From positions 366,987-430,986 of the forward strand of contig JAHEIH010000026.1 in assembly GCA_024639455.1 (NCBI GenBank): a stretch of 64,000 nt of DNA, given 5' to 3'. Of the stretch, positions 1-64,000 are shown in pieces; within the stretch, counting starts at the first letter, position 1, and each line of letters starts with the position of its first letter. Both the position numbers and the translations under genes were made by a program. Below the pieces are notes generated by a model that was not told the DNA's origin, did no database searches, and worked only from the letters and a program-made list of their open reading frames with translations. The DNA comes from Cellvibrionales bacterium. Its GTDB lineage: Bacteria > Pseudomonadota > Gammaproteobacteria > Pseudomonadales > JAHEIH01.

Positions 1-23
1 ATAACAAGGATGCGCCTAAGTGA
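1..23 (+). CDS. tatB: tatB, last codons only (partial, 5' end outside window)
   Basis: Bases 3-23 read as Asn-Lys-Asp-Ala-Pro-Lys-stop and overlap the GTG start of tatC as GTGA (20-23). A lysine-rich, proline-containing tail directly before tatC fits the end of TatB, which normally precedes tatC in the twin-arginine translocase operon. Only six codons are visible, so the name rests on gene order and could be wrong. Confidence 0.4.
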
Positions 24-781
24 GCGACGCCGATCAGAAGTCTCCCTTTGTCGAGCATATGCTCGAGTTGCGTTCGCGTATTCTGCGTGCTTTGATGGCC
101 GTACTGGTTATTTTTATTGGCCTGTTTAACTTCGCCAACGAAATTTATACCTTTATTTCGGAGCCTCTGCGCCGTTTTTTGCCAGAAGGCTCGACCATGA
201 TCGCCACCGAAGTGGCGTCACCGTTTCTAACCCCCTTCAAGCTGACCTTGGTGTTGTCGGTGTTCATCGCCGTGCCATTCTTGCTGTACCAAGCGTGGGC
301 CTTTATTGCGCCGGGCTTATACAAGCACGAAAAGCGCCTCGCATTTCCGCTGTTGATATCGAGCGTGCTGTTGTTTTACGCCGGTATGGCGTTCGCCTAC
401 TTTGTGGTTTTCCCGCTGATATTTGGCTTCTTTACCTCGGTGGGACCAGAAAATGTCACCGTGATGACTGACATCAACAGCTACCTAGACTTTATTCTGA
501 AGCTGTTCTTTGCCTTCGGCATTGCCTTTGAAGTCCCCGTCGCGACGGTGCTGTTGATTATTACTGGCGCCACCACGGCCGACGCCTTGGCTGCTAAGCG
601 CCCCTACATTGTGGTGGGTTGTTTCGTGGTGGGCATGTTACTGACCCCGCCCGATGTGATTTCACAATCGCTATTGGCAGTGCCCGTGTGGATGCTGTTT
701 GAGGTGGGTATATTTTTTGGTCGTTTCGTGAAAAGTCGCGAGCCCGTCGAAGATACCGACGAGCCGAGCGAATCGCTCTAA
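20..781 (+). CDS. tatC: Sec-independent protein translocase TatC
   Basis: TatC is the multi-spanning inner-membrane receptor of the Tat pathway; with TatB it binds twin-arginine signal peptides and recruits TatA to export folded proteins. The 253-residue product matches the family length. It has the N-terminal cytoplasmic segment with a LELRSR stretch near residue 16 (family LxELRxR motif) and about six hydrophobic segments, the first near residues 22-43 and the last near 218-237. The tail is acidic. The start is GTG, coupled to the upstream frame by a GTGA overlap. Its TAA stop overlaps the TAG stop of the convergent DUF971 gene by four bases (778-781), leaving no room for a terminator. Confidence 0.96.
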
Positions 782-1155
782 AGCAATTTTACGACGCTGA
801 CCTCTGGGTCGCGATCAAGTCCGGCCTCGGCCAAACGATCTACATAGTCCTGCCATTTCTCTACTTCGGTCTCCGCCAGTTCTAGTAAGTAGCCCCAGCT
901 ATAAAGGCCAGAGTCGTGGCCATCGGAAAACACCAATTTGAGTGCGTATTTACCGGCCGCCTGCACGTCGGTGAGCGCCACCTGCTTTTTACCCCACTGC
1001 AGTACTTCTTGCCCCGGTCCGTGACCACGCACCTCGGCAGAGGGGGAGTACACGCGCAGATACTCTGCCGCCAATTGATACTGGCGGCCATCGGCGTATT
1101 GCAGTTCCAAGGTGTTGGAGCCGCGGTGCAATTTCACTTTGCTGGGCATGGTCAC
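778..1155 (-). CDS. DUF971 (gamma-butyrobetaine hydroxylase N-terminal-like) protein
   Basis: A 125-residue protein of the DUF971 family, which resembles the small N-terminal domain of gamma-butyrobetaine hydroxylase. It contains the typical stretches [24 protein letters not shown] with GHGPGQ, and [10 protein letters not shown] near residues 78-88. The biochemical role is not established; in many gammaproteobacteria the gene follows hslVU, as here (11 bases after hslU), so co-transcription is likely. The GTG at 1155 has a GGAG Shine-Dalgarno at suitable distance; an in-frame ATG two codons later is the alternative start. It ends tail-to-tail with tatC. Confidence 0.9.
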
Positions 1156-1166
1156 GGCGGTATCTC

Positions 1167-2492
1167 CTACAGGATGTAGCGGCTGAGGTCTTGGTCGACC
1201 GATAGGTGCCCCAAATGCTGCTCAACATAGTCTTTATCGATCACAATAGCCTCACCCTTGGCGGCGAGATCCGAAGCGTCGTAGGACAGTTCCTCGGTGA
1301 GACGTTCCAATACCGTATGCAGGCGTCGTGCACCTATGTTTTCGGTGCGTTCGTTGACGTCCCAGGCGATCTCGGCAATGCGCTTGATACCGTTAGCACT
1401 GAATGTCACTTGCAAGCCTTCGGTGCCCAGTAGGGCGGTGTACTGCTCGGTCAATGAGGCGCGTGGTTCGGTGAGAATACGTTCAAAATCCTCTGGGCGT
1501 AGCGCTTCCAACTCTACGCGAATGGGCAGTCGCCCTTGCAGTTCAGGGATCAAATCTGAGGGCTTAGCCAAGTGGAAAGCACCTGAGGCGATGAATAGGA
1601 TATGGTCGGTGTTGACCATACCGTATTTAGTTTGCACGCTGCTGCCCTCAATCAGCGGCAGCAGATCGCGTTGTACGCCTTCACGAGAGACATCACCGCC
1701 GCTGGCTTCTTGGCGTTTGACGATTTTATCGATCTCATCGATGAATACGATACCGTGTTGTTGGGCGCGTTCGAGCGCTTGCTGGCGAATCTGTTCTTCG
1801 TTAACCAAGCCGGCCGCTTCTTCATCGATCACCTTTTTGAAGGCCGCCTTGACGGTCATCTTGCGGGTGGTTTTTTGTTGACTGTGCATGGAGGAGAACA
1901 TGTTTTGCAGTTGCGATGTCATCTCTTCCATGCCGGGCGGTGCCATGATTTCAACGCCCACTTTGTCAGCGGTAACGTTGATGTCGATTTCTTTGTCGTC
2001 GAGTTTGCCCTCGCGCAACTGCTTGCGGAATAACTGGCGAGTTGAGCTTTCCTTTTCCTCCGGGCTGCTATCGCGGGCAGGTGTCAGAAGGGCATCAAGG
2101 ATGCGGTCTTCAGCCACGTCCTCAGCGCGGACGCGGACTTTTTCCATTGCCTGTTCGCGGACTAACTTAATCGACATTTCCACGAGGTCGCGCACGATGG
2201 ATTCAACATCGCGGCCGACGTAGCCCACTTCGGTGAACTTGGTGGCCTCTACTTTGATAAAGGGTGCGTTGGCGAGTTTTGCCAGACGACGTGCGATTTC
2301 GGTTTTACCCACCCCGGTAGGGCCGATCATGAGAATGTTTTTCGGTGTCACCTCATGGCGCAGATCTTCATCCAACTGCGAACGGCGCCAGCGGTTGCGA
2401 AGGGCGATGGCGACAGCGCGTTTGGCCTCTTGTTGGCCGATGATGTGGCGGTCTAATTCGTGCGCGATTTCGCGCGGAGTCATGGTCGACAT
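1167..2492 (-). CDS. hslU: ATP-dependent protease ATPase subunit HslU
   Basis: HslU (ClpY) is the hexameric AAA+ unfoldase that feeds substrates into the HslV peptidase in the cytoplasm. The 441-residue product has the Walker A motif GPTGVGKTE (about residues 57-65), a charged intermediate I-domain (about 110-240) for substrate recognition, Walker B VFIDEIDK near 250, and the C-terminal tail ending SRYIL, the segment that inserts into HslV and activates it. It lies nine bases after hslV with an AGGGAA ribosome site. An internal ATG three codons in is an alternative start. Expected to be heat-shock induced, but no sigma-32 promoter was identified here. Confidence 0.98.
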
Positions 2493-2501
2493 AGTCTTCC
2501 C

Positions 2502-3044
2502 TTAGTCGAGATCGAGGGTTTCGATCGTCAAATTCTTGTTGGTGTAAATGCACACGTCGCCAGCGATATGGAGGCTTTTTTCGACGATGTCGCGGGCACA
2601 AAGTTCGGTGTTGTGCAGCAAGGCGGTGGCGGCGGATTGGGCAAAAGCGCCGCCTGAACCGATGGCAACCAGATTATCCTCGGGCTCGATGACGTCACCG
2701 TTACCGGTAATCACCAGTGAGGTGGTTTTATCGGCTACGATTAACAGGGCTTCGAGACTGCGCAACGAGCGCTCGGTGCGCCACATTTTGGCCAGTTCGA
2801 CCGCCGAGCGGGTCAATTGGCCTTGGAATTTTTCCAACTGCGCTTCAAAAAGTTCGAACAGGGTGAAGGCGTCGGCGGTGCCGCCGGCAAAACCTGCAAT
2901 CACGTTGCCGTGGAAGAGGCGGCGCACTTTGCGCGCATTGCCTTTCATGACGGTATTGCCTTGGGTCACTTGGCCGTCGCCACCGATGACGACTTGGTTA
3001 CCTCGGCGGACGGCGAGGATAGTGGTGCCGCGGAATTGTTCCAC
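2502..3044 (-). CDS. hslV: ATP-dependent protease peptidase subunit HslV
   Basis: HslV (ClpQ) is the dodecameric threonine peptidase partnered with HslU. I place the start at GTG 3044, eight bases after an AGGAG site, giving 180 residues beginning Met-Glu-Gln-Phe-Arg-Gly followed by Thr-Thr-Ile. The first Thr (residue 7) is the expected catalytic nucleophile, so the six residues before it would be a processed propeptide; many HslV proteins start directly at Met-Thr. Further landmarks are [34 protein letters not shown] and [10 protein letters not shown]. The frame stays open about nine codons upstream, but that segment looks non-coding. Confidence 0.97.
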
Positions 3045-3105
3045 TGTGTTGCTCCTGCAGTGAGTTATCACTCGTATGTGGGGGCGTCTACAGGTAATTC
3101 AAGGC

Positions 3106-3708
3106 TTAATTGTTGCGCTTGATGACCAGCGTCTCGATATTGATTTGCAAAAGATCTGAACGTGCCTTGGCAAGCTTGGATTGCGAGGTGAACGGGCCGA
3201 TGAGTAGGCGGTACCAGGTTTGGCCATTGTTGTATTTGGTGGGTTCCAAGCTCGCCTCGTAGCCGTTCAGAATAAGCTCAGCCCGGCGGCGTTCGGCATC
3301 GGGTTTTTGCTTAAATGCACCCGCTTGCAGCATGTAATGGTAGTTCTTGGACTCTGGCTTGGTGGCAGGTCTGGTGCGGTTTTCGTTGGCCAGTACAGGT
3401 TCCTGTTTGGGTAGCAGGGAGTAGAACTCAAATTGGGTGGAGCCCTTTTCGCTGATGTTGTCGGCGTTGCTCACGTTGGAGGTTTGTGTGGCCTGCTTGA
3501 CCACTTCGCGCAGCGTATCCTCTTCGACCACTTGGCTGCGGGTGCTATTTAAGAAGTACAAGCCATAGCCAAAACTGGCTAATAAAAGAAGAGCGAGCAG
3601 GATCAACCAGCCGGGAACCGCTGCTTTTTTGGCGGCGGGTTTACGGGCCGGGCGAGCTGGTTTGCCGCGTTTGGCGGCATTGTTTTTAGGTTTAAAGTCG
3701 TAAGTCAT
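3106..3708 (-). CDS. ftsN: SPOR-domain cell division protein, FtsN-like
   Basis: A 200-residue bitopic protein: basic Lys/Arg/Pro/Ala-rich cytoplasmic head (residues 1-30), one transmembrane helix (about 33-53), a periplasmic linker, and a C-terminal SPOR domain (about 122-197) that binds denuded septal peptidoglycan. This is the FtsN layout. FtsN activates septal peptidoglycan synthesis late in divisome assembly. The location immediately upstream of hslVU is also where ftsN sits in Escherichia and Pseudomonas relatives, which supports the name over a generic SPOR protein. In Pseudomonas argS lies between priA and this gene; it is absent here. No strong ribosome site precedes the ATG. Confidence 0.88.
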   Translation of the reverse strand: MTYDFKPKNNAAKRGKPARPARKPAAKKAAVPGWLILLALLLLASFGYGLYFLNSTRSQVVEEDTLREVVKQATQTSNVSNADNISEKGSTQFEFYSLLPKQEPVLANENRTRPATKPESKNYHYMLQAGAFKQKPDAERRRAELILNGYEASLEPTKYNNGQTWYRLLIGPFTSQSKLAKARSDLLQINIETLVIKRNN

Positions 3709-3754
3709 AGGTCATCAATATCAGCACGGCGCTATTGTAGCACTGCCAAAGCCG

Positions 3755-5971
3755 CTAAAACATATCGATAGGATCGACATCGAGCGACCAGTTCAGTTGT
3801 GCCGCGCCGCGCAGCGGTTCAATCGCCGGAATGAAATGATTTAAGAAGGCTTTTAATACCCCTTTGTGTGCTGCCTGTATCACCAACTGGGCACGAAACT
3901 TACCCGCCCGTTTGGGCATGGGAGAGGGTAGCGGACCAATGAGTTGTAATTGGCCGGCGGCGATGTGTTGACCGATGTCGAGGACTTGTTGCAGGAATTG
4001 TTCTGGTGCTTGCGGGTTGTTGGCGTCAGCGCGCAGCATAGCCATCGCTCGGTAGGGAGGAAGTCCCATGTGTTCTCGCAAAGTGAGCTGGGCGCTGGCA
4101 AAGTGGAAGTAGCCCTTTTGCAACAGCAGTTGAAGTTGTGGGTGGTCTGGGTGATGGGTTTGAATCAATACTATGCCGCGTTGCTGTTCGCGCCCGGCAC
4201 GCCCTGCCACCTGAATAAGTAATTGGGCCATTTTTTCTGGGCCGCGAAAGTCGGCACTGAACAGGCCACCATCGGCATCGAGAATCAGCACGACCCCAAG
4301 TTTGGGAAAATGGTGCCCCTTGGCGAGCATTTGTGTGCCAACCAATATGCGCGGCTGGCCATCGTTGACGCGATCAATGATCTCGCGCATGGCGTCTTTA
4401 CGCGACGTGGTGTCGCGATCGATGCGCAGCACTTCAATATCGGGGAAGAGTCCCTGCAAGGCCTCTTCGCTGCGCTCTGTGCCCTGACCTATCAACACCA
4501 TTTGGGGACTTCTACAGCTGGGGCAACGGTTGGGTAAGCCCGCGCGCGCATAGCAGTGGTGACAGTGCATGTGGGCGGGGCGCATGTGTACCGTCATGCG
4601 CGCGTCACAGTGATCACAGTGTGCGTACCAACCACAGTCGTGACACATCAACACTGGCGCATAGCCGCGCCGATTGATAAACACCAGCGCCTGTTGGCCG
4701 CGCTGAAGGCAGTCGCGAATGGCGCGTATGCCGACCTCGGATAACCCGTTATTAAGGGGTTGGTGACGTAGATCAACTGTTTCTACTAGGGGGGGGTGGG
4801 CATCGCCGGCACGCTGGGTGAGTTTGGCAATGCGGTAGCGACCATTGGCGACGTTGGCGAGCGATTCAAACGAGGGTGTGGCAGAGCCAAGCACAACACT
4901 GGCGCCCTCCATGTCACCGCGCACCACCGCTAAATCGCGGGCCGAATAACGGAAGCCATCTTGTTGTTTAAATGAAGCGTCGTGCTCTTCGTCGATCACA
5001 ATTAGCCCAAGCTTGGCCATGGGGGTGAAAATGGCGGAGCGAGTACCAATGACAATAGCGGCGCGGCCGTCGCGGGCGGCCAGCCAGGTGTCGAGTCGGT
5101 CGCCATCGCTGCAGGCAGAGTGCAGCACCCTAACACAGCGGCCATAGCGCTGTTCAAAGCGTGCGGTAGTCTGCGGAGTTAGGCCAATTTCCGGGATCAG
5201 CACAAGCACTTGTTTGCCTTGTCGCAATACCGCTTCAATCGCCTGTAAATAGACTTCGGTTTTACCGCTTCCCGTGATGCCGGCAAGGAGTGTACAGCCG
5301 GTACTGGCTTGGATGGTGTTCAGCGCGGTGGACTGCTCGTCATTGAGGCTGAGCGAGGGGCTAAATTCTGGGGCGAGACCGCTGTCTAGCGGCAGCCGGC
5401 AAGGATTTATCATACCCTTCTCATGCAGGGCATTCATGGCGCTACGTTTGTGACCTAGCAACACTAATTGTTGGTCAGATAACGGTTTGTTATACGTTTG
5501 AAGGTATTGCAGTAAAGCGATTTGTTTGTACGCTTTGCCCAAAGACTCCAAGGCTTGCTCGCTGCGACCTGCATCGCTCAATTGCCAGCCTGCACAGGTA
5601 TCGATGTCGCGCCGATCAGCGTGACGTAGCCAACTGGGCAGGGCATTTTGCAAGACATCGCCGAGGGCATGGTGGTAGTAGTGTGCCGCCCACTGGTAAA
5701 AATTAAGGGAGCGATCAGGCACCACCGGGGCACTATCGAGTATAGCGACAGCGGGTTTGATTTTGTCGGCGGGTACCTCGGTATGGCTGGCCAACTCGAT
5801 CAATATGCCCACCATGGGACGCGGCCCGAAAAGCACAGCGATGCGTTGGCCCGGGCGCAACGACGCCACGTCCTCTTCTGCCACGTCGGCGGGAGGTGCG
5901 TAGTCAAACAGTCGTCGCAGCGGTGTGGGAAGTGCCAGTCTTAAAAACACGTGGTTGGGTCGTCTTGCCAA
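3755..5971 (-). CDS. priA: Primosomal protein N' (replication restart helicase PriA)
   Basis: PriA is a 3'-to-5' DNA helicase that recognises stalled forks and reloads the replisome. The 738-residue protein shows the N-terminal 3'-DNA-binding region (LALPTPLRRLFDYAPP near residues 12-27), Walker A GITGSGKTEVY (about residues 231-241), the DEEH box, and two interleaved zinc-binding clusters between the helicase lobes rich in CxxC pairs (about residues 450-500). The C-terminal helicase domain contains GTQMLAKGHHFP. The first possible start is TTG 5971, which has no clear ribosome site; GTG 5950 is an alternative that agrees better with the usual PriA N-terminus. Divergent from rpmE. Confidence 0.96.
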   Translation of the reverse strand: MARRPNHVFLRLALPTPLRRLFDYAPPADVAEEDVASLRPGQRIAVLFGPRPMVGILIELASHTEVPADKIKPAVAILDSAPVVPDRSLNFYQWAAHYYHHALGDVLQNALPSWLRHADRRDIDTCAGWQLSDAGRSEQALESLGKAYKQIALLQYLQTYNKPLSDQQLVLLGHKRSAMNALHEKGMINPCRLPLDSGLAPEFSPSLSLNDEQSTALNTIQASTGCTLLAGITGSGKTEVYLQAIEAVLRQGKQVLVLIPEIGLTPQTTARFEQRYGRCVRVLHSACSDGDRLDTWLAARDGRAAIVIGTRSAIFTPMAKLGLIVIDEEHDASFKQQDGFRYSARDLAVVRGDMEGASVVLGSATPSFESLANVANGRYRIAKLTQRAGDAHPPLVETVDLRHQPLNNGLSEVGIRAIRDCLQRGQQALVFINRRGYAPVLMCHDCGWYAHCDHCDARMTVHMRPAHMHCHHCYARAGLPNRCPSCRSPQMVLIGQGTERSEEALQGLFPDIEVLRIDRDTTSRKDAMREIIDRVNDGQPRILVGTQMLAKGHHFPKLGVVLILDADGGLFSADFRGPEKMAQLLIQVAGRAGREQQRGIVLIQTHHPDHPQLQLLLQKGYFHFASAQLTLREHMGLPPYRAMAMLRADANNPQAPEQFLQQVLDIGQHIAAGQLQLIGPLPSPMPKRAGKFRAQLVIQAAHKGVLKAFLNHFIPAIEPLRGAAQLNWSLDVDPIDMF

Positions 5972-6042
5972 AAATAGCAGTGTACCTCGAATGAAGCGGT
6001 GTTGTCGCCGCTGGCGATTGTTCGCTTTTTAAACGAAATTGC

Positions 6043-6070
6043 TTGCCAGAGGCTTGTTTTTTGGTATTAT
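6043..6070 (+). promoter_or_regulatory. Predicted sigma-70 promoter of rpmE
   Basis: A -35 TTGCCA (6043-6048) and -10 TATTAT (6065-6070) are separated by 16 bases. This places transcription start near 6077, leaving a leader of about 100 bases before rpmE, long enough for the translational autoregulation known for L31 leaders in gammaproteobacteria. I did not identify a specific L31-binding structure. Confidence 0.65.
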
Positions 6071-6179
6071 GCGCGGCTCTGTGGAGCCTGCCCTGTGGCA
6101 GGTCGAGCTAACGAGATGCGGTGCTGGCGATTATGGGAATGGCCAGTGGCGGCATCGGACATGCTAAAGGCCTTTGAAA

Positions 6180-6395
6180 ATGAAAACTGATATTCACCCA
6201 AATTACACTGACATTACTGCAACTTGCAGCTGCGGTAACGTTATCAAGACTCGTTCAACGATGGGTAGCGACCTGCACTTGGACGTATGTTCAGCTTGCC
6301 ACCCCTTCTACACTGGTAAGCAGAAAGTTCTGGATACTGGTGGTCGTATCGATCGCTTCAACAAGCGTTTCGGCGCTCGCAGCTTGAAGAAATAA
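6180..6395 (+). CDS. rpmE: 50S ribosomal protein L31 (zinc-binding type)
   Basis: L31 is a small 50S protein that bridges the subunits at the central protuberance. The 71-residue product begins MKTDIHPNY and has paired cysteines CSCG and [11 protein letters not shown], the zinc-ribbon (C+) form rather than the zinc-independent paralogue used under zinc starvation. The C-terminal [10 protein letters not shown] segment is typical. ATG 6180 is chosen because AAAGG (6166-6170) lies nine bases upstream; the TTG two codons earlier is too close to it. It has its own promoter (6043-6070) and an intrinsic terminator at 6440-6470. Confidence 0.98.
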
Positions 6396-6418
6396 GATCT
6401 CCGCGGCAAGATGAGGTT

Positions 6419-7207
6419 ATGAACCTCACGACCCTGATCAAAAAGGCGCTCCTGGTGAGCGCCTTTTTTTATGCCTGCGCTGCGCCTATGGCGTTAGCGA
6501 GCTGCGTCATGCCCGCGACAATCCAGGCGGCCAAGTTATTGCGAATCAGCGATGGCGACACACTCAAGTTGTTGGGCGGTACATCAGTGCGCCTACTCGG
6601 TTTGAATACCCCTGAACTGGCAAGCAAAGGCCGCCCTGCTCAGCCGCTTGCGGAGGATGCTACGGAGGTACTGCGTGGGTTGCTGGGTGAGCAGTTATTT
6701 CTGGTCGATGGCGACTTGTCGAAGGATCGCTATGGACGGCGCTTGAGCCATGTGTTTTCCAGTAGCGGACACTCGGCTGAAGAAGTCTTGCTAGAAAAAG
6801 GGCTAGGCTTTTTTATTGGCAGTGATCCCACCACGGGTATGGCGGATTGCTTGCGGCTAGCCGAGGAGCGCGCGCGCCATGGCAAACGCGGGGTGTGGGG
6901 TGAACGTTATTGGTCACCGATGGGCTTTGATAGCCCCAAAATACGTGCAGGGTTTGTGGTTCTCGAGGGGCGTATTGACCGTGTCGAGCGCAGCCGCAAA
7001 GCAACATGGATCGAAACCGAGGGCGATGTGGTGCTGCGGGTGGATGATAGTGAGCGGCATCGATTCTCGGCGGATTGGTGGCAGCACTTGGAGGGCCAGC
7101 GGGTGCTAGTTAAAGCCTGGGTGGTCGATCGCAAGGGCCGCCAAGGAAAACACAAGCGTTGGCTTGTGCGACTCATGTACCCCGATATGTTAGTGCGACT
7201 GAATTAG
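6419..7207 (+). CDS. Secreted thermonuclease (staphylococcal nuclease-like) family protein
   Basis: 262 residues. An N-terminal signal peptide (MNLTTLIKK, hydrophobic core to about residue 27, Ala-x-Ala cleavage near 26-28) suggests export. An SNase domain follows (about residues 35-160) with DGDTLKLLG, VRLLGLNTPEL (Arg/Glu of the active site) and SKDRYGRRL (second catalytic Arg), so phosphodiester cleavage of DNA or RNA is likely. The final ~90 residues look like an extra small beta-rich, possibly OB-like domain. The first codons contain the rpmE terminator, so rpmE transcripts would often stop before the gene is completed; the ribosome site is weak. In-frame ATGs at 6488 and 6509 would avoid the hairpin but lose most of the signal peptide. 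Its stop overlaps that of mrcA (7204-7207). Confidence 0.87.
   Translation: MNLTTLIKKALLVSAFFYACAAPMALASCVMPATIQAAKLLRISDGDTLKLLGGTSVRLLGLNTPELASKGRPAQPLAEDATEVLRGLLGEQLFLVDGDLSKDRYGRRLSHVFSSSGHSAEEVLLEKGLGFFIGSDPTTGMADCLRLAEERARHGKRGVWGERYWSPMGFDSPKIRAGFVVLEGRIDRVERSRKATWIETEGDVVLRVDDSERHRFSADWWQHLEGQRVLVKAWVVDRKGRQGKHKRWLVRLMYPDMLVRLN
6440..6470 (+). terminator. Intrinsic terminator after rpmE, inside the next coding sequence
   Basis: Perfect 7-bp stem GGCGCTC (6445-6451) / GAGCGCC (6457-6463), five-base loop CTGGT, flanked by five A residues upstream and seven T residues (6464-6470) downstream, so it could work in both directions. It lies 45 bases after the rpmE stop, as expected for its terminator, yet falls within codons 8-18 of the nuclease gene that starts at 6419. 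Confidence 0.88.
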
Positions 7208-9753
7208 AACAATTCTGCCGGCGCTAGCTCCTCCGTCTCAGACTCCGAATGACTATTGTTCGACTCGCGCTCTGGGAGTGGCGCATTTTCCTCGCGGAAT
7301 ATCTCAAAAATGGCATTGCGCTGTCCCGCACCGGCAGCTTTACCCGTTTCTGGGTCGATACGGATGGTCACCAGGCCGTCGGGTTGTTTGCGGCGTTCTT
7401 GAGGGGTTTCGGGTAGCGCCAGTGCCATGTAGTCGATCCACATTGGCAGGGCGGCATTGCTACCAAATTCGCCTGAGCCAAGGTCGGTGTTGTTGTCAAA
7501 GCCCATCCAGGTGGTGGTCACGATAGATTCATTAAAGCCCGAGAACCACACGTCGGTGGGACCATTGGTGGTGCCGGTCTTACCGGCGATGTCATTGCGC
7601 TTCAGAGCCCTTGCGCGACGCCCAGTACCTTTTTTGATGGTGTCGCTGAGGATGTCGGTCATGATGAAATTAACCCGTTCATCCATGATGCGCTCGGCGT
7701 ATTGCACCGGTACTTCATCCGCCTCTTCACGAATACCCATTTCCATGGCCATAGCCATGGCTGTTTGCTCCTCGTCACTTAGGCTGTTGTCGAGATTACC
7801 CTTGTCGCTGCATTCGGCACAGGCAATTAACGGTGCGTGCTCGTAAAGTACGCCGCCGTCAAAGCTCTCGATACGCTGAATGATAAAGGGGTCGACTTTA
7901 AAGCCTCCATTGGCAAAGGAGGCGTAAGCTTGCGCTACCTGTAGCGGTGTCACAGCAAGCGTACCCAGCGCCAAAGACAGGTCGGGTGGTAGCTTGTCGC
8001 GTTCAAAACCGAAGCGCGTTAAGTAGTTAATGGCGTTGCGAATACCTAGTTGTTGCAATAGTCGAATAGACACTAGGTTACGCGAGCTGTAAAGCGCTTC
8101 GCGTAGGCGCGTGGGGCCGGCAAACCTGCCACTATCATTCTCAGGGCGCCAAGTGCTTTCTAGTGCCTTATCGTTAAATACTACCGGCGCGTCGTTAAAG
8201 ATGCTTGCTGCACTAAAGCCGTTCTCAAGTGCAGCCGCGTAGATAAAGGGCTTCAGGTTGGAACCGGGTTGGCGCGCCGCTTGAGTGACACGATTGAATT
8301 TACTGTGCGAGAAGTCAAATCCGCCGGTGACCGCTTTGATGGCTCCACTGTTGGGATCGAGGCTGACCAGAGCGGCCTGTGCGGCAGGGATTTGGCTGAG
8401 GTGCCAACGGCCGTCCTCGGCCTGTTTTACACGAATCAAGTGGCCAACGTCGACCACATCTTCTACCGACTTAGGCTTGCTGCCGCGACTGTTTTCATTG
8501 ATGTAGGGGCGTGCGTTGGCGAGGCCGTTTTCCCAGGCGAGTCGAGCGAATTCGCCGCTAGGCAATATAAGGTCTGCCCCGTAGCTATCAATGGCGGTGA
8601 CGACCGCTGGCACATTGCCGTCGAGCTCGCGGCGTTTTTGTAGCTCTGCCAGCCAAATAGGCCTAAATTCTGCCAATGCGTCGATCGGCGCGCTATCTAG
8701 CAGCGTGTTGCTGAGAAGGTTTTCTGTGTCGCTGTCGTTGGTGTCATTATCCGAAGTCGGCTCTGGTGCGGTGAGTATTGCCTCGGGTCCACGGTAACCG
8801 TGGCGATTGTCGTAGGCGTAAAGGCCATCTTTTACCGCTCGGTCGGCCTTTGCTTGAAGATTGCCACGCAGGGTGGTGTAAGCAATAAAGCCGTCGGTGT
8901 AAATCTCTGGGCCAAACATATCGAGCAGCACTTGGCGCGCCATTTCCGAGGCGAAGGGTGCGTAGAGATCCAGTGGGGTGTCGTGCTTGGTGGCGTTGTC
9001 TTCAAAGGCCTTGGCTGTGCGGTACTCTTCGTTGCTGATATAGCCCAAAGAGTACATGCGGTCGATGATCCAGTCGCGGCGTATCAGGGCGCGCGGTGGA
9101 TTGACAATGGGGTTGTAGGCGGACGGTGCTTTCGGAAGCCCGGCGAGCATTGCCCACTGCGCATGGTTGAGTTCATGCAGTGACTTGCCGTAGTAGACGT
9201 TGGCCGCGGCTTCAAAGCCGTAAGCGCGGTGGCCAAGAAACACTTCATTGACGTACATTTCAAGGATTTCTTCCTTGGTTAGCGCCATTTCCATCTCGAG
9301 CGAGAGGATGATCTCATTGAATTTGCGAATGAACACACGTTCTTTGGTGAGGAACACCGCGCGCGCCACTTGCATGGTAATGGTTGAGCCACCGGAGCCC
9401 TTTTCACCGGTGGTGACGATGTCGATAACTGCGCGGGCGAGGCCTTTCATATTGATGCCGCGGTGCTCAAAGAAACGGTCATCTTCAGCGGCCAACAGGG
9501 CTTTAATAAATCCTTGTGGAATGTCTTCGTAGTGCAGTGGTGTGCGCTTTTTCTCGCCGAATTCGCCAATCAGTAAGCCGTCTTCACTGTAAATGCGCAG
9601 CGGTGTTTGCAGTTTGTAGTCCCGAAACGTTTTAACATCGGGCAGTGCTGGGCTCAAACTTAGGTAGGCCGCGGCGCCTATCATGGCCGCCGACGCAACT
9701 GAAAAAAGAAAAAACCAAACTAATTTTAAAGCGATAACGCGTAATGTTTTCAT
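7204..9753 (-). CDS. mrcA: Penicillin-binding protein 1A (bifunctional transglycosylase/transpeptidase)
   Basis: Class A PBP that polymerises glycan strands and cross-links peptides at the inner membrane. From ATG 9753 the product has 849 residues: one N-terminal transmembrane anchor, a glycosyltransferase domain with EDDRFFEHRG and GGSTITMQ, an OB-like insert, then the transpeptidase with PGSNLKP (SxxK nucleophile), SRN (SxN) and GKTGTTN (KTG). The C-terminus is acidic. An upstream ATG at 9813 exists, but the extra 20 residues do not resemble PBP1A and the ATG 9753 start places the anchor correctly. Head-to-head with pilM, as ponA is in Pseudomonas. Symbol ponA is equivalent. Confidence 0.97.
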   Translation of the reverse strand: MKTLRVIALKLVWFFLFSVASAAMIGAAAYLSLSPALPDVKTFRDYKLQTPLRIYSEDGLLIGEFGEKKRTPLHYEDIPQGFIKALLAAEDDRFFEHRGINMKGLARAVIDIVTTGEKGSGGSTITMQVARAVFLTKERVFIRKFNEIILSLEMEMALTKEEILEMYVNEVFLGHRAYGFEAAANVYYGKSLHELNHAQWAMLAGLPKAPSAYNPIVNPPRALIRRDWIIDRMYSLGYISNEEYRTAKAFEDNATKHDTPLDLYAPFASEMARQVLLDMFGPEIYTDGFIAYTTLRGNLQAKADRAVKDGLYAYDNRHGYRGPEAILTAPEPTSDNDTNDSDTENLLSNTLLDSAPIDALAEFRPIWLAELQKRRELDGNVPAVVTAIDSYGADLILPSGEFARLAWENGLANARPYINENSRGSKPKSVEDVVDVGHLIRVKQAEDGRWHLSQIPAAQAALVSLDPNSGAIKAVTGGFDFSHSKFNRVTQAARQPGSNLKPFIYAAALENGFSAASIFNDAPVVFNDKALESTWRPENDSGRFAGPTRLREALYSSRNLVSIRLLQQLGIRNAINYLTRFGFERDKLPPDLSLALGTLAVTPLQVAQAYASFANGGFKVDPFIIQRIESFDGGVLYEHAPLIACAECSDKGNLDNSLSDEEQTAMAMAMEMGIREEADEVPVQYAERIMDERVNFIMTDILSDTIKKGTGRRARALKRNDIAGKTGTTNGPTDVWFSGFNESIVTTTWMGFDNNTDLGSGEFGSNAALPMWIDYMALALPETPQERRKQPDGLVTIRIDPETGKAAGAGQRNAIFEIFREENAPLPERESNNSHSESETEELAPAELF

Positions 9754-9802
9754 ATAGTCTATATTGTATTTGTACGGTTTTCTCTGGGCTTTTGGCAGTG
9801 CC

Positions 9803-11534
<1,732 letters not shown>

Positions 11535-11535
<1 letters not shown>

Positions 11536-12155
11536 TGGATACTTCAAATCTCAAAGCCCAGTGGCAAGCCCTGCAAGAGTTCGACTTCAACTCCTTAGAT
11601 ATGGAAAACCCCGGATCTTGGCCTACCCCTGCCAAGGTGGTCGCGGCGGTATTCCTGGCGCTTTGTACACTCTTTGGCGGCTATAAGTTATTTGTCGAAG
11701 ACATGATGAAACAGTTGGAAAATGAACAGCGCCGTGAGCAGGAATTGCGTCAGCAATTTGAAGCCAAAGCGTTCAAGGCAGCCAATTTGCCGATGTTAAA
11801 AGCCCAACTTGCCGAGATGGAGCAGTCGTTTGGCAAGTTGTTGGGCCAGCTGCCCACCGACACCGAAGTGCCTGGTCTTTTGGAAGATATTAGCAACCGC
11901 GGAGAAAACTCTCGCCTCAACTTCAATAGCATTAAGTTGCTGGCTGAGCAGCGCAAAGAGTTCTATATCGAGCTGCCTATTTCTATCAATACCCAAGGCA
12001 ATTACCACGATATGGGAAGTTTCGTCAGCGGCGTGGCGGCGTTACCGCGCATCGTGACCCTACACGATTTTACTATTAGGCCCGATGGTAAAACGGTGAC
12101 TGGTTTGACGCTCGATATCCTAGCCAAGACCTATCGCTATAAGGAGGATGAATAA
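11535..12155 (+). CDS. pilO: Type IV pilus assembly protein PilO
   Basis: 206 residues. A cytoplasmic N-terminus is followed by a single membrane helix (about 33-53), a coiled-coil (about 58-100) and a periplasmic ferredoxin-like domain that pairs with PilN and binds the PilP lipoprotein. The motif-poor sequence is recognised by size, topology, the coiled-coil and position between pilN and pilP. Its ATG overlaps the pilN stop by one base (TAATG), as does the pilO/pilP junction, so stop-start re-initiation likely keeps subunit ratios equal. Confidence 0.95.
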
Positions 12156-12682
12156 TGACTCCTATGACACGATGGATCGCGTTGTTGGCCTTAGCCGCAT
12201 TAACCGCCTGTAGTGGTGGCAACGAAGATCTGCAGCTGTTTGTTGACGAAACCAAGGCTAAACCCATGGGTAAGGTGCCCCCTATTCCTATCTTTAAACC
12301 CTATCATGCGTTTACGTATTCAGCTCAGGCGCTGCGCCCTCCGTTTGAAAAGCCGGTTGATATTTTGGCGTTACAAAAGCGCCGTGGTGACTCGACGATC
12401 AAGCCTGATTTTTCTCGGCCAAAAGAGTTTTTGGAAGGCTTTGATCTAGATAACTTGTCGATGGTCGGAACGTTGTCCAACAGCAAGGGTTTCTGGGCGT
12501 TAGTGCGTGACACTGAAACTAATGTTCACCGTGTGGCGATCAATAATTACATGGGTCGAAACCACGGTAACGTGATTGAATTGGGTGACACTTTTATCTC
12601 GTTAATTGAAATTGTCCCCGATGGTTTGGGTGGTTGGTTAGAGCGTCCTAAAACCTTAAATTTGAAAGTGCTTGAGAATTAA
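12155..12682 (+). CDS. pilP: Type IV pilus lipoprotein PilP
   Basis: 175 residues. Signal peptide ending in the lipobox LTAC (Cys at about residue 19), then an unstructured proline-containing linker that binds PilN/PilO, and a C-terminal beta-sandwich HR-like domain (about residues 90-172) that contacts the PilQ N-domains. FDLDNLSMVGTL and GRNHGNVIEL are typical of the family. PilP ties the inner-membrane alignment complex to the outer-membrane secretin. Confidence 0.95.
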   Translation: MTPMTRWIALLALAALTACSGGNEDLQLFVDETKAKPMGKVPPIPIFKPYHAFTYSAQALRPPFEKPVDILALQKRRGDSTIKPDFSRPKEFLEGFDLDNLSMVGTLSNSKGFWALVRDTETNVHRVAINNYMGRNHGNVIELGDTFISLIEIVPDGLGGWLERPKTLNLKVLEN

Positions 12683-12699
12683 GCGAGTCGGAGAACGTT

Positions 12700-14880
12700 A
12701 TGGAAAATGGATTCACGCACACTTTGATTAGTGCAGCACGCTGGGCGGCGATATGTCTGTGCGCTGCACTTTCCGGTGCGGCTTGGGCGGAAGTGGCGGT
12801 CACCAACGTGGAATTTGCCAATAAAGCGAATGGTGCCCTGGAGATTCGGCTCGACTTTGACGGCGCCCCGCCGAGTCCGAAGACCTATACCATTACCCAG
12901 CCGGCTCGCTTGGTGGTGGATATGGAAGGTGTCATCAGTCGCCTGGAGCAGAAAAAGCACAGCCTTGCTATGGCCAACGCTGAGAGCTTGATGGTATTGG
13001 AGGCCGGCGATCGCACTCGCGCCATTGTTAATCTAAAAACCATGTCGCCCTACAGTACTAATGTGCGAGGTAACTCGTTGTTTATTGAGCTTGGACAAGC
13101 GGGTGCAGGAGACTTCGTGACTCGCCCAACTGAGGGCGTGTTGAGTTCATCGCTAAAACGCAGTGGCGCGGTAGCTAACGCCAACGCTGTGGGCTCTATT
13201 CATAGTCTCGACTTCAAACGCGGTCCAGCAGGCGAAGGTATGTTGATTATCGATCTGAGCGAGCAGCGCATCGATGTGGATGTTCGCGTTGAAGGTTCTA
13301 GCTTAAAAGTCGATTTCCTCGATTTGAACGTGCCAGAGAGACTGCAGCGCAAATACGATGTGGTCGATTTCGCCACCCCCATCAGTGGCTTTGAAGTCGT
13401 GCAGGCCCCCAACGCTGTGTCCATTAATATGCAGGCCGAGGGGCAGTTTGACTACTTGGCCTACCAAGCTGACGAGCAGTACGTTATCAGTGTCAAACCC
13501 TTGAGCGAAGAGGAGTTGGCTGAAAAACGCAAAGAGTTTGCCTATGCGGGCGATAGCTTGTCGCTAAACTTTCAAGACATCCCTGTGCGTTCGGTATTGC
13601 AGTTGATCGCAGACTTTACCGACCTGAACTTGGTGGCCAGTGATACCGTGGCGGGCAATATTACCCTGCGACTGCAAAATGTACCGTGGGATCAAGCACT
13701 CGACCTGGTGTTGAAAACCAAGGGCTTGGATAAGCGCGTCGATGGCAATGTCTTGATGGTCGGCCCTGCCGATGAAATCGCCGAGCGTGAACGCAAAGAA
13801 GTGGAGCACAATAAACAGCGCGAAGAACTTGCTCCAATGCAGACAGAGTTCATCAAGATTCGATATGCAGACGCCAAAGAGTTGTACGACATGTTTATGG
13901 GGACGGGTGAGCAGCAAAGCCAGACTTCACGTCGCCGCAATACTGATTCAGATGAAGACTACCAGAGCCTGCTTTCTGAGCGTGGTTCAATTCATGTTGA
14001 TGAGCGCACCAATGCGTTGTTAGTGACTGAAACCGCAGCCAAACTTGATGAAATCCGTGGTTTAATCGAATTACTCGACGTGCCTATCCGACAAGTAATG
14101 ATCGAAGCCCGTATCGTCAAAGCAAGCTCGGATTTCTCAGAAAAACTTGGCGTGCAATGGGGGGGTGTTGGTACGGCGGATAACGGCCGTTTGATATCTG
14201 GTGGTGGCTTGGACTCTGTCACGAATCTTCGCGATAGCTTCAATTCAGGGGGCGGTCTTGTCGCGGATTACCCTAATGCATTGGCGGTGGATCTTGGCAT
14301 TGCGGATTCCGGCACCAGTAAATTCAGCATCGGTTATGCCGATGCCGGCATGTTATTAAACCTTGAATTATCAGCTCTTGAGTCGGGTGGTTACGGTGAG
14401 GTGGTATCGCAGCCCAAGGTGATCACGGGTGACAAGCAAGAGGCAATGATTAGCTCGGGTGTTAAAATCCCCTATCAAACCCGCCAAACAGGCTCCTCAG
14501 AGGGGGCAGGTAATCAGCAGGCGACAATCACTTTGGAAGAGGCGGTATTGAAATTACAGGTGACCCCCAAGATCACACCTGACAACCGCATCATCATGGA
14601 TTTGATCATTACCCAAGATGCGTTGTCGGGCCTTGCAAGTAATGACCAGCCACTGATCGATACCACCCAGTTGGAAACCCAAGTGTTGGTGGATAACGGT
14701 GAAACCATCGTGTTGGGTGGCGTGTTCCAGACAGAGGACATCAATTCGACCACGAAAACGCCATTGCTGGGTGATATTCCTGTGCTTGGTAATTTATTTA
14801 AGCGCAAGACACAGACAACATCTAAGACAGAAACGCTTATCTTCATCACGCCTAGTATTCTGGCGGATGCACTGCGTTAA
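12700..14880 (+). CDS. pilQ: Type IV pilus secretin PilQ
   Basis: PilQ forms the outer-membrane gated ring through which the pilus passes. The 726-residue precursor has a signal peptide ending at about residue 30 (AAWA-E), two AMIN-type peptidoglycan-binding domains (about 31-270), an STN/N0 domain (DIPVRSVLQLIADFTDLNLV near 290), a secretin N1 domain (TEFIKIRYADAKELYDMF near 385), and the C-terminal secretin beta-barrel (about 465-725) with VISQPKVITGD-type features and LETQVLVDNGETIVLGG near 660. Length is typical. The start has GGAG 5' and lies 17 bases after pilP. A terminator follows at 14913-14939. Confidence 0.97.
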   Translation: MENGFTHTLISAARWAAICLCAALSGAAWAEVAVTNVEFANKANGALEIRLDFDGAPPSPKTYTITQPARLVVDMEGVISRLEQKKHSLAMANAESLMVLEAGDRTRAIVNLKTMSPYSTNVRGNSLFIELGQAGAGDFVTRPTEGVLSSSLKRSGAVANANAVGSIHSLDFKRGPAGEGMLIIDLSEQRIDVDVRVEGSSLKVDFLDLNVPERLQRKYDVVDFATPISGFEVVQAPNAVSINMQAEGQFDYLAYQADEQYVISVKPLSEEELAEKRKEFAYAGDSLSLNFQDIPVRSVLQLIADFTDLNLVASDTVAGNITLRLQNVPWDQALDLVLKTKGLDKRVDGNVLMVGPADEIAERERKEVEHNKQREELAPMQTEFIKIRYADAKELYDMFMGTGEQQSQTSRRRNTDSDEDYQSLLSERGSIHVDERTNALLVTETAAKLDEIRGLIELLDVPIRQVMIEARIVKASSDFSEKLGVQWGGVGTADNGRLISGGGLDSVTNLRDSFNSGGGLVADYPNALAVDLGIADSGTSKFSIGYADAGMLLNLELSALESGGYGEVVSQPKVITGDKQEAMISSGVKIPYQTRQTGSSEGAGNQQATITLEEAVLKLQVTPKITPDNRIIMDLIITQDALSGLASNDQPLIDTTQLETQVLVDNGETIVLGGVFQTEDINSTTKTPLLGDIPVLGNLFKRKTQTTSKTETLIFITPSILADALR

Positions 14881-14912
14881 CGCGTCTATGTCGTCATCAT
14901 TCAGCAAGTTTG

Positions 14913-14939
14913 AAAGCGCGGCATTGTTCGCGCTTTTTT
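14913..14939 (+). terminator. Intrinsic terminator of the pil operon
   Basis: Stem AAAGCGCG (14913-14920) / CGCGCTTT (14929-14936) with an eight-base loop and a continuous T tail of six counting the stem end (14934-14939). It separates pilQ from the aroK promoter. Confidence 0.85.
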
Positions 14940-14956
14940 AATGTTAATGGGTAAAT

Positions 14957-14985
14957 TTCACCCTGGGGCGCTTAGGGGATATAAT
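14957..14985 (+). promoter_or_regulatory. Predicted sigma-70 promoter of aroK-aroB-damX
   Basis: TTCACC (14957-14962) and a perfect TATAAT (14980-14985) with 17-base spacing, between the pilQ terminator and aroK. The -10 is flanked by GGGG and CCCC, forming a short dyad around it. Start of transcription would be near 14992, about 30 bases before the aroK ATG. Confidence 0.72.
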
Positions 14986-15021
14986 GCCCCGGCGTCACGA
15001 GGACGCGCTTTGAGAGCGACC

Positions 15022-15567
15022 ATGAAAAACACCACGAACATTTTCCTTGTTGGCCCCATGGGTGCGGGGAAAACCACCATTGGCCGATTGCTATCCGATC
15101 GCATGCAATTGGATTTTGTCGACGCTGATAAATACATTGAAGAAGTCACCGGTGCTAATATTCCATGGATTTTTGATGTTGAGGGTGAGGCGGGTTTTCG
15201 TGAGCGGGAGACGCGAGCAATCGACGAGTTGAGCCTGGGTGAAGGTGTTTTGCTCGCCACTGGCGGTGGCGCTGTTACCCGTGAAATAAATCGTCAGCTA
15301 TTGAGTGAGCGCGGTGTCGTAGTTTACTTGTACGCGACAGTCGATCAGCAAGTGGAGCGCACATCTCGCGACCGTAACCGACCATTGCTGCAAAACGACA
15401 ACCCCCGCCAGGTACTGCAGGATCTATTTGCTGTACGCGACCCGCTCTACCGAGAGGTGGCCGACATTATTGTTACTACCGACAATCGTCCACCTAATAT
15501 TGTGGCGCGCGACATCGGCGAACAAATCAATCAATACATCAGTCAACTAGCCTTGAGAGCGCTATGA
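15022..15567 (+). CDS. aroK: Shikimate kinase
   Basis: Phosphorylates shikimate at the 3-hydroxyl with ATP, step five of chorismate synthesis. 181 residues from ATG 15022: Walker [10 protein letters not shown] (about 10-18), FVDADKYIE with the shikimate-binding Asp (about 32-40), FRERETR (about 58-64), ATGGGAV (about 77-83) and the LID region with RNRPLL. The frame is open further upstream, but that part overlaps the promoter and lacks homology. Followed by aroB with a four-base ATGA overlap. Confidence 0.97.
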
Positions 15568-16646
15568 AACAACTTCACGTCGAATTGGGCGATCGATCTT
15601 ATCCCATCTACATTGGCCCCTCGGTGATGTCCAATACTGAACTTTTACAGCAGCACATTCGTGGCCAGCAAGTGATGGTGGTAACCAATGAAACGATTGC
15701 GCCACTCTATTTGCAGCAAGTAACCCAAGCACTGGCGGGTAAAACTGTCGCGCATGTGATATTGCCCGACGGCGAAAAATTTAAGACCTTGAGCACGCTT
15801 AATCTAGTATTCGATGCCTTATTGGAAAAGCGTTTTAACCGCACGGTGACGCTTGTTGCTTTGGGCGGCGGTGTTGTCGGCGATATGACGGGCTTTGCAG
15901 CGGCGTGTTATCAGCGCGGTGTAGATTTCGTGCAAATTCCCACCACCTTACTCTCCCAAGTAGATTCATCCGTGGGGGGTAAGACTGGTGTCAATCACGC
16001 CATGGGCAAGAACATGATAGGCGCTTTTTATCAGCCGCAGAGTGTGCTCATTGATACCAATACTTTGCGTAGTTTGCCCGATCGTGAATTCGCGGCGGGG
16101 ATGGCCGAAGTGATCAAGTACGGTTTGATTGCCGATGTCGCTTTCTTTGACTGGCTGGAGGCCAATGCCGATGCGCTTATGGCTCGAGACGAAGCGGCCC
16201 TTCAATACGCGATTGCTCAATCCTGTCAGACCAAGGCAGACGTTGTGGCACAAGATGAGCGCGAAAGTGGAATTAGGGCTATCCTTAATTTGGGTCATAC
16301 CTTCGGGCACGCCATTGAAACGGCAACTAATTACACCAGTTACTTGCACGGCGAAGCCGTAGCAGTCGGTATGTTGATGGCGATGGATCTTTCGCAGCGT
16401 ATGGGCGCGGTAAGTGAGCAAGATTGTAAGCGCACTCGCGACTTAATCGTAAGTTGTGGCTTGCCAAGCCTCAGTCCGAAGGGGATGTCGCAAGAAACGT
16501 ATATGTCCCTTATGGCGGTAGACAAGAAAGTGCTTGACGGATCATTGCGCTTGGTGCTGTTAAAGCGCCTTGGCGAGGCCTATGTCGGCAACGACTTCCC
16601 GCCCGCTGCACTGGAAGCAACGCTGGGGTCCTTTTGTCACGAGTGA
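15564..16646 (+). CDS. aroB: 3-dehydroquinate synthase
   Basis: Converts DAHP to 3-dehydroquinate with bound NAD+ and a divalent metal, step two of the shikimate pathway. The 360-residue product has the NAD/substrate-binding stretch [15 protein letters not shown] (about 95-109), [19 protein letters not shown] (about 122-140), and the metal ligands in AEVIKYG (Glu), [12 protein letters not shown] (His) and [10 protein letters not shown] (His). Length matches the family. It is translationally coupled to aroK and the pair is conserved in gammaproteobacteria. Confidence 0.98.
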
Positions 16647-16653
16647 GGTGAGC

Positions 16654-17952
16654 ATGGAAGCGCGCAAGGCCGCATTTACTGGAGATGTATTGCAGTCAGT
16701 GGAAAGCTTATTAACGACCTCAAAAGACAGTTTTTATCTGGATGCACATCGTAGCGATACTATGCAGCAGATGGATCATCACTGGAAGTATTCCGGCACG
16801 GTATTACTTTGTGGCGATCCCGGTGTCGGCAAGTCTGCACTGGTTAAAAAAGCCCAAGACATGCTGCCCGACGATGTGGTTTCGCTTTACATCGATTGCA
16901 AGGTGCTGACCTCCGCAGACGATATTCTTAGTTATATCCTAGATGCCTTGAGCCTGAGTGGTGGCCCAATCAAAACGCGCCGTGAAGCTGCCGAGAAGCT
17001 TTTACAGCACGCCGAGCTTGAAACCGATTTGGGTCGCTATGTGTTGCTTTACTTGGATCATTTTGATGCGCTGCGCGACAGCAGTCAGCGCTTCTTTTGG
17101 CAATTGTCCCAGTTGCCACACAGCCAGTTAAAAATGGTGCTAGTAACGGATAGCTACTATCGAGACTGTCTGGACGGTTTTGATGTGGCCGATGCTATGC
17201 CGCAACTTTTACTTCAGCCGCTGCACCCACACAAAATTATCCATCACCTTAACGAGCGATTAGCCCCAAGTGGCTTGGAAATGCACCAATTGTTGTCGGT
17301 GAAGACGCTCGATAATCTGATTGCAAGCGCCAAAGGGAATATTGCCCAGCTGGAAGATGCGCTGCAGCAATTAATCGCCCAATATCATCAACCTGTCGCC
17401 CCCAAGACCAGACTGAGTAGTACTGTCGTGGCGGTGATGGCGTTGAGTATGATACTCACTGGGGGCATCTATTTTGTGCTGGTTGGAGAAGAAGAGTCAC
17501 CGAGTGTCGAGTCCTTCGTGGTGGAGGTCCCTGCTATTCAACCCGAGGTGTTGGTGGTGGAAGACAGCCCATACCTAGTCACCGCTGACGAGGTAGAAAA
17601 TGTAGACGCTGAGGAGCCGCTTGGCGAGACGTCTGAAGTATTAATGGTTGCATTGCCAGAGCCTGCCATAGAGGCTGAGAATTTGCTGACGTCGCCTGAG
17701 CCCACCACGATTCTTCCCGTCACAATCCAATTGATGGGGGTGTATGAGCGAGCGAGATTGCAGAGCATTCTCAACAGACACCTCGATCAACCCCTCGATA
17801 TTATTCAAACCGAACGCAATGGGCGGCCTTGGTTCGTGCTTTTGTTCGGCGCTTATCCCGATAAAGCGGCGGCACAGCGTGAATTGGCACGTATTCCCGC
17901 GGATTTAAAGCCCGGTGAGCCATGGATTCGTATGCGTGCGGATATTCGCTAA
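16654..17952 (+). CDS. damX: DamX-like AAA ATPase with C-terminal SPOR domain
   Basis: 432 residues from ATG 16654 (GAGG five bases upstream). The cytoplasmic N-terminal part is an ExeA-type P-loop ATPase: Walker A CGDPGVGKSAL (about 51-61) and a hydrophobic Walker B run LLYLDHFDAL near 132. A single membrane helix follows (about 258-278), then an acidic, Val/Glu/Pro-rich periplasmic linker and a C-terminal SPOR domain (about 350-430). In Escherichia coli DamX follows aroKB and localises to the division septum through SPOR; the same order here supports the name. Whether ATPase activity is retained is not visible from sequence alone. The Ala/Glu-rich linker differs in composition from its neighbours. 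Confidence 0.87.
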   Translation: MEARKAAFTGDVLQSVESLLTTSKDSFYLDAHRSDTMQQMDHHWKYSGTVLLCGDPGVGKSALVKKAQDMLPDDVVSLYIDCKVLTSADDILSYILDALSLSGGPIKTRREAAEKLLQHAELETDLGRYVLLYLDHFDALRDSSQRFFWQLSQLPHSQLKMVLVTDSYYRDCLDGFDVADAMPQLLLQPLHPHKIIHHLNERLAPSGLEMHQLLSVKTLDNLIASAKGNIAQLEDALQQLIAQYHQPVAPKTRLSSTVVAVMALSMILTGGIYFVLVGEEESPSVESFVVEVPAIQPEVLVVEDSPYLVTADEVENVDAEEPLGETSEVLMVALPEPAIEAENLLTSPEPTTILPVTIQLMGVYERARLQSILNRHLDQPLDIIQTERNGRPWFVLLFGAYPDKAAAQRELARIPADLKPGEPWIRMRADIR

Positions 17953-17990
17953 GTTATTGAAAGATTTATAGTCTAGTTAAACCTTTCGTA

Positions 17991-18017
17991 AGATTTGTAC
18001 GATTTATGGGCAAATCT
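17991..18017. repeat. Inverted repeat between damX and gltB
   Basis: Arms AGATTTG (17991-17997) and CAAATCT (18011-18017), separated by 13 bases. There is no T-run of terminator length. It may be an operator for the gltB promoter about 25 bases downstream or a weak damX terminator; neither is proven. Confidence 0.4.
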
Positions 18018-18039
18018 CAATATTTTTGAAGCCGAAAAT

Positions 18040-18068
18040 TTGTTTGAACAAGGCCTCATGTGTAAAAT
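18040..18068 (+). promoter_or_regulatory. Predicted promoter of gltBD
   Basis: TTGTTT (18040-18045) and TAAAAT (18063-18068), spacing 17. Expected start near 18075, giving a leader of about 80 bases before the gltB ATG at 18157. The 204-base interval between damX and gltB is AT-rich and holds nothing else recognisable besides the inverted repeat at 17991-18017. Confidence 0.55.
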
Positions 18069-18156
18069 GTCGATCCCCTTTTTCTTGTGTTAGACGCTTT
18101 GCGCCACTCGGAAATGGCTAACATATTGTTTTATTTCATTTTTTACGGAATTGTCT

Positions 18157-21100
18157 ATGAGCGCAGGACTGTATACCGCTGGTGAGTTTAAAGATAACTG
18201 TGGATTTGGCTTGATTGCACACATGCAGGGCGAGCCAAGTCACCGCTTGTTGAGCACAGCGATCGAGGCTCTAACATGCATGACACACCGAGGTGGTATT
18301 GCCGCTGACGGTAAAACTGGTGACGGCTGTGGTCTGCTGATCCAAAGCCCTCAGAGCTTCCTGCGTAGTATCGCCGAAGCCGATCTGGGTCACACCATGG
18401 GCGATCACTTCGCTGTAGGTCAGATCTTTCTTAATAAAGATGCCGATATGGCCGCCAAAGCGCGTGCTGAATTCAAGAAACAAGTCGAAGCACAAGGCTT
18501 GGTCGCTATTGGCTGGCGCAAAGTGCCGGTCGATCCCAGTGTCTGTGGTGAGATCGCGCTAGAAACTCTGCCCGATATCGAACAATTCTTTATCGATGCG
18601 CCCGGCGTAGATCCAGCAGACTTGTCGGCCAAGTTGTTTGTGGTACGTCGACTGACCGAAAAAGCGCTCGAGAGCGACCCTGACTTTTATATCTGTAGCT
18701 TGTCTGAGCGTGTCTTGTCTTACAAAGGCTTGGTCATGCCGGTTGATTTGCCACGCTTCTATTTAGATCTGGCTGACGAGCGCATGGAAACGGCTATCTG
18801 CGTATTCCACCAGCGTTTCTCAACCAACACCAGCCCACGCTGGCCGTTGGCTCAGCCCTTCCGTTTGTTGGCGCACAACGGCGAAATTAATACCATTGAT
18901 GGTAACCGCAATTGGGCCGACGCGCGTTCAAGTAAGTTCGTGTGTGAAAAACTGCCCAACATCAAAGAATTGATGCCCTTGGTTAACCGCACCGGCTCTG
19001 ACTCATCAAGCATGGACAATATGTTGGATGTGCTGTTGACCGGTGGTATGGATCTGTTCCGCGCCCTGCGCATGATGATCCCACCTGCCTGGCAAAACAT
19101 TGAGTCGATGGACTCTGACCTGCGCGCATTCTACGAGTACAACTCGATGCACCTTGAGCCCTGGGATGGCCCAGCTGGCTTGGTGTTGACCGAAGGCCGC
19201 CACGCCGTTTGTATGCTCGATCGCAATGGCTTGCGTCCCGCACGATATGTCATTACTAAAGACGGTTTTATTACGCTGGCCTCTGAAATCGGTGTGTATA
19301 ACTACACCCCCGAAGACGTTGTTAGCAAAGGGCGTATCGGCCCCGGCCAGATGTTGGTCGTGGACACCCAAACCGGTGAGCTGTTGCTGACCGATGATAT
19401 CGATCAACGCCTCAAGTCTTCTAAGCCCTACCGCAAATGGTTGCGTCAGAATACTGTGGTTATCGAAGGCCACTTGGACAGCGACGAGCCCGTTAACCAA
19501 ATTACCGGTGACGACCTCAACGCCTACATGAAAATGTTCAAGGTGTCTTTCGAAGAAGCGGAACAGGTGCTGCGTCCCTTGGGTGAAACAGGCCAAGAAG
19601 CTGTCGGCTCGATGGGTGATGATACGCCTATGGCGGTACTGTCACGCCAGCAACGCTCGCTGTACGACTACTTCCGTCAGAAGTTCGCCCAGGTAACCAA
19701 CCCTCCTATCGATCCACTGCGTGAAGCGATCGTGATGTCGCTGGAAACCTGCATGGGCCCCGAGCTGAACGTCTACGAGGAAACGGCAGAGCACGCCAAC
19801 CGCGTGGTATTGTCATCGCCCGTGTTGTCTGACAGTAAGTTCCAAGCGCTCATGAACCTGGAAAAGCGTGGCTATCCCGCTCTGCCCATCAGTCTGCAAT
19901 ACAACCCCGAGGACAAAAACCTCGAGCAAGCGGTGCGCGATATCGCTGACGCGGCCGAAGCGGCCGTGCGCGCCGGTGCCGTATTTGTGGTACTGACTGA
20001 CCGCGATATCAGCAAAGGCATGCTGCCTGTGCATGCTCTGTTGGCGACCGGTGCTGTGCACCACCGTTTGATTGGCGCTGGCCTGCGGACTGATTCTAAT
20101 ATTGTGGTTGAAACCGCCACCGCGCGCGATTCACACCACATCGCGACGCTGATCGGTTTTGGCGCCAGCTGCGTTTACCCCTACCTGTCATACTCGGTGC
20201 TGAGCGACTTGATTGCCAAAGGCGAATTGTTGGGTGACCCCGACAAATCGCACAAAAACTATCGCAAAGGCATCAACAAGGGTCTGTTGAAGATCATGTC
20301 GAAGATGGGTATTTCAACCATCAGCTCTTACCGCGGCGCCCAGCTGTTTGAAGCGGTGGGTATCGACAGCAACGTGGCTAACCTATGTTTCAAAGGTGTG
20401 GCCGCGCGCATTCAAGGTGCGGGCTTCCCCGAGCTCGAAGCCGACCAAAAGAAACTCGCCAAACTGGCCTTTACCTCGCGCAAAGCGGTTGAGCAGGGCG
20501 GTTTGCTGAAGTACGTCCATGGCAGCGAATACCACGCCTTTAACCCCGACGTAGTGAGTACACTGCAAGAAGCGGTGCAGACTGGCAACCCTGACGCCTA
20601 CCGTCGCTATGCCGAACTGGTGAACACGCGTCCCATCGCCACCCTGCGTGACTTGATGGCGCTGCGTAGCGATGTTACCCCGATCAATGTCGACGAGGTT
20701 GAGCCGCTGCAAAATATCCTGCTGCGCTTCGATTCGGCGGGTATGTCACTGGGAGCCTTGTCTCCTGAAGCGCACGAAGCGTTGGCCGAGGCGATGAACA
20801 GCTTGGGCGGTCGCTCTAACTCAGGTGAGGGCGGTGAAGACCCCGCGCGCTACGGCACTAATCGCGTCTCCAAAATCAAGCAGGTGGCGTCTGGTCGTTT
20901 CGGTGTGACACCGCACTACTTAGTCAACGCTGAAGTATTGCAGATTAAAGTAGCCCAAGGCGCTAAGCCTGGTGAAGGTGGTCAGTTGCCTGGCGGCAAG
21001 GTGAACGATTTGATTGCGCGCCTGCGTTACTCGGTGCCTGGCGTGACCCTGATTTCACCTCCGCCCCACCACGATATCTACTCGATCGAAGATTTGGCGC

Positions 21101-22605
21101 AGTTGATTTTCGATCTGAAACAGGTCAACCCCAGTGCGCTGGTATCGGTAAAACTAGTATCTGAACCCGGTGTCGGCACCATTGCTGCCGGTGTAGCCAA
21201 AGCCTACGCCGACCTGATCACCATTTCTGGTTACGACGGTGGTACTGCGGCAAGTCCGTTGACCTCAATTCGCAACGCGGGTTCTCCGTGGGAGTTGGGC
21301 TTGAGTGAAGCGCAACAAGCGCTGCGCATCAACCACCTGCGTGGCAAAGTGCGCGTACAGGCAGACGGTGGTCTGAAAACCGGCCTAGATGTCATTAAAG
21401 CGGCTATTTTGGGTGCTGAAAGCTTTGGCTTTGGTACCGCGCCAATGGTATCGCTGGGCTGCAAATTCCTGCGTATCTGCCACTTGAACAACTGTGCTAC
21501 CGGTGTGGCAACTCAGGATAAACGCCTGCGCGATGACCACTACATCGGCACCGTGGAAATGGTGAAGCACTTCTTCCTGTTCGTGGCACAAGAAGTACGC
21601 GAGTTGTTGGCCCAATTAGGCGTTCGCTCACTGGAAGAGCTGATCGGTCGCACCGACTTGTTGCAAGTGATTGAAGGTACTACCGACAAGCATGCTAAAT
21701 TGGATCTGAGCCCTATCTTGTCAGATGGCGGTGCGGATCCTCGTCTGCCACGTTTCTGCGAGGCTGAGCGCAACGAACCCTTCGACAAGGGCTTACTGGC
21801 TGAGCGCATGGTGGAAACCACTTTGGCAAGCATCGAAGCCAAAGCTGGCGGCACGTTTGAATTTACCGTCACCAACTGTGACCGCTCGATCGGTGCCCGT
21901 TTGAGCGGTGAGATTGCCAAGCGCTATGGTAACCAAGGTATGGCCGATGTCCCCGTTAACTTGATGCTTAATGGTACGGCAGGGCAGAGCTTCGGTGTGT
22001 GGAACGCCGGTGGTCTGAGCATGTACCTCGAAGGCGATGCCAACGACTACGTCGGTAAAGGCATGGCCGGCGGCAAGCTAGTGATTTACCCGCCCAAGGG
22101 CAGCACCTTTGCCAGCCAAGAGACCGCCATTATCGGCAACACCTGTCTGTACGGTGGTACCGGCGGTAAATTGTTCGCTGCAGGTAGCGCCGGTGAGCGT
22201 TTTGCGGTACGTAACTCGGGCGTTCACGCCGTCGTTGAAGGCGCTGGCGATCACTGTTGTGAATACATGACCGGTGGTCTGGTGACCGTGCTTGGTAAAA
22301 CGGGTTATAACTTCGGTGCAGGTATGACCGGTGGTTTCGCCTACGTGCTGGACTTAGATCGCACCTTCTCAGAGAAGTACAACAACGAGTTGGTGGAAAT
22401 TTCACGCATTACCCAAGAGTCTTACGAGGCACACCGCAACCACTTGCGCAGTGTCATTCAAGAATTTGTCGCTGAGACGGGTAGCGCCTGGGGTCAAACT
22501 ATCCTGGATGAGTTTGAGGATTACATACGCAAGTTCTGGTTGGTTAAGCCTAAAGCCGCCAGCTTGGAAAGCTTGCTGCACAACTTCAAGCGCAGTGCCG
22601 CTTAA
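18157..22605 (+). CDS. gltB: Glutamate synthase (NADPH) large subunit
   Basis: GltB transfers the amide of glutamine to 2-oxoglutarate. From ATG 18157 the product has 1482 residues. Cys15 in [10 protein letters not shown] is the expected N-terminal nucleophile after removal of a 14-residue propeptide (class II glutaminase domain, about 15-420). A central domain and the FMN-binding synthase domain follow (about 800-1190, with [15 protein letters not shown] and [11 protein letters not shown]), then the 3Fe-4S cysteines in [15 protein letters not shown] and a C-terminal beta-helix domain (GXXGXXXG repeats, about 1240-1480). A weak ACGGA precedes the ATG; TTG 18151 is an alternative. Forms an operon with gltD 29 bases downstream. 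Confidence 0.98.
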
Positions 22606-22622
22606 TTGTCTGCCGGGTGTAG

Positions 22623-24053
<1,431 letters not shown>

Positions 24054-24067
24054 CCAGCGTCGAAACC

Positions 24068-24096
24068 AAGAGGTGGCTTGCCACCTCTTTTCTTTT
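24068..24096 (+). terminator. Intrinsic terminator of gltBD
   Basis: Nine-base perfect stem AAGAGGTGG (24068-24076) / CCACCTCTT (24081-24089), CTTG tetraloop, followed by T-rich TTCTTTT. It ends only about a dozen bases before the hemE start, so some read-through may feed hemE or hemE has an internal promoter. Confidence 0.88.
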
Positions 24097-24107
24097 AAGG
24101 ATAAGTA

Positions 24108-25181
24108 ATGAGCGATTTTCCCGCCCTAAAGAATGACCGATTTCTGCGCGCATTGAACCGCGAGTCGGTAGATGTGACTCCCGTGTGGATGATGCGCCAA
24201 GCGGGTCGCTATCTGCCTGAGTATCGTGCTACCCGCGCGGTAGCCGGCGATTTCATGTCTCTGTGCATGAATACTGAGTTGGCGTGTGAGGTGACTCTAC
24301 AGCCACTGGAGCGCTTCCCGCTGGACGCGGCGATTTTATTTTCAGACATCCTGACCATTCCTGATGCGATGGGGCTCGGCCTGTACTTTGAGACGGGCGA
24401 AGGTCCACGCTTCCACAAGCCCGTACGCTCCGCTGCTGAGGTGGAAGCGCTGCAGGTGGTCAATACCGCCAAAGACCTGACCTACGTGACCGACGCCGTT
24501 ACGATGATTCGCCGCGAATTAAACGGTCGCGTCCCCTTGATCGGATTTTCTGGCAGTCCCTGGACATTGGCGACCTACATGGTTGAGGGCGGTTCTAGCA
24601 AAGACTTCCGCCGTGCTAAAGCGATGGCGTTCGACACACCTGAAGTGATGCATATGCTGCTCGACAAGCTAGCTGACAGCGTCATCGATTATTTGAACGC
24701 ACAGATTCGCGCCGGTGCTCAAGCGGTGCAAATTTTTGATACATGGGGCGGTGCATTGAGTCACGCGGCCTATCAAGAGTTTTCATTGGCCTACATGGAA
24801 AAAATTGTTAATGGCTTGATCCGTGAGCACGAGGGTCACAAGATCCCTGTGATCCTTTTTACCAAAAACGGCGGTCAGTGGCTGGAAGCGATTGCAGCGA
24901 CCGGTTGCGATGCGGCGGGTCTGGATTGGACCACCGATATTGGCAACGCGCGCCAGCGTGTGGGCAGCCAGATTGCTCTACAGGGCAATATGGACCCCAC
25001 CATGCTGTATGCCTCGCCTGCCGCCATCCGCGCCGAAGTGGGCCGTATTCTCCAGAGTTTTGGTGACGGCAACGGCCACGTGTTTAACCTGGGTCACGGC
25101 ATCACCCCCGATGTGAAGCCCGAGCATGCCGGTGTTTTCATTGAGTCGGTGCACGAGCTGAGCGCCAAATACCACGCGTAA
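24108..25181 (+). CDS. hemE: Uroporphyrinogen decarboxylase
   Basis: Removes four carboxyl groups from uroporphyrinogen III to form coproporphyrinogen III in haem synthesis; cofactor-free and cytosolic. The 357-residue protein has the signature [19 protein letters not shown] region (about 26-44), the catalytic Asp in [15 protein letters not shown] (about 80-94), [17 protein letters not shown] (about 147-163) and [11 protein letters not shown] near 328. AAGGA six bases before the ATG. The position after gltD is the Pseudomonas order. Confidence 0.98.
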
Positions 25182-25191
25182 CTTTCACATA

Positions 25192-25218
25192 CCGGCGCTG
25201 TTCTGGCGCCGGCATTTT
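25192..25218 (+). terminator. Probable terminator after hemE
   Basis: Stem CCGGCGC (25192-25198) / GCGCCGG (25206-25212), seven-base loop, then CATTTTCTT. The T tract is short, so termination may be partial. Confidence 0.6.
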
Positions 25219-25337
25219 CTTGCAGTGTTTGTCACAATGTCGCCAAGGCGCTTGAATTAGTCGCTTAACTACGCCTATTCTGTGCGTTTAATTGATAATG
25301 TCTCTGCCATCATAAATACAGCGGAAAGGATAAACCC

Positions 25338-26468
25338 ATGAAAACTCGTGCAGCTGTTGCGCTTGCCCCCGGCAAACCCCTCGAAATTATGGACGTCAAT
25401 CTGGACGGTCCGAAAGCCGGTGAAGTCCTTATTGAGATCAAGGCGACTGGTGTGTGTCACACCGATGAATTTACCCGTTCGGGCGATGATCCAGAGGGTA
25501 TTTTTCCCAGTATCTTGGGCCACGAAGGCGCTGGAGTGGTGGTTGAAGTTGGTGAGGGTGTCACGACGCTAAAGCCCGGTGATCACGTCATCCCCCTTTA
25601 TACCCCCGAATGTCGCCAGTGCCACGCCTGCTTGAGCGGCAAAACCAACCTTTGTACGGCCATTCGTGGTACCCAGGGTCAGGGCCTAATGCCCGATGGT
25701 ACCACCCGTTTCTCAATGTTGGATGGCACCCCTATCTACCACTATATGGGCTGCTCGACATTCGCCAACCACACAGTGATGCCCGAGATCGCCTTGGCTA
25801 AAGTACGTGACGATGCACCCTTCGACAAAATTTGCTACATCGGTTGTGGCGTGACGACGGGTATCGGTGCTGTGATCAATACTGCCGGTGTCGAAATCGG
25901 TTCTACTGCGGCCGTGTTTGGTCTAGGCGGTATTGGCTTGAACGTTATTCAGGGTCTGCGTATGGCGGGTTGCGACAAGATCATCGGCGTCGATTTGAAC
26001 GACAGCAAGGCGGAAATGGCGCAGAAATTCGGCATGACTCACTTCGTTAACCCCTCAAAAATTGACGGTACCGTGACTGAAGCCATCATTGCATTAACCA
26101 AGACCGAGCAAGATCAGTTCGGCGGCGTCGACTACTCATTCGACGCCACAGGTAACGTAAAGGTGATGCGCGATGCGCTAGAATGTTCGCACCGTGGTTG
26201 GGGTGTGTCGGTCATTATCGGTGTGGCTCCCGCCGGCGCTGAAATCAATACTCGCCCCTTCCAATTAGTCACCGGTCGCGTCTGGAAAGGCACTGCCTTC
26301 GGTGGCGCCAAGGGCCGTACCGACGTGCCCAAGTTTGTCGACTGGTACATGGATGGTAAGATCGAGATCGACCCCATGATCACCCACAAGCTGAAGCTAG
26401 AAGACATCAATAAGGCCTTTGACCTCATGCACAGTGGTGACAGTATCCGCGCCGTGGTGGAATACTAA
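25338..26468 (+). CDS. adhC: S-(hydroxymethyl)glutathione dehydrogenase / class III alcohol dehydrogenase
   Basis: Oxidises the spontaneous formaldehyde-glutathione adduct to S-formylglutathione with NAD+. The 376-residue zinc enzyme has catalytic zinc ligands in GVCHTDEF and GHEGAGVV, the structural zinc cysteines in [15 protein letters not shown] (about 94-108), and the Rossmann motif [14 protein letters not shown] (about 194-207) with the NAD-selecting Asp in [12 protein letters not shown]. The KTNLC and class-III-type length distinguish it from short-chain-alcohol enzymes. AAGGA precedes the ATG. The stop shares a base with the fghA start (TAATG), so the two are coupled. No frmR-type repressor gene is adjacent. 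Confidence 0.96.
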
Positions 26469-27310
26469 TGGCTATCGAGCAGCTCAGTAACGTGCGTTGT
26501 TTCGGTGGCCAGCAGTTGCGCATTCAACATCGCTCGGCGGTATTGAACTGCGATATGGTTTTTGCCGTTTATTTGCCCTCTATTGCGTCCCAACGCCAGG
26601 TGCCAGTTATCTATTGGCTGTCTGGCTTGACCTGTACCGATGAGAACTTTGTCACTAAGGCAGGGGCGCAGCAGTTCGCAGAAAAGTATGGTGTGGCTAT
26701 CGTAGCGCCGGACACTAGTCCACGCGGCGACGATGTGCCCGACGACGCAGATAAGGCCTATGATTTTGGCTTGGGCGCGGGCTTCTATGTCAACGCCACG
26801 CAGGCGCCGTGGTCACAGCACTATCACATGTATGACTACGTCACCCGTGAATTGCCAGCGCAACTGGCGGACTTGCCGATTGATACCGACCGAGCATCTA
26901 TTATGGGTCACTCAATGGGTGGCCACGGCGCGCTGACCATCGCCTTGAAAAATCCGCAGCAGTATCGCTCGGTGTCGGCGTTTTCGCCTATCTGTAGCCC
27001 AATCAACTGCCCCTGGGGTCAAAAAGCCTTGGGTCATTACTTGGGTGATGATCGTTCAACTTGGGCGCAATACGATAGCTGTGAACTGGTGAAGCAGTCT
27101 ACCGAGCGCCTGCCTGTATTGGTCGATCAGGGCGGTGCTGACGGTTTCTTGGTGGAACAGTTGAAGACGGAGTTGCTGCAAGCGGTGGCGATTGAAGCCA
27201 ACTATCCGATGACGATTAGAGTGCAGGCGGGTTACGACCACAGCTACTATTTCATCGCCAGCTTTATTGAAGAGCACATTCAATTCCACAGTCGCTACCT
27301 CAATAACTAG
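26468..27310 (+). CDS. fghA: S-formylglutathione hydrolase
   Basis: Serine esterase that splits S-formylglutathione into formate and glutathione, completing formaldehyde detoxification begun by adhC. 280 residues, alpha/beta-hydrolase (esterase D) fold: WLSGLTCTDENF (about 57-68), nucleophile elbow MGHSMGGHGALT (Ser near 152), acid in the DQGGADGFL segment (about 218-226) and the catalytic His in YDHSYYF (about 257-263). Immediately coupled to adhC; a GC-rich hairpin (27315-27330) follows five bases after the stop. Confidence 0.96.
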   Translation: MAIEQLSNVRCFGGQQLRIQHRSAVLNCDMVFAVYLPSIASQRQVPVIYWLSGLTCTDENFVTKAGAQQFAEKYGVAIVAPDTSPRGDDVPDDADKAYDFGLGAGFYVNATQAPWSQHYHMYDYVTRELPAQLADLPIDTDRASIMGHSMGGHGALTIALKNPQQYRSVSAFSPICSPINCPWGQKALGHYLGDDRSTWAQYDSCELVKQSTERLPVLVDQGGADGFLVEQLKTELLQAVAIEANYPMTIRVQAGYDHSYYFIASFIEEHIQFHSRYLNN

Positions 27311-27314
27311 CCCT

Positions 27315-27330
27315 CGCCCCGCAAGGGGCG
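27315..27330 (+). terminator. GC-rich hairpin with GCAA tetraloop, abutting a -10 box
   Basis: CGCCCC (27315-27320), loop GCAA, GGGGCG (27325-27330): a 6-bp stem capped by a GNRA tetraloop, immediately followed by TATAATTTGT. The T-run is broken, so it is at best a weak terminator for fghA. It occupies what would be the promoter spacer upstream of the riboswitch. Confidence 0.4.
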
Positions 27331-27336
27331 TATAAT
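27331..27336 (+). promoter_or_regulatory. Predicted -10 box of the thiamine operon
   Basis: A perfect TATAAT lies eight bases before the riboswitch P1 helix, so transcription would start at about 27343, almost exactly at the aptamer 5' end. No good -35 is visible at 16-18 bases upstream (the position falls at the fghA stop codon). Confidence 0.6.
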
Positions 27337-27343
27337 TTGTCCA

Positions 27344-27424
27344 ACCTAAGGGGTGGCAGTCGCCTGAGATGTCCTCGGACAAACCCTTGAACCTGATCCG
27401 GTTAGTACCGGCGGAGGAATAGGT
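27344..27424 (+). ncRNA. TPP riboswitch (THI element)
   Basis: Contains the universally conserved THI-box segments in order: GGGGTG (27350-27355), CTGAGA (27364-27369), ACCCTTGAACCTGAT (27383-27397), the CCGG/CCGG hairpin (27398-27411) and GCGGAGGAA (27411-27419). P1 can form between ACCTA (27344-27348) and TAGGT (27420-27424). Thiamine pyrophosphate binding normally shuts off the downstream gene in proteobacteria, often by hiding the ribosome site. The start codon lies 43 bases after P1; CCGC near 27438 could pair with GCGG of the aptamer as an alternative fold, which is inference. Confidence 0.95.
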
Positions 27425-27467
27425 CGTTCATTTCACCCGCTGGTGCTGTTTCCATTTGCTATATAGG

Positions 27468-29585
27468 ATGAACGCAGTGCCCACACGTATTACCCTCCCC
27501 TTTGTATTGATCGCTATGGTCAGTGCTATTGCTCACGCTAATGATAATGGTGTCGAAGAGATCCTTGTTAAAGGCGATTTTCGCCCCACCGATCTACTCA
27601 ATAGCCCCCTCAGCGTGAGTGTATTTGACGCTGAATCAGCGGCACAGCGCGGCGCTAGCCACTTGGAAGAAATGCTCAACACCTTGCCCAACGTGAATTT
27701 TTCGGCCGGGAGTAACCGTGCACGCTATATCCAAATTCGGGGTATTGGCGAGCGCAGCCAGTTCAAAGAGCCCATTAATCCCTCGGTAGGACTATTGGTC
27801 GACAGTGTCGATATGAGCGGCTTGGGGTCGATGGCGACGCTATTCGATGTGGAGCAAGTGGAGGTGTATCGTGGCCCCCAGGGCACACAGTTTGGCGCCA
27901 ATGCCTTGGCCGGGGTGATCAATTTTCAGAGCGTCGCACCGCTCACCAACGCACCCAGCAAGCTAGCCTTGCAGGCGGGTAACTACGGGACTTATGGTGT
28001 GGCCTTTGCCCACGGTGTTGGCCTTGATAGTGAGGGTCAATGGGGCGCTCGATTAGCCGTACAGCAGCAAGGTAGTGATGGGTATTACCGCAATGACACA
28101 CTGGACCGCAACGACACCAACGGCCGCGATGAACTGACCGGTCGACTGCGCGTGCGCTACCAGCCCGACGACGACACCCTGCTCGATCTCAGCCTATTTA
28201 AGGCCGATATCGACAACGGCTACGACGCCTTTACCCTCGACAACAGCCGTACTACCCTGTCGGATGCCCCCGGTCACGATCGGCAAGACGCTAACGGCGC
28301 GAGCCTGCGCGCTGCCACTACCCTATCTGATAAGGTGGCCTTTGAAGCGACGCTGGCGATTGCCGATAGCGACAGCGAGTATGGCTACGACGAGGATTGG
28401 GCCTACCCTACGTTGGCGGCGGGCACCGATTTCGAGGGTTGGGAGTATTCATCGTTTGACAACTACCTGCGTAACCAGCAAACCCGCAGCGCCGATTGGC
28501 GCTTCTTGTCGACCGATAATGGACGATTGTTTAACGGTCATAGCGATTGGGTGTTGGGTTACTACTACCTTGAGCGCGACCAGGACTTACGCCGTCAGTA
28601 CACCTACCTAGACGGTGATTTCACAAGCGCTTATCGTACCTTTAACCGCGCGCTATACGGTCAGCTCGATTCACACCTGAGTGATACTTTGACGGTCAGC
28701 GTGGGGATGCGTCGCGATAGCTGGACCGCTGATTACATCGACAGTACCGATCTTGTTATCGGTAGTGATCAAAGCCTGTGGGGCGGAAAGCTTGGCGTCC
28801 TCTGGCAAGTGGCGCCCAATAGTTCGCTATTCGCGACCCTTTCTCGCGGATATAAACCCGGTGGTGTCAACACCGATGGATCGCTACCGGCGGCAGAACG
28901 TGACTTTGGTACCGAGACCCTCGACAGTATTGAAGCGGGTTACAAATGGCGCAGCAACGATGGTCGCTTCAATGCTCAAACGGCCTTGTTTCACGCCAAG
29001 CGCAGCGACCAGCAAGTGAAGGGCGCCTTCGTATTGCCGCGTGAGGACGGCAGTACTGAGTTCGTCGATTACATCGAAAACGCCGCCAGTGGCGTTAACC
29101 GCGGACTAGAGGTTGAATTCCAATGGCGCGCCTCTGACGCGCTGGCGCTTGACGGCAGCTTTGCCTACCTCGACGCCACCTTCGACGAATATCTCGCTCC
29201 TGCCACGCAGGCCGACCCACAGGGATTGGATCTGAGTGGCCGCCAGCAGGCGCATGCACCTAAATACCAAGCCTTCCTGCAGGGTGAGTACAGCTTCGCT
29301 AGCCGTTGGGCACTGGTGGTGAGCGCCGAGGCGAAAGAGGCCTTTTACTTCTCGGATCGCCACAATGCTCGCTCTGATGCCTATGTGTTGTGGAATGCAC
29401 AGCTCGCCTACCGCGCCAATAGTTGGACCGCCCGTGTGTGGGGCCGCAACCTCAGCGATAAAGACGTGGCAGTCCGTGGCTTTGGTAGTTTCGGTAACGA
29501 TCCCCGTACCGGTTACGCGGTGGGACAATACGTACAGTATGGAGAACCCCGCGTGCTTGGCGTCAGCCTGGAATGGGAGTGGTAG
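27468..29585 (+). CDS. TonB-dependent receptor, probable thiamine (or thiamine derivative) uptake
   Basis: 705 residues from ATG 27468 (GTG 27477 is also possible and better spaced from AGGA). A signal peptide ends near residue 24 (IAHA), then a TonB-box-like VEEILVKG, a plug domain (about 35-160; YIQIRGIGERSQF, VEVYRGPQGTQFGANALAGVINF) and a 22-strand outer-membrane barrel to the C-terminus, with the TonB-dependent signature GYKPGGVNTDG and terminal aromatic residue (Trp). The family uses proton-motive energy via TonB/ExbBD. Substrate is inferred from the TPP riboswitch directly upstream and from the downstream PnuC-type transporter and thiamine-kinase-like gene; the sequence itself does not prove it. 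Confidence 0.9.
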   Translation: MNAVPTRITLPFVLIAMVSAIAHANDNGVEEILVKGDFRPTDLLNSPLSVSVFDAESAAQRGASHLEEMLNTLPNVNFSAGSNRARYIQIRGIGERSQFKEPINPSVGLLVDSVDMSGLGSMATLFDVEQVEVYRGPQGTQFGANALAGVINFQSVAPLTNAPSKLALQAGNYGTYGVAFAHGVGLDSEGQWGARLAVQQQGSDGYYRNDTLDRNDTNGRDELTGRLRVRYQPDDDTLLDLSLFKADIDNGYDAFTLDNSRTTLSDAPGHDRQDANGASLRAATTLSDKVAFEATLAIADSDSEYGYDEDWAYPTLAAGTDFEGWEYSSFDNYLRNQQTRSADWRFLSTDNGRLFNGHSDWVLGYYYLERDQDLRRQYTYLDGDFTSAYRTFNRALYGQLDSHLSDTLTVSVGMRRDSWTADYIDSTDLVIGSDQSLWGGKLGVLWQVAPNSSLFATLSRGYKPGGVNTDGSLPAAERDFGTETLDSIEAGYKWRSNDGRFNAQTALFHAKRSDQQVKGAFVLPREDGSTEFVDYIENAASGVNRGLEVEFQWRASDALALDGSFAYLDATFDEYLAPATQADPQGLDLSGRQQAHAPKYQAFLQGEYSFASRWALVVSAEAKEAFYFSDRHNARSDAYVLWNAQLAYRANSWTARVWGRNLSDKDVAVRGFGSFGNDPRTGYAVGQYVQYGEPRVLGVSLEWEW

Positions 29586-29594
29586 GAGACCCCC

Positions 29595-30185
29595 TTGGAT
29601 CTGTTAGCCTGGTTGCAGATGAGTTCTTGGCTTGAGCTGCTGGCCATGGTGCTGGCGTTGGCCTATTTGGTGCTCGCCATTTTTCAGAAGCGCGCCTGCT
29701 GGTTCGCAGCCTTCGTCAGCACTGCCATTTACACCGTCATCTTTTGGGATGTCAGCCTGTTGATGGAATCGGCGCTACAGGTGTATTACATGGTGATGGC
29801 GGTATACGGCTGGTGGTACTGGAACACCGGCACTGAGCAAGCGCCTGTGGTGACATGGAAACCCCGTGCACATCTCATGGCGCTAGTGGCGATTACGCTG
29901 TTGACGTTGCTGTCGGGCTATTTGCTTACACGTTATAGCGATGCAGCCTTGCCATACTTGGATGCTTTCACCACCTGGGCGAGTATTGTGGCGACGATCA
30001 TGGTGACGCGCAAAGTATTAGAAAACTGGTTGTATTGGATTGTTATTGATATCGCCTCGATTTATTTATATGTGTCGCGGGAGTTAAATATTACTGCCGT
30101 CTTGTTTGTGCTTTATATCATTTTGGCCTGTGCGGGGTATTGGCAATGGAAACGCCAACTAACGACATCAACCATGTCGCCTTGA
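29595..30185 (+). CDS. pnuT: PnuC-family transporter, probably for thiamine (PnuT type)
   Basis: 196 residues with about seven hydrophobic segments, the layout of PnuC vitamin transporters, which move vitamins by facilitated diffusion and rely on phosphorylation in the cytoplasm for trapping. The aromatic stretch VYGWWYWNTG (about 70-79) matches the PnuC WxxW region. TAGGAG six bases upstream supports the TTG start at 29595. It lies nine bases after the TonB-dependent receptor and overlaps the kinase-like gene by 40 bases. In riboswitch-controlled clusters such proteins are assigned to thiamine rather than nicotinamide riboside; that specificity is inference from context. Confidence 0.86.
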   Translation: MDLLAWLQMSSWLELLAMVLALAYLVLAIFQKRACWFAAFVSTAIYTVIFWDVSLLMESALQVYYMVMAVYGWWYWNTGTEQAPVVTWKPRAHLMALVAITLLTLLSGYLLTRYSDAALPYLDAFTTWASIVATIMVTRKVLENWLYWIVIDIASIYLYVSRELNITAVLFVLYIILACAGYWQWKRQLTTSTMSP

Positions 30186-30979
30186 ATCGCGCGCTAAGCG
30201 ATTTGACGGATCGTGGCTGGCACTTGATGCCGGTGTCGCAAATTAATGAAGGAAAAACCAACGATAGCTTTATGGTGTCGCAGCGCACCCAATGGTATGT
30301 GCTGCGGGTCAATAGTGTTAAGAGTGCTGAATTAGGTATCGATCGTGCCTTAGAAAAGTGCATCATGCGGCAACTTCCCGAGGGGGTGGTGCTGCCAGTA
30401 CTTGAGCACACTGAGCAGTATATGCTCACCGAGTTTGTCAGGGTGCGAACCCAGCCTCTCAGTGCCGCTGAATTTGCTACATTCATGCCGCTGTTGCGAG
30501 AAGTGCACAGTATCGATTTGGGCGACCCCATGATCGATTATATCGCCCGTATTCGCTTTTTACTGCCTGAGCAATGCCATACATCTTGGGCTGGCATTCT
30601 TGAACGCTTGGGAGAGGCCATGCAGCGTACTGACGTGACCTACGGTTCCCATCGCGCCCTGTGCCACCACGATTTAGTCCCTGAAAATATTCTTTGGTCG
30701 AAAGATGAGTCGCGCCAGACACCTTGGCTCATTGACTGGGAATACGCCGCCATGGGTGATGTATTTTTCGATTTGGCGAGCTTGGTAGAAAACCACGCTA
30801 TTCCCGATCGGCGGCATGGCACTGTGCTGCAGGCATACGGTCTGCCGTTGGGTAGTGTGCACAAACTTCGCGTCTATCGCGCCGTTTATGCGGCCATTGT
30901 GCTTGCTTGGGAGTTGCGCAGTGGGGTTTCTTCAGAGCGCGGCATCGACTATATTGAAAACCTACTTGGTCAGTATTAA
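30146..30979 (+). CDS. thiK: Aminoglycoside phosphotransferase-fold kinase, probable thiamine kinase (ThiK-like)
   Basis: 277 residues with the choline kinase/APH fold: N-lobe to about residue 95 with NEGKTNDSF in place of a glycine loop, Brenner motif HHDLVPENILW (about 174-184, catalytic Asp and Asn) and the metal-binding Asp in LIDWEYAAMGDVFFDLASL (about 198-216). This is the family of ThiK, CotH-unrelated small-molecule kinases and choline kinase. Location as third gene of a TPP-riboswitch operon after the transporter suggests it phosphorylates imported thiamine, trapping it in the cell. Choline or another alcohol is the alternative substrate. It starts inside pnuT. Confidence 0.82.
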   Translation: METPTNDINHVALNRALSDLTDRGWHLMPVSQINEGKTNDSFMVSQRTQWYVLRVNSVKSAELGIDRALEKCIMRQLPEGVVLPVLEHTEQYMLTEFVRVRTQPLSAAEFATFMPLLREVHSIDLGDPMIDYIARIRFLLPEQCHTSWAGILERLGEAMQRTDVTYGSHRALCHHDLVPENILWSKDESRQTPWLIDWEYAAMGDVFFDLASLVENHAIPDRRHGTVLQAYGLPLGSVHKLRVYRAVYAAIVLAWELRSGVSSERGIDYIENLLGQY

Positions 30980-30989
30980 GGATCGCCTC

Positions 30990-31154
30990 ATGCACCCGTT
31001 AGTAGGATTACTCTTTGTCACCGTGATCAGCGTTTTTGCTTGCCACTACATTGTGGCAAAACGTCGCGGTGACACGGTGTTCTGGGTGGTGATGGCCATC
31101 CTTATTGGGCCGCTGGCCATCCCCTTTGCGTTTTTTGCGAAGCCTAAGCGTTAA
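30990..31154 (+). CDS. Small membrane protein of unknown function (54 aa)
   Basis: ATG 30990 has AAGGA seven bases upstream (30978-30982, overlapping the previous stop). The product has two hydrophobic segments (about 3-21 and 31-49) separated by a basic AKRRGD loop, ending FFAKPKR. This looks like a real short inner-membrane protein, and it sits 10 bases after the thiamine kinase-like gene, so it is probably the last gene of the riboswitch operon. I do not recognise a named family and cannot assign a function. Confidence 0.68.
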   Translation: MHPLVGLLFVTVISVFACHYIVAKRRGDTVFWVVMAILIGPLAIPFAFFAKPKR

Positions 31155-31190
31155 ATATCAGTAAGGTAATCCCAATCTTCCGCTTGTTGG

Positions 31191-31215
31191 TTCAGTGCTG
31201 GTCTACCATACTGAA
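31191..31215. repeat. Short inverted repeat before the cyclase gene
   Basis: TTCAGT (31191-31196) and ACTGAA (31210-31215) separated by 13 bases, in the 142-base interval between the small membrane protein and the cyclase. No clear promoter or terminator was seen around it; it could be an operator. Confidence 0.25.
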
Positions 31216-31296
31216 CATGCTAATAAGGCGCCGCGCGCGGTGCAGTTTTACAGGGGCGGCGTCTATGTTCGACTCCCGGCAGGAGCGTAAGGCAGG

Positions 31297-33558
31297 GTGA
31301 AAAGGGTGAGCAAAAACGGACAGCAACATGTGTTGCTTCGCCTGATGTTGATGATATGGCGCTTCGTCGGTCAAGATGTCGCTACCCTGCTGTGCCTGTT
31401 GTTAAGCGCCAGCTTGATCTACGTTCAGACCATTCTCGAATACCCCCCCGAATGGCTGCGCCGGCTGGATTTTGTGTACTACGATATTCGTTTCAGTGCT
31501 ATGCCACTGGAACGGCGCGACAGCCCGCACAAGGTAGTAGTGCTAGACATCGACGACGCCAGTATCCAAGCCGAGGGGCGTTGGCCCTGGCCGCGAGAGA
31601 CCTTGGCGCGACTTACTACCAGTGCTTTTGATGCCGGCGCGATTGTGCTTTCCTACGATATTGTGTTCTCCGAGCGGCAGGCCAATATCGTCGACACAGT
31701 GGCGGGGCAACTCAACAATGGGCCAGTGGCGAACGAGCTGCTCTCCTACCGCGATAATTTTGACGGTGACCAACAGCTGGCCGATGCCATGAGCATGGGC
31801 GATGCCGTGCTGGGTTACTTCACCACCCGCAACGCCAACTACCAAAACAATGCTTTACCCGAGCCGTTAATCACTCTCAGTGAAGAGGTGGCAAACGCTT
31901 TTGTTTCCTATCAAGAGCAGGGTCACACCAGTAACCTGCCCATGTTTCAGGAGGTGGCGGCGCGTTCAGGGTTCGTGACCGCTTTTCCAGATAGCGACGG
32001 CTCGGTACGCCGTTCGCCCCTGATGGTGCGCTTTGGCGACCAACTCTACCCTTCCATGGCGCTGTCGAGTGTCTTGGCCTACTTGCTAGTGGACGAGCCG
32101 CCCGACGTGAAGATCGAAACCTACGGCTCACTGCGAGCCGTTCGGGCGCTCAAAATCGCCGAGCACTGGGTCAATACCGACATCAATATGAACGTGATGG
32201 TGCCCTACCGCGGGGGGCCGTTTAGCTTCCCCTATGTATCGGCCACCAAACTGATGAACGGCGATGAAGAGGCCCGACGCGCTATCGAAGGCGCAATTGT
32301 GTTGGTGGGCACCTCGGCCGCTGGCCTTTACGATCTGCGTTCAACCCCGGTCAGTGAGGTCTACCCTGGTGTAGAGGTTCACGCCAACCTAATCGACGGC
32401 ATGCTGATGGGGGAAATTCCCTATCGCCCGGATTGGGAAAAGGGCGCGAGTTTTATCGGTCTGCTCGTGTTTGGGCTGCTGTTCAGCTTTATTTTTCCTC
32501 GCGTCAGTCCGCTGTATTTGTTGCTTCTGGGTTTGGCTTCGTTGGGCTTGTCGCTGGGGGTGAATAACTACCTGTGGATCTACCAGGGTATGGAGCTTCC
32601 AATTGCCTCTCAGTTACTGTTAATTTTAGGCACTATGATGGTCGCCATGGCGCAGGGATTTCTGTCCGAGGCGGCTAGTCGGCAGCGCATTAAAGAAATT
32701 TTCGACCAGTATGTCCCGCCACAGCACGTCAACACCATGTTGCAGGATCCCAAGAGTATTAACCTCGATGGCGAAAGCCGCGAGATGACGATTTTCTTCA
32801 TGGATATTCGCGACTTTACCTCGATCTCAGAGACCCTTGATGCGGCGCGATTGAAGAAGTTTTTGAGCCATGTGTTTACCCCGGTGACACAGTGCATCTT
32901 TGACCATCACGGCACGATTGATAAGTACGTCGGCGACATGGTGATGGCTTTTTGGGGGGCGCCCCTGCTAGACAGCCAACACCGCGAAAATGGCGTACGG
33001 GCGGCGCTTGAGATATCGCTTTTGATGCAGCAATTACGGGGGCAGTTACGCGAAAAAGGCTACCCTGAGGCCTTCGTTGGTATGGGTATCAATACTGGTG
33101 TAGTTAACGTGGGTGACATGGGGTCGGAAATACGCCGCGCCTATACGGTGATCGGCGACCCGGTCAACTTGGCTTCGCGCCTCGAAAGTATCACCAAGTT
33201 TTATGGCATTGAGTTGTTGGTGGGGGAGGAGACTTACCGCCCGTTAGCCAATCAATTCTTGTGGCGCGAAGTGGATCGTATTCAAGCCAAGGGGAAGGAA
33301 GAGGCGATAGCGATATTCACTCCCCTATCAGAAGCGGATGAAGGCAATACCGATGTGATCGCTGAAGAAGAGCACTACCGCCGCGCAAGGCAGGCGTATC
33401 TAGCACAAGACTGGGATAAGGCCGAAGCTATTTTCCGGCAACTTATTCAGCAGCGCCACGCCGTACTATTTGAGATATATCTCGAGCGCATCGCTCACTA
33501 TAGTGATCATGCGCCCGAGCCCAATTGGCAAGGCGTTTACAAGCACCTAACAAAGTAG
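31297..33558 (+). CDS. CHASE2-domain adenylate/guanylate cyclase
   Basis: 753 residues. One N-terminal membrane helix (about 25-45), an extracytoplasmic CHASE2 sensor (about 45-370; VVVLDIDDASIQAEGRWPWPRE near 76-97), three further helices (about 380-455), then a class III nucleotide cyclase domain (about 490-650) and a TPR-like C-terminal helical tail. The catalytic metal-binding aspartates are visible in FFMDIRDFTSISE (about 500-512) and DKYVGDMVMAFWGAP (about 541-555); IRRAYTVIGDPVNLASRLE is typical of the active family. It probably makes cAMP in response to an unknown periplasmic signal; base specificity cannot be settled by eye. GTG start with TAAGG four bases and AGGAG eleven bases upstream. 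Stop codon directly abuts that of the convergent gene (TAG/CTA). Confidence 0.92.
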   Translation: MKRVSKNGQQHVLLRLMLMIWRFVGQDVATLLCLLLSASLIYVQTILEYPPEWLRRLDFVYYDIRFSAMPLERRDSPHKVVVLDIDDASIQAEGRWPWPRETLARLTTSAFDAGAIVLSYDIVFSERQANIVDTVAGQLNNGPVANELLSYRDNFDGDQQLADAMSMGDAVLGYFTTRNANYQNNALPEPLITLSEEVANAFVSYQEQGHTSNLPMFQEVAARSGFVTAFPDSDGSVRRSPLMVRFGDQLYPSMALSSVLAYLLVDEPPDVKIETYGSLRAVRALKIAEHWVNTDINMNVMVPYRGGPFSFPYVSATKLMNGDEEARRAIEGAIVLVGTSAAGLYDLRSTPVSEVYPGVEVHANLIDGMLMGEIPYRPDWEKGASFIGLLVFGLLFSFIFPRVSPLYLLLLGLASLGLSLGVNNYLWIYQGMELPIASQLLLILGTMMVAMAQGFLSEAASRQRIKEIFDQYVPPQHVNTMLQDPKSINLDGESREMTIFFMDIRDFTSISETLDAARLKKFLSHVFTPVTQCIFDHHGTIDKYVGDMVMAFWGAPLLDSQHRENGVRAALEISLLMQQLRGQLREKGYPEAFVGMGINTGVVNVGDMGSEIRRAYTVIGDPVNLASRLESITKFYGIELLVGEETYRPLANQFLWREVDRIQAKGKEEAIAIFTPLSEADEGNTDVIAEEEHYRRARQAYLAQDWDKAEAIFRQLIQQRHAVLFEIYLERIAHYSDHAPEPNWQGVYKHLTK

Positions 33559-34530
33559 CTAATCACGCCCATGTTGGCGCCAGTAATCAATTTCAGGACC
33601 CTCGGGGACCACCTGTGTTGGGTTGATCATGGTGTGGCTGAAATAGTAATGCTGTTTGATGTGTTCAACATTTACCGTATCGGCAACGCCTGGGCGCTGG
33701 AACAGGTCGCGGGTGTAGGCCGACAGATTGGGGTAGTCTTCTAGGCGCTGCTTGTTGCACTTAAAGTGACCGTGGTAAACCGCATCGAAACGAATTAGCG
33801 TGGTGAATAGACGCCAGTCAGCTTCGGTGAGTTGATCGCCAACCAAGTAGCGATGTTCACCCAGGTAGGTGTCGAGTTTATCTAACGTGCTAAACAAGTC
33901 GTGATAGGCCTCGCGATAAACCTCTTGGCTTGTTGCAAAGCCGCAGCGATACACGCCATTGTTAATATGGTGATAGACCTCGTCATTGATGGCGTCTATA
34001 TCTTTGTGCAATGCTGCTGGGTAGTAATCATCCATATTGCCGGTAACCTCGTTAAACGCCGAGTTCATCATGCGAATGATTTCGGCCGATTCATTACTCA
34101 CAATACGCTGTTGTTGCTTGTCCCAAAGTACGGGTACCGTAACGCGACCGGTGTATTCTGGGTCGTGACGAAGATAAACCTGATACAGATAGTCATGGCC
34201 AAATAATTGATCGACGGTACAGCTATCGCCGTCGTTGAATTGCCAGCCATTGGACAGCATGTGCGGGTGCACCACGGACACATCAATGTGTTCTTCAAGA
34301 CCTTTCAAATGACGAAATATCAACGTGCGATGTGCCCACGGGCAGGCTAGCGAGACATACAAATGGTAGCGTCCGGATTCCGCTTTGAAACCCGCTTCGC
34401 CACTTGGACCTGCGCTGCCGTCGGCGGTAATCCAGTGTCGCAGTTGCGCGGTTTCGCGCTTGAATGCCCCATCGCTTTTTTCTGTGTCGTACCACTGGTC
34501 AAGCCAGCGTCCTTCAACGAGTAGTCCCAT
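33559..34530 (-). CDS. yqjG: Glutathionyl-hydroquinone reductase (YqjG/ECM4 family)
   Basis: Xi-class glutathione transferase that reduces glutathionyl-(hydro)quinones, releasing hydroquinone and glutathione disulfide. 323 residues: N-terminal thioredoxin-fold domain with the catalytic CPWA motif in SLACPWAHRTLIFRHLKG (about 59-76), the NESAEIIRMMNSAFNE glutathione-binding stretch (about 146-161), and an all-helical C-terminal domain with YLVGDQLTEADWRLFTTLIRFD. It lies eight bases downstream of the pirin gene on the same strand, so they are probably one transcript. Confidence 0.95.
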   Translation of the reverse strand: MGLLVEGRWLDQWYDTEKSDGAFKRETAQLRHWITADGSAGPSGEAGFKAESGRYHLYVSLACPWAHRTLIFRHLKGLEEHIDVSVVHPHMLSNGWQFNDGDSCTVDQLFGHDYLYQVYLRHDPEYTGRVTVPVLWDKQQQRIVSNESAEIIRMMNSAFNEVTGNMDDYYPAALHKDIDAINDEVYHHINNGVYRCGFATSQEVYREAYHDLFSTLDKLDTYLGEHRYLVGDQLTEADWRLFTTLIRFDAVYHGHFKCNKQRLEDYPNLSAYTRDLFQRPGVADTVNVEHIKQHYYFSHTMINPTQVVPEGPEIDYWRQHGRD

Positions 34531-34538
34531 GTTACCTC

Positions 34539-35384
34539 CTAAATGGTACCAAAGCGGCCGGCGCGATAATCCATGATGGCCTGCTCAATTTCTGCTTGGG
34601 TGTTCATCACAAATGGCCCCAGATGAACGATCTTCTCATTGATGGGGGTGCCGCGCAGCAGCATAACGTGAGCGCCATTTGCGCCTGCGCAAAGGCTGAT
34701 GGAATTGTCGCCATCAGATTCGGCACGGGCGAGCTCTCCATCGCCCAGCTGAGGATCGTCCAGGCTGCCGTGATAGCAAAAAATCAATGTGCGCGAATCA
34801 CCACCCTCAATGAATACGTTGATGCTATCGCCCGGCGAGAGCTCTAGGTCGGCAATGGCACCGTCGCCAGCTAGCCCCGCCAAAGGCGATTGTAGTGGTT
34901 GGTTGTTAAACTGCCACCGTCCAGCCAGTGCTTTGGCGCGGCTATTCTTACCCACATCTAATGTCGGCAGGCCATTTTCGTAGGAGTCGAAATAGCGCGG
35001 TTCGCGCATCTTCTCTGCGGCCGGCATGTTCAACCAAATTTGAAAGCCGTGCATACCGTCCGTGGCGTCCGCCAACGGCATCTCAGAGTGGATTACGCCG
35101 CGACCCGTGGACATCCATTGCACGTCGCCAGCGCGTATAGCCTTGACGTTACCCATTTGGTCACGGTGCTCAAAGCCTCCTTTTTTTATGTAGGTAAAGG
35201 TTTCTATGCCACGGTGGGGGTGGGGCGGGAAGCCGCCGATATAGTCACTGGCGTCGTCCGAGCGGATTTCGTCGATCATCAAATAGGGGTCGAGTCCCAA
35301 GTCGTGGAAGGCTGTGATACGAGCGATATTGACGCCGTCGCCATCTTGAGTGGGGTGCTGTTTAGCGAGTTTAATAATAGCCAT
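34539..35384 (-). CDS. Pirin family protein
   Basis: 281 residues from ATG 35384, with a GGAG site upstream; the frame is open far upstream but that part runs into the LysR promoter. Bicupin pirin fold: metal-binding His/His/His/Glu set in PPHPHRGIETFTYI (about 51-64) and GRGVIHSEMP (about 94-103). Some pirins (for example YhhW) have quercetin 2,3-dioxygenase activity; others, such as YhaK, respond to oxidative stress. Transcribed divergently from a LysR regulator and upstream of glutathionyl-hydroquinone reductase, which suggests a role in quinone or aromatic-compound stress rather than transcription. Confidence 0.93.
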   Translation of the reverse strand: MAIIKLAKQHPTQDGDGVNIARITAFHDLGLDPYLMIDEIRSDDASDYIGGFPPHPHRGIETFTYIKKGGFEHRDQMGNVKAIRAGDVQWMSTGRGVIHSEMPLADATDGMHGFQIWLNMPAAEKMREPRYFDSYENGLPTLDVGKNSRAKALAGRWQFNNQPLQSPLAGLAGDGAIADLELSPGDSINVFIEGGDSRTLIFCYHGSLDDPQLGDGELARAESDGDNSISLCAGANGAHVMLLRGTPINEKIVHLGPFVMNTQAEIEQAIMDYRAGRFGTI

Positions 35385-35432
35385 AATGTTGTCTCCAATA
35401 ATCGCAAGGCTAGCTCCATCAAAACTGAATAA

Positions 35433-35472
35433 CAATGGCGAATTTTTGCCAATTTTCTTCGAAAAAAACGAA
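35433..35472. promoter_or_regulatory. Dyad elements in the pirin/LysR divergent interval
   Basis: Two imperfect or short dyads lie in the 145-base intergenic stretch: CAATGGC (35433-35439) / GCCAATT (35448-35454), and TTCG (35458-35461) / CGAA (35469-35472). Both have the size range of LysR-type operator sites (short dyads around AT-rich centres). They are candidate binding sites for the adjacent regulator controlling both directions. Confidence 0.45.
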
Positions 35473-35529
35473 TTGCTTAAGTCTTTTACACAACTCGTGG
35501 CGTACAACTTGGGTAATGGAAGAGGCCTT

Positions 35530-36411
35530 ATGAATAAAACGACGTTAGAACAGTGGCGCATGTTTCGCGCGGTGGTGGAAGCTGGTGGATTTAGTCAGGC
35601 CAGCGATGTGGTTCACAAAAGCCAATCGAGTATCCATTACGCCGTGCACAAGCTTGAGGAAACCCTTGGCATTAAGTTGCTCGAAGTGGTTGGGCGCAAA
35701 GCAGTGCTTACTGATATAGGGGCGACCATGTTGCGCCGTGCCGATTATTTGCTGCAAGAAGCGCAAAAGTTGGAAAAGGTAGCGGTCTCTTTAAGCGGCG
35801 GTACTGAAACGGTATTGCGCTTAGCGGTCGATGAAGCTTTTCCGCAACATTTGTTGTGCGAAGCATTGCAGAGGGTATCGCAGCGCTATCCTCTATTGCG
35901 TATTGAATTGATGGAGACCGTGCTGACCGGTGCGGTCGAGCTACTGAGCGAGCAGCGTGTACAGTTAGCCATTTCGCCGGTGGCCAAATCTGATGTGCAC
36001 TGCGAAGAATTGTGTCGAATTGATTTTGTGGCCGTAGCCAGCCCAGGGCATCCACTGTTGGAAAGTGAAGGCCCTATTAATTTTGAAGATCTTAAATCGC
36101 ACCGACAAATTGTGGTGCGTGATTCTGCGTTAACCACCAATCGCGATTCTGGTTGGTTAGGTTCCCACCAGCGTTGGACCGTCAGCCACATCCGCACTTC
36201 TATCGACATGATTTGTCGCGGTCTTGGCTTTGCGTGGCTACCCTCCACAGAAGTCGAACAATACTTGTTGTCCGGTAAATTGATGCGCCTGCCTCTGCAG
36301 GAGGGTAGTGTGCGCAGCGCGGCCTTGCATATACTGGTGGCGGATATTGACCAGTTGGGGCCTGCAGGGCAGATGTTGAGTGACGAGTTGCGCAACGTTT
36401 CTAAAATTTAG
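35530..36411 (+). CDS. LysR-family transcriptional regulator
   Basis: 293 residues from ATG 35530, preceded by GGAAGAGG. An N-terminal winged helix-turn-helix (about 4-63; FRAVVEAGGFSQASDVVHKSQSSIHYAVHKLEE region) and a LysR substrate-binding domain (about 88-290). The second helix carries the QSSIHYAV variation of the usual QSAxSxxI. The divergent pirin-GHR operon is the likely target. Escherichia coli has a comparable set (yhaJ LysR, yhaK pirin, yqjG), so a YhaJ-like, aromatic- or quinone-sensing role is plausible but not shown by the sequence. Confidence 0.92.
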   Translation: MNKTTLEQWRMFRAVVEAGGFSQASDVVHKSQSSIHYAVHKLEETLGIKLLEVVGRKAVLTDIGATMLRRADYLLQEAQKLEKVAVSLSGGTETVLRLAVDEAFPQHLLCEALQRVSQRYPLLRIELMETVLTGAVELLSEQRVQLAISPVAKSDVHCEELCRIDFVAVASPGHPLLESEGPINFEDLKSHRQIVVRDSALTTNRDSGWLGSHQRWTVSHIRTSIDMICRGLGFAWLPSTEVEQYLLSGKLMRLPLQEGSVRSAALHILVADIDQLGPAGQMLSDELRNVSKI

Positions 36412-36434
36412 AATATAAATATTTTAAAATAAGT

Positions 36435-36463
36435 ATTTTGTTCTGTTTCTGTGTCCATATACT
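36435..36463 (+). promoter_or_regulatory. Possible promoter of cytochrome b561-yceI
   Basis: TATACT (36458-36463) is a good -10, 16-17 bases after a poor ATTTTG/TTTTGT -35 (36435-36441), inside a strongly AT-rich 73-base interval after the LysR gene. The ribosome site GGGAGG follows at 36474-36479. Confidence 0.35.
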
Positions 36464-36484
36464 GGTCTTCATTGGGAGGCCGTA

Positions 36485-37003
36485 ATGACAGATATTCGCT
36501 ATTCAACGACACGTAAACTATTGCACTGGTTGTCGGCGCTTGCCGTTTTAGCTTTGTTCGCCTCTGGTCTATGGATGGTTGAGCTCGGCTACTACGATGC
36601 CTGGTATCAACGAGCACCTGCTTGGCATATCAATGTGGGTGTGTTGTTGTTTATTGTGACGACCGCTCGCTTTATGTTGCAACGCAACAACCCGACCCTC
36701 GATGCCTCGGCAATTCAGCGTGTCGCTGCACGAGTGGCTCATCTTTCTCTGTTGCTCTGTATCGTTCTGCTGACTGTCACAGGTTATGGGTTCAGTACCG
36801 CCGACGGAAGGCCGCTGCTATTTTTTGGATTAGAAATACCTAGTATGGGTGCTGTTATCGCCCAGCAAGAAACGGTTATGGGGGAATGGCACGAATTAAT
36901 AGCTTATGCCACGATTGGGCTGTCACTGCTGCACGCCGCCGCCGCCATTAAACATCATGTCATCGATCGGGATGACACACTTAAACGCATGTTAATCCAG
37001 TGA
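36485..37003 (+). CDS. Cytochrome b561 (YceJ/CybB type)
   Basis: 172-residue, four-helix inner-membrane dihaem cytochrome b. Candidate haem-ligand histidines lie in LLHWLSA (about residue 14), AWHINVG (about 45), VAHLSLL (about 85) and LLHAAAAIKHH (about 150-158). Such proteins pass electrons between ubiquinol and periplasmic partners; CybB-type members can reduce superoxide-derived or quinone substrates. It overlaps the reading region of yceI (stop 37003; yceI ATG 37015), the same pairing as yceJ-yceI in Escherichia coli, so the two act together, probably in quinone/isoprenoid redox chemistry. Confidence 0.92.
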   Translation: MTDIRYSTTRKLLHWLSALAVLALFASGLWMVELGYYDAWYQRAPAWHINVGVLLFIVTTARFMLQRNNPTLDASAIQRVAARVAHLSLLLCIVLLTVTGYGFSTADGRPLLFFGLEIPSMGAVIAQQETVMGEWHELIAYATIGLSLLHAAAAIKHHVIDRDDTLKRMLIQ

Positions 37004-37014
37004 GGGATGAAAAT

Positions 37015-37572
37015 ATGAAAAAGTTGATATTAGCCACCTTGTTATCAGCCGCTGTTGTGAGCCCAGTGTGGGCAGCGGATTACCGCATCGATGATCAAGG
37101 CGCGCACGCCTCGATAAATTTTAAAGTGAAACACTTGGGTTATTCTTGGTTGACGGGGCGTTTTAATACCTTTTCAGGTAACTTTAGCTACGACCCCGCC
37201 AATGTTGAGGCGTCCAAAATCGTCGTCGACATCGACACCAATAGTATCGATTCAAACCATGCCATGCGTGACAAACACCTCCGCAATGCTGACTTCCTCG
37301 AGGTAGATAAATACCCCGATGCCAAGTTTGTAAGCACCAAGGTAGAAGTGAACGGTGAAGACGCTATGACAGTCTATGGTGATTTCACTCTGCGCGGTGT
37401 TACCAAAAATATTGCCATTGATGCTTCAAAAGTGGGTGAAGGTAAGGATCCCTGGGGCGGATATCGCGCCGGCTTTGAAGGTGTGGCGGAAATTGACATG
37501 GCTGATTACGGTTTTGCCACGGATTTCGGCACCGTGATGCTGGAACTTCACGTTGAAGGTATTCGTATATAG
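37015..37572 (+). CDS. yceI: YceI family periplasmic (poly)isoprenoid-binding protein
   Basis: 185 residues from ATG 37015 (AGGGA seven bases upstream). A signal peptide ending VWAA (about residue 21) is followed by the YceI lipocalin-like beta-barrel, with INFKVKHLGYSWLTGRF (about 34-50), MRDKHLRNADFLEVDKYP (about 84-101) and a closing FGTVMLELHVEG. Members bind polyisoprenoids such as ubiquinone-8. Paired with cytochrome b561; a strong terminator follows at 37646-37673. Confidence 0.95.
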   Translation: MKKLILATLLSAAVVSPVWAADYRIDDQGAHASINFKVKHLGYSWLTGRFNTFSGNFSYDPANVEASKIVVDIDTNSIDSNHAMRDKHLRNADFLEVDKYPDAKFVSTKVEVNGEDAMTVYGDFTLRGVTKNIAIDASKVGEGKDPWGGYRAGFEGVAEIDMADYGFATDFGTVMLELHVEGIRI

Positions 37573-37645
37573 ATTACAAATGGATTGGGTAACCCCTTGT
37601 CCCTTTGTACTTATGACTCCTTGTCTGTAGTGACTGAGCAAGTTT

Positions 37646-37673
37646 GGCCGGAATTTTTTCCGGCCTTTTTTTT
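37646..37673 (+). terminator. Intrinsic terminator of the b561-yceI operon
   Basis: Perfect 8-bp stem GGCCGGAA (37646-37653) / TTCCGGCC (37658-37665), TTTT loop and eight T residues (37666-37673). One of the strongest terminators in the window. Confidence 0.93.
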
Positions 37674-37782
37674 GGACGAAGATAGCTGCGTTGACATTGT
37701 TTCGTTGAGCTCAGTGTTTGGACTCGTCATCTAATCCCGCCTCGCTGACGCTTCTTCTTAATTTTTAAAATTGGTTTTTCCT

Positions 37783-38015
37783 CGTTTCTAAGTAGTGAGC
37801 ATCGGTATATTTCACTCGGAACCGCCGTGGATATGTCCCTATAGGCTACGCGGCAGCATCCTTGCTGCCGAGTTTCCTCGTTAAAATATACCTTTGCTCA
37901 CGGTCATGACCCTGCCACCCTGCAAGATATTGGCAGGGTGTTTCAAGCCCCCATGGATGGGTTTACGGCGTGTCGTTGTTGCATATGCGGTGGCTATACA
38001 AGTGAAATAAATCAT
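37783..38015. repeat. 233-bp structured tandem repeat, copy 1
   Basis: First unit of a head-to-tail array. It differs from copy 2 at 11 of 233 positions by my alignment. It carries the same hairpins (outer GTGAGCA/TGCTCAC, inner GGTATATTTCA paired with TAAAATATACC with one A-C mismatch, and a CGGCAGCA/TGCTGCCG hairpin), then a CCCTGCC/GGCAGGG hairpin. No open frame of convincing coding character, no transposase, no known RNA family recognised. Confidence 0.93.
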
Positions 38016-38248
38016 CGTTTCTAAGTAGTGAGCATCGGTATATTTCACTCGGAACCGCCGTGAATATATCCCTATAGGCTACGCGGCAGCATCCCTGCTG
38101 CCGAGTTTCCTCGTTGAAATATACCTTTGCTCACTGTCGTGACCCTGCCACCCTGCAAGATGTCGGCAGGGTATTTCAAGCCCCCATGGATGGGTTCGCG
38201 GCGTGTCGTTGTTGCATATGCGGTGGCTATACAAGTGAAATAAATCAT
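38016..38248. repeat. 233-bp structured tandem repeat, copy 2
   Basis: Second full unit, the most regular copy. Outer stem GTGAGCA (38028-38034) / TGCTCAC (38128-38134), a 2x2 internal loop, then an 11-bp perfect stem GGTATATTTCA (38037-38047) / TGAAATATACC (38115-38125). Inside this arm sits CGGCAGCA (38084-38091) / TGCTGCCG (38096-38103) with a TCCC loop. A separate hairpin CCCTGCC (38143-38149) / GGCAGGG (38165-38171) follows. Left part TTCAC can also pair locally with GTGAA, so two folds compete. Confidence 0.93.
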
Positions 38249-38408
38249 CGTTTCTACGTTGTGAGCATCGGTATATTTCACTCGGAACCGCCGTGAATAT
38301 GTCCCTATAGGCTACGCGGCAGCATCCCTGCTGCCGAGTTTCCTCGTTGAAATATACCTTTGCTCACTGTCATAACCCTGACACCCTGCAAGATGTTGGC
38401 AGGGTGTT
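38249..38408. repeat. 233-bp structured tandem repeat, copy 3 (3'-truncated, 160 bp)
   Basis: Matches copy 2 at all but eight of 160 positions and then stops abruptly after GGCAGGGTGTT; the last 73 bases of the unit (with the CCCATGGATGGG and TTGTTGCATATG segments) are missing. The large hairpin is intact; the final CCCTGCC arm carries a change (CCCTGAC) that weakens the last hairpin. Beyond 38408 the sequence is unique up to the mscS stop at 38472. Confidence 0.92.
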
Positions 38409-38471
38409 ACAGGGACCGTATTTACGGTGTGATGGCGCAGTCTACGTCAGAATACGTCATTCTTCTCATAC

Positions 38472-39323
38472 TTAACGGGTAATTTGTAACTGCCCATCTA
38501 CATGAATATCCCGCTGCGGGAAGGCCACCACAATATTCGCCTCGTCGAACAGTTCCTCTAGGCGGAAGCGGATGTCGCTGCGGATGCGGCGCAGGTCGCG
38601 TTCTTCACCAGAATCTATCCATAGCTTAAGGTCGAAAATTAACGCGTTATCCCCAAAGTCTTCAAAGAAAACCACCGCTGGTGGGTCGTTGAGGACTTCG
38701 GGGTGTTCGTTGGCGGCTTGTTCCATTAATTCGCGAACAGCCTTGACGTTAGAGCCATAGGCGACGCCAACCCGCACTGTGGTACGCATCAGTTTGTCGA
38801 CCAAAGTCCAGTTGATCACGGTGTTTTCCAGTAGGTAGCTATTGGGAATAAGCACGTGCACACCATCGTTGCGGCGGATGCGGGTGGAGCGTGTGTTAAC
38901 GGACTCTACGGTGCCGCGGATATCGCCCATTTCCAAGAAGTCGCCAATGCGGATGGGACGTTCCCACATGAGAATCCAGCCGCTGATAAAGTTATTGATG
39001 ATGTTCTGTGCACCAAAACCAATACCGATGGCGATCGCGCCCGAGACAAATGCAAAGGCGGTAAGGGGGATGTGGAGCAGTGACAGTAGCCCCAGAAATA
39101 GCATCACATAGGCGATGATCCAATAGGCGCGGGTGATGACTTGAATAGCGTCAGGGGTGATGTCGCGACGGCGCATAACCTTTTTAAGTATGCGCGTACT
39201 CCAACCGATAAAGATAACGCCTACGAGTAATACGGTTGGCACGATTAATAAATCGAGCATCGTGAGTGTTTTACCCGCAAAAGTTAGTAGGGGTTGTTCT
39301 AATATTGAGATAATCTCTTCCAT
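38472..39323 (-). CDS. mscS: Small-conductance mechanosensitive channel (MscS family)
   Basis: 283 residues: three membrane helices (about 20-42, 65-85, 88-115), the pore-lining TM3 with AIAIGIGFGAQNIINNFISG (about 95-114), a beta domain with GDFLEMGDIRGTVESVNTRSTRIRRNDG, and a C-terminal cytoplasmic alpha/beta vestibule. It opens under membrane tension to release solutes on osmotic downshock. ATG 39323; only about 24 bases separate it from the corA-like start, so both promoters must lie inside the neighbouring genes or one start is further in (ATG 39260 for mscS). Confidence 0.94.
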   Translation of the reverse strand: MEEIISILEQPLLTFAGKTLTMLDLLIVPTVLLVGVIFIGWSTRILKKVMRRRDITPDAIQVITRAYWIIAYVMLFLGLLSLLHIPLTAFAFVSGAIAIGIGFGAQNIINNFISGWILMWERPIRIGDFLEMGDIRGTVESVNTRSTRIRRNDGVHVLIPNSYLLENTVINWTLVDKLMRTTVRVGVAYGSNVKAVRELMEQAANEHPEVLNDPPAVVFFEDFGDNALIFDLKLWIDSGEERDLRRIRSDIRFRLEELFDEANIVVAFPQRDIHVDGQLQITR

Positions 39324-39347
39324 AATATGTCTCGTAGGATTGGGCTC

Positions 39348-40307
39348 ATGATTCGAACCTGTTTATATACTGTAAATCAACCTATGCAATTCGGCGAACA
39401 AGAATTGCTGCAAACTTGGCGCGACAGCGGTGGTTTTTTATGGCTCGATATTCAACAGAGCCTCGATGCCGAGAGTAATGCGTTGCTGGCTAGTTTTGGT
39501 TGCCACCCATTGGCTATTAAAGACGTTGCGCGTGAACGCCACCCACCAAAGTTTGAAGTCTTTAACGAACATAGCTTTATTATTTTTCGCGGTATTGAAC
39601 GTATCGAGGAAAATCTGATTGTCGCGCCGCTGCAATTGTCGTTTTTCGTCGGCGACAATTATCTCATTACAATTCATCCAGGCGTGTCGCTGAGCATTGA
39701 GCACCATCGCCAGTTGCAAGACATCGGCGAGCTTTTGGTGGCGCCAAAACATCTTGCGCTATCCATTATGCACTACTCTTGCGGCCGATATCTGGAAAGT
39801 TTGCTGGCCTACGATGCTGAACTGGCGGACCTCGAAGAGGCGATGCTGCAACACGGCAGCGACGATTTGTTGAAAGACTTGGTGCGCGATCGCTCGCAAT
39901 TGCGAAAGATGCGCCGCACCTTTATCTATCACAGTCGTTTGGCGGAGGAGTTGGTTGAGTACTGGGATGCGGAGAATCAAGACGACGAATTGAGTCACCG
40001 CCTGCGCGACTTTTACGACCGGTGTGAGCGATTGGACACCTTGTCGGCACAGCACTACGAAATATGTGGCGACCTTGTTGACGGTTATTTCTCGCTCAGT
40101 GCCCATCAGTTGAATAACACTATGCGTATTCTCACGGTGATTACGGCAATCTTTGTGCCCTTGAGTTTTCTAGCCGGCTTGTACGGTATGAACTTTGAGT
40201 ATATCCCGGAACTGCAAATGCCCAACGGGTACTTTATTTTGCTGACGGTGATGGGGCTGCTGGCTACGGCTATGGTCGTGGTGTTTAAAAAGAAACGCTG
40301 GTTCTAA
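39348..40307 (+). CDS. CorA/ZntB-type divalent metal ion transporter
   Basis: 319 residues from ATG 39348, nine bases after AGGA; ATG 39327 would add seven residues. Long acidic cytoplasmic N-terminal funnel with a coiled-coil stalk (about 150-250), then two C-terminal membrane helices; TM1 (about 258-276) ends with the selectivity motif YGMN followed by FEYIPEL, and TM2 (about 289-308) precedes a basic KKKRWF tail. Pentameric CorA proteins import Mg2+ (or Co2+/Ni2+), and ZntB moves Zn2+. Sequence features do not separate these; Mg2+ is the default. Confidence 0.92.
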   Translation: MIRTCLYTVNQPMQFGEQELLQTWRDSGGFLWLDIQQSLDAESNALLASFGCHPLAIKDVARERHPPKFEVFNEHSFIIFRGIERIEENLIVAPLQLSFFVGDNYLITIHPGVSLSIEHHRQLQDIGELLVAPKHLALSIMHYSCGRYLESLLAYDAELADLEEAMLQHGSDDLLKDLVRDRSQLRKMRRTFIYHSRLAEELVEYWDAENQDDELSHRLRDFYDRCERLDTLSAQHYEICGDLVDGYFSLSAHQLNNTMRILTVITAIFVPLSFLAGLYGMNFEYIPELQMPNGYFILLTVMGLLATAMVVVFKKKRWF

Positions 40308-40379
40308 CACCACAAAATTGCTATAGGGCTTTTTGGTGTGTGGCGGCGTATAACTTTAAACAGAAAAGGTAGCGCCACC

Positions 40380-40514
40380 ATGACCCCACCCATTGAACAG
40401 AATGTTGCAGAAGACACCCTCAAAGATTGCGATATTGAGCAAGCGAACGAACGTCCTGAACCTCTCGAGTTGAGCGCGGATGACTTAACTTGCATCAGGC
40501 TTATGCTATTATAG
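40380..40514 (+). CDS. Possible small acidic protein (44 aa) upstream of nadA
   Basis: ATG 40380 opens a 44-codon frame with AAAAGG 11 bases upstream. The product is acidic (PPIEQNVAEDTLKDCDIEQ start, then PEPLELSADDL), has two cysteines, and ends 45 bases before the nadA ATG. Its end overlaps a possible nadA -10 (TATTAT, 40507-40512). I recognise no family. It may be a real short protein, a leader peptide, or a chance frame in the nadA leader. Confidence 0.3.
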   Translation: MTPPIEQNVAEDTLKDCDIEQANERPEPLELSADDLTCIRLMLL

Positions 40515-40559
40515 GCAGCTTTGTTAGTTGCCGGGCCTACGTGGCCAGTCGAGAATCGC

Positions 40560-41582
40560 ATGACCAATATGAACATCCCTGTTGTCGGCCCCGCCGATGG
40601 CAATAAATCGCCCGCTGAAATAGAACAGCAAAAGCAGCGTATCGTAGCCTTGATGAAAGCGCAGAATGCTGCACTTATCGCCCATTATTACACCGATCCT
40701 GTGATCCAAGCGTTGGCCGAAGAAACCGGTGGTTGTGTGTCGGATTCGCTCGAAATGGCGCGTTTTGGCAAACAATGCGATGCGCAGACCTTGATTGTTG
40801 CCGGCGTGCGTTTCATGGGTGAAACCGCCAAAATTCTCAGCCAAGAAAAAAGGGTGCTGATGCCAGAGCTGGAAGCCACCTGCTCGCTCGATATCGGCTG
40901 CCCGATTGAAGAGTTTTCTGCCTTCTGTGATCAACACCCCGATCGCACTGTCGTGGTCTACGCTAATACCTCTGCGGCGGTAAAAGCCCGTGCCGATTGG
41001 GTAGTGACCTCTTCCATTGCTTTAGAAGTGGTCGAGCATTTGGATAGTCTGGGCGAAAAAATTCTTTGGGCGCCTGACAAACACCTTGGAAGCTATGTGC
41101 AAAAGCAGAGCGGCGCCGATGTGCTGTGTTGGGATGGTGCCTGTATTGTGCATGAAGAGTTCAAAGCGCAGGGTATTCGCGATTTAAAAGCGGTCTACCC
41201 CGATGCAGCGGTATTAGTCCATCCTGAGTCGCCCGCGGCAGTAGTAGAAATAGCTGATTTCGTAGGTTCCACGACGCAAATCATCAACGCCGCGAAAACA
41301 TCGTCTGCACAGCGTATCATTGTGGCCACTGACCAAGGTATCTTCTACAAACTTCAGCAGATGGTGCCCGACAAAGAGTTGATTATCGCTCCCACCGCGG
41401 GTAGCGGCGCCACTTGTCGTAGTTGTGCAAATTGCCCTTGGATGGCGATGAATTCGTTGGACGCGCTAGAGCAAGTATTGCTCAAGGGTAACAATGAAAT
41501 TTTCGTCGACCTCGATCTGGGCGAGCGCGCTATGTTGCCGTTGAACCGAATGTTGGATTTCGCCGCTAGCCTGCGCAATTAG
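40560..41582 (+). CDS. nadA: Quinolinate synthase A
   Basis: 4Fe-4S enzyme that condenses iminoaspartate with dihydroxyacetone phosphate to quinolinate, in de novo NAD synthesis. 340 residues from ATG 40560 (ATG 40569 also possible). The three cluster cysteines are seen in [10 protein letters not shown] (about 101-110), [13 protein letters not shown] (about 189-201) and [13 protein letters not shown] (about 281-293); [17 protein letters not shown] and [12 protein letters not shown] are typical of the family. Nothing in the upstream 250 bases suggests a NAD regulator site. Ends two bases from the convergent bepA stop. Confidence 0.97.
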
Positions 41583-41584
41583 CC

Positions 41585-43027
41585 TTAGAGTTTGACGTTG
41601 CGCAGCTCTTCAAGGTAGCGCAAGCGCTGTTCTAATTTGGCGGTTTCCATGAAATCGCCGCGCGCAATATTCAGTGCGTAATTTAATTGACGCCCCGCCT
41701 CGTCGAGAATGCCCGTGAGTAAGAAGTATTCTCCGCGAGCGGTGTGAACCCCCAAAATATCCCCAGCGAGTCCCTTAGCTTCAGCCAATTCATACCACAC
41801 TGACGGCGTGTTCGGCCGGCGGCGACTGTGTTGCTCGAGTAAGTTGGAGGCTGCTTTTGCTTCCCCTATTTGCAAATAGCTGCGCGCTAGCGCCATGGTG
41901 ACGGCGTGGCTGTTTGGGGTGATTTTTAACAAGTTTTCTAAGTGATGTGTCGCTTTGGTGTGTTGTTGGGCTCGGCTATAAATGTCGGCTTGGGCGAGTT
42001 GATAGACCAAGCGCAGACCGTCGTCTTGCAGCAATGTATCCAATGCTTGCTGAGCTTGGTCAAACTGGCGGCTGTCGGTATAGGCCAGCACCAAACCGTA
42101 GCGGTACGCGGTGTGCAAAACAGGATCGAGTGTATTGGCCATTTCGGCTTTGAAAATTGTGATGGCCTCGCCCGGTGAGTGGGCGAAGTGCATTCTTACC
42201 CGCGATTGCATCAGGTGGTAGTCAAGCGATTTATCTTTATTTTCTAGGCTGTAGTTGCGCGCGCGGGTCTTGGCGTCGGATACGCGCCGTTCGGTGAGGG
42301 GGTGGGTCAGCAAAAATTCGGGGTAGTTCTTACCGGAAAAGCGCTTTGCATCGAGCATGGTTTCAAACATACGCGCCATGGCTAGGGGTTCCATACCGGC
42401 GCGGACCATGGTGTCCATACCCGTGCGATCCGCTTCGATTTCATGCAGGCGACTGTGGGCGAGTTGCGATTCAGCGGCGGCCGCTTGAGTCGCCGCAATG
42501 GTTGCCACGCCGGCATCCCCGCCCCCTGCTGCTAGAATAAGCATGCCCGCCAATAAGCCCGCCATAGTGGGTACCGAGCGCGCTTGGGCATTTTCAAGAT
42601 TGCGAGCAAAGTGGCGTTGGCTGAGGTGGCCTAATTCGTGGGCGATAACCGAGGCGAATTCTTGTTCGCCGCTGGCGTTGAGAAATAAGCCATTGTTGAT
42701 ACCCATGACGCCACCGGGTACCGCAAAGGCGTTAATTGCTGGGCTGTCGACGATGACTAGCGAGATAGATTTATCCTCGAGTTCACTGTAGTTGGCCATG
42801 CGACGAACTAGATTCTCGGTGTATTCCAATAACAATGGATCGCTGATGGTGTGGGCGCGAGCGCGAAACATGCGCAGCCAAGCGTCGCCTAGGGCGCGCT
42901 CTTGCTGCTTGGACACAATGCCTGAAATACCGTCACCGAGTGAGGGCAGTTTGATGTGGTCGATATCTGCTTGTACCGCAGCAGCTATCATCAGGCTTGC
43001 GATCAGGGTAAGGGCGTATTTGTACAT
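41585..43027 (-). CDS. bepA: M48 metalloprotease / outer-membrane assembly chaperone BepA (YfgC)
   Basis: 480 residues. A signal peptide (about 1-20) sends it to the periplasm. The M48 metalloprotease domain (about 45-260) has the zinc motif HELGHLSQRH (HExxH near 129-133) and the third ligand Glu in LHEIEADRTGMD (about 192-203). A TPR superhelix (about 270-475) follows. BepA assists LptD maturation and degrades misassembled outer-membrane proteins. The gene order nadA-bepA-tusA matches PA1004-PA1006 in Pseudomonas. Convergent with nadA, divergent from tusA. Confidence 0.94.
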   Translation of the reverse strand: MYKYALTLIASLMIAAAVQADIDHIKLPSLGDGISGIVSKQQERALGDAWLRMFRARAHTISDPLLLEYTENLVRRMANYSELEDKSISLVIVDSPAINAFAVPGGVMGINNGLFLNASGEQEFASVIAHELGHLSQRHFARNLENAQARSVPTMAGLLAGMLILAAGGGDAGVATIAATQAAAAESQLAHSRLHEIEADRTGMDTMVRAGMEPLAMARMFETMLDAKRFSGKNYPEFLLTHPLTERRVSDAKTRARNYSLENKDKSLDYHLMQSRVRMHFAHSPGEAITIFKAEMANTLDPVLHTAYRYGLVLAYTDSRQFDQAQQALDTLLQDDGLRLVYQLAQADIYSRAQQHTKATHHLENLLKITPNSHAVTMALARSYLQIGEAKAASNLLEQHSRRRPNTPSVWYELAEAKGLAGDILGVHTARGEYFLLTGILDEAGRQLNYALNIARGDFMETAKLEQRLRYLEELRNVKL

Positions 43028-43122
43028 AATCTCTCGTCAGGTTTTAGCCTTTGAACATAAAACCCAGAAAAAATTCATTTCCTTTCTATGCTGTGTTTAT
43101 ACTAGCGTTTTTTACGCAGTAC

Positions 43123-43365
43123 ATGGAATTCAAGGTGCAAGAAAAGCTGCAAGAAATTGACGTTACCGGTCTCGCTTGTCCACTGCCTTTATTAAAGGCA
43201 AAAGTCGCTCTGCGCGATTTGCAAAGCGGTGAACAGTTAAAAGTGTTGGTGACTGACGCGGCATCGGTACGCGACTTTGCGGTTTTCGCTGAGCTTAGTG
43301 GCAATACCTTAATTTCATCCACCCAAGAGGGTGAGTTGTACATCCACATCTTACAGAAAGCATAG
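43123..43365 (+). CDS. TusA-family sulfurtransferase
   Basis: 80 residues from ATG 43123 (GTG 43135 is better spaced from GGAA). Contains the TusA signature with the catalytic Cys in DVTGLACPLPLLKAK (Cys near residue 20), a ferredoxin-like split beta-alpha fold and a C-terminal acidic/hydrophobic strand. The protein carries persulfide sulfur. In Pseudomonas the TusA-like protein in this same position (PA1006) serves molybdenum cofactor enzymes, so a similar role is plausible. Probably co-transcribed with the perM-like gene 12 bases downstream. Confidence 0.9.
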   Translation: MEFKVQEKLQEIDVTGLACPLPLLKAKVALRDLQSGEQLKVLVTDAASVRDFAVFAELSGNTLISSTQEGELYIHILQKA

Positions 43366-43377
43366 ACGGAGCATCAC

Positions 43378-44448
43378 ATGCTAAAGATTTTCCAGCGCTG
43401 GATCGAGCGCTATTTCAGTAACGAAGAAGCGGTGATATTAACCGTGTTGTTACTGGTGGCGGCAGTGGTGATTTTCTCGATGGGTAAAATTTTAGCGCCG
43501 GTTTTCACTAGTATTGTACTGGCGTTCTTGATGCAAGGAACCTCTGCCAGCATGGTCCGCTACAAGATACCCGAGAACTTGGCGGTAGGGGTGACCTACG
43601 CATTGTTCATTGGCGTGTTCTTCTGGATTGTGCTGTTCTTGGTGCCCTTGGTATTCAATCAGAGCAAGTTGCTGTTTACTGAGGCGCCTAGCATGCTGCG
43701 CAATATGCAGCACTGGCTGCACGATTTTGTTGCCAACTACCCCGAGTTTCTAGATGAAGCCCAGGTGAAGCAGTGGATGACCACTCTTAATAACCAGGTG
43801 GGCAATCTTGGCCAGACCATTGTTAGTCAGTCATTCTCTACCATTACCACCTTGTTTAGTTTGGTGATCTATCTGGTGTTGGTTCCTCTATTGGTGTTTT
43901 TCTTCCTCAAAGACAAGCGGGTCATTTTCAATTGGTTGGGCAGTTTTCTGCCGGCTAACCGCCCTTTTATGAGTGCGGTTTGGCATGAGATGAATGATCA
44001 GGCAGCTAACTATGTGCGCGGCAAGGTTATCGAGATCATCATCGTCGGCAGTGCCTCTTACATTGCCTTTGTGGTGCTGGGTCTGAATTACGCCGCCTTG
44101 CTGGCCATTTCGGTCGGTTTGTCGGTGTTGATTCCCTATGTCGGAGCTGCCTTAGTGACTATCCCCGTGCTGGCGGTAGGCTTTTATCAGTGGGGTATGG
44201 GGGCTGAATTTTATTGGTTGTTTGGTGTCTACATGGTCATCCAGGCGCTGGATGGCAACGTATTAGTCCCACTACTGTTCTCTGAGGCAGTTAACTTGCA
44301 CCCAGTAGCTATTATTATGGCGGTATTGGTGTTTGGTGGCCTGTGGGGTTTTTGGGGCGTGTTTTTTGCGATTCCCCTGGCTACCCTTATTAAGGCGCTG
44401 GTGTATGCATGGCCTCGCGCTCACCATCCAGGAGAAGACAGCCAATAA
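43378..44448 (+). CDS. AI-2E family transporter (PerM-like)
   Basis: 356 residues with seven to eight hydrophobic helices: N-terminal pair (about 17-55), TM3 (about 60-85), a periplasmic/cytoplasmic amphipathic region (about 90-145), and a C-terminal set (about 155-345) with FFFLKDKR and VGAALVTIPVLA. The AI-2 exporter name comes from YdgG/TqsA; most members, including PerM near BepA in enterobacteria, have no proven substrate. The stop is nine bases before the protease lipoprotein start. Confidence 0.9.
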   Translation: MLKIFQRWIERYFSNEEAVILTVLLLVAAVVIFSMGKILAPVFTSIVLAFLMQGTSASMVRYKIPENLAVGVTYALFIGVFFWIVLFLVPLVFNQSKLLFTEAPSMLRNMQHWLHDFVANYPEFLDEAQVKQWMTTLNNQVGNLGQTIVSQSFSTITTLFSLVIYLVLVPLLVFFFLKDKRVIFNWLGSFLPANRPFMSAVWHEMNDQAANYVRGKVIEIIIVGSASYIAFVVLGLNYAALLAISVGLSVLIPYVGAALVTIPVLAVGFYQWGMGAEFYWLFGVYMVIQALDGNVLVPLLFSEAVNLHPVAIIMAVLVFGGLWGFWGVFFAIPLATLIKALVYAWPRAHHPGEDSQ

Positions 44449-44457
44449 GGAGTGTTT

Positions 44458-47307
44458 ATGCGACGCATCGCGAGTGTATTTGTTGTACTGATTTTAAGCG
44501 CCTGTAGTCAGTTCCCCCCTCCCCAGCATAACGACTCGCCGGCGCAGCCCATTGCCAGTCCTAACGAAAAGCGAGAGTTTCGCTATCTGGAGCTAGACAA
44601 CCAACTGCCAGTACTGCTGGTGTCTGATGCAAGTGCTGACAAAGCAGCGGCCGCCCTCGATGTGGCGGTAGGCTCAGGCGACGACCCTGACACCCGCATG
44701 GGCTTGGCGCACTACCTAGAGCACATGTTGTTTTTGGGCACCGACAAGTATCCCAATCCCGACGATTACCAACAATTTATCGCCAGTCACGGTGGCAGCC
44801 AAAACGCTTATACCTCCTTTGACCACACCAACTATTTCTTTGATATCGCCGCGCCGCAGCTAGAGGGTGCCCTCGATCGCTTCGCACAGTTTTTCATCGC
44901 GCCACGCTTTGATCCCCGCTACGTCGAGCGTGAAATCAATGCCGTTCACTCGGAGTACAGTTCCAAAATTCTGGACGATTTCCGCCGCGGCTACGACGTC
45001 TTTAAGCACTTGCTTAATCCTGATCACCCTATGGCAAAATTCAGCGTGGGCAGTTTACAAAGTCTGGCGGGTGATGGTGACTACGACGCCTTACGTGATC
45101 AGCTAATGGCGTTTTATCGCGAGCACTACTCCGCCAATAAAATGCGTTTGGTCGTTTACGGCGCCGAGTCGCTCGATGTGCTGCAAGGCTGGGTGGAGAC
45201 CAAGTTTTCGGCGATCCCCAATTATCAGCGCCGTGTGGAAAGCATCGAGACGCCTTTGTTTAAGGCCGATACACTGCCTTTGCAGGTGGGTGTAGTACCC
45301 TACCGCGAGCTACGTCAGTTGAGTCTGTCGTTTCCCATCCCCGATATTCGCGAGCAGTACCGCAGCAAACCCACCGCTTATATAGGGAATGTGTTGGGGC
45401 ACGAAGGCGAGGGCTCACTATTGTCGTATTTGAAACAGCAGGGCTGGGTCGACGCGCTGTCAGCCGGCCAAAGCGTTTCTTATAAGGGGGGGGCCATGTT
45501 TGCGATTAACATGGATTTAACGCCCGCTGGCGAGAGCAATATTGATGGCATTGTGTCGGCAGTTTTCGTCGCCGTGGATATGCTGGCCGAGCGAGGTATT
45601 CAAAAGGCGTTATTTTTAGAGCAAGCGACGGTATTCGAACAGTCCTTTGCCAATCGCGAACCGCAGTCGCCGATGGGTGAAGTAAGTCAGTGGGCCTCGG
45701 ATATGCACGAGTTCACGCCACAAGACATTCTGCGCGGTCACTATTTATTGAAGGATTATGAGCCACAGCGCATCGCCGAGTTAGTGGCCTACTTGCGCCC
45801 CGATAACATGCTTTTGACACTAACGTCACCCGATGTCGAGTCGGATCGACAGTCACCTCATTTTAATGCTCCCTACACGGTGGCTGCTATTGATGAAGCG
45901 CGCCTTACTGTTTGGCAGGAGGTGCCTACCATTGCGGCCATCCAGCCGCCGGCGGCCAACCCGTTTATTGGTGAGCACTCATTGATCGAGGTGGATACTG
46001 CCTATACAGAAAAGCCAGTATTGATCGTCGACGAGCCTGCCCTACAGCTGTGGTTTGTGCAAGATGATCAATTCAAAGTGCCCAAGGGGCAGGTGATTAT
46101 GCGCTTGTCGCAGCCCAGTATGGCCCAGCCTTCGCCACGAGACACGGTATTAAGTAGTCTTTATGCCCGATTGGTGGCGGATCGATTGAATGAATTTACC
46201 TACCCTGCGCAAATATCGGGCGTGAGTTTTGGTGTATCGGGTGGCAACAAAGGTGTCGACATTCGCTTGGGCGGTTTTAGTTCAGGGCATGCTGTGTTGA
46301 TTGACGAAGTGCTCGACAGTCTTATGCAGCACCAGGTGGATGACGCCCGCTTTAAGCGTCTCGCACAGGATATGCAGGAAGATTTGCAGCGCGCCTTGAT
46401 CGATAAACCTTTCCGTCAAATTATGCGTCGCGCGCAGCAGTTATTGATGACGCCGAGTAACGATGTCGAAGCTAACTTAGAGGCGCTGCAAGCACTTCGT
46501 GCCGAGGATTTGGCGTCATATATGGTGCGTTTCAGCCAGCGGTGGCAGGTAGAAGTCATGCTGGCAGGCAACTACCATCGCGAGGAAGCAGATCGATTAG
46601 CGACCAAGTTGCGCGACATTTTGCCAGAGCGACGGGCTGATTTTGAGCCCCCGTTAGTGCAAGTCTCTCAGGTGGCTTGCGCTGAAGCGTGTGTCGGTCA
46701 GATGGTGGTGGATGACAACGACAGCGCCGTGTTGGTCTATTTGCAGGGACGCGGCACAAGCGATGTAGCCCGTGTCGATATGGCGATCTTGGCCAATATG
46801 ATGCAGTCGCCCTTCTTCCAAAGCCTGCGCACCGAGCAGCAGCTGGGTTATGTCGTGGGCGCCTATCCCTATGCCTTGCATGGCTACCCTGGGCTAGCAC
46901 TGTTGGTGCAGTCGCCCACCGCTAGCGCTGAGGCGATTGTGCAAGCCGTCAATGCCTTTAATGCGGCGTTCTCAGCGCGCGATCAGGCGGATGTGTGTAG
47001 TGACTTTGCCCTGTCTGCGGCTGCTGTAGCGACGCAGCTGGCAGAAAAACCCAAGAATTTTGCCGAGCGTGTGGGCGAATTTTGGCAGGACCTGCAGTAC
47101 GGCGAATTGGATTTCAACAGTAAACAGCGTTTGGCCGAGATATCAAATGCTAGGCAGTGCCAGGATTGGCTGAGTGTTGGCTTGGTGCCGCTGCGAAATG
47201 ACTATCTGCACCGCATGGTTTTGCAGGCGGCGGGTAAGAATTCGGCAAAAAATGTTCAAAATTTGACAAATAATAGCTGGCAGAAGGTCAAAATGGGTCG
47301 TCAGTGA
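44458..47307 (+). CDS. M16 family (insulinase-type) zinc protease, lipoprotein
   Basis: 949 residues from ATG 44458, AAGGAG five bases upstream. A lipoprotein signal peptide with lipobox LSAC (Cys near residue 17) anchors it to a membrane. The first M16 domain has the inverted zinc motif HYLEHMLFLGT (HxxEH near residues 84-88) and downstream Glu in EREINAVHSEY, the full catalytic set of pitrilysin/protease III; three further M16-like domains follow and are inactive copies. Such proteases degrade small peptides in the periplasm. Named Ptr/insulysin-like; unlike protease III it carries a lipobox. Confidence 0.93.
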   Translation: MRRIASVFVVLILSACSQFPPPQHNDSPAQPIASPNEKREFRYLELDNQLPVLLVSDASADKAAAALDVAVGSGDDPDTRMGLAHYLEHMLFLGTDKYPNPDDYQQFIASHGGSQNAYTSFDHTNYFFDIAAPQLEGALDRFAQFFIAPRFDPRYVEREINAVHSEYSSKILDDFRRGYDVFKHLLNPDHPMAKFSVGSLQSLAGDGDYDALRDQLMAFYREHYSANKMRLVVYGAESLDVLQGWVETKFSAIPNYQRRVESIETPLFKADTLPLQVGVVPYRELRQLSLSFPIPDIREQYRSKPTAYIGNVLGHEGEGSLLSYLKQQGWVDALSAGQSVSYKGGAMFAINMDLTPAGESNIDGIVSAVFVAVDMLAERGIQKALFLEQATVFEQSFANREPQSPMGEVSQWASDMHEFTPQDILRGHYLLKDYEPQRIAELVAYLRPDNMLLTLTSPDVESDRQSPHFNAPYTVAAIDEARLTVWQEVPTIAAIQPPAANPFIGEHSLIEVDTAYTEKPVLIVDEPALQLWFVQDDQFKVPKGQVIMRLSQPSMAQPSPRDTVLSSLYARLVADRLNEFTYPAQISGVSFGVSGGNKGVDIRLGGFSSGHAVLIDEVLDSLMQHQVDDARFKRLAQDMQEDLQRALIDKPFRQIMRRAQQLLMTPSNDVEANLEALQALRAEDLASYMVRFSQRWQVEVMLAGNYHREEADRLATKLRDILPERRADFEPPLVQVSQVACAEACVGQMVVDDNDSAVLVYLQGRGTSDVARVDMAILANMMQSPFFQSLRTEQQLGYVVGAYPYALHGYPGLALLVQSPTASAEAIVQAVNAFNAAFSARDQADVCSDFALSAAAVATQLAEKPKNFAERVGEFWQDLQYGELDFNSKQRLAEISNARQCQDWLSVGLVPLRNDYLHRMVLQAAGKNSAKNVQNLTNNSWQKVKMGRQ

Positions 47308-47475
47308 GTGTTTTAAATAGTATTTCTTGTAGTTTTTTTACAAAACCTTAGGTTGTTGATTTTTATGGGGTTTGATTGATATTTTGGCCGTTTCGTGGCG
47401 ATGGTTAGTTTCGCTCGCTACTTCTTTTACAAGGTATAAAAAGCCATAAAATTCAGTATCTTAGGTGTTTGGTGA

Positions 47476-47504
47476 TTTACTTTTGCTCCACCCGGGTGTA
47501 GTAT
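47476..47504 (+). promoter_or_regulatory. Candidate aceEF promoter with palindromic operator in the spacer
   Basis: TTTACT (47476-47481) and TAGTAT (47499-47504) with 17-base spacing. A perfect 10-base palindrome CACCCGGGTG (47489-47498) fills most of the spacer and ends at the -10, an arrangement typical of a repressor site. A second palindrome TGGTGCACCA lies at 47607-47616. The rest of the 329-base gap from 47308 is T-rich with no gene visible. Confidence 0.5.
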
Positions 47505-47606
47505 TTTTACCCCTTTAGGATGATGGGACTAATCTCCCCCTTATCCTCCGCGCCTAGCTTCGCCCCGTCGTATCCGATCGGCCGCTTGCAGGTAGATAAC
47601 AATAGT

Positions 47607-47616
47607 TGGTGCACCA
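47607..47616. promoter_or_regulatory. Palindrome just before aceE
   Basis: TGGTGCACCA, perfect over 10 bases and set in a TTGGT-ACCA context that partly resembles the PdhR box (ATTGGT-N3-ACCAAT) but with two rather than three central bases. It lies 20 bases before the aceE ATG, in the leader. Candidate regulator site; no pdhR gene is in the window. Confidence 0.35.
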
Positions 47617-47636
47617 TCAGTGCATGAGGTCTTAGT

Positions 47637-50300
47637 ATGAGCGAGATAGATAGAGATCCTATCGAAACTCAAGAGTGGTTAGATTCACTTGAGTCAGTAA
47701 TTAAATTCAACGGTCAGGAGCGCGCGGCACACTTGCTTGGCGTGTTGACCGAATCAGCGGCTGATAAAGGCGTTAGCGTCCCTGCTGCGATCACTACACC
47801 CTACAAAAACACCATTGCACCTTCAGATGAAAAGCCAATGCCTGGCGATTTGTTCATGGAGCGCCGCATTCGTTCTTACATTCGTTGGAATGCGATGGCC
47901 ATGGTGATGCGCGCCAATATGAACAATGAAGGTCTGGGTGGTCACATCTCTAGCTTCGCCTCAAGCGCCACTTTGTACGATGTTGGTTTTAACTATTTCT
48001 TCCGCGGTAACAACCAGCCAAATGGGCAGTTGGGCGATCTGATTTACTACCAAGGCCACGTAGCGCCGGGTATGTACTCTCGCTCTTTCTTGGAAGGTCG
48101 AATTACTGAGGATCAGTTAGACAATTTCCGCCGTGAATCTACCGGCAAGGGCCTGTCTTCATACCCTCACCCGTGGTTGATGCCCGACTACTGGCAGTTC
48201 CCCACCGTATCTATGGGTCTTGGTCCCATTCAGGCAATTTACCAAGCCCACGTGATGAAATACCAGCAAAGCCGTCATTTAGTCGAGCAGGGCGACCGCA
48301 AGGTGTGGGCGTTCTTGGGCGATGGTGAGTGTGATGAGCCTGAATCTTTGGGTGCAATTTCGTTGGCTGGCCGCGAAGAGCTAGACAATCTGATCTTCGT
48401 CATCAACTGTAACCTTCAGCGCCTCGACGGCCCTGTGCGCGGTAACGGTAAAATTGTCCAAGAACTGGAAGGTGTCTTCCGCGGTGCTGGCTGGAATGTG
48501 ATCAAGGTCATTTGGGGCCGTCACTGGGATTCACTGCTGCAAAAAGACAAAACGGGTCTGCTGCAAAAACGCATGGACGAAGTATGCGACGGCGAATTGC
48601 AGAATTTCAAAGCCAACGGTGGTGCCTACACGCGTAAGCACTTCTTCGGCAAATACCCTGAGTTGCTTGAACTGGTCAAAGACCTAAGTGACGACGACAT
48701 TATGCACCTTAACCGCGGTGGCCACGATCCGTACAAAGTATATGCGGCCTACGCAGAAGCGGTCGCCACTACCGGTAAGCCCACGGTGATCTTGGCCGCA
48801 ACAGTAAAAGGTTACGCCACTGGTGCAGCGGGTGAAGCGCAAAACGAAACCCATTCGCTGAAGAAGTTGGACCTGGAAAGCTTGAAGCGTTTCCGCGATC
48901 GCTTTGGTCTGCCCATCAGTGATGAAGAACTGCCAAAAGTGCCGTTCTACAAGCCTGCAGACGACAGCCCCGAAATGCAGTACATGCATAATCGTCGTAA
49001 AGCACTGGGTGGCTACTTGCCCGAGCGTATCCACCAGTTCGAGCCCATGCCTGTGCCTGGGTTGGACAAATTGGCGAGCCAATTAAAAGGCACTGGTGAT
49101 CGTGAAATTTCGACCACCATGTCATTTGTGCGCACCCTGTCTACCCTGACTAAAGACAAGGAAATCGGTAAGTGCATCGTGCCGATCGTGCCCGATGAAG
49201 CGCGCACGTTTGGTATGGAAGGTCTGTTCCGTCAGTTGGGTATTTACTCGTCGCAAGGTCAGAAATACACCCCGCACGATCGCGACCAGATCATGTATTA
49301 CAAAGAAGAGAAAGACGGCCAGATCATGGAAGAGGGCATCAACGAGTCGGGTGCTTTTTCGGCCTGGTTGGCGTGTGCCACTTCTTACAGCAACCACCAG
49401 CGCCCTATGATTCCGTTCTACATCTTCTACTCGATGTTCGGTTTCCAGCGCGTGATGGACTTGACTTGGGCGGCGGGTGACTCGCAAGCACGTGGTTTCC
49501 TGCTGGGTGCAACTGCCGGTCGTACCACCCTGAACGGCGAAGGTCTACAACACCAAGACGGTCACAGCCACTTGATGGCAAATATGGTGCCCAACTGTGT
49601 GTCATACGACCCCACTTACAACTTCGAGCTGACTGTGATCCTGCAAAACGGTATGGATCGCATGTACAAACAGCGCGAAAACATTTTCTATTACATCACC
49701 TTGATGAATGAAAACTACAGCCACCCCGATATGCCGGAAGGTGCTGAAGAGGGCATCATCAAAGGGATGTACTTGCTGAAAGAGGGCGCTAAAGGCAAGA
49801 AAGGCCAGCCGCGCGTTCAGTTGATGGGCTCGGGTACTATCCTGCGTGAAGTTGAAGCAGCGGCTGAGATTTTGGCCAGTTACGGCGTGAACGCCGATAT
49901 CTGGAGTGCACCTAGCATCAACGAACTGACCCGTGAAGCACAGGACTGTGACCGTTGGAACATGTATCACGTCGGTGAAACGCCGCGTGTGCCCTATGTC
50001 ACCCAGCTGTTAGAGGGTCGTCAAGGTCCTGTCATCAGTGCTACCGATTACATGAAGGCCTACAGCGAGCAGTTGCGTCCCTTTATTAAACAGCGCTTTG
50101 TCACTTTAGGTACTGATGGCTATGGCCGCAGTGATACTCGTTCGGCACTTCGTCGCCACTTTGAGGTAGACAGTAAATACGTGGCCTTTGCCGCGTTGCG
50201 CGCGCTGCTCGACGAGGGTGAAATCAAAGCCGATGTGGTCCAAAAAGCTATGCAAGAGCTGGACATTGACGCCAGCAAGCCCAACCCACAGTACAGCTAA
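47637..50300 (+). CDS. aceE: Pyruvate dehydrogenase E1 component (homodimeric)
   Basis: Thiamine-diphosphate-dependent decarboxylase that starts oxidation of pyruvate to acetyl-CoA. 887 residues, the same length as the Escherichia coli enzyme. The ThDP/Mg motif GDGECDEPESLGAISLAGRE is followed by INCNLQRLDGPVRGN (about residues 225-262); the N-terminal region and the transketolase-like C-domain (about 500-830, with GRTTLNGEGLQHQDGHS) are complete. GAGG seven bases before the ATG. Cofactor link: ThDP comes from thiamine, which the operon at 27468-30979 seems to salvage. Followed by aceF after 12 bases. Confidence 0.98.
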   Translation: MSEIDRDPIETQEWLDSLESVIKFNGQERAAHLLGVLTESAADKGVSVPAAITTPYKNTIAPSDEKPMPGDLFMERRIRSYIRWNAMAMVMRANMNNEGLGGHISSFASSATLYDVGFNYFFRGNNQPNGQLGDLIYYQGHVAPGMYSRSFLEGRITEDQLDNFRRESTGKGLSSYPHPWLMPDYWQFPTVSMGLGPIQAIYQAHVMKYQQSRHLVEQGDRKVWAFLGDGECDEPESLGAISLAGREELDNLIFVINCNLQRLDGPVRGNGKIVQELEGVFRGAGWNVIKVIWGRHWDSLLQKDKTGLLQKRMDEVCDGELQNFKANGGAYTRKHFFGKYPELLELVKDLSDDDIMHLNRGGHDPYKVYAAYAEAVATTGKPTVILAATVKGYATGAAGEAQNETHSLKKLDLESLKRFRDRFGLPISDEELPKVPFYKPADDSPEMQYMHNRRKALGGYLPERIHQFEPMPVPGLDKLASQLKGTGDREISTTMSFVRTLSTLTKDKEIGKCIVPIVPDEARTFGMEGLFRQLGIYSSQGQKYTPHDRDQIMYYKEEKDGQIMEEGINESGAFSAWLACATSYSNHQRPMIPFYIFYSMFGFQRVMDLTWAAGDSQARGFLLGATAGRTTLNGEGLQHQDGHSHLMANMVPNCVSYDPTYNFELTVILQNGMDRMYKQRENIFYYITLMNENYSHPDMPEGAEEGIIKGMYLLKEGAKGKKGQPRVQLMGSGTILREVEAAAEILASYGVNADIWSAPSINELTREAQDCDRWNMYHVGETPRVPYVTQLLEGRQGPVISATDYMKAYSEQLRPFIKQRFVTLGTDGYGRSDTRSALRRHFEVDSKYVAFAALRALLDEGEIKADVVQKAMQELDIDASKPNPQYS

Positions 50301-50312
50301 GGAGACGACATT

Positions 50313-52250
50313 GTGAGTATTGAAACCGTAATAGTCCCCGATATTGGTGCTGATGAAGTTGAAGTGATCGAAATCTGCGTCGCGGTAGGCGATACCGTCG
50401 CGGCAGAAGATTCGTTACTGGTACTGGAAAGCGACAAAGCGTCGATGGAAGTGCCCTCGCCGGTGAGCGGTAAGATTGTAAGCATTACCGTCAACGTCGG
50501 TGATCAGGTGTCGCAAGGCAGCGCGATCATGGAGGTAGAAGTTGAAGGTGCGTCTGCCGCTGCTGAGCCTGCTATAGAGGCACCCGCGCCCGCGCCTGTT
50601 GATGAGCCTGCCCCAGCACCAATCGCAGCCCCTGCGGCTGCGCCCGCGGTATCTGCTGTGCAGGCGGTTAACGTTCCCGATTTGGGTGGCGCCAGCGACG
50701 TCGAATGTATCGAGGTGTGTGTCGCCGTAGGTGATGTCATCGAAGCCGAGCAGAGCTTGATCGTACTTGAAACTGATAAAGCGTCGATGGAAATCCCTGC
50801 CCCTATGGGGGGCAAGGTCGTTTCTCTGTCGATCAACACAGGTGATACCGTTAACGTGGGCGACCTGATTTTGGAGTTAGAGGTGGCCGGTGCTGCGGAT
50901 GCGGCGCCAGCGGCAGTTGCTGAGGCAGCTCCTGCGCCAGCGGCTGCACCTGCTCCCGTTGAGGCGCCAGCAGCGGCTGGCCCTGCCGGCGTGCAAACAG
51001 TCACCGTGCCCGATCTGGGCGGTGCCAGCGACGTCGAGTGTATCGAAGTCTGTGTAGCGGTTGGCGATGTCATCGAAGCCGAGCAGAGCTTGATCGTACT
51101 TGAGACCGATAAAGCGTCTATGGAAATCCCTGCGCCTATGGGTGGCAAGGTCGTTTCCTTGTCGATCAACACAGGTGATACCGTTAACGTGGGCGATGTT
51201 ATTTTAGAATTAGAAGTGGCAGGAGCTGAAGCTGCTGCACCTGCGCCCGCACCGGCTACCGCGCCAGCACCTGCTGCTGCCGTACCTAGCCAATCATACG
51301 AGCCCAAAACCCCCTCCATGCCTCGCTCTGAGGTGGTTGAGAAACACGGTGATGTATACGCCGGTCCCTCTGTGCGCATGTTGGCGCGTGAATTGGGTGT
51401 GGATCTGCACTTGGTAAAAGGTACCGGCCCACGCGGTCGCGTGTCTAAAGATGATCTGCACAACTACATCAAAGCCCGCTTGGCTGAGCCTGCGCCTTCG
51501 GCCAATACCGGTTCAGGCATTCCTGCGGTGCCCGCAGTCGACTTCTCCAAGTTTGGCCCCGTGCGCGAAGAGAAGATGAGTAAATTGCATCGTCTGACGG
51601 CAGAAAACATGAGTCGCAACTGGTTGAACGTGCCCCATGTGACCCAGTTCGACGATGCGGATATCACCGAGCTAGAAGCATTCCGCAGCAGTGTGAAAGC
51701 GGAAGCCGAGAAGCAGGGTGTTAAGCTGACTCCGCTGCCTTTCTTGTTGAAAGCGTGTGCTGCCGCATTGCGTGCTAATCCGAAGTTCAATGCCTCTCTC
51801 GCCGCGGATGGTGAAACCATTGTCTACAAAGACTACGTGCACATTGGGGTAGCGGTTGATACCCCCGCTGGCCTGGTGGTGCCCGTGATCCGCGATGTAG
51901 ACAAGAAGAGCATCTACCAATTAGCGGCAGAAACCGCTGAATTGGGTAAAAAGGCTAAGGATCGCAAGTTGACCGCCGCAGAAATGCAGGGTGGTTGCTT
52001 CACGATTTCAAGCCTTGGTGGCATTGGCGGCAAGGGCTTTACCCCCATCGTCAACAGCCCTGAAGTCGCGATCCTCGGTGTATCTAAGCTGGATATTAAG
52101 CCGGTGTGGAATGGTAGTGAGTTCGTCCCTCGCAAGATGCTGCCATTGTCGTTGTCCTACGACCACCGCGCTATCAATGGTGGCGATGCCGGACGCTTCT
52201 TCACCCAGTTGGGTGATTTCTTGGCCGATATTCGCCGCTTGGTGTTGTAA
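50313..52250 (+). CDS. aceF: Pyruvate dehydrogenase E2 (dihydrolipoyllysine acetyltransferase) with three lipoyl domains
   Basis: 645 residues from GTG 50313 (AAGGAG upstream). Three lipoyl domains, each with an ESDKASME or ETDKASME lipoyl-lysine site (Lys near residues 42, 158 and 270), separated by Ala/Pro-rich linkers; a peripheral subunit-binding domain (YAGPSVRMLARELGVDL, about 345-385), and the C-terminal catalytic domain with SYDHRAINGGDAGRF. Domains two and three are almost identical in both protein and DNA (see findings). No lpd follows, so E3 must be encoded elsewhere. Ends before a terminator at 52271-52294. Confidence 0.98.
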   Translation: MSIETVIVPDIGADEVEVIEICVAVGDTVAAEDSLLVLESDKASMEVPSPVSGKIVSITVNVGDQVSQGSAIMEVEVEGASAAAEPAIEAPAPAPVDEPAPAPIAAPAAAPAVSAVQAVNVPDLGGASDVECIEVCVAVGDVIEAEQSLIVLETDKASMEIPAPMGGKVVSLSINTGDTVNVGDLILELEVAGAADAAPAAVAEAAPAPAAAPAPVEAPAAAGPAGVQTVTVPDLGGASDVECIEVCVAVGDVIEAEQSLIVLETDKASMEIPAPMGGKVVSLSINTGDTVNVGDVILELEVAGAEAAAPAPAPATAPAPAAAVPSQSYEPKTPSMPRSEVVEKHGDVYAGPSVRMLARELGVDLHLVKGTGPRGRVSKDDLHNYIKARLAEPAPSANTGSGIPAVPAVDFSKFGPVREEKMSKLHRLTAENMSRNWLNVPHVTQFDDADITELEAFRSSVKAEAEKQGVKLTPLPFLLKACAAALRANPKFNASLAADGETIVYKDYVHIGVAVDTPAGLVVPVIRDVDKKSIYQLAAETAELGKKAKDRKLTAAEMQGGCFTISSLGGIGGKGFTPIVNSPEVAILGVSKLDIKPVWNGSEFVPRKMLPLSLSYDHRAINGGDAGRFFTQLGDFLADIRRLVL

Positions 52251-52270
52251 GGCGCTACGCTGTCACGCAA

Positions 52271-52294
52271 AAGCCGCCTTCGGGCGGCTTTTTT
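52271..52294 (+). terminator. Intrinsic terminator between aceF and the esterase
   Basis: AAGCCGCC (52271-52278), TTCG tetraloop, GGCGGCTT (52283-52290), then four more T residues; A residues precede the stem, so it can also serve the convergent esterase gene. Confidence 0.92.
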
Positions 52295-52311
52295 GTGCAC
52301 GGTGTCCCCGA

Positions 52312-53787
52312 TTAATCCTGAGTGAATCTAGCTTGGTATTTTGCCTTTAAAAAATCCATTTTATTCTTCAGCAGACCGGCCTGATTGCTACTGCCATTAT
52401 CAAATACCAACCAGTTTTGTTTGTCTGCTGAAAAGGCCTCCCACTGGGCCAAGCCCTTACCATTGGGATTACCCGTATGGGCAAAATTTACCCAGTACTG
52501 GCGCATGCTGTTGGTGGCCTCGCGTACCCTGACATCCTCGGAGCGATGGCCATACCAGAGGATATAGGCGTCACTGCCGTGGGGCATGCCGAGCGGGTTT
52601 GCGGCTTGCTCTCCGCTTAGTTGGTGGTAGTAAAGGTAAGCGGGTTGATCAAAGTATTGCGACGCTTCAGCAGTCACTACCGCGGACAAAAGATAGCGCA
52701 AGTCGCCAAACATGCGTTGCCACGCCTGCTGGTTAGAGGTCGACCACTCCTCGCTGTAAAGATTTGCGACCGCGTCGTGGTCATTCATAAACCAGTCCGA
52801 CATCATGACGCTGGTGACCTGGGCGCCAGGCATGACACTGCCCTCGTAGCGGTTGCCCCCGGTGATGAGTGGTACGCGGTTATAGCTGCCCTGCTCAATT
52901 AACACGGCGGGCTCTTCGGGCAGGCTGACACCGTCCACGATGGGGAGTTGGAAGCCTTCAATAGCATTGATAAGCGTGGTGGGATCGAGTGTTTGGAGGT
53001 CGTTTAAATCGCTGTCAGCATGAGCTAATTTGGCGAACATCGCGCTGGCTTGTTGCTCGGCATTGGCTGGGTTGTTACCGGACCAGTGAAAAATATTGTC
53101 GTCTTGCATGGATGCCGTGCGCTGTAGCGGCCACGTAGCATAGCCACTGTGAGCGATGGCTTTATGGAAAAGCCCGCTTGCATGTGGCGATGCTAGCAAT
53201 AAATTAACCGCCATGCCGCCGGCGGACACCCCAAAGATGGTGACGTTATTTTTGTCGCCGCCGAATTGGTGGATGTTGTCCTGCACCCATCGCAGTGCCA
53301 ATTCCATATCTTTTAAGCCAAGGTTGGCTGACTCATTTGGCAATAGGGGATGTTTAATAAATCCCAGCGGGCCAAGCCGATAGTTGAGCGACACCACCAC
53401 AACACCGTGTTGCGCCAGCTGCTCGCCGGGGGTTTCACCGCTGCCAAAGCGGAAGCCACCGCCGTGGATCCACACCATAACCGGTTGTTTGTCAGCCCCA
53501 TCCTGGTGCCAAACGTTTAGGTAGAGGCAGTCTTCTGATACTTTGGTATCAGTACCCGGGCGCTGTGGTTGGTGGCATTGTGCACCGTATTGTTCACCGC
53601 TAAAGCGTTGCTGGCTGACGACAGCGGAGGGTTCATGCCAGCGTGCTGCTTGGCCGTAACGGATGCCTTTAACACTGTTGAGGTTGTTGTTTTGGGTGCT
53701 GCTGTAAACGCCCGAGGTGGTGGTGATATCTGTGTGGCCTGTAAGAGGCAGTATCGCGATGAGGGCATAAAGCCAGTGCTTTAACAT
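52312..53787 (-). CDS. Carboxylesterase type B (secreted)
   Basis: 491 residues, alpha/beta-hydrolase of the carboxylesterase/cholinesterase family. An N-terminal signal peptide (about 1-18) suggests export. The oxyanion hole IHGGGFRFGS (about 106-115), the nucleophile motif FGVSAGGMAV (Ser near 187), acid residue in GNRYEGSVM (about 307-315) and the catalytic His in MPHGSDAYILWYG (about 402-414) form a full set, with EDCLYLNVW near 85-93. Substrate is unknown. Transcribed toward aceF. Upstream 127 bases include only a GGCGGC/GCCGCC dyad (53879-53905). Confidence 0.93.
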   Translation of the reverse strand: MLKHWLYALIAILPLTGHTDITTTSGVYSSTQNNNLNSVKGIRYGQAARWHEPSAVVSQQRFSGEQYGAQCHQPQRPGTDTKVSEDCLYLNVWHQDGADKQPVMVWIHGGGFRFGSGETPGEQLAQHGVVVVSLNYRLGPLGFIKHPLLPNESANLGLKDMELALRWVQDNIHQFGGDKNNVTIFGVSAGGMAVNLLLASPHASGLFHKAIAHSGYATWPLQRTASMQDDNIFHWSGNNPANAEQQASAMFAKLAHADSDLNDLQTLDPTTLINAIEGFQLPIVDGVSLPEEPAVLIEQGSYNRVPLITGGNRYEGSVMPGAQVTSVMMSDWFMNDHDAVANLYSEEWSTSNQQAWQRMFGDLRYLLSAVVTAEASQYFDQPAYLYYHQLSGEQAANPLGMPHGSDAYILWYGHRSEDVRVREATNSMRQYWVNFAHTGNPNGKGLAQWEAFSADKQNWLVFDNGSSNQAGLLKNKMDFLKAKYQARFTQD

Positions 53788-53878
53788 GATGAATTTCCAC
53801 GGCTGCTGTTATTTAGGGCTATCTTATGCCAGCTGTGGATAGAATATTAAGTGAAAGATGCCCAATGTGAGAAGTTAT

Positions 53879-53905
53879 GCCGCCCCTGACGTGAATTGAG
53901 GCGGC
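53879..53905 (-). terminator. Weak hairpin after the Aer-like gene
   Basis: GCCGCC (53879-53884) and GGCGGC (53900-53905), 15-base loop, nine bases past the minus-strand stop at 53915. There is no T-run on the minus strand, so termination is uncertain. Confidence 0.35.
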
Positions 53906-53914
53906 TGTTGATGA

Positions 53915-55498
53915 TCATTGGCTGCCAAATTGTTTAACCATGCTCTGTAGTTTTCGTACTTCCCGCTCCAGTTTTTCATTGTCGAGTAGTGCGGTATTAG
54001 CGGCTTCGTGAGTACCAGAAGCCAGGTTGCTAATGTTGACCACATTGCGATTGATCTCCTCGGCAACGGCGCTTTGTTCTTCGGCGGCGGTGGCGATTTG
54101 GGTGGTCATGGCGGTGATGGTATCAACCGCGCGAGTGATGCTCTCGAGCGACTCGCCTGCATGGCTTGCTTGTTCAACGCTTGAACGCGCAGCTTGTTGG
54201 CCCTGCTCCATTACCCCGACGGCTTGGCCGGCGGCATCCTGCAACTTCTGAATCATGTCTTGAATTTCATCGGTGGAGGTTTGGGTGCGGCTAGCGAGGG
54301 TGCGTACTTCGTCGGCGACCACCGCAAAGCCACGACCCTGTTCACCCGCACGTGCAGCTTCAATGGCAGCATTAAGTGCCAGTAGGTTGGTTTGTTCGGC
54401 AATGCCGCGGATCACTTCTACCACTGAGCCGATCTGTTCGCTGTCCTGGGCGAGCTTGGCAATCACGGCGACGGCTTCTTCCACGCGCGTAGCGAGTTGA
54501 CCAATCGTGGTAATACTTTCATTGACCACTGCCTTGCCCGTTTGTACTTCTTGGTCGGCCACGCGGGTAGCTTCGGCGGTGTGTGTGGCATTAGAGGCTA
54601 CATCGTGCACAGTGGCCGTCATTTCATTCATTGCTGTGGCGACCATGTCGATCTCTTTGGCTTGGCGATCCATGTCGTCATTGGTGCGGCGCGAGACGTC
54701 TACCGCTTGCAAGGCAGATTCTTCTAAGTTACCGGCGGCGTCACCGATGCGCCAAACAACGGTTTCTAGTTGGGATTGCAGCATTTTGATGGCCAGTTGT
54801 AACTGACCCAGTTCATCGCCGCGCCCGGTATATACGTGTTGGGCGATGGGGTTGCTAAAGATTGTCGCTGCGTCACTGGCCGCTTGGCGCCAGGGGGTGG
54901 CGATCATGTTAGCGCCAACAACGCCCACGACTAAGCCGGCGACTAAGCCTGCCACGGCACCGACCCAGCCCATACCTGACATGGCGACGCTGACCACGGT
55001 GGCCACAAGCAGTGCTGCCGTTTGGCAATATACGATGCTGCCAGTCAAATTGGGCGTGAGTTTACCCAGCATTGCTTTCCAACTGGGGGTTCCCTTCCAA
55101 ACCTCTTGGTAAAGTTTTACGGCGGTGTCCACGTGTTGGCGTTTGGGTTTTAGGCGTACCGATTGGTAGCCGATGGTCTGTCCGTTTTCTTTAATCTGGG
55201 TGACAAAGGCGTCCACCCAGTAGTGGTCACCATTCTTGCAGCGGTTCTTTACGATGCCCATCCACGGTTTATCCGACTTGATGGTATCCCATAAATCTTT
55301 AAAGGCGGCAGGCGGCATGTCGGGGTGTCTTACCACGTTGTGGCTTTTTCCCAGCAACTCATCTTCGCTAAATCCAGCGATACTCAAAAAATCGTCGTTG
55401 ACGTAATTGGTCATACCTCTTAGATCGGTGGTCGAGACAATGCGCTGTGAGGCAGGGTAATCATTCTCGCGGTTAGTAACGGGTAAATTCTTTTTCAC
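53915..55498 (-). CDS. aer: Aer-like energy taxis receptor (PAS methyl-accepting chemotaxis protein)
   Basis: 527 residues from GTG 55498. N-terminal PAS domain (about 20-125) with [15 protein letters not shown] and [17 protein letters not shown], residues that surround FAD in Aer, and [13 protein letters not shown] membrane segment (about 160-205) and HAMP-like region follow, then the MCP signalling domain (about 240-525) with the hairpin tip [35 protein letters not shown]. Aer senses electron-transport redox state without a periplasmic sensor and signals to CheA. A flagellar sigma-28 type promoter lies upstream (55538-55564), implying co-regulation with motility genes. Confidence 0.94.
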
Positions 55499-55537
55499 GT
55501 GGTTACCTACTGTAAAAAAAGTGACTCAGTAGGGAAA

Positions 55538-55564
55538 TTATCGGCAGAAGGTGTAGATGCTTAA
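55538..55564 (-). promoter_or_regulatory. FliA (sigma-28) flagellar promoter of the Aer-like gene
   Basis: On the minus strand the -10 GCCGATAA (55545-55538) is perfect; TTAA (55564-55561) is separated by 15 bases, close to the consensus TAAA-N15-GCCGATAA. Start of transcription would fall near 55530, about 30 bases before the GTG start. It indicates the cell has flagellar regulon control as well as type IV pili. Confidence 0.78.
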
Positions 55565-55592
55565 GGCGTGTGTCAACATGCTTGATGAAGAT

Positions 55593-55618
55593 AAAAAAAA
55601 CCCACCAGAAGGTGGGTT
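55593..55618 (-). terminator. Intrinsic terminator of the cold-shock gene
   Basis: Read on the minus strand: AACCCACC/GGTGGGTT stem (55599-55606 with 55611-55618), four-base loop, then T residues complementary to the A run at 55593-55600. It sits 24 bases after the cspA-like stop. Confidence 0.88.
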
Positions 55619-55641
55619 CTTTAAGCGTTCAAACGTTCCGA

Positions 55642-55848
55642 TTATACGGCTACAACGTTCTCAGCTTGTGGGCCTTTGGCACCTTGAGTCACAGTGAACT
55701 GGACTTTTTGGCCTTCAGCCAGTGATTTGAAACCGTCACCTTGGATAGCGCTGAAGTGAACAAACACGTCTGGGCCGCCTTCCTGCTCGATGAAGCCAAA
55801 ACCTTTAGAATCGTTGAACCATTTAACTTGGCCAGTAATAGTAGACAT
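55642..55848 (-). CDS. Cold-shock domain protein (CspA family)
   Basis: 68-residue single-stranded RNA/DNA-binding protein. RNP1 KGFGFIEQ (about residues 15-22) and RNP2 VFVHF (about 28-32) are complete; the sequence [18 protein letters not shown] is typical of CspA/CspD. ATG 55848 has AGGAG seven bases upstream; the frame remains open another 31 codons, but that is the untranslated leader. A leader of roughly 100 bases or more between likely upstream promoter sites and the ATG is compatible with cold-induced mRNA control. Whether it is cold-induced cannot be read here. Confidence 0.97.
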
Positions 55849-56093
55849 ACATTTCTCCTGTATTTCATAAATTTCGATGTAGCGGGAAACACAGGTATTG
55901 CTAGGAAGGGGCCTTGTAAAGCTTTGACTACCGTGAAACAACTGTTTTTCGTGCTGAAAACATTATGGGTGAGCCCTAATAAAAAAGCAATGTAATGGCA
56001 AACTATTTTTACAGGTCAATTTGTGGCGTATTTTGCCGCTGATGCTGCGAGGTAAAGAAATTACAATAAAAGTTACACAAATTTGAGGTGGCT

Positions 56094-59000
56094 ATGGGTC
56101 AATATCGCTCTGCCGTAAGCGCGGCTAAAACATCACTAATGCTATTGCTGTTGAGTACCTGCCTTGATGTCGGGGTGCTGACCCTAACCTACTTGGGGGC
56201 ACAGCATGTCCATGGTGCCACGACCTTTGCTCTGTTGGCGGGTGTGCCAACGGTTTTGCTGGCCTTTCCCGCCGCTAAACTCAGTGTCTTTTGGTCCCCT
56301 GAGCGCACCGTGGTTCGGGCAGCGCTTTGGGCAATCGGCGGCACTCTGGCGGTGGCCGGCAGTCTATACGTTGCCCCCGGCCTGGCATTGGTCGCCTTCG
56401 CTCTTTACGCCTGTCGCTTAGCTTTTAATTGGCCGTCCATTTTGTTAATCGTGCAGCGCCAGCAGCGCCATTGGTCGGTGGCAACGTTGATTGCTATGCG
56501 CCTAGCCATTGGTGTGTGTGCCGCGACCATGGGATATTTAATGGTGGGGTATACCTTCACTAGCTTTGGTCTTGCTCCCGTGGTCAGTTTGTTATTAGCT
56601 ATCGCCGTGTTGCAGTGGTGGCTGGCCACGCGCTGTCCTGAAACACAGGAAAGCCAATCATTACCGTCATTGGCAGCGTGGTTTGACGCGGCTTCTTATC
56701 GCAAGGGCTTTGCGCATTTGCCCCCCGCGTTACGTAGCCGTTTGATGGCCATTTTGTTGCCGCAGGGCATGCTGGTGGTGTTGGCGATTTTTGCCATTCA
56801 GGCCATGCGTTACATGTCGGCTAACGATCTTACGGCTGTTGCTGTCGATGGTGTGGGTTACACTGCCGCCGCTGGTCTGTTGATGGGGGCGCTGTTGAGC
56901 GCGCGACGCCACCGCGACTTTGTCGAAACGAGCAGCTTGCCGCTAGGGCTCATTATCCTGTTGTTTTCGCTTGCGATGTCGCTCACTGTCGACTCTAGCT
57001 TTGGCTACACCGTGGTGATCTTGAGTGCAGGATGCGGCGCTATGATGGCCTTAATCAGTCTGCGTGCGTTGGGTCGAGTTAAGCAAAACGAACAAACCAG
57101 TGCTCTCATCATGCAGATGGAGACAGCCACTATTGCACTGGCCACGGTGGTAGGTATCAGTTTGCATCTGCTGGTATTGCAGATCAGTGAATCGCCATTA
57201 TTTGCTTTTGCCATCGCACTGGTGTTGGTGACCATTTCGCTATTGCAGCTCATTTTCCGCCTGCCGTGGTCGATGGCACGTATGTTGATCGCGGGTTTAA
57301 CCCTGCAGCGGCACAATATTTTCGTACAGGGTAGCGACAACATTCCCCTAAGCGGCGGTGTGTTTATGCTGGCTAACCACATCTCTTGGCTTGACTGGGC
57401 TATCGTTCAGGTTGGCTGCGCGCGCCGTATTCGAGTGATTCGGCCGCTTGGAGCCCACGAGCGTGGCTTTGTGCGGTGGTATTTTAAACGCACCGGCGCC
57501 ATTTACATCAACGCCAGCGACCCCACCGATGACGACGTGGATAAAGTCGCTCAGGCGCTCAATGGTGGCGACATCGTACTGGCCTTCCCAGAGGGGACAA
57601 CAAGCCGCACAGGACACATCGGCATTTTTAATCGCGATTACGAGCGTGTTTGCCGCCGTTGCAACGACGATGTGTTGATCGTGCCGGTGTATCTCTCGGG
57701 CATGAACGACAGTGAATCGACCGGCTTAGCAAGTTTGATTCGTGGCCCAAATTTACAGAAAACCCAGCGCGATCAAATTCTCGCGTTTGGTCAGCCGTTA
57801 GCCGTGAATACCGGCGCGGATCTGCTCAAACGGCGCGTTTTCGATTTGTCGATCAGTTCCTGGGAAAACTACCTCGCCAACTTGCCGACGGTCGGTGCTG
57901 CGTGGCTGAAAACGGCGTCACGTTTGGGTAACCGCATGGTGATCGCCGACATGATCGGCGAGCCCTTAAGCGCGTATCGTGCCATGACCGCCGCCATTAA
58001 TATGGGGCGTTACATTGCTAAAAAGAGCCCTGAGCAAAACATCGGAGTGTTGATGCCGACCAGTGCCGGCGGGGCGCTGGCTAACATGGCGATCGCCCTG
58101 CAGGGCAAGACGATCGTGAACCTCAATTACACCGCTAATGTCGATGCCTTGTGTGCCGCGGTTGACGAGGCTGAGTTGCACACCATTTACACCTCGAAGT
58201 TATTCCTGCACCGCTTATCGCAACGCGGTATTGTGTTGGATAAGCTGTTTGACAAGGTCACCGTGGTGTATCTCGAAGATGTTAAGGCATCGCTGTCCAA
58301 GCTAGTGTTGTTGCCAACCTTGTTGGCGCTCATGGTGTTGCCTTCTGGTCTTATTGTGCGCTTGTTCAACAAGGCGAGTGACCCCAATGCCACGGCGGCG
58401 ATATTGTTTTCCAGTGGCAGCGAGGGCAAGCCCAAGGGTGTGATGCTTAGCCATCGCAATATCATGGGTAATATGAAGCAGATTTCGTTGGTGTTGAATG
58501 CTGGGGAGGAGGACGTGGTGATGGCGTCGCTACCCTTGTTCCATGCCTTTGGCCTGACAGCAACCATGTTTTTGCCATTAATTGAAGGTATGCCGATGAT
58601 CTGTCATGCCGACCCCACCGATGCGGTCGGTGTTTGCCAGGCAGTCGCGAAATACCGCGCCACCCTGTTATTTGGTACCTCAACCTTTTTCCGTCTTTAC
58701 ACCCGTAATAGTAAGGTGCACCCACTGATGTTAGACAGCGTGCGCCTTGTGGTGGCCGGCGCAGAAAAGCTGTTGCCGGAAGTACGTGCAGCCTTTGAGC
58801 AGAAATTTAACAAGCGGTTGCTGGAGGGCTACGGTGCCACAGAGACGACACCGGTGGCCAGTTGCAACTTGCCGGATGTGCTCGACACCCATTACTGGAC
58901 GGTGCAGTTGGCGGGTAAGGTCGGTACGGTGGGTATGCCACTGCCTGGCACCAGCTTCAAGATTGTTGACCCTGATAGTTTTGAAGAGCTACCCAGCGGC

Positions 59001-59486
59001 GAGGCGGGGATGATATTGATCGGTGGTCTACAGGTAATGCAAGGGTATTTGAACAACCCTGAAAAAACCGCCGAGGTGATCAAGGAAATCGATGGTACGC
59101 GCTGGTATGTCACTGGCGACAAAGGCTGGATCGACGATGATGGATTCTTGACCATCGTCGACCGCTACTCTCGCTTTGCCAAGCTCGGCGGTGAGATGGT
59201 GGGCCTGGGTCGGGTAGAAAGCTATGCCAAGCAAGCGCTGGCCGCCGATGTGATAGTCATAGCGGTTAACGTACCCGACGATAAGAAGGGTGAGAAAATC
59301 GTGTTGTTGTGTGATACTGAGGTCGATTTAAAAACCCTCAAAAAGGGCATGACCGAAGCGGGGGCAAGCCCCTTGGAAATGCCTGCTCAGGTTTTCACGC
59401 TCGAGGAAATGCCCTTGCTCGGCTCGGGCAAAACCGACTTTAGTAAAGCTAAACAGGTAGCCATTGCATGTCTCAATCAGAAGTGA
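56094..59486 (+). CDS. aas: Aas-type fusion: MFS-like lysophospholipid flippase + PlsC acyltransferase + acyl-ACP synthetase
   Basis: 1130 residues from ATG 56094 (GAGG five bases upstream; GTG 56088 also possible). An N-terminal MFS-like region with about 12 hydrophobic segments (about 1-400), then a PlsC acyltransferase domain (about 405-590; NHISWLDWA, the HX4D catalytic motif, and AFPEGTTSR) and an AMP-binding acyl-ACP/CoA synthetase domain (about 620-1128; FSSGSEGKPKGVMLSH P-loop, GYGATETTP, TGDKGWIDDDG). In Escherichia coli LplT and Aas are separate; fused versions recycle lysophosphatidylethanolamine with exogenous or free fatty acids at the inner membrane. The transporter portion is the most divergent. 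Overlaps the DUF1653 gene by 19 bases. Confidence 0.92.
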   Translation: MGQYRSAVSAAKTSLMLLLLSTCLDVGVLTLTYLGAQHVHGATTFALLAGVPTVLLAFPAAKLSVFWSPERTVVRAALWAIGGTLAVAGSLYVAPGLALVAFALYACRLAFNWPSILLIVQRQQRHWSVATLIAMRLAIGVCAATMGYLMVGYTFTSFGLAPVVSLLLAIAVLQWWLATRCPETQESQSLPSLAAWFDAASYRKGFAHLPPALRSRLMAILLPQGMLVVLAIFAIQAMRYMSANDLTAVAVDGVGYTAAAGLLMGALLSARRHRDFVETSSLPLGLIILLFSLAMSLTVDSSFGYTVVILSAGCGAMMALISLRALGRVKQNEQTSALIMQMETATIALATVVGISLHLLVLQISESPLFAFAIALVLVTISLLQLIFRLPWSMARMLIAGLTLQRHNIFVQGSDNIPLSGGVFMLANHISWLDWAIVQVGCARRIRVIRPLGAHERGFVRWYFKRTGAIYINASDPTDDDVDKVAQALNGGDIVLAFPEGTTSRTGHIGIFNRDYERVCRRCNDDVLIVPVYLSGMNDSESTGLASLIRGPNLQKTQRDQILAFGQPLAVNTGADLLKRRVFDLSISSWENYLANLPTVGAAWLKTASRLGNRMVIADMIGEPLSAYRAMTAAINMGRYIAKKSPEQNIGVLMPTSAGGALANMAIALQGKTIVNLNYTANVDALCAAVDEAELHTIYTSKLFLHRLSQRGIVLDKLFDKVTVVYLEDVKASLSKLVLLPTLLALMVLPSGLIVRLFNKASDPNATAAILFSSGSEGKPKGVMLSHRNIMGNMKQISLVLNAGEEDVVMASLPLFHAFGLTATMFLPLIEGMPMICHADPTDAVGVCQAVAKYRATLLFGTSTFFRLYTRNSKVHPLMLDSVRLVVAGAEKLLPEVRAAFEQKFNKRLLEGYGATETTPVASCNLPDVLDTHYWTVQLAGKVGTVGMPLPGTSFKIVDPDSFEELPSGEAGMILIGGLQVMQGYLNNPEKTAEVIKEIDGTRWYVTGDKGWIDDDGFLTIVDRYSRFAKLGGEMVGLGRVESYAKQALAADVIVIAVNVPDDKKGEKIVLLCDTEVDLKTLKKGMTEAGASPLEMPAQVFTLEEMPLLGSGKTDFSKAKQVAIACLNQK

Positions 59487-59689
59487 CCCCAGGTCTATAC
59501 ATTCACTACAAAGGGGGCGAGTACCGCGTGATGGATACCGCCATCCACAGTGAAACTCTTGAGCCCATGGTGGTCTACCGCCCCCTCTACGGCGAGGGCA
59601 AACTGTGGGTTCGCCCGGCGCATATGTTTTTTGAAACGGTAAATGTCGATGGCAAAGATGTGCTGCGGTTTACAAGGTTAGGTGACTAA
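59468..59689 (+). CDS. DUF1653 domain-containing protein
   Basis: 73 residues of the DUF1653 family: beta-rich with PGLYIHYKGGEYRVMDTAIHSETLEPMVVYRPL, WVRPAHMFFETV and a C-terminal RLGD. The first half is the family core. Function is unknown; homologues often lie near metabolic genes. It starts inside the last codons of the aas-like gene, so it should be translated from the same message. Confidence 0.92.
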   Translation: MSQSEVTPGLYIHYKGGEYRVMDTAIHSETLEPMVVYRPLYGEGKLWVRPAHMFFETVNVDGKDVLRFTRLGD

Positions 59690-59758
59690 TCGTACGTTAA
59701 AGGCTGTTATTCCCCAGTCTGCGCGCTAAAATAATCCCTTTTTGGCCGAGAGCTGACC

Positions 59759-60988
59759 ATGAGCAAGAAAGGATTTACCACTACCATCCTCCATTCTGAT
59801 CGCAGCAAAGCGATTGAACACGGCGCCCTTCACAAGCCCATCCACACGTCTGTGGCGTTTGAATACCGCCATTCGCGCGATATCGCTGAGGTGTTTCAAG
59901 GCAAGAAGAGCGGTTATACCTATGCCCGACAGGTGAATCCCACGGTCACCGCGTTGGAAGACAAGGTCACCGCCATGGAAGACGGCGTGGCAACCACCTG
60001 CTTTTCAACGGGAATGGCGGCTATTACGGCCTTTTTGTTCGCTCTCTTGAAAGAGGGCGACCACTTTATCGCCAGCTCTTTTCTATTTGGCAATACCAAC
60101 AGCTTGTTTAATTCGCTGGGTAATTTCGGTATCGACGTCAGCTTCGTCGATATTACCGATACGGCGGCTGTGGCGGCGGCATTCCGTGCCAATACCAAGG
60201 CTCTATTCGTCGAGACTATTGCCAACCCTTGCACGCAAATCGGCGACCTCGGTGCGATCGGTGACCTGTGCGAGCAGCACGGTGTAGTCTACATCGTCGA
60301 CAACACCATGACCTCGCCCTATTTGTTCCGCCCCAAGGCGGTTAAAGCCAGCATGGTGGTCAACTCACTGACCAAGTGCGTCGGCGGGCATGGCGATGCG
60401 CTGGGTGGTGCGATCACAGAGACAGGGCTGTTCGACTGGCGTCAATTTGACAACCTCATCGATAACTATAAAAAGGGCGATCCTCGCCTGTGGGGTATGA
60501 CCCAGATTAAGAAGAAAGGCCTGCGCGACACCGGTGCAACCTTGGCGCCTCAGGCGGCGCATATTTTGGCGCTTGGCGCAGAAACTTTGGCGCTGCGCCA
60601 GGAGCGCTCGTCGGCGAATGCGCTGTCGCTAGCGCAATTCTTTGAAGCTCATCCCAAGGTCAACAAGGTGTACTACCCAGGTCTTGAAAGCCACCCGCAG
60701 CACGCCATTGCCGCGTCCAACTACCGCACCTTTGGCTTCTTGATGAGCATTGAGTTACACGACAGCATCGATTGCTTTGACTTCCTCGATGCGCTGGAAT
60801 TGGTGGTGGTATCGAGCAACTTAGGCGACAACCGTACCCTAGCGATCCCCGTGGCCCACACCATTTTTTACGAAATGGGCGCCGCGCGGCGCGCCGAGAT
60901 GGGCATTGCCGACGGCACTGTACGACTTTCCATTGGTATTGAAGATATCGACGATTTGATCGCCGATTTCGAGCGCGCCCTGGCTTAA
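59759..60988 (+). CDS. Cystathionine gamma-synthase family PLP-dependent enzyme
   Basis: 409 residues. Type I fold PLP enzyme of the Cys/Met metabolism family: YTYARQVNPTV (about 50-60), PLP-ring stacking region SFLFGNTNSLFNS, cofactor Asp in VYIVDNTMTSPYLF (about 176-189), the Schiff-base lysine in SLTKCVGGHGDALGG (Lys near 206). Substrate choice among cystathionine gamma-synthase, O-acetylhomoserine sulfhydrylase and methionine gamma-lyase cannot be made by eye; I recognise it as the cystathionine gamma-synthase family branch, without neighbours of methionine synthesis. Stop shares TTAA with the convergent gene. Confidence 0.88.
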   Translation: MSKKGFTTTILHSDRSKAIEHGALHKPIHTSVAFEYRHSRDIAEVFQGKKSGYTYARQVNPTVTALEDKVTAMEDGVATTCFSTGMAAITAFLFALLKEGDHFIASSFLFGNTNSLFNSLGNFGIDVSFVDITDTAAVAAAFRANTKALFVETIANPCTQIGDLGAIGDLCEQHGVVYIVDNTMTSPYLFRPKAVKASMVVNSLTKCVGGHGDALGGAITETGLFDWRQFDNLIDNYKKGDPRLWGMTQIKKKGLRDTGATLAPQAAHILALGAETLALRQERSSANALSLAQFFEAHPKVNKVYYPGLESHPQHAIAASNYRTFGFLMSIELHDSIDCFDFLDALELVVVSSNLGDNRTLAIPVAHTIFYEMGAARRAEMGIADGTVRLSIGIEDIDDLIADFERALA

Positions 60989-61395
60989 TCCCAGGGCATG
61001 GGGCGTTGTTCTGATATGCGGATCATGCCCCTCGCCATGCGGTAAAGCACCCACAAACCGGTAAATAGCATCATGGCGAAAGCGACTGGGAAGCCAATGA
61101 TGGTGATGAACAGGGCGATGGCGATGATGTACCACAGCGCCGCAAACCAGAACGTGCGGATTTGCCAGCTGAAGTGGCTATCTAAATAAGTACCGAAAGT
61201 ATCATCGCGATACACGTAGTTAAGCACCACGGCGATGATCGATGGCCAGCCCGTTAAAAAGGCCGTCACCACAAATGCCGAGCTTAATACCCCGGTAATG
61301 GCGCTGAATAAATGCAGGCCATAAATAATATAGGTTAGCGTTATCAAGCGTTGCTCGGGAACGCGAATAATGAGATTGTCTGCAGGGTTTTCCAT
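60985..61395 (-). CDS. DUF4870-like small membrane protein
   Basis: 136 residues with three to four hydrophobic helices (about 18-48, 52-60 partial, 80-105, 108-122), the pattern of the DUF4870 family, and a C-terminal MARGMIRISEQRPMP segment. Function unknown. It terminates within the stop codon of the convergent cystathionine gamma-synthase family gene (TTAA, 60985-60988). Confidence 0.85.
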   Translation of the reverse strand: MENPADNLIIRVPEQRLITLTYIIYGLHLFSAITGVLSSAFVVTAFLTGWPSIIAVVLNYVYRDDTFGTYLDSHFSWQIRTFWFAALWYIIAIALFITIIGFPVAFAMMLFTGLWVLYRMARGMIRISEQRPMPWD

Positions 61396-61487
61396 GTGTG
61401 TTCTCTGTGGTTAACTACTGATTAAGACGCGACCAGAGTACACTATGGATGCACTGCTGGTGAAATTTTTCCCCTGTTGAGACCCCA

Positions 61488-62321
61488 ATGGACACTCCCT
61501 CTCTTACGCCCCTAGAGTCTGATCTGCTCGATACGCAAAGTATTGTCGAGTTTCTCAGCGCTAGTACGCGGCAGCAGTTACATGATATTCACTACTTTAA
61601 CGTGATCGATTCCACCAACGTGGCGGCAATGCAGGGCATTCATCAGGGGCGACGCCACGGTCACGTCTATTTAGCCGAACAGCAAACCGCAGGGCGCGGT
61701 CGGCGCGGGCGCGAGTGGATCTCGCCCTTTGCTAGCAATATATACATGAGCATGGTTTGGCAGTTTAACGGGCGCAGTGATATTAGCGCTCTGAGCTTGG
61801 CGGTGGGTGTGGCGGTATGTCGCGCGCTGCAATGCCTAGGTATTACCGGTGTTGGGCTCAAGTGGCCTAATGATATTCTCGCCAACGGTAAAAAACTTGG
61901 TGGTGTATTGTTAGAGATGCAAGGTGACCCCAGCCATGAGTGCCATGTGGTGATCGGGATTGGGCTCAATGTATTGATGGCGGATAACCACGCCGCCTTG
62001 ATTACCCAGCCTTGGGTGGATCTAACGTCGTTGTGCGACGGCGCGAGACCGAGTCGCAACCAACTGGTGGCCGCGCTACTTGACGCCCTAGTGACGGTGT
62101 TGGGTGAATACAAGCAAGGCGGATTTGCCGTGTTAAAAAATGCCTGGCTTGCGCTCGACGTATACGCCGGTGAAGAAGTCATGGTGCAATTGGGCGACGA
62201 CTATATTTTTGGCACCGCCAGTGGCGTTGACGATAATGGCGCGCTTCGCTTACATACCTCAATGGGCATGCAAGTCTTCCACGGCGGTGAAGTGAGTTTA
62301 CGCCCCAAGGGTGCACTATGA
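61488..62321 (+). CDS. birA: Biotin--[acetyl-CoA-carboxylase] ligase, monofunctional (no DNA-binding domain)
   Basis: 277 residues. Catalytic BPL/LplA domain (about 35-215) with the biotinyl-AMP loop QQTAGRGRRGREW (about 65-77), KWPNDILANGKKLGGVL (about 125-141) and VVIGIGLNVL, then a small C-terminal BirA domain (about 220-275). The enzyme attaches biotin to the acetyl-CoA carboxylase carrier protein. The N-terminal winged-helix domain of Escherichia coli BirA is absent: the protein starts in the region just before the ligase core, and an upstream in-frame stop (near 61476) rules out an extension, so biotin-operon repression by this protein is not expected. Its stop overlaps coaX (ATGA). Confidence 0.94.
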   Translation: MDTPSLTPLESDLLDTQSIVEFLSASTRQQLHDIHYFNVIDSTNVAAMQGIHQGRRHGHVYLAEQQTAGRGRRGREWISPFASNIYMSMVWQFNGRSDISALSLAVGVAVCRALQCLGITGVGLKWPNDILANGKKLGGVLLEMQGDPSHECHVVIGIGLNVLMADNHAALITQPWVDLTSLCDGARPSRNQLVAALLDALVTVLGEYKQGGFAVLKNAWLALDVYAGEEVMVQLGDDYIFGTASGVDDNGALRLHTSMGMQVFHGGEVSLRPKGAL

Positions 62322-63043
62322 GACTGGAATTCGATATCGGTAACACAAATCATAAATGGCGACTTTTAGACGGCGGCCAAGTGGTGCGTCGCGGCAGTTT
62401 TGCCAATAACAGCGACGGGCTGCAGGACATTCCGCAACATGGTGTCAGCGAGATTTGGGCGGCTTGTGTCGCCAATGTTCGCTATGTCGAAGCGCTGGCC
62501 AAGTGGGCCTCGACCTTTGGCGTTGAAGTTCAGCACGCCGTGGTAACCCAGCAGGCGTCGGGGGTGGTGTGTGCCTATTCTGAACCGTGCCGATTAGGTA
62601 TTGATCGTTGGCTTGCGGTATTGGCGGCTTACTATCGCTATGGCCCAACGTGTGTGATCGATATTGGTAGCGCGATGACGGTGGATGCGGTGGATGAAAA
62701 TGGTATTCATCTGGGCGGTTACATCGTGCCTGGCTACCAATTGTTGTTGCGTGCGCTGTTCAAAGATACCGATAAAGTACGCTGGGCTGAAAACGAGGTA
62801 AGTGACGATTTATCTCTGGCCAAAGATACCGGCAATGCGGTGGTGGCAGGTGTAAAATTGATGCTGGTGGGTTTTGTTGAGCAGGCGATTGCACGGCTGC
62901 CTTCTGAGAATGTTCAGATAGTCTTCACCGGTGGCGGCGGGCGAATACTGCGTGAAGCCTGCGATGACCGTGGTCTCTGGCTGGAGGATCTCGTGTTTGA
63001 GGGTCTGGCATTGGCTGCGCGCGAGCCAGTAAAGCTGGCCTAA
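62318..63043 (+). CDS. coaX: Type III pantothenate kinase
   Basis: Phosphorylates pantothenate, first step of coenzyme A synthesis; type III enzymes need a monovalent cation and are not inhibited by CoA. 241 residues of the ASKHA fold: FDIGNTNHKWRLLD (about 5-18, phosphate-1 motif), CVIDIGSAMTVDAV (about 112-125, with catalytic Asp), GYIVPGYQL and TGGGGRIL (about 208-215). Translation is coupled to birA, the Pseudomonas arrangement birA-coaX. Confidence 0.95.
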   Translation: MRLEFDIGNTNHKWRLLDGGQVVRRGSFANNSDGLQDIPQHGVSEIWAACVANVRYVEALAKWASTFGVEVQHAVVTQQASGVVCAYSEPCRLGIDRWLAVLAAYYRYGPTCVIDIGSAMTVDAVDENGIHLGGYIVPGYQLLLRALFKDTDKVRWAENEVSDDLSLAKDTGNAVVAGVKLMLVGFVEQAIARLPSENVQIVFTGGGGRILREACDDRGLWLEDLVFEGLALAAREPVKLA

Positions 63044-63145
63044 ATTAGCGTGCTAGGTAACTCCCATTCTCCCCCCAAGGTTGCTATGATAAGTCGCTAA
63101 TAATATCCCGCGGCCTTGTAGGCAAATCGCTAAGGAAACCAATCA

Positions 63146-64000
63146 ATGACAGATCTGATTCAGATGAGCGCCGATGGTGTCGAGCAGCTTCCGTTAAAGC
63201 AGTACACCGAGCAGGCCTATCTCAACTACTCCATGTACGTGATTTTGGACCGCGCGCTGCCGTTTGTCGGCGACGGTTTGAAACCGGTGCAGCGCCGCAT
63301 TGTCTACGCCATGTCTGAGCTAGGCTTAAAGGCTTCGGCCAAGTACAAGAAATCGGCGCGCACCGTGGGTGATGTGATCGGTAAGTTCCATCCGCACGGC
63401 GATTCCTCGGTCTATGAGGCGATGGTGATCATGGCGCAGGATTTCAGCTATCGCTATCCGTTGATTGATGGTCAGGGCAACTGGGGTAGCAGCGACGATC
63501 CGAAATCGTTCGCGGCGATGCGTTATACCGAGTCGCGCTTAACGCGCCATGCGGAGCTGTTGCTAAGCGAATTGGGCCAGGGCACCGTGGATTGGGTACC
63601 CAACTTCGACGGCACCCTCGATGAACCCAAGTTCCTCGCCGCTCGAGCGCCATCGGTGTTGTTAAATGGTACCACCGGGATCGCGGTGGGTATGGCGACG
63701 GATATTCCGCCCCACAACCTGCGTGAAGTCGTGCAAGCCACCCTGCACGTGCTGGATAACCCTAAGGCCGACGTCGAAGAACTAATGGCATTTGTGCCCG
63801 GCCCTGATTTCCCCACGGGGGCGGAAATTATTACCGGCCGCAACGAATTGTTAGAGATCTACAAAACTGGGCGCGGCAGTGTGAAATGTCGCGCCATTTA
63901 CAATGTCGATCAAGGCGAGATCATTGTTACCGAGCTGCCCCACCAGGTATCAGGTGCCAAAATTCTCGAGCAAATCGCCGCCCAAATGCAGGCCAAGAAA
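63146..64000 (+). CDS. parC: DNA topoisomerase IV subunit A (partial, 3' end beyond the window)
   Basis: Cleaves and rejoins DNA to separate replicated chromosomes. The first 285 codons are present and the frame is open through base 64000. It starts at ATG 63146 nine bases after AAGGA. The quinolone-determining region [12 protein letters not shown] is wild-type at the positions equivalent to Escherichia coli Ser80 and Glu84 (here about 87 and 91). The catalytic tyrosine is in [10 protein letters not shown] (about 127). Sequences [28 protein letters not shown] and [15 protein letters not shown] fit ParC better than GyrA. Confidence 0.96.

Follow-up and report, generated by a model that had tools for sequence, protein, structure and literature searches.

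A tandem intergenic array as a likely member of a dispersed, strand-specific fold-back family of gammaproteobacteria

The window, by which we mean the whole stretch of 64,000 nucleotides that was analysed, carries a tandem array in the 3′ spacer between yceI (plus strand, 37000 to 37572) and mscS (minus strand, 38472 to 39323), both gene names being those of the first-pass annotation. The array was described there as a real, non-coding and strongly structured repeat, and this description is borne out by our analysis. TRF reports a period of 233, 2.7 copies and 95% matches at 37782 to 38405, and the copies differ at 11, 8 and 9 positions. No coding open reading frame is present, a single terminator-like site lies at 37646 to 37665, and no promoter-like site was found near the array. 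The predicted fold beats those of shuffled sequences (z of -3.5 as RNA and -5.1 as DNA; 0 of 200 shuffles). The GTGAGCA/TGCTCAC stems are found at 37795/37895, 38028/38128 and 38261/38361, and the stems GGTATATTTCA/AAATATACC and CGGCAGCA/TGCTGCCG also lie where they had been placed. Each unit holds one full element on the minus strand together with a degenerate inverted half-copy. The features are given below, where R1 is a covariance model of 100 positions.

37782 to 38408, no strand: 2.7 tandem copies of a 233-bp unit (TRF and copy comparison)
37782 to 38014, 38015 to 38247 and 38248 to 38408, no strand: units of the array (TRF and copy comparison)
37798 to 37898, arms reaching 37795 to 37901, minus strand: full element copy 1, three-way junction with GGA loops (R1, 68.9 bits, E 1e-15)
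38031 to 38131, minus strand: full element copy 2 (R1, 75 bits, E 2.5e-17; DNA fold z -5.8)
38264 to 38364, minus strand: full element copy 3 (R1, 72.9 bits, E 9e-17)
37914 to 37994, plus strand: degenerate inverted half-element AGCCCCCATGGATGGGTTTACGGCGTGTC of unit 1 (R1, 24.9 bits, E 4e-4; pattern matches)
38147 to 38227, plus strand: degenerate inverted half-element of unit 2 (R1, 24.7 bits, E 4e-4)
37824 to 37847, minus strand: hairpin 1 of copy 1, AGCC-TATA-GGGA-CATA-TCCAC-GGC, loop AGGGAC (coordinates and consensus structure)
38057 to 38080 and 38290 to 38313, minus strand: hairpin 1 of copies 2 and 3 (as for copy 1)
37851 to 37870, minus strand: hairpin 2 of copy 1, CGGCAGCAAGGATGCTGCCG, loop AAGGAT (coordinates and consensus structure)
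38084 to 38103 and 38317 to 38336, minus strand: hairpin 2 of copies 2 and 3, loop AGGGAT (coordinates and consensus structure)
38409 to 38430, plus strand: right edge of the array, ACAGGGACCGTATTTACGG, apparently a diverged version of hairpin 1 at the breakpoint of the third unit (read from the sequence; no R1 match)

Some structural details must be read differently once these elements are recognized. The CCCTGCC/GGCAGGG hairpin exists, but it is not the separate hairpin it was taken for, being the hairpin of the degenerate second element in opposite orientation. Similarly, the mismatch noted in the copy-1 stem is a C.A pair on the plus strand; on the minus strand, the one that matters, it reads as a G.T wobble. 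A two-state switch proposed between TTCAC and GTGAA is not conserved in the family, as only 2 of 314 relatives keep this pairing, which is no more than chance would give.

Along the GGA strand, which in the window is the minus strand, the element runs from an outer arm through hairpin 2 (loop ANGGAY), AGCC, hairpin 1 (loop ANGGAY), a TTCAC bulge and GGC to the second outer arm. This order forms a three-way junction in which a sequence-variable outer stem of 25-40 bp meets two hairpins, the consensus of hairpin 1 being AGCC-nnCA-NGGA-YGnn-TTCAC-GGC. The 101-nt element alone folds with a z of -5.8 relative to shuffles. Among 58 aligned elements, which were chosen for well-paired arms, RNAalifold predicts 39 pairs, of which 35 show changes on both sides; paired cells amount to 93.9% versus 58.9% after shuffling, and covariation is 0.863 versus 0.199 for shuffled and 0.12-0.17 for slid alignments. 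Without this selection for arm pairing, the arms pair in 88% of elements, compared with 0.4% when arms are swapped. The GGA of hairpin 2 is invariant in the 58 aligned elements even though it was part of no search pattern, and it is present in 220 of 235 elements. That of hairpin 1 occurs at 264 of 264 loci when the loop is left free in the search, most of these loci having initially been fetched by core-containing patterns. The distance between the two GGAs is 22-24 nt in all 57 of 57 elements, and the GGA loops and the TTCACGG bulge are near-invariant across the class. Some elements (L319, L302, L316 and L225) have insertions in hairpin loops or at the junction, in places with a further hairpin, as in nested palindrome growth.

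A genome search with the unit, as the first-pass annotation had suggested, uncovers dispersed copies both in the same genome and in related genomes. The 233-bp unit recurs in its own genome, its core GCCGTGAAnnCATCCnTGnnGGCT (plus strand) recurs with other flanks, and R1 gives 24 matches there, 19 of them strong. In a sample of the order, the core is present with at most two mismatches in 41 of 146 genomes, and single genomes hold up to 64 pattern matches versus about zero for a reversed control pattern. In a sample of the phylum, R1 matches were found in 20 of 299 genomes, all from one class; at most 13 candidates were scored per genome, so copy numbers from this sample are lower bounds. Named genomes contribute at least 119 stretches with the element, nearly all from gammaproteobacteria, and the host genera among the matches listed include Xanthomonas, Stenotrophomonas, Shewanella, Cellvibrio, Microbulbifer, Methylotuvimicrobium, Rheinheimera and Sodalis, besides others. 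The copies are intergenic and scattered among the genes of many gammaproteobacteria. Thus, the array very probably consists of copies of a dispersed, strand-specific fold-back family, and its dismissal as an inert local duplication is refuted. A link to mscS or yceI is not supported. The mscS homologues of 10 relatives have no element alongside, and we reject a conserved place beside mscS on these grounds.

Several observations concern the surroundings of individual copies. Three loci of the window's own genome (L009, L010 and L013) have element copies between other palindromes, CCTTGTTCGCAGAACAAGG, which indicates that repeats of several families occupy the same intergenic sites. A single copy is also present in each of five E. 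coli genomes, all sampled from waste water or treatment plants, and in four of these it lies on a plasmid. The three regions inspected show it as a passenger between IS elements, uninformative on mobility. Neither the plasmid nor the phage collection contains a full element match, and spread by plasmids or phages was rejected for this reason. A weak outer motif, CGAAG, recurs roughly 20 nt ahead of the left arm in Microbulbifer-like copies (L209-L228, L279-L333); it is found at offsets -19 to -21 in 18 of 74 such copies, and this recurrence suggests that the mobile unit may exceed 125 bp. The GGA strand translates as ...APMDGFTAC... in one frame (e.g. L209), and long spurious open reading frames that could be annotated as proteins cross element copies. 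A literature search by words of the element sequence gave no relevant match.

Wobble pairs reveal which of the two strands is maintained as a fold. Outer-arm mismatches on the GGA strand, scored neutrally, comprise 372 G.T versus 83 A.C, so that wobbles are tolerated on this strand only, and three separate sets agree on the direction of the excess. Given that the DNA fold energies of the two element strands are almost equal, stability alone does not explain this excess, and something acts on the folded GGA strand. A role in host mRNAs predicts a difference between sense and antisense copies, whereas a folded single-strand mobile element, with an ssDNA or RNA intermediate, predicts none. Relative to both neighbours, 45 copies are sense and 49 antisense, and the G.T:A.C ratio is 53:13 in the former and 51:13 in the latter. 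The equal ratios indicate that the fold of one single strand is selected regardless of host transcripts. This orientation balance argues against a cis role, although by itself it does not prove ssDNA, since frequent inversion would scramble orientation too. Replication-strand bias, counted roughly in a single genome whose origin was assumed, was not clear and carries no weight here.

Comparisons between closely related genomes expose a considerable turnover. In a complete genome with more than 60 pattern matches (G144), which is probably a Microbulbifer judging by its resemblance to named loci, the arms vary among the copies examined yet still pair, and hairpin 2 comes in a small number of fixed types. 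At the L215 site, genus relatives lack the element in the aligned orthologous spacer. We compared 18 orthologous sites between two species (G173 and G176) whose flanks are mostly 92-98% identical. Some sites are identical or nearly so (L311/L324, L321/L333), one is a clean in-place inversion with arms kept (L305/L292), and two have opposite orientation together with altered arms (L295/L297, L322/L332). At several others, hairpin 2 and the inner arms have been exchanged (e.g. L316/L328, L313/L325), and one has a nested insertion inside hairpin 1 (L319 versus L301). Further pairs set two elements against none (L314/L447), an element against an outer-arm remnant (L300/L444), and an element against another palindrome (L302/L448). 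Among the changed sites compared, we found no clean insertion junction and no clean target-site duplication, the latter having been proposed as a check. These sites instead resemble replaced intergenic blocks, so intergenic recombination contributes. The earlier suggestion of a REP/BIME-like element, a MITE or a source of small RNAs pointed in the right direction, in that the element is dispersed, forms inverted pairs and is polymorphic between related species. The marks of a MITE, namely terminal inverted repeats of an autonomous transposon and a target-site duplication, were not found: the arms differ among copies, no transposase recurs next to them, and no clean duplication is seen at changed sites.

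The search for a mobilising partner yielded no transposase or mobile-element protein family that recurs beside the copies, the recurrent neighbours being housekeeping-type families only. One reading is that of an ordinary REP or BIME moved by a known REP-associated tyrosine transposase (RAYT). RAYT genes occur in 83 of 146 order genomes, including 20 of the 24 with at least four pattern matches versus 63 of the 122 others, and the window's own genome has two (NF047646; L031:1450-1899 and L032). Yet these two lie amid their own, different repeats, the element is absent from all 50 RAYT loci inspected (202 kb), and two of the genomes rich in it gave no RAYT match. The element also lacks a GTAG/GGAG-type head and a short REP stem, and its three-way fold is much larger. 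We consequently reject a RAYT partner on the 0 of 50 loci, and regard this reading as improbable.

Given these findings, we lean, by a modest degree, towards a REPIN-like fold-back element of a TwoAYGGAY/Ysr224 superfamily whose folded single strand is mobilised in trans. Such an element would most likely be exposed as ssDNA during replication, and its two GGA loops and junction may be recognised by a putative protein supplied in trans. The model for this would be REPINs, for which spread through RAYTs has been proposed. Tandem arrays would arise secondarily. Others in the family are of 204 bp (2.7 copies), 227 bp (6 copies) and 312 bp (1.8 copies), and because such arrays recur, we interpret the window array as a local amplification of a dispersed, non-autonomous element, for which no local role at mscS or yceI would be needed. 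Against the single-strand mobile reading stand the CsrA-like loops, which a purely DNA-level element does not need, and also the near absence from plasmids and phages, the lack of a recurrent transposase and the lack of a clean junction.

Those same loops are the strength of a second reading, in which the GGA strand would be transcribed into a CsrA/RsmA-binding module that serves as a sponge or 3′-UTR decoy, one CsrA dimer bridging both ANGGAY loops of each element. At this locus, three modules of this kind would be contained in a read-through transcript from mscS. The two loops agree with ANGGAN, the published loop of RsmE/CsrA hairpins, hairpin 1 (UACANGGAUGUA) agrees with the CsrA SELEX consensus RUACARGGAUGU, and the two GGA-loop hairpins lie within bridging distance, as CsrA bridges sites 10-63 nt apart with an optimum above 18 (PMC7652899). 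The wobble asymmetry is independent evidence that it is the GGA strand that folds, the confinement of element-bearing genomes in the phylum sample to one class is in keeping with this reading, and TwoAYGGAY, a member of clan CL00106, was proposed as a CsrA-binding sRNA in a 2014 motif study (PMC4333381). However, copies are sense and antisense to both neighbours at the same frequency and with the same wobble asymmetry, and their orientation flips in place. The array has no promoter-like site nearby, nor is the sequence beyond the element conserved strongly enough to supply one, and very stable stems were disfavoured in CsrA SELEX (PMC7652899). It is because of the orientation results that we rank this reading second, as a tentative possibility that is partly compatible with a mobile fold-back element. 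A selfish, invertible CsrA/RsmA decoy would combine the two, with a mobile element of the Gammaproteobacteria scattering two-site CsrA-binding modules into 3′ untranslated regions and in-place inversion toggling each copy between binding and silent orientations; we consider this doubtful. Finally, a neutral palindrome or inert duplication might be kept perfect by template-switch (quasi-palindrome) correction, with no strand-specific recognition. In its favour, the window copies are almost identical, and where close species differ in the inner arms, both sides have changed at once. Nevertheless, the strand-specific wobble asymmetry despite equal fold energies, the near-invariant loops and bulge across the class, and the dispersal of the element make this explanation very improbable.

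Two orphan Rfam families, the candidate RNA TwoAYGGAY and the Yersinia sRNA Ysr224, emerge as parts of one widespread gammaproteobacterial dispersed family. The folding strand can now be named, selection on its fold is independent of neighbouring transcription, and close species differ by inversion and turnover of copies. It thereby becomes testable whether this is a new type of single-strand mobile element, a CsrA decoy, or both. A caution also follows, in that element copies may be mis-annotated as small proteins or as sRNAs on the wrong strand.

The first-pass annotation recognised no RNA family here. This holds for the window, where the array has no Rfam match even at E≤1 (a TPP riboswitch aptamer at 27339-27436, plus strand, 69.6 bits, and a cspA thermoregulator 5′ UTR at 55592-55964, minus strand, 115 bits, are found elsewhere in it), but not for the element's relatives. 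Four divergent members of the family exceed the TwoAYGGAY (RF01731) gathering threshold of 43 bits (L418-L420 with 55-60 bits, L411 with 44 bits), and one, at 82.4 bits (L426), exceeds that of Ysr224 (RF02770; 70 bits); the window reaches neither. TwoAYGGAY has been described as a probable RNA, probably not cis-regulatory, from human gut, gamma-proteobacteria and Clostridiales (Weinberg 2010, PMC2864571). Like the element, it has an outer stem, a three-way junction, two GGA-hexaloop hairpins and AG...CGG at the junction. The element differs in its conserved TTCAC bulge in hairpin 1 and in loop position 2, which is often G rather than only Y (R in the window, with AAGGAT, AGGGAT and AGGGAC; relatives have G or T). 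The two TwoAYGGAY papers cited here (PMC2864571, PMC4333381) do not describe dispersal, orientation behaviour or inversion. The consensus of Ysr224, a Yersinia sRNA, holds the element core on the TCC strand (ACGCCGUAAAUACAUCCAUGUAGGCUCG...GCGCCAUCCCUGGCGCG), whereas its Rfam model represents the opposite strand and another fold.

REPINs (PMC3116915) resemble the element as dispersed, intergenic, ssDNA-type hairpins with compensatory arms that are polymorphic and have no gene of their own. However, REPINs have conserved ends and a variable middle, whereas the conserved part of the element is its tip, and they contain GTAG-type REPs with cognate RAYTs, whereas none of the RAYT genes at the 50 loci inspected is flanked by the element or linked to it. 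The CsrA-sequestering sRNAs of the CsrB/RsmZ type (clan CL00106) share the repeated, paired ANGGA hairpin loops, but they are single-copy transcribed genes with many sites, whereas the element is multi-copy and dispersed and has two.
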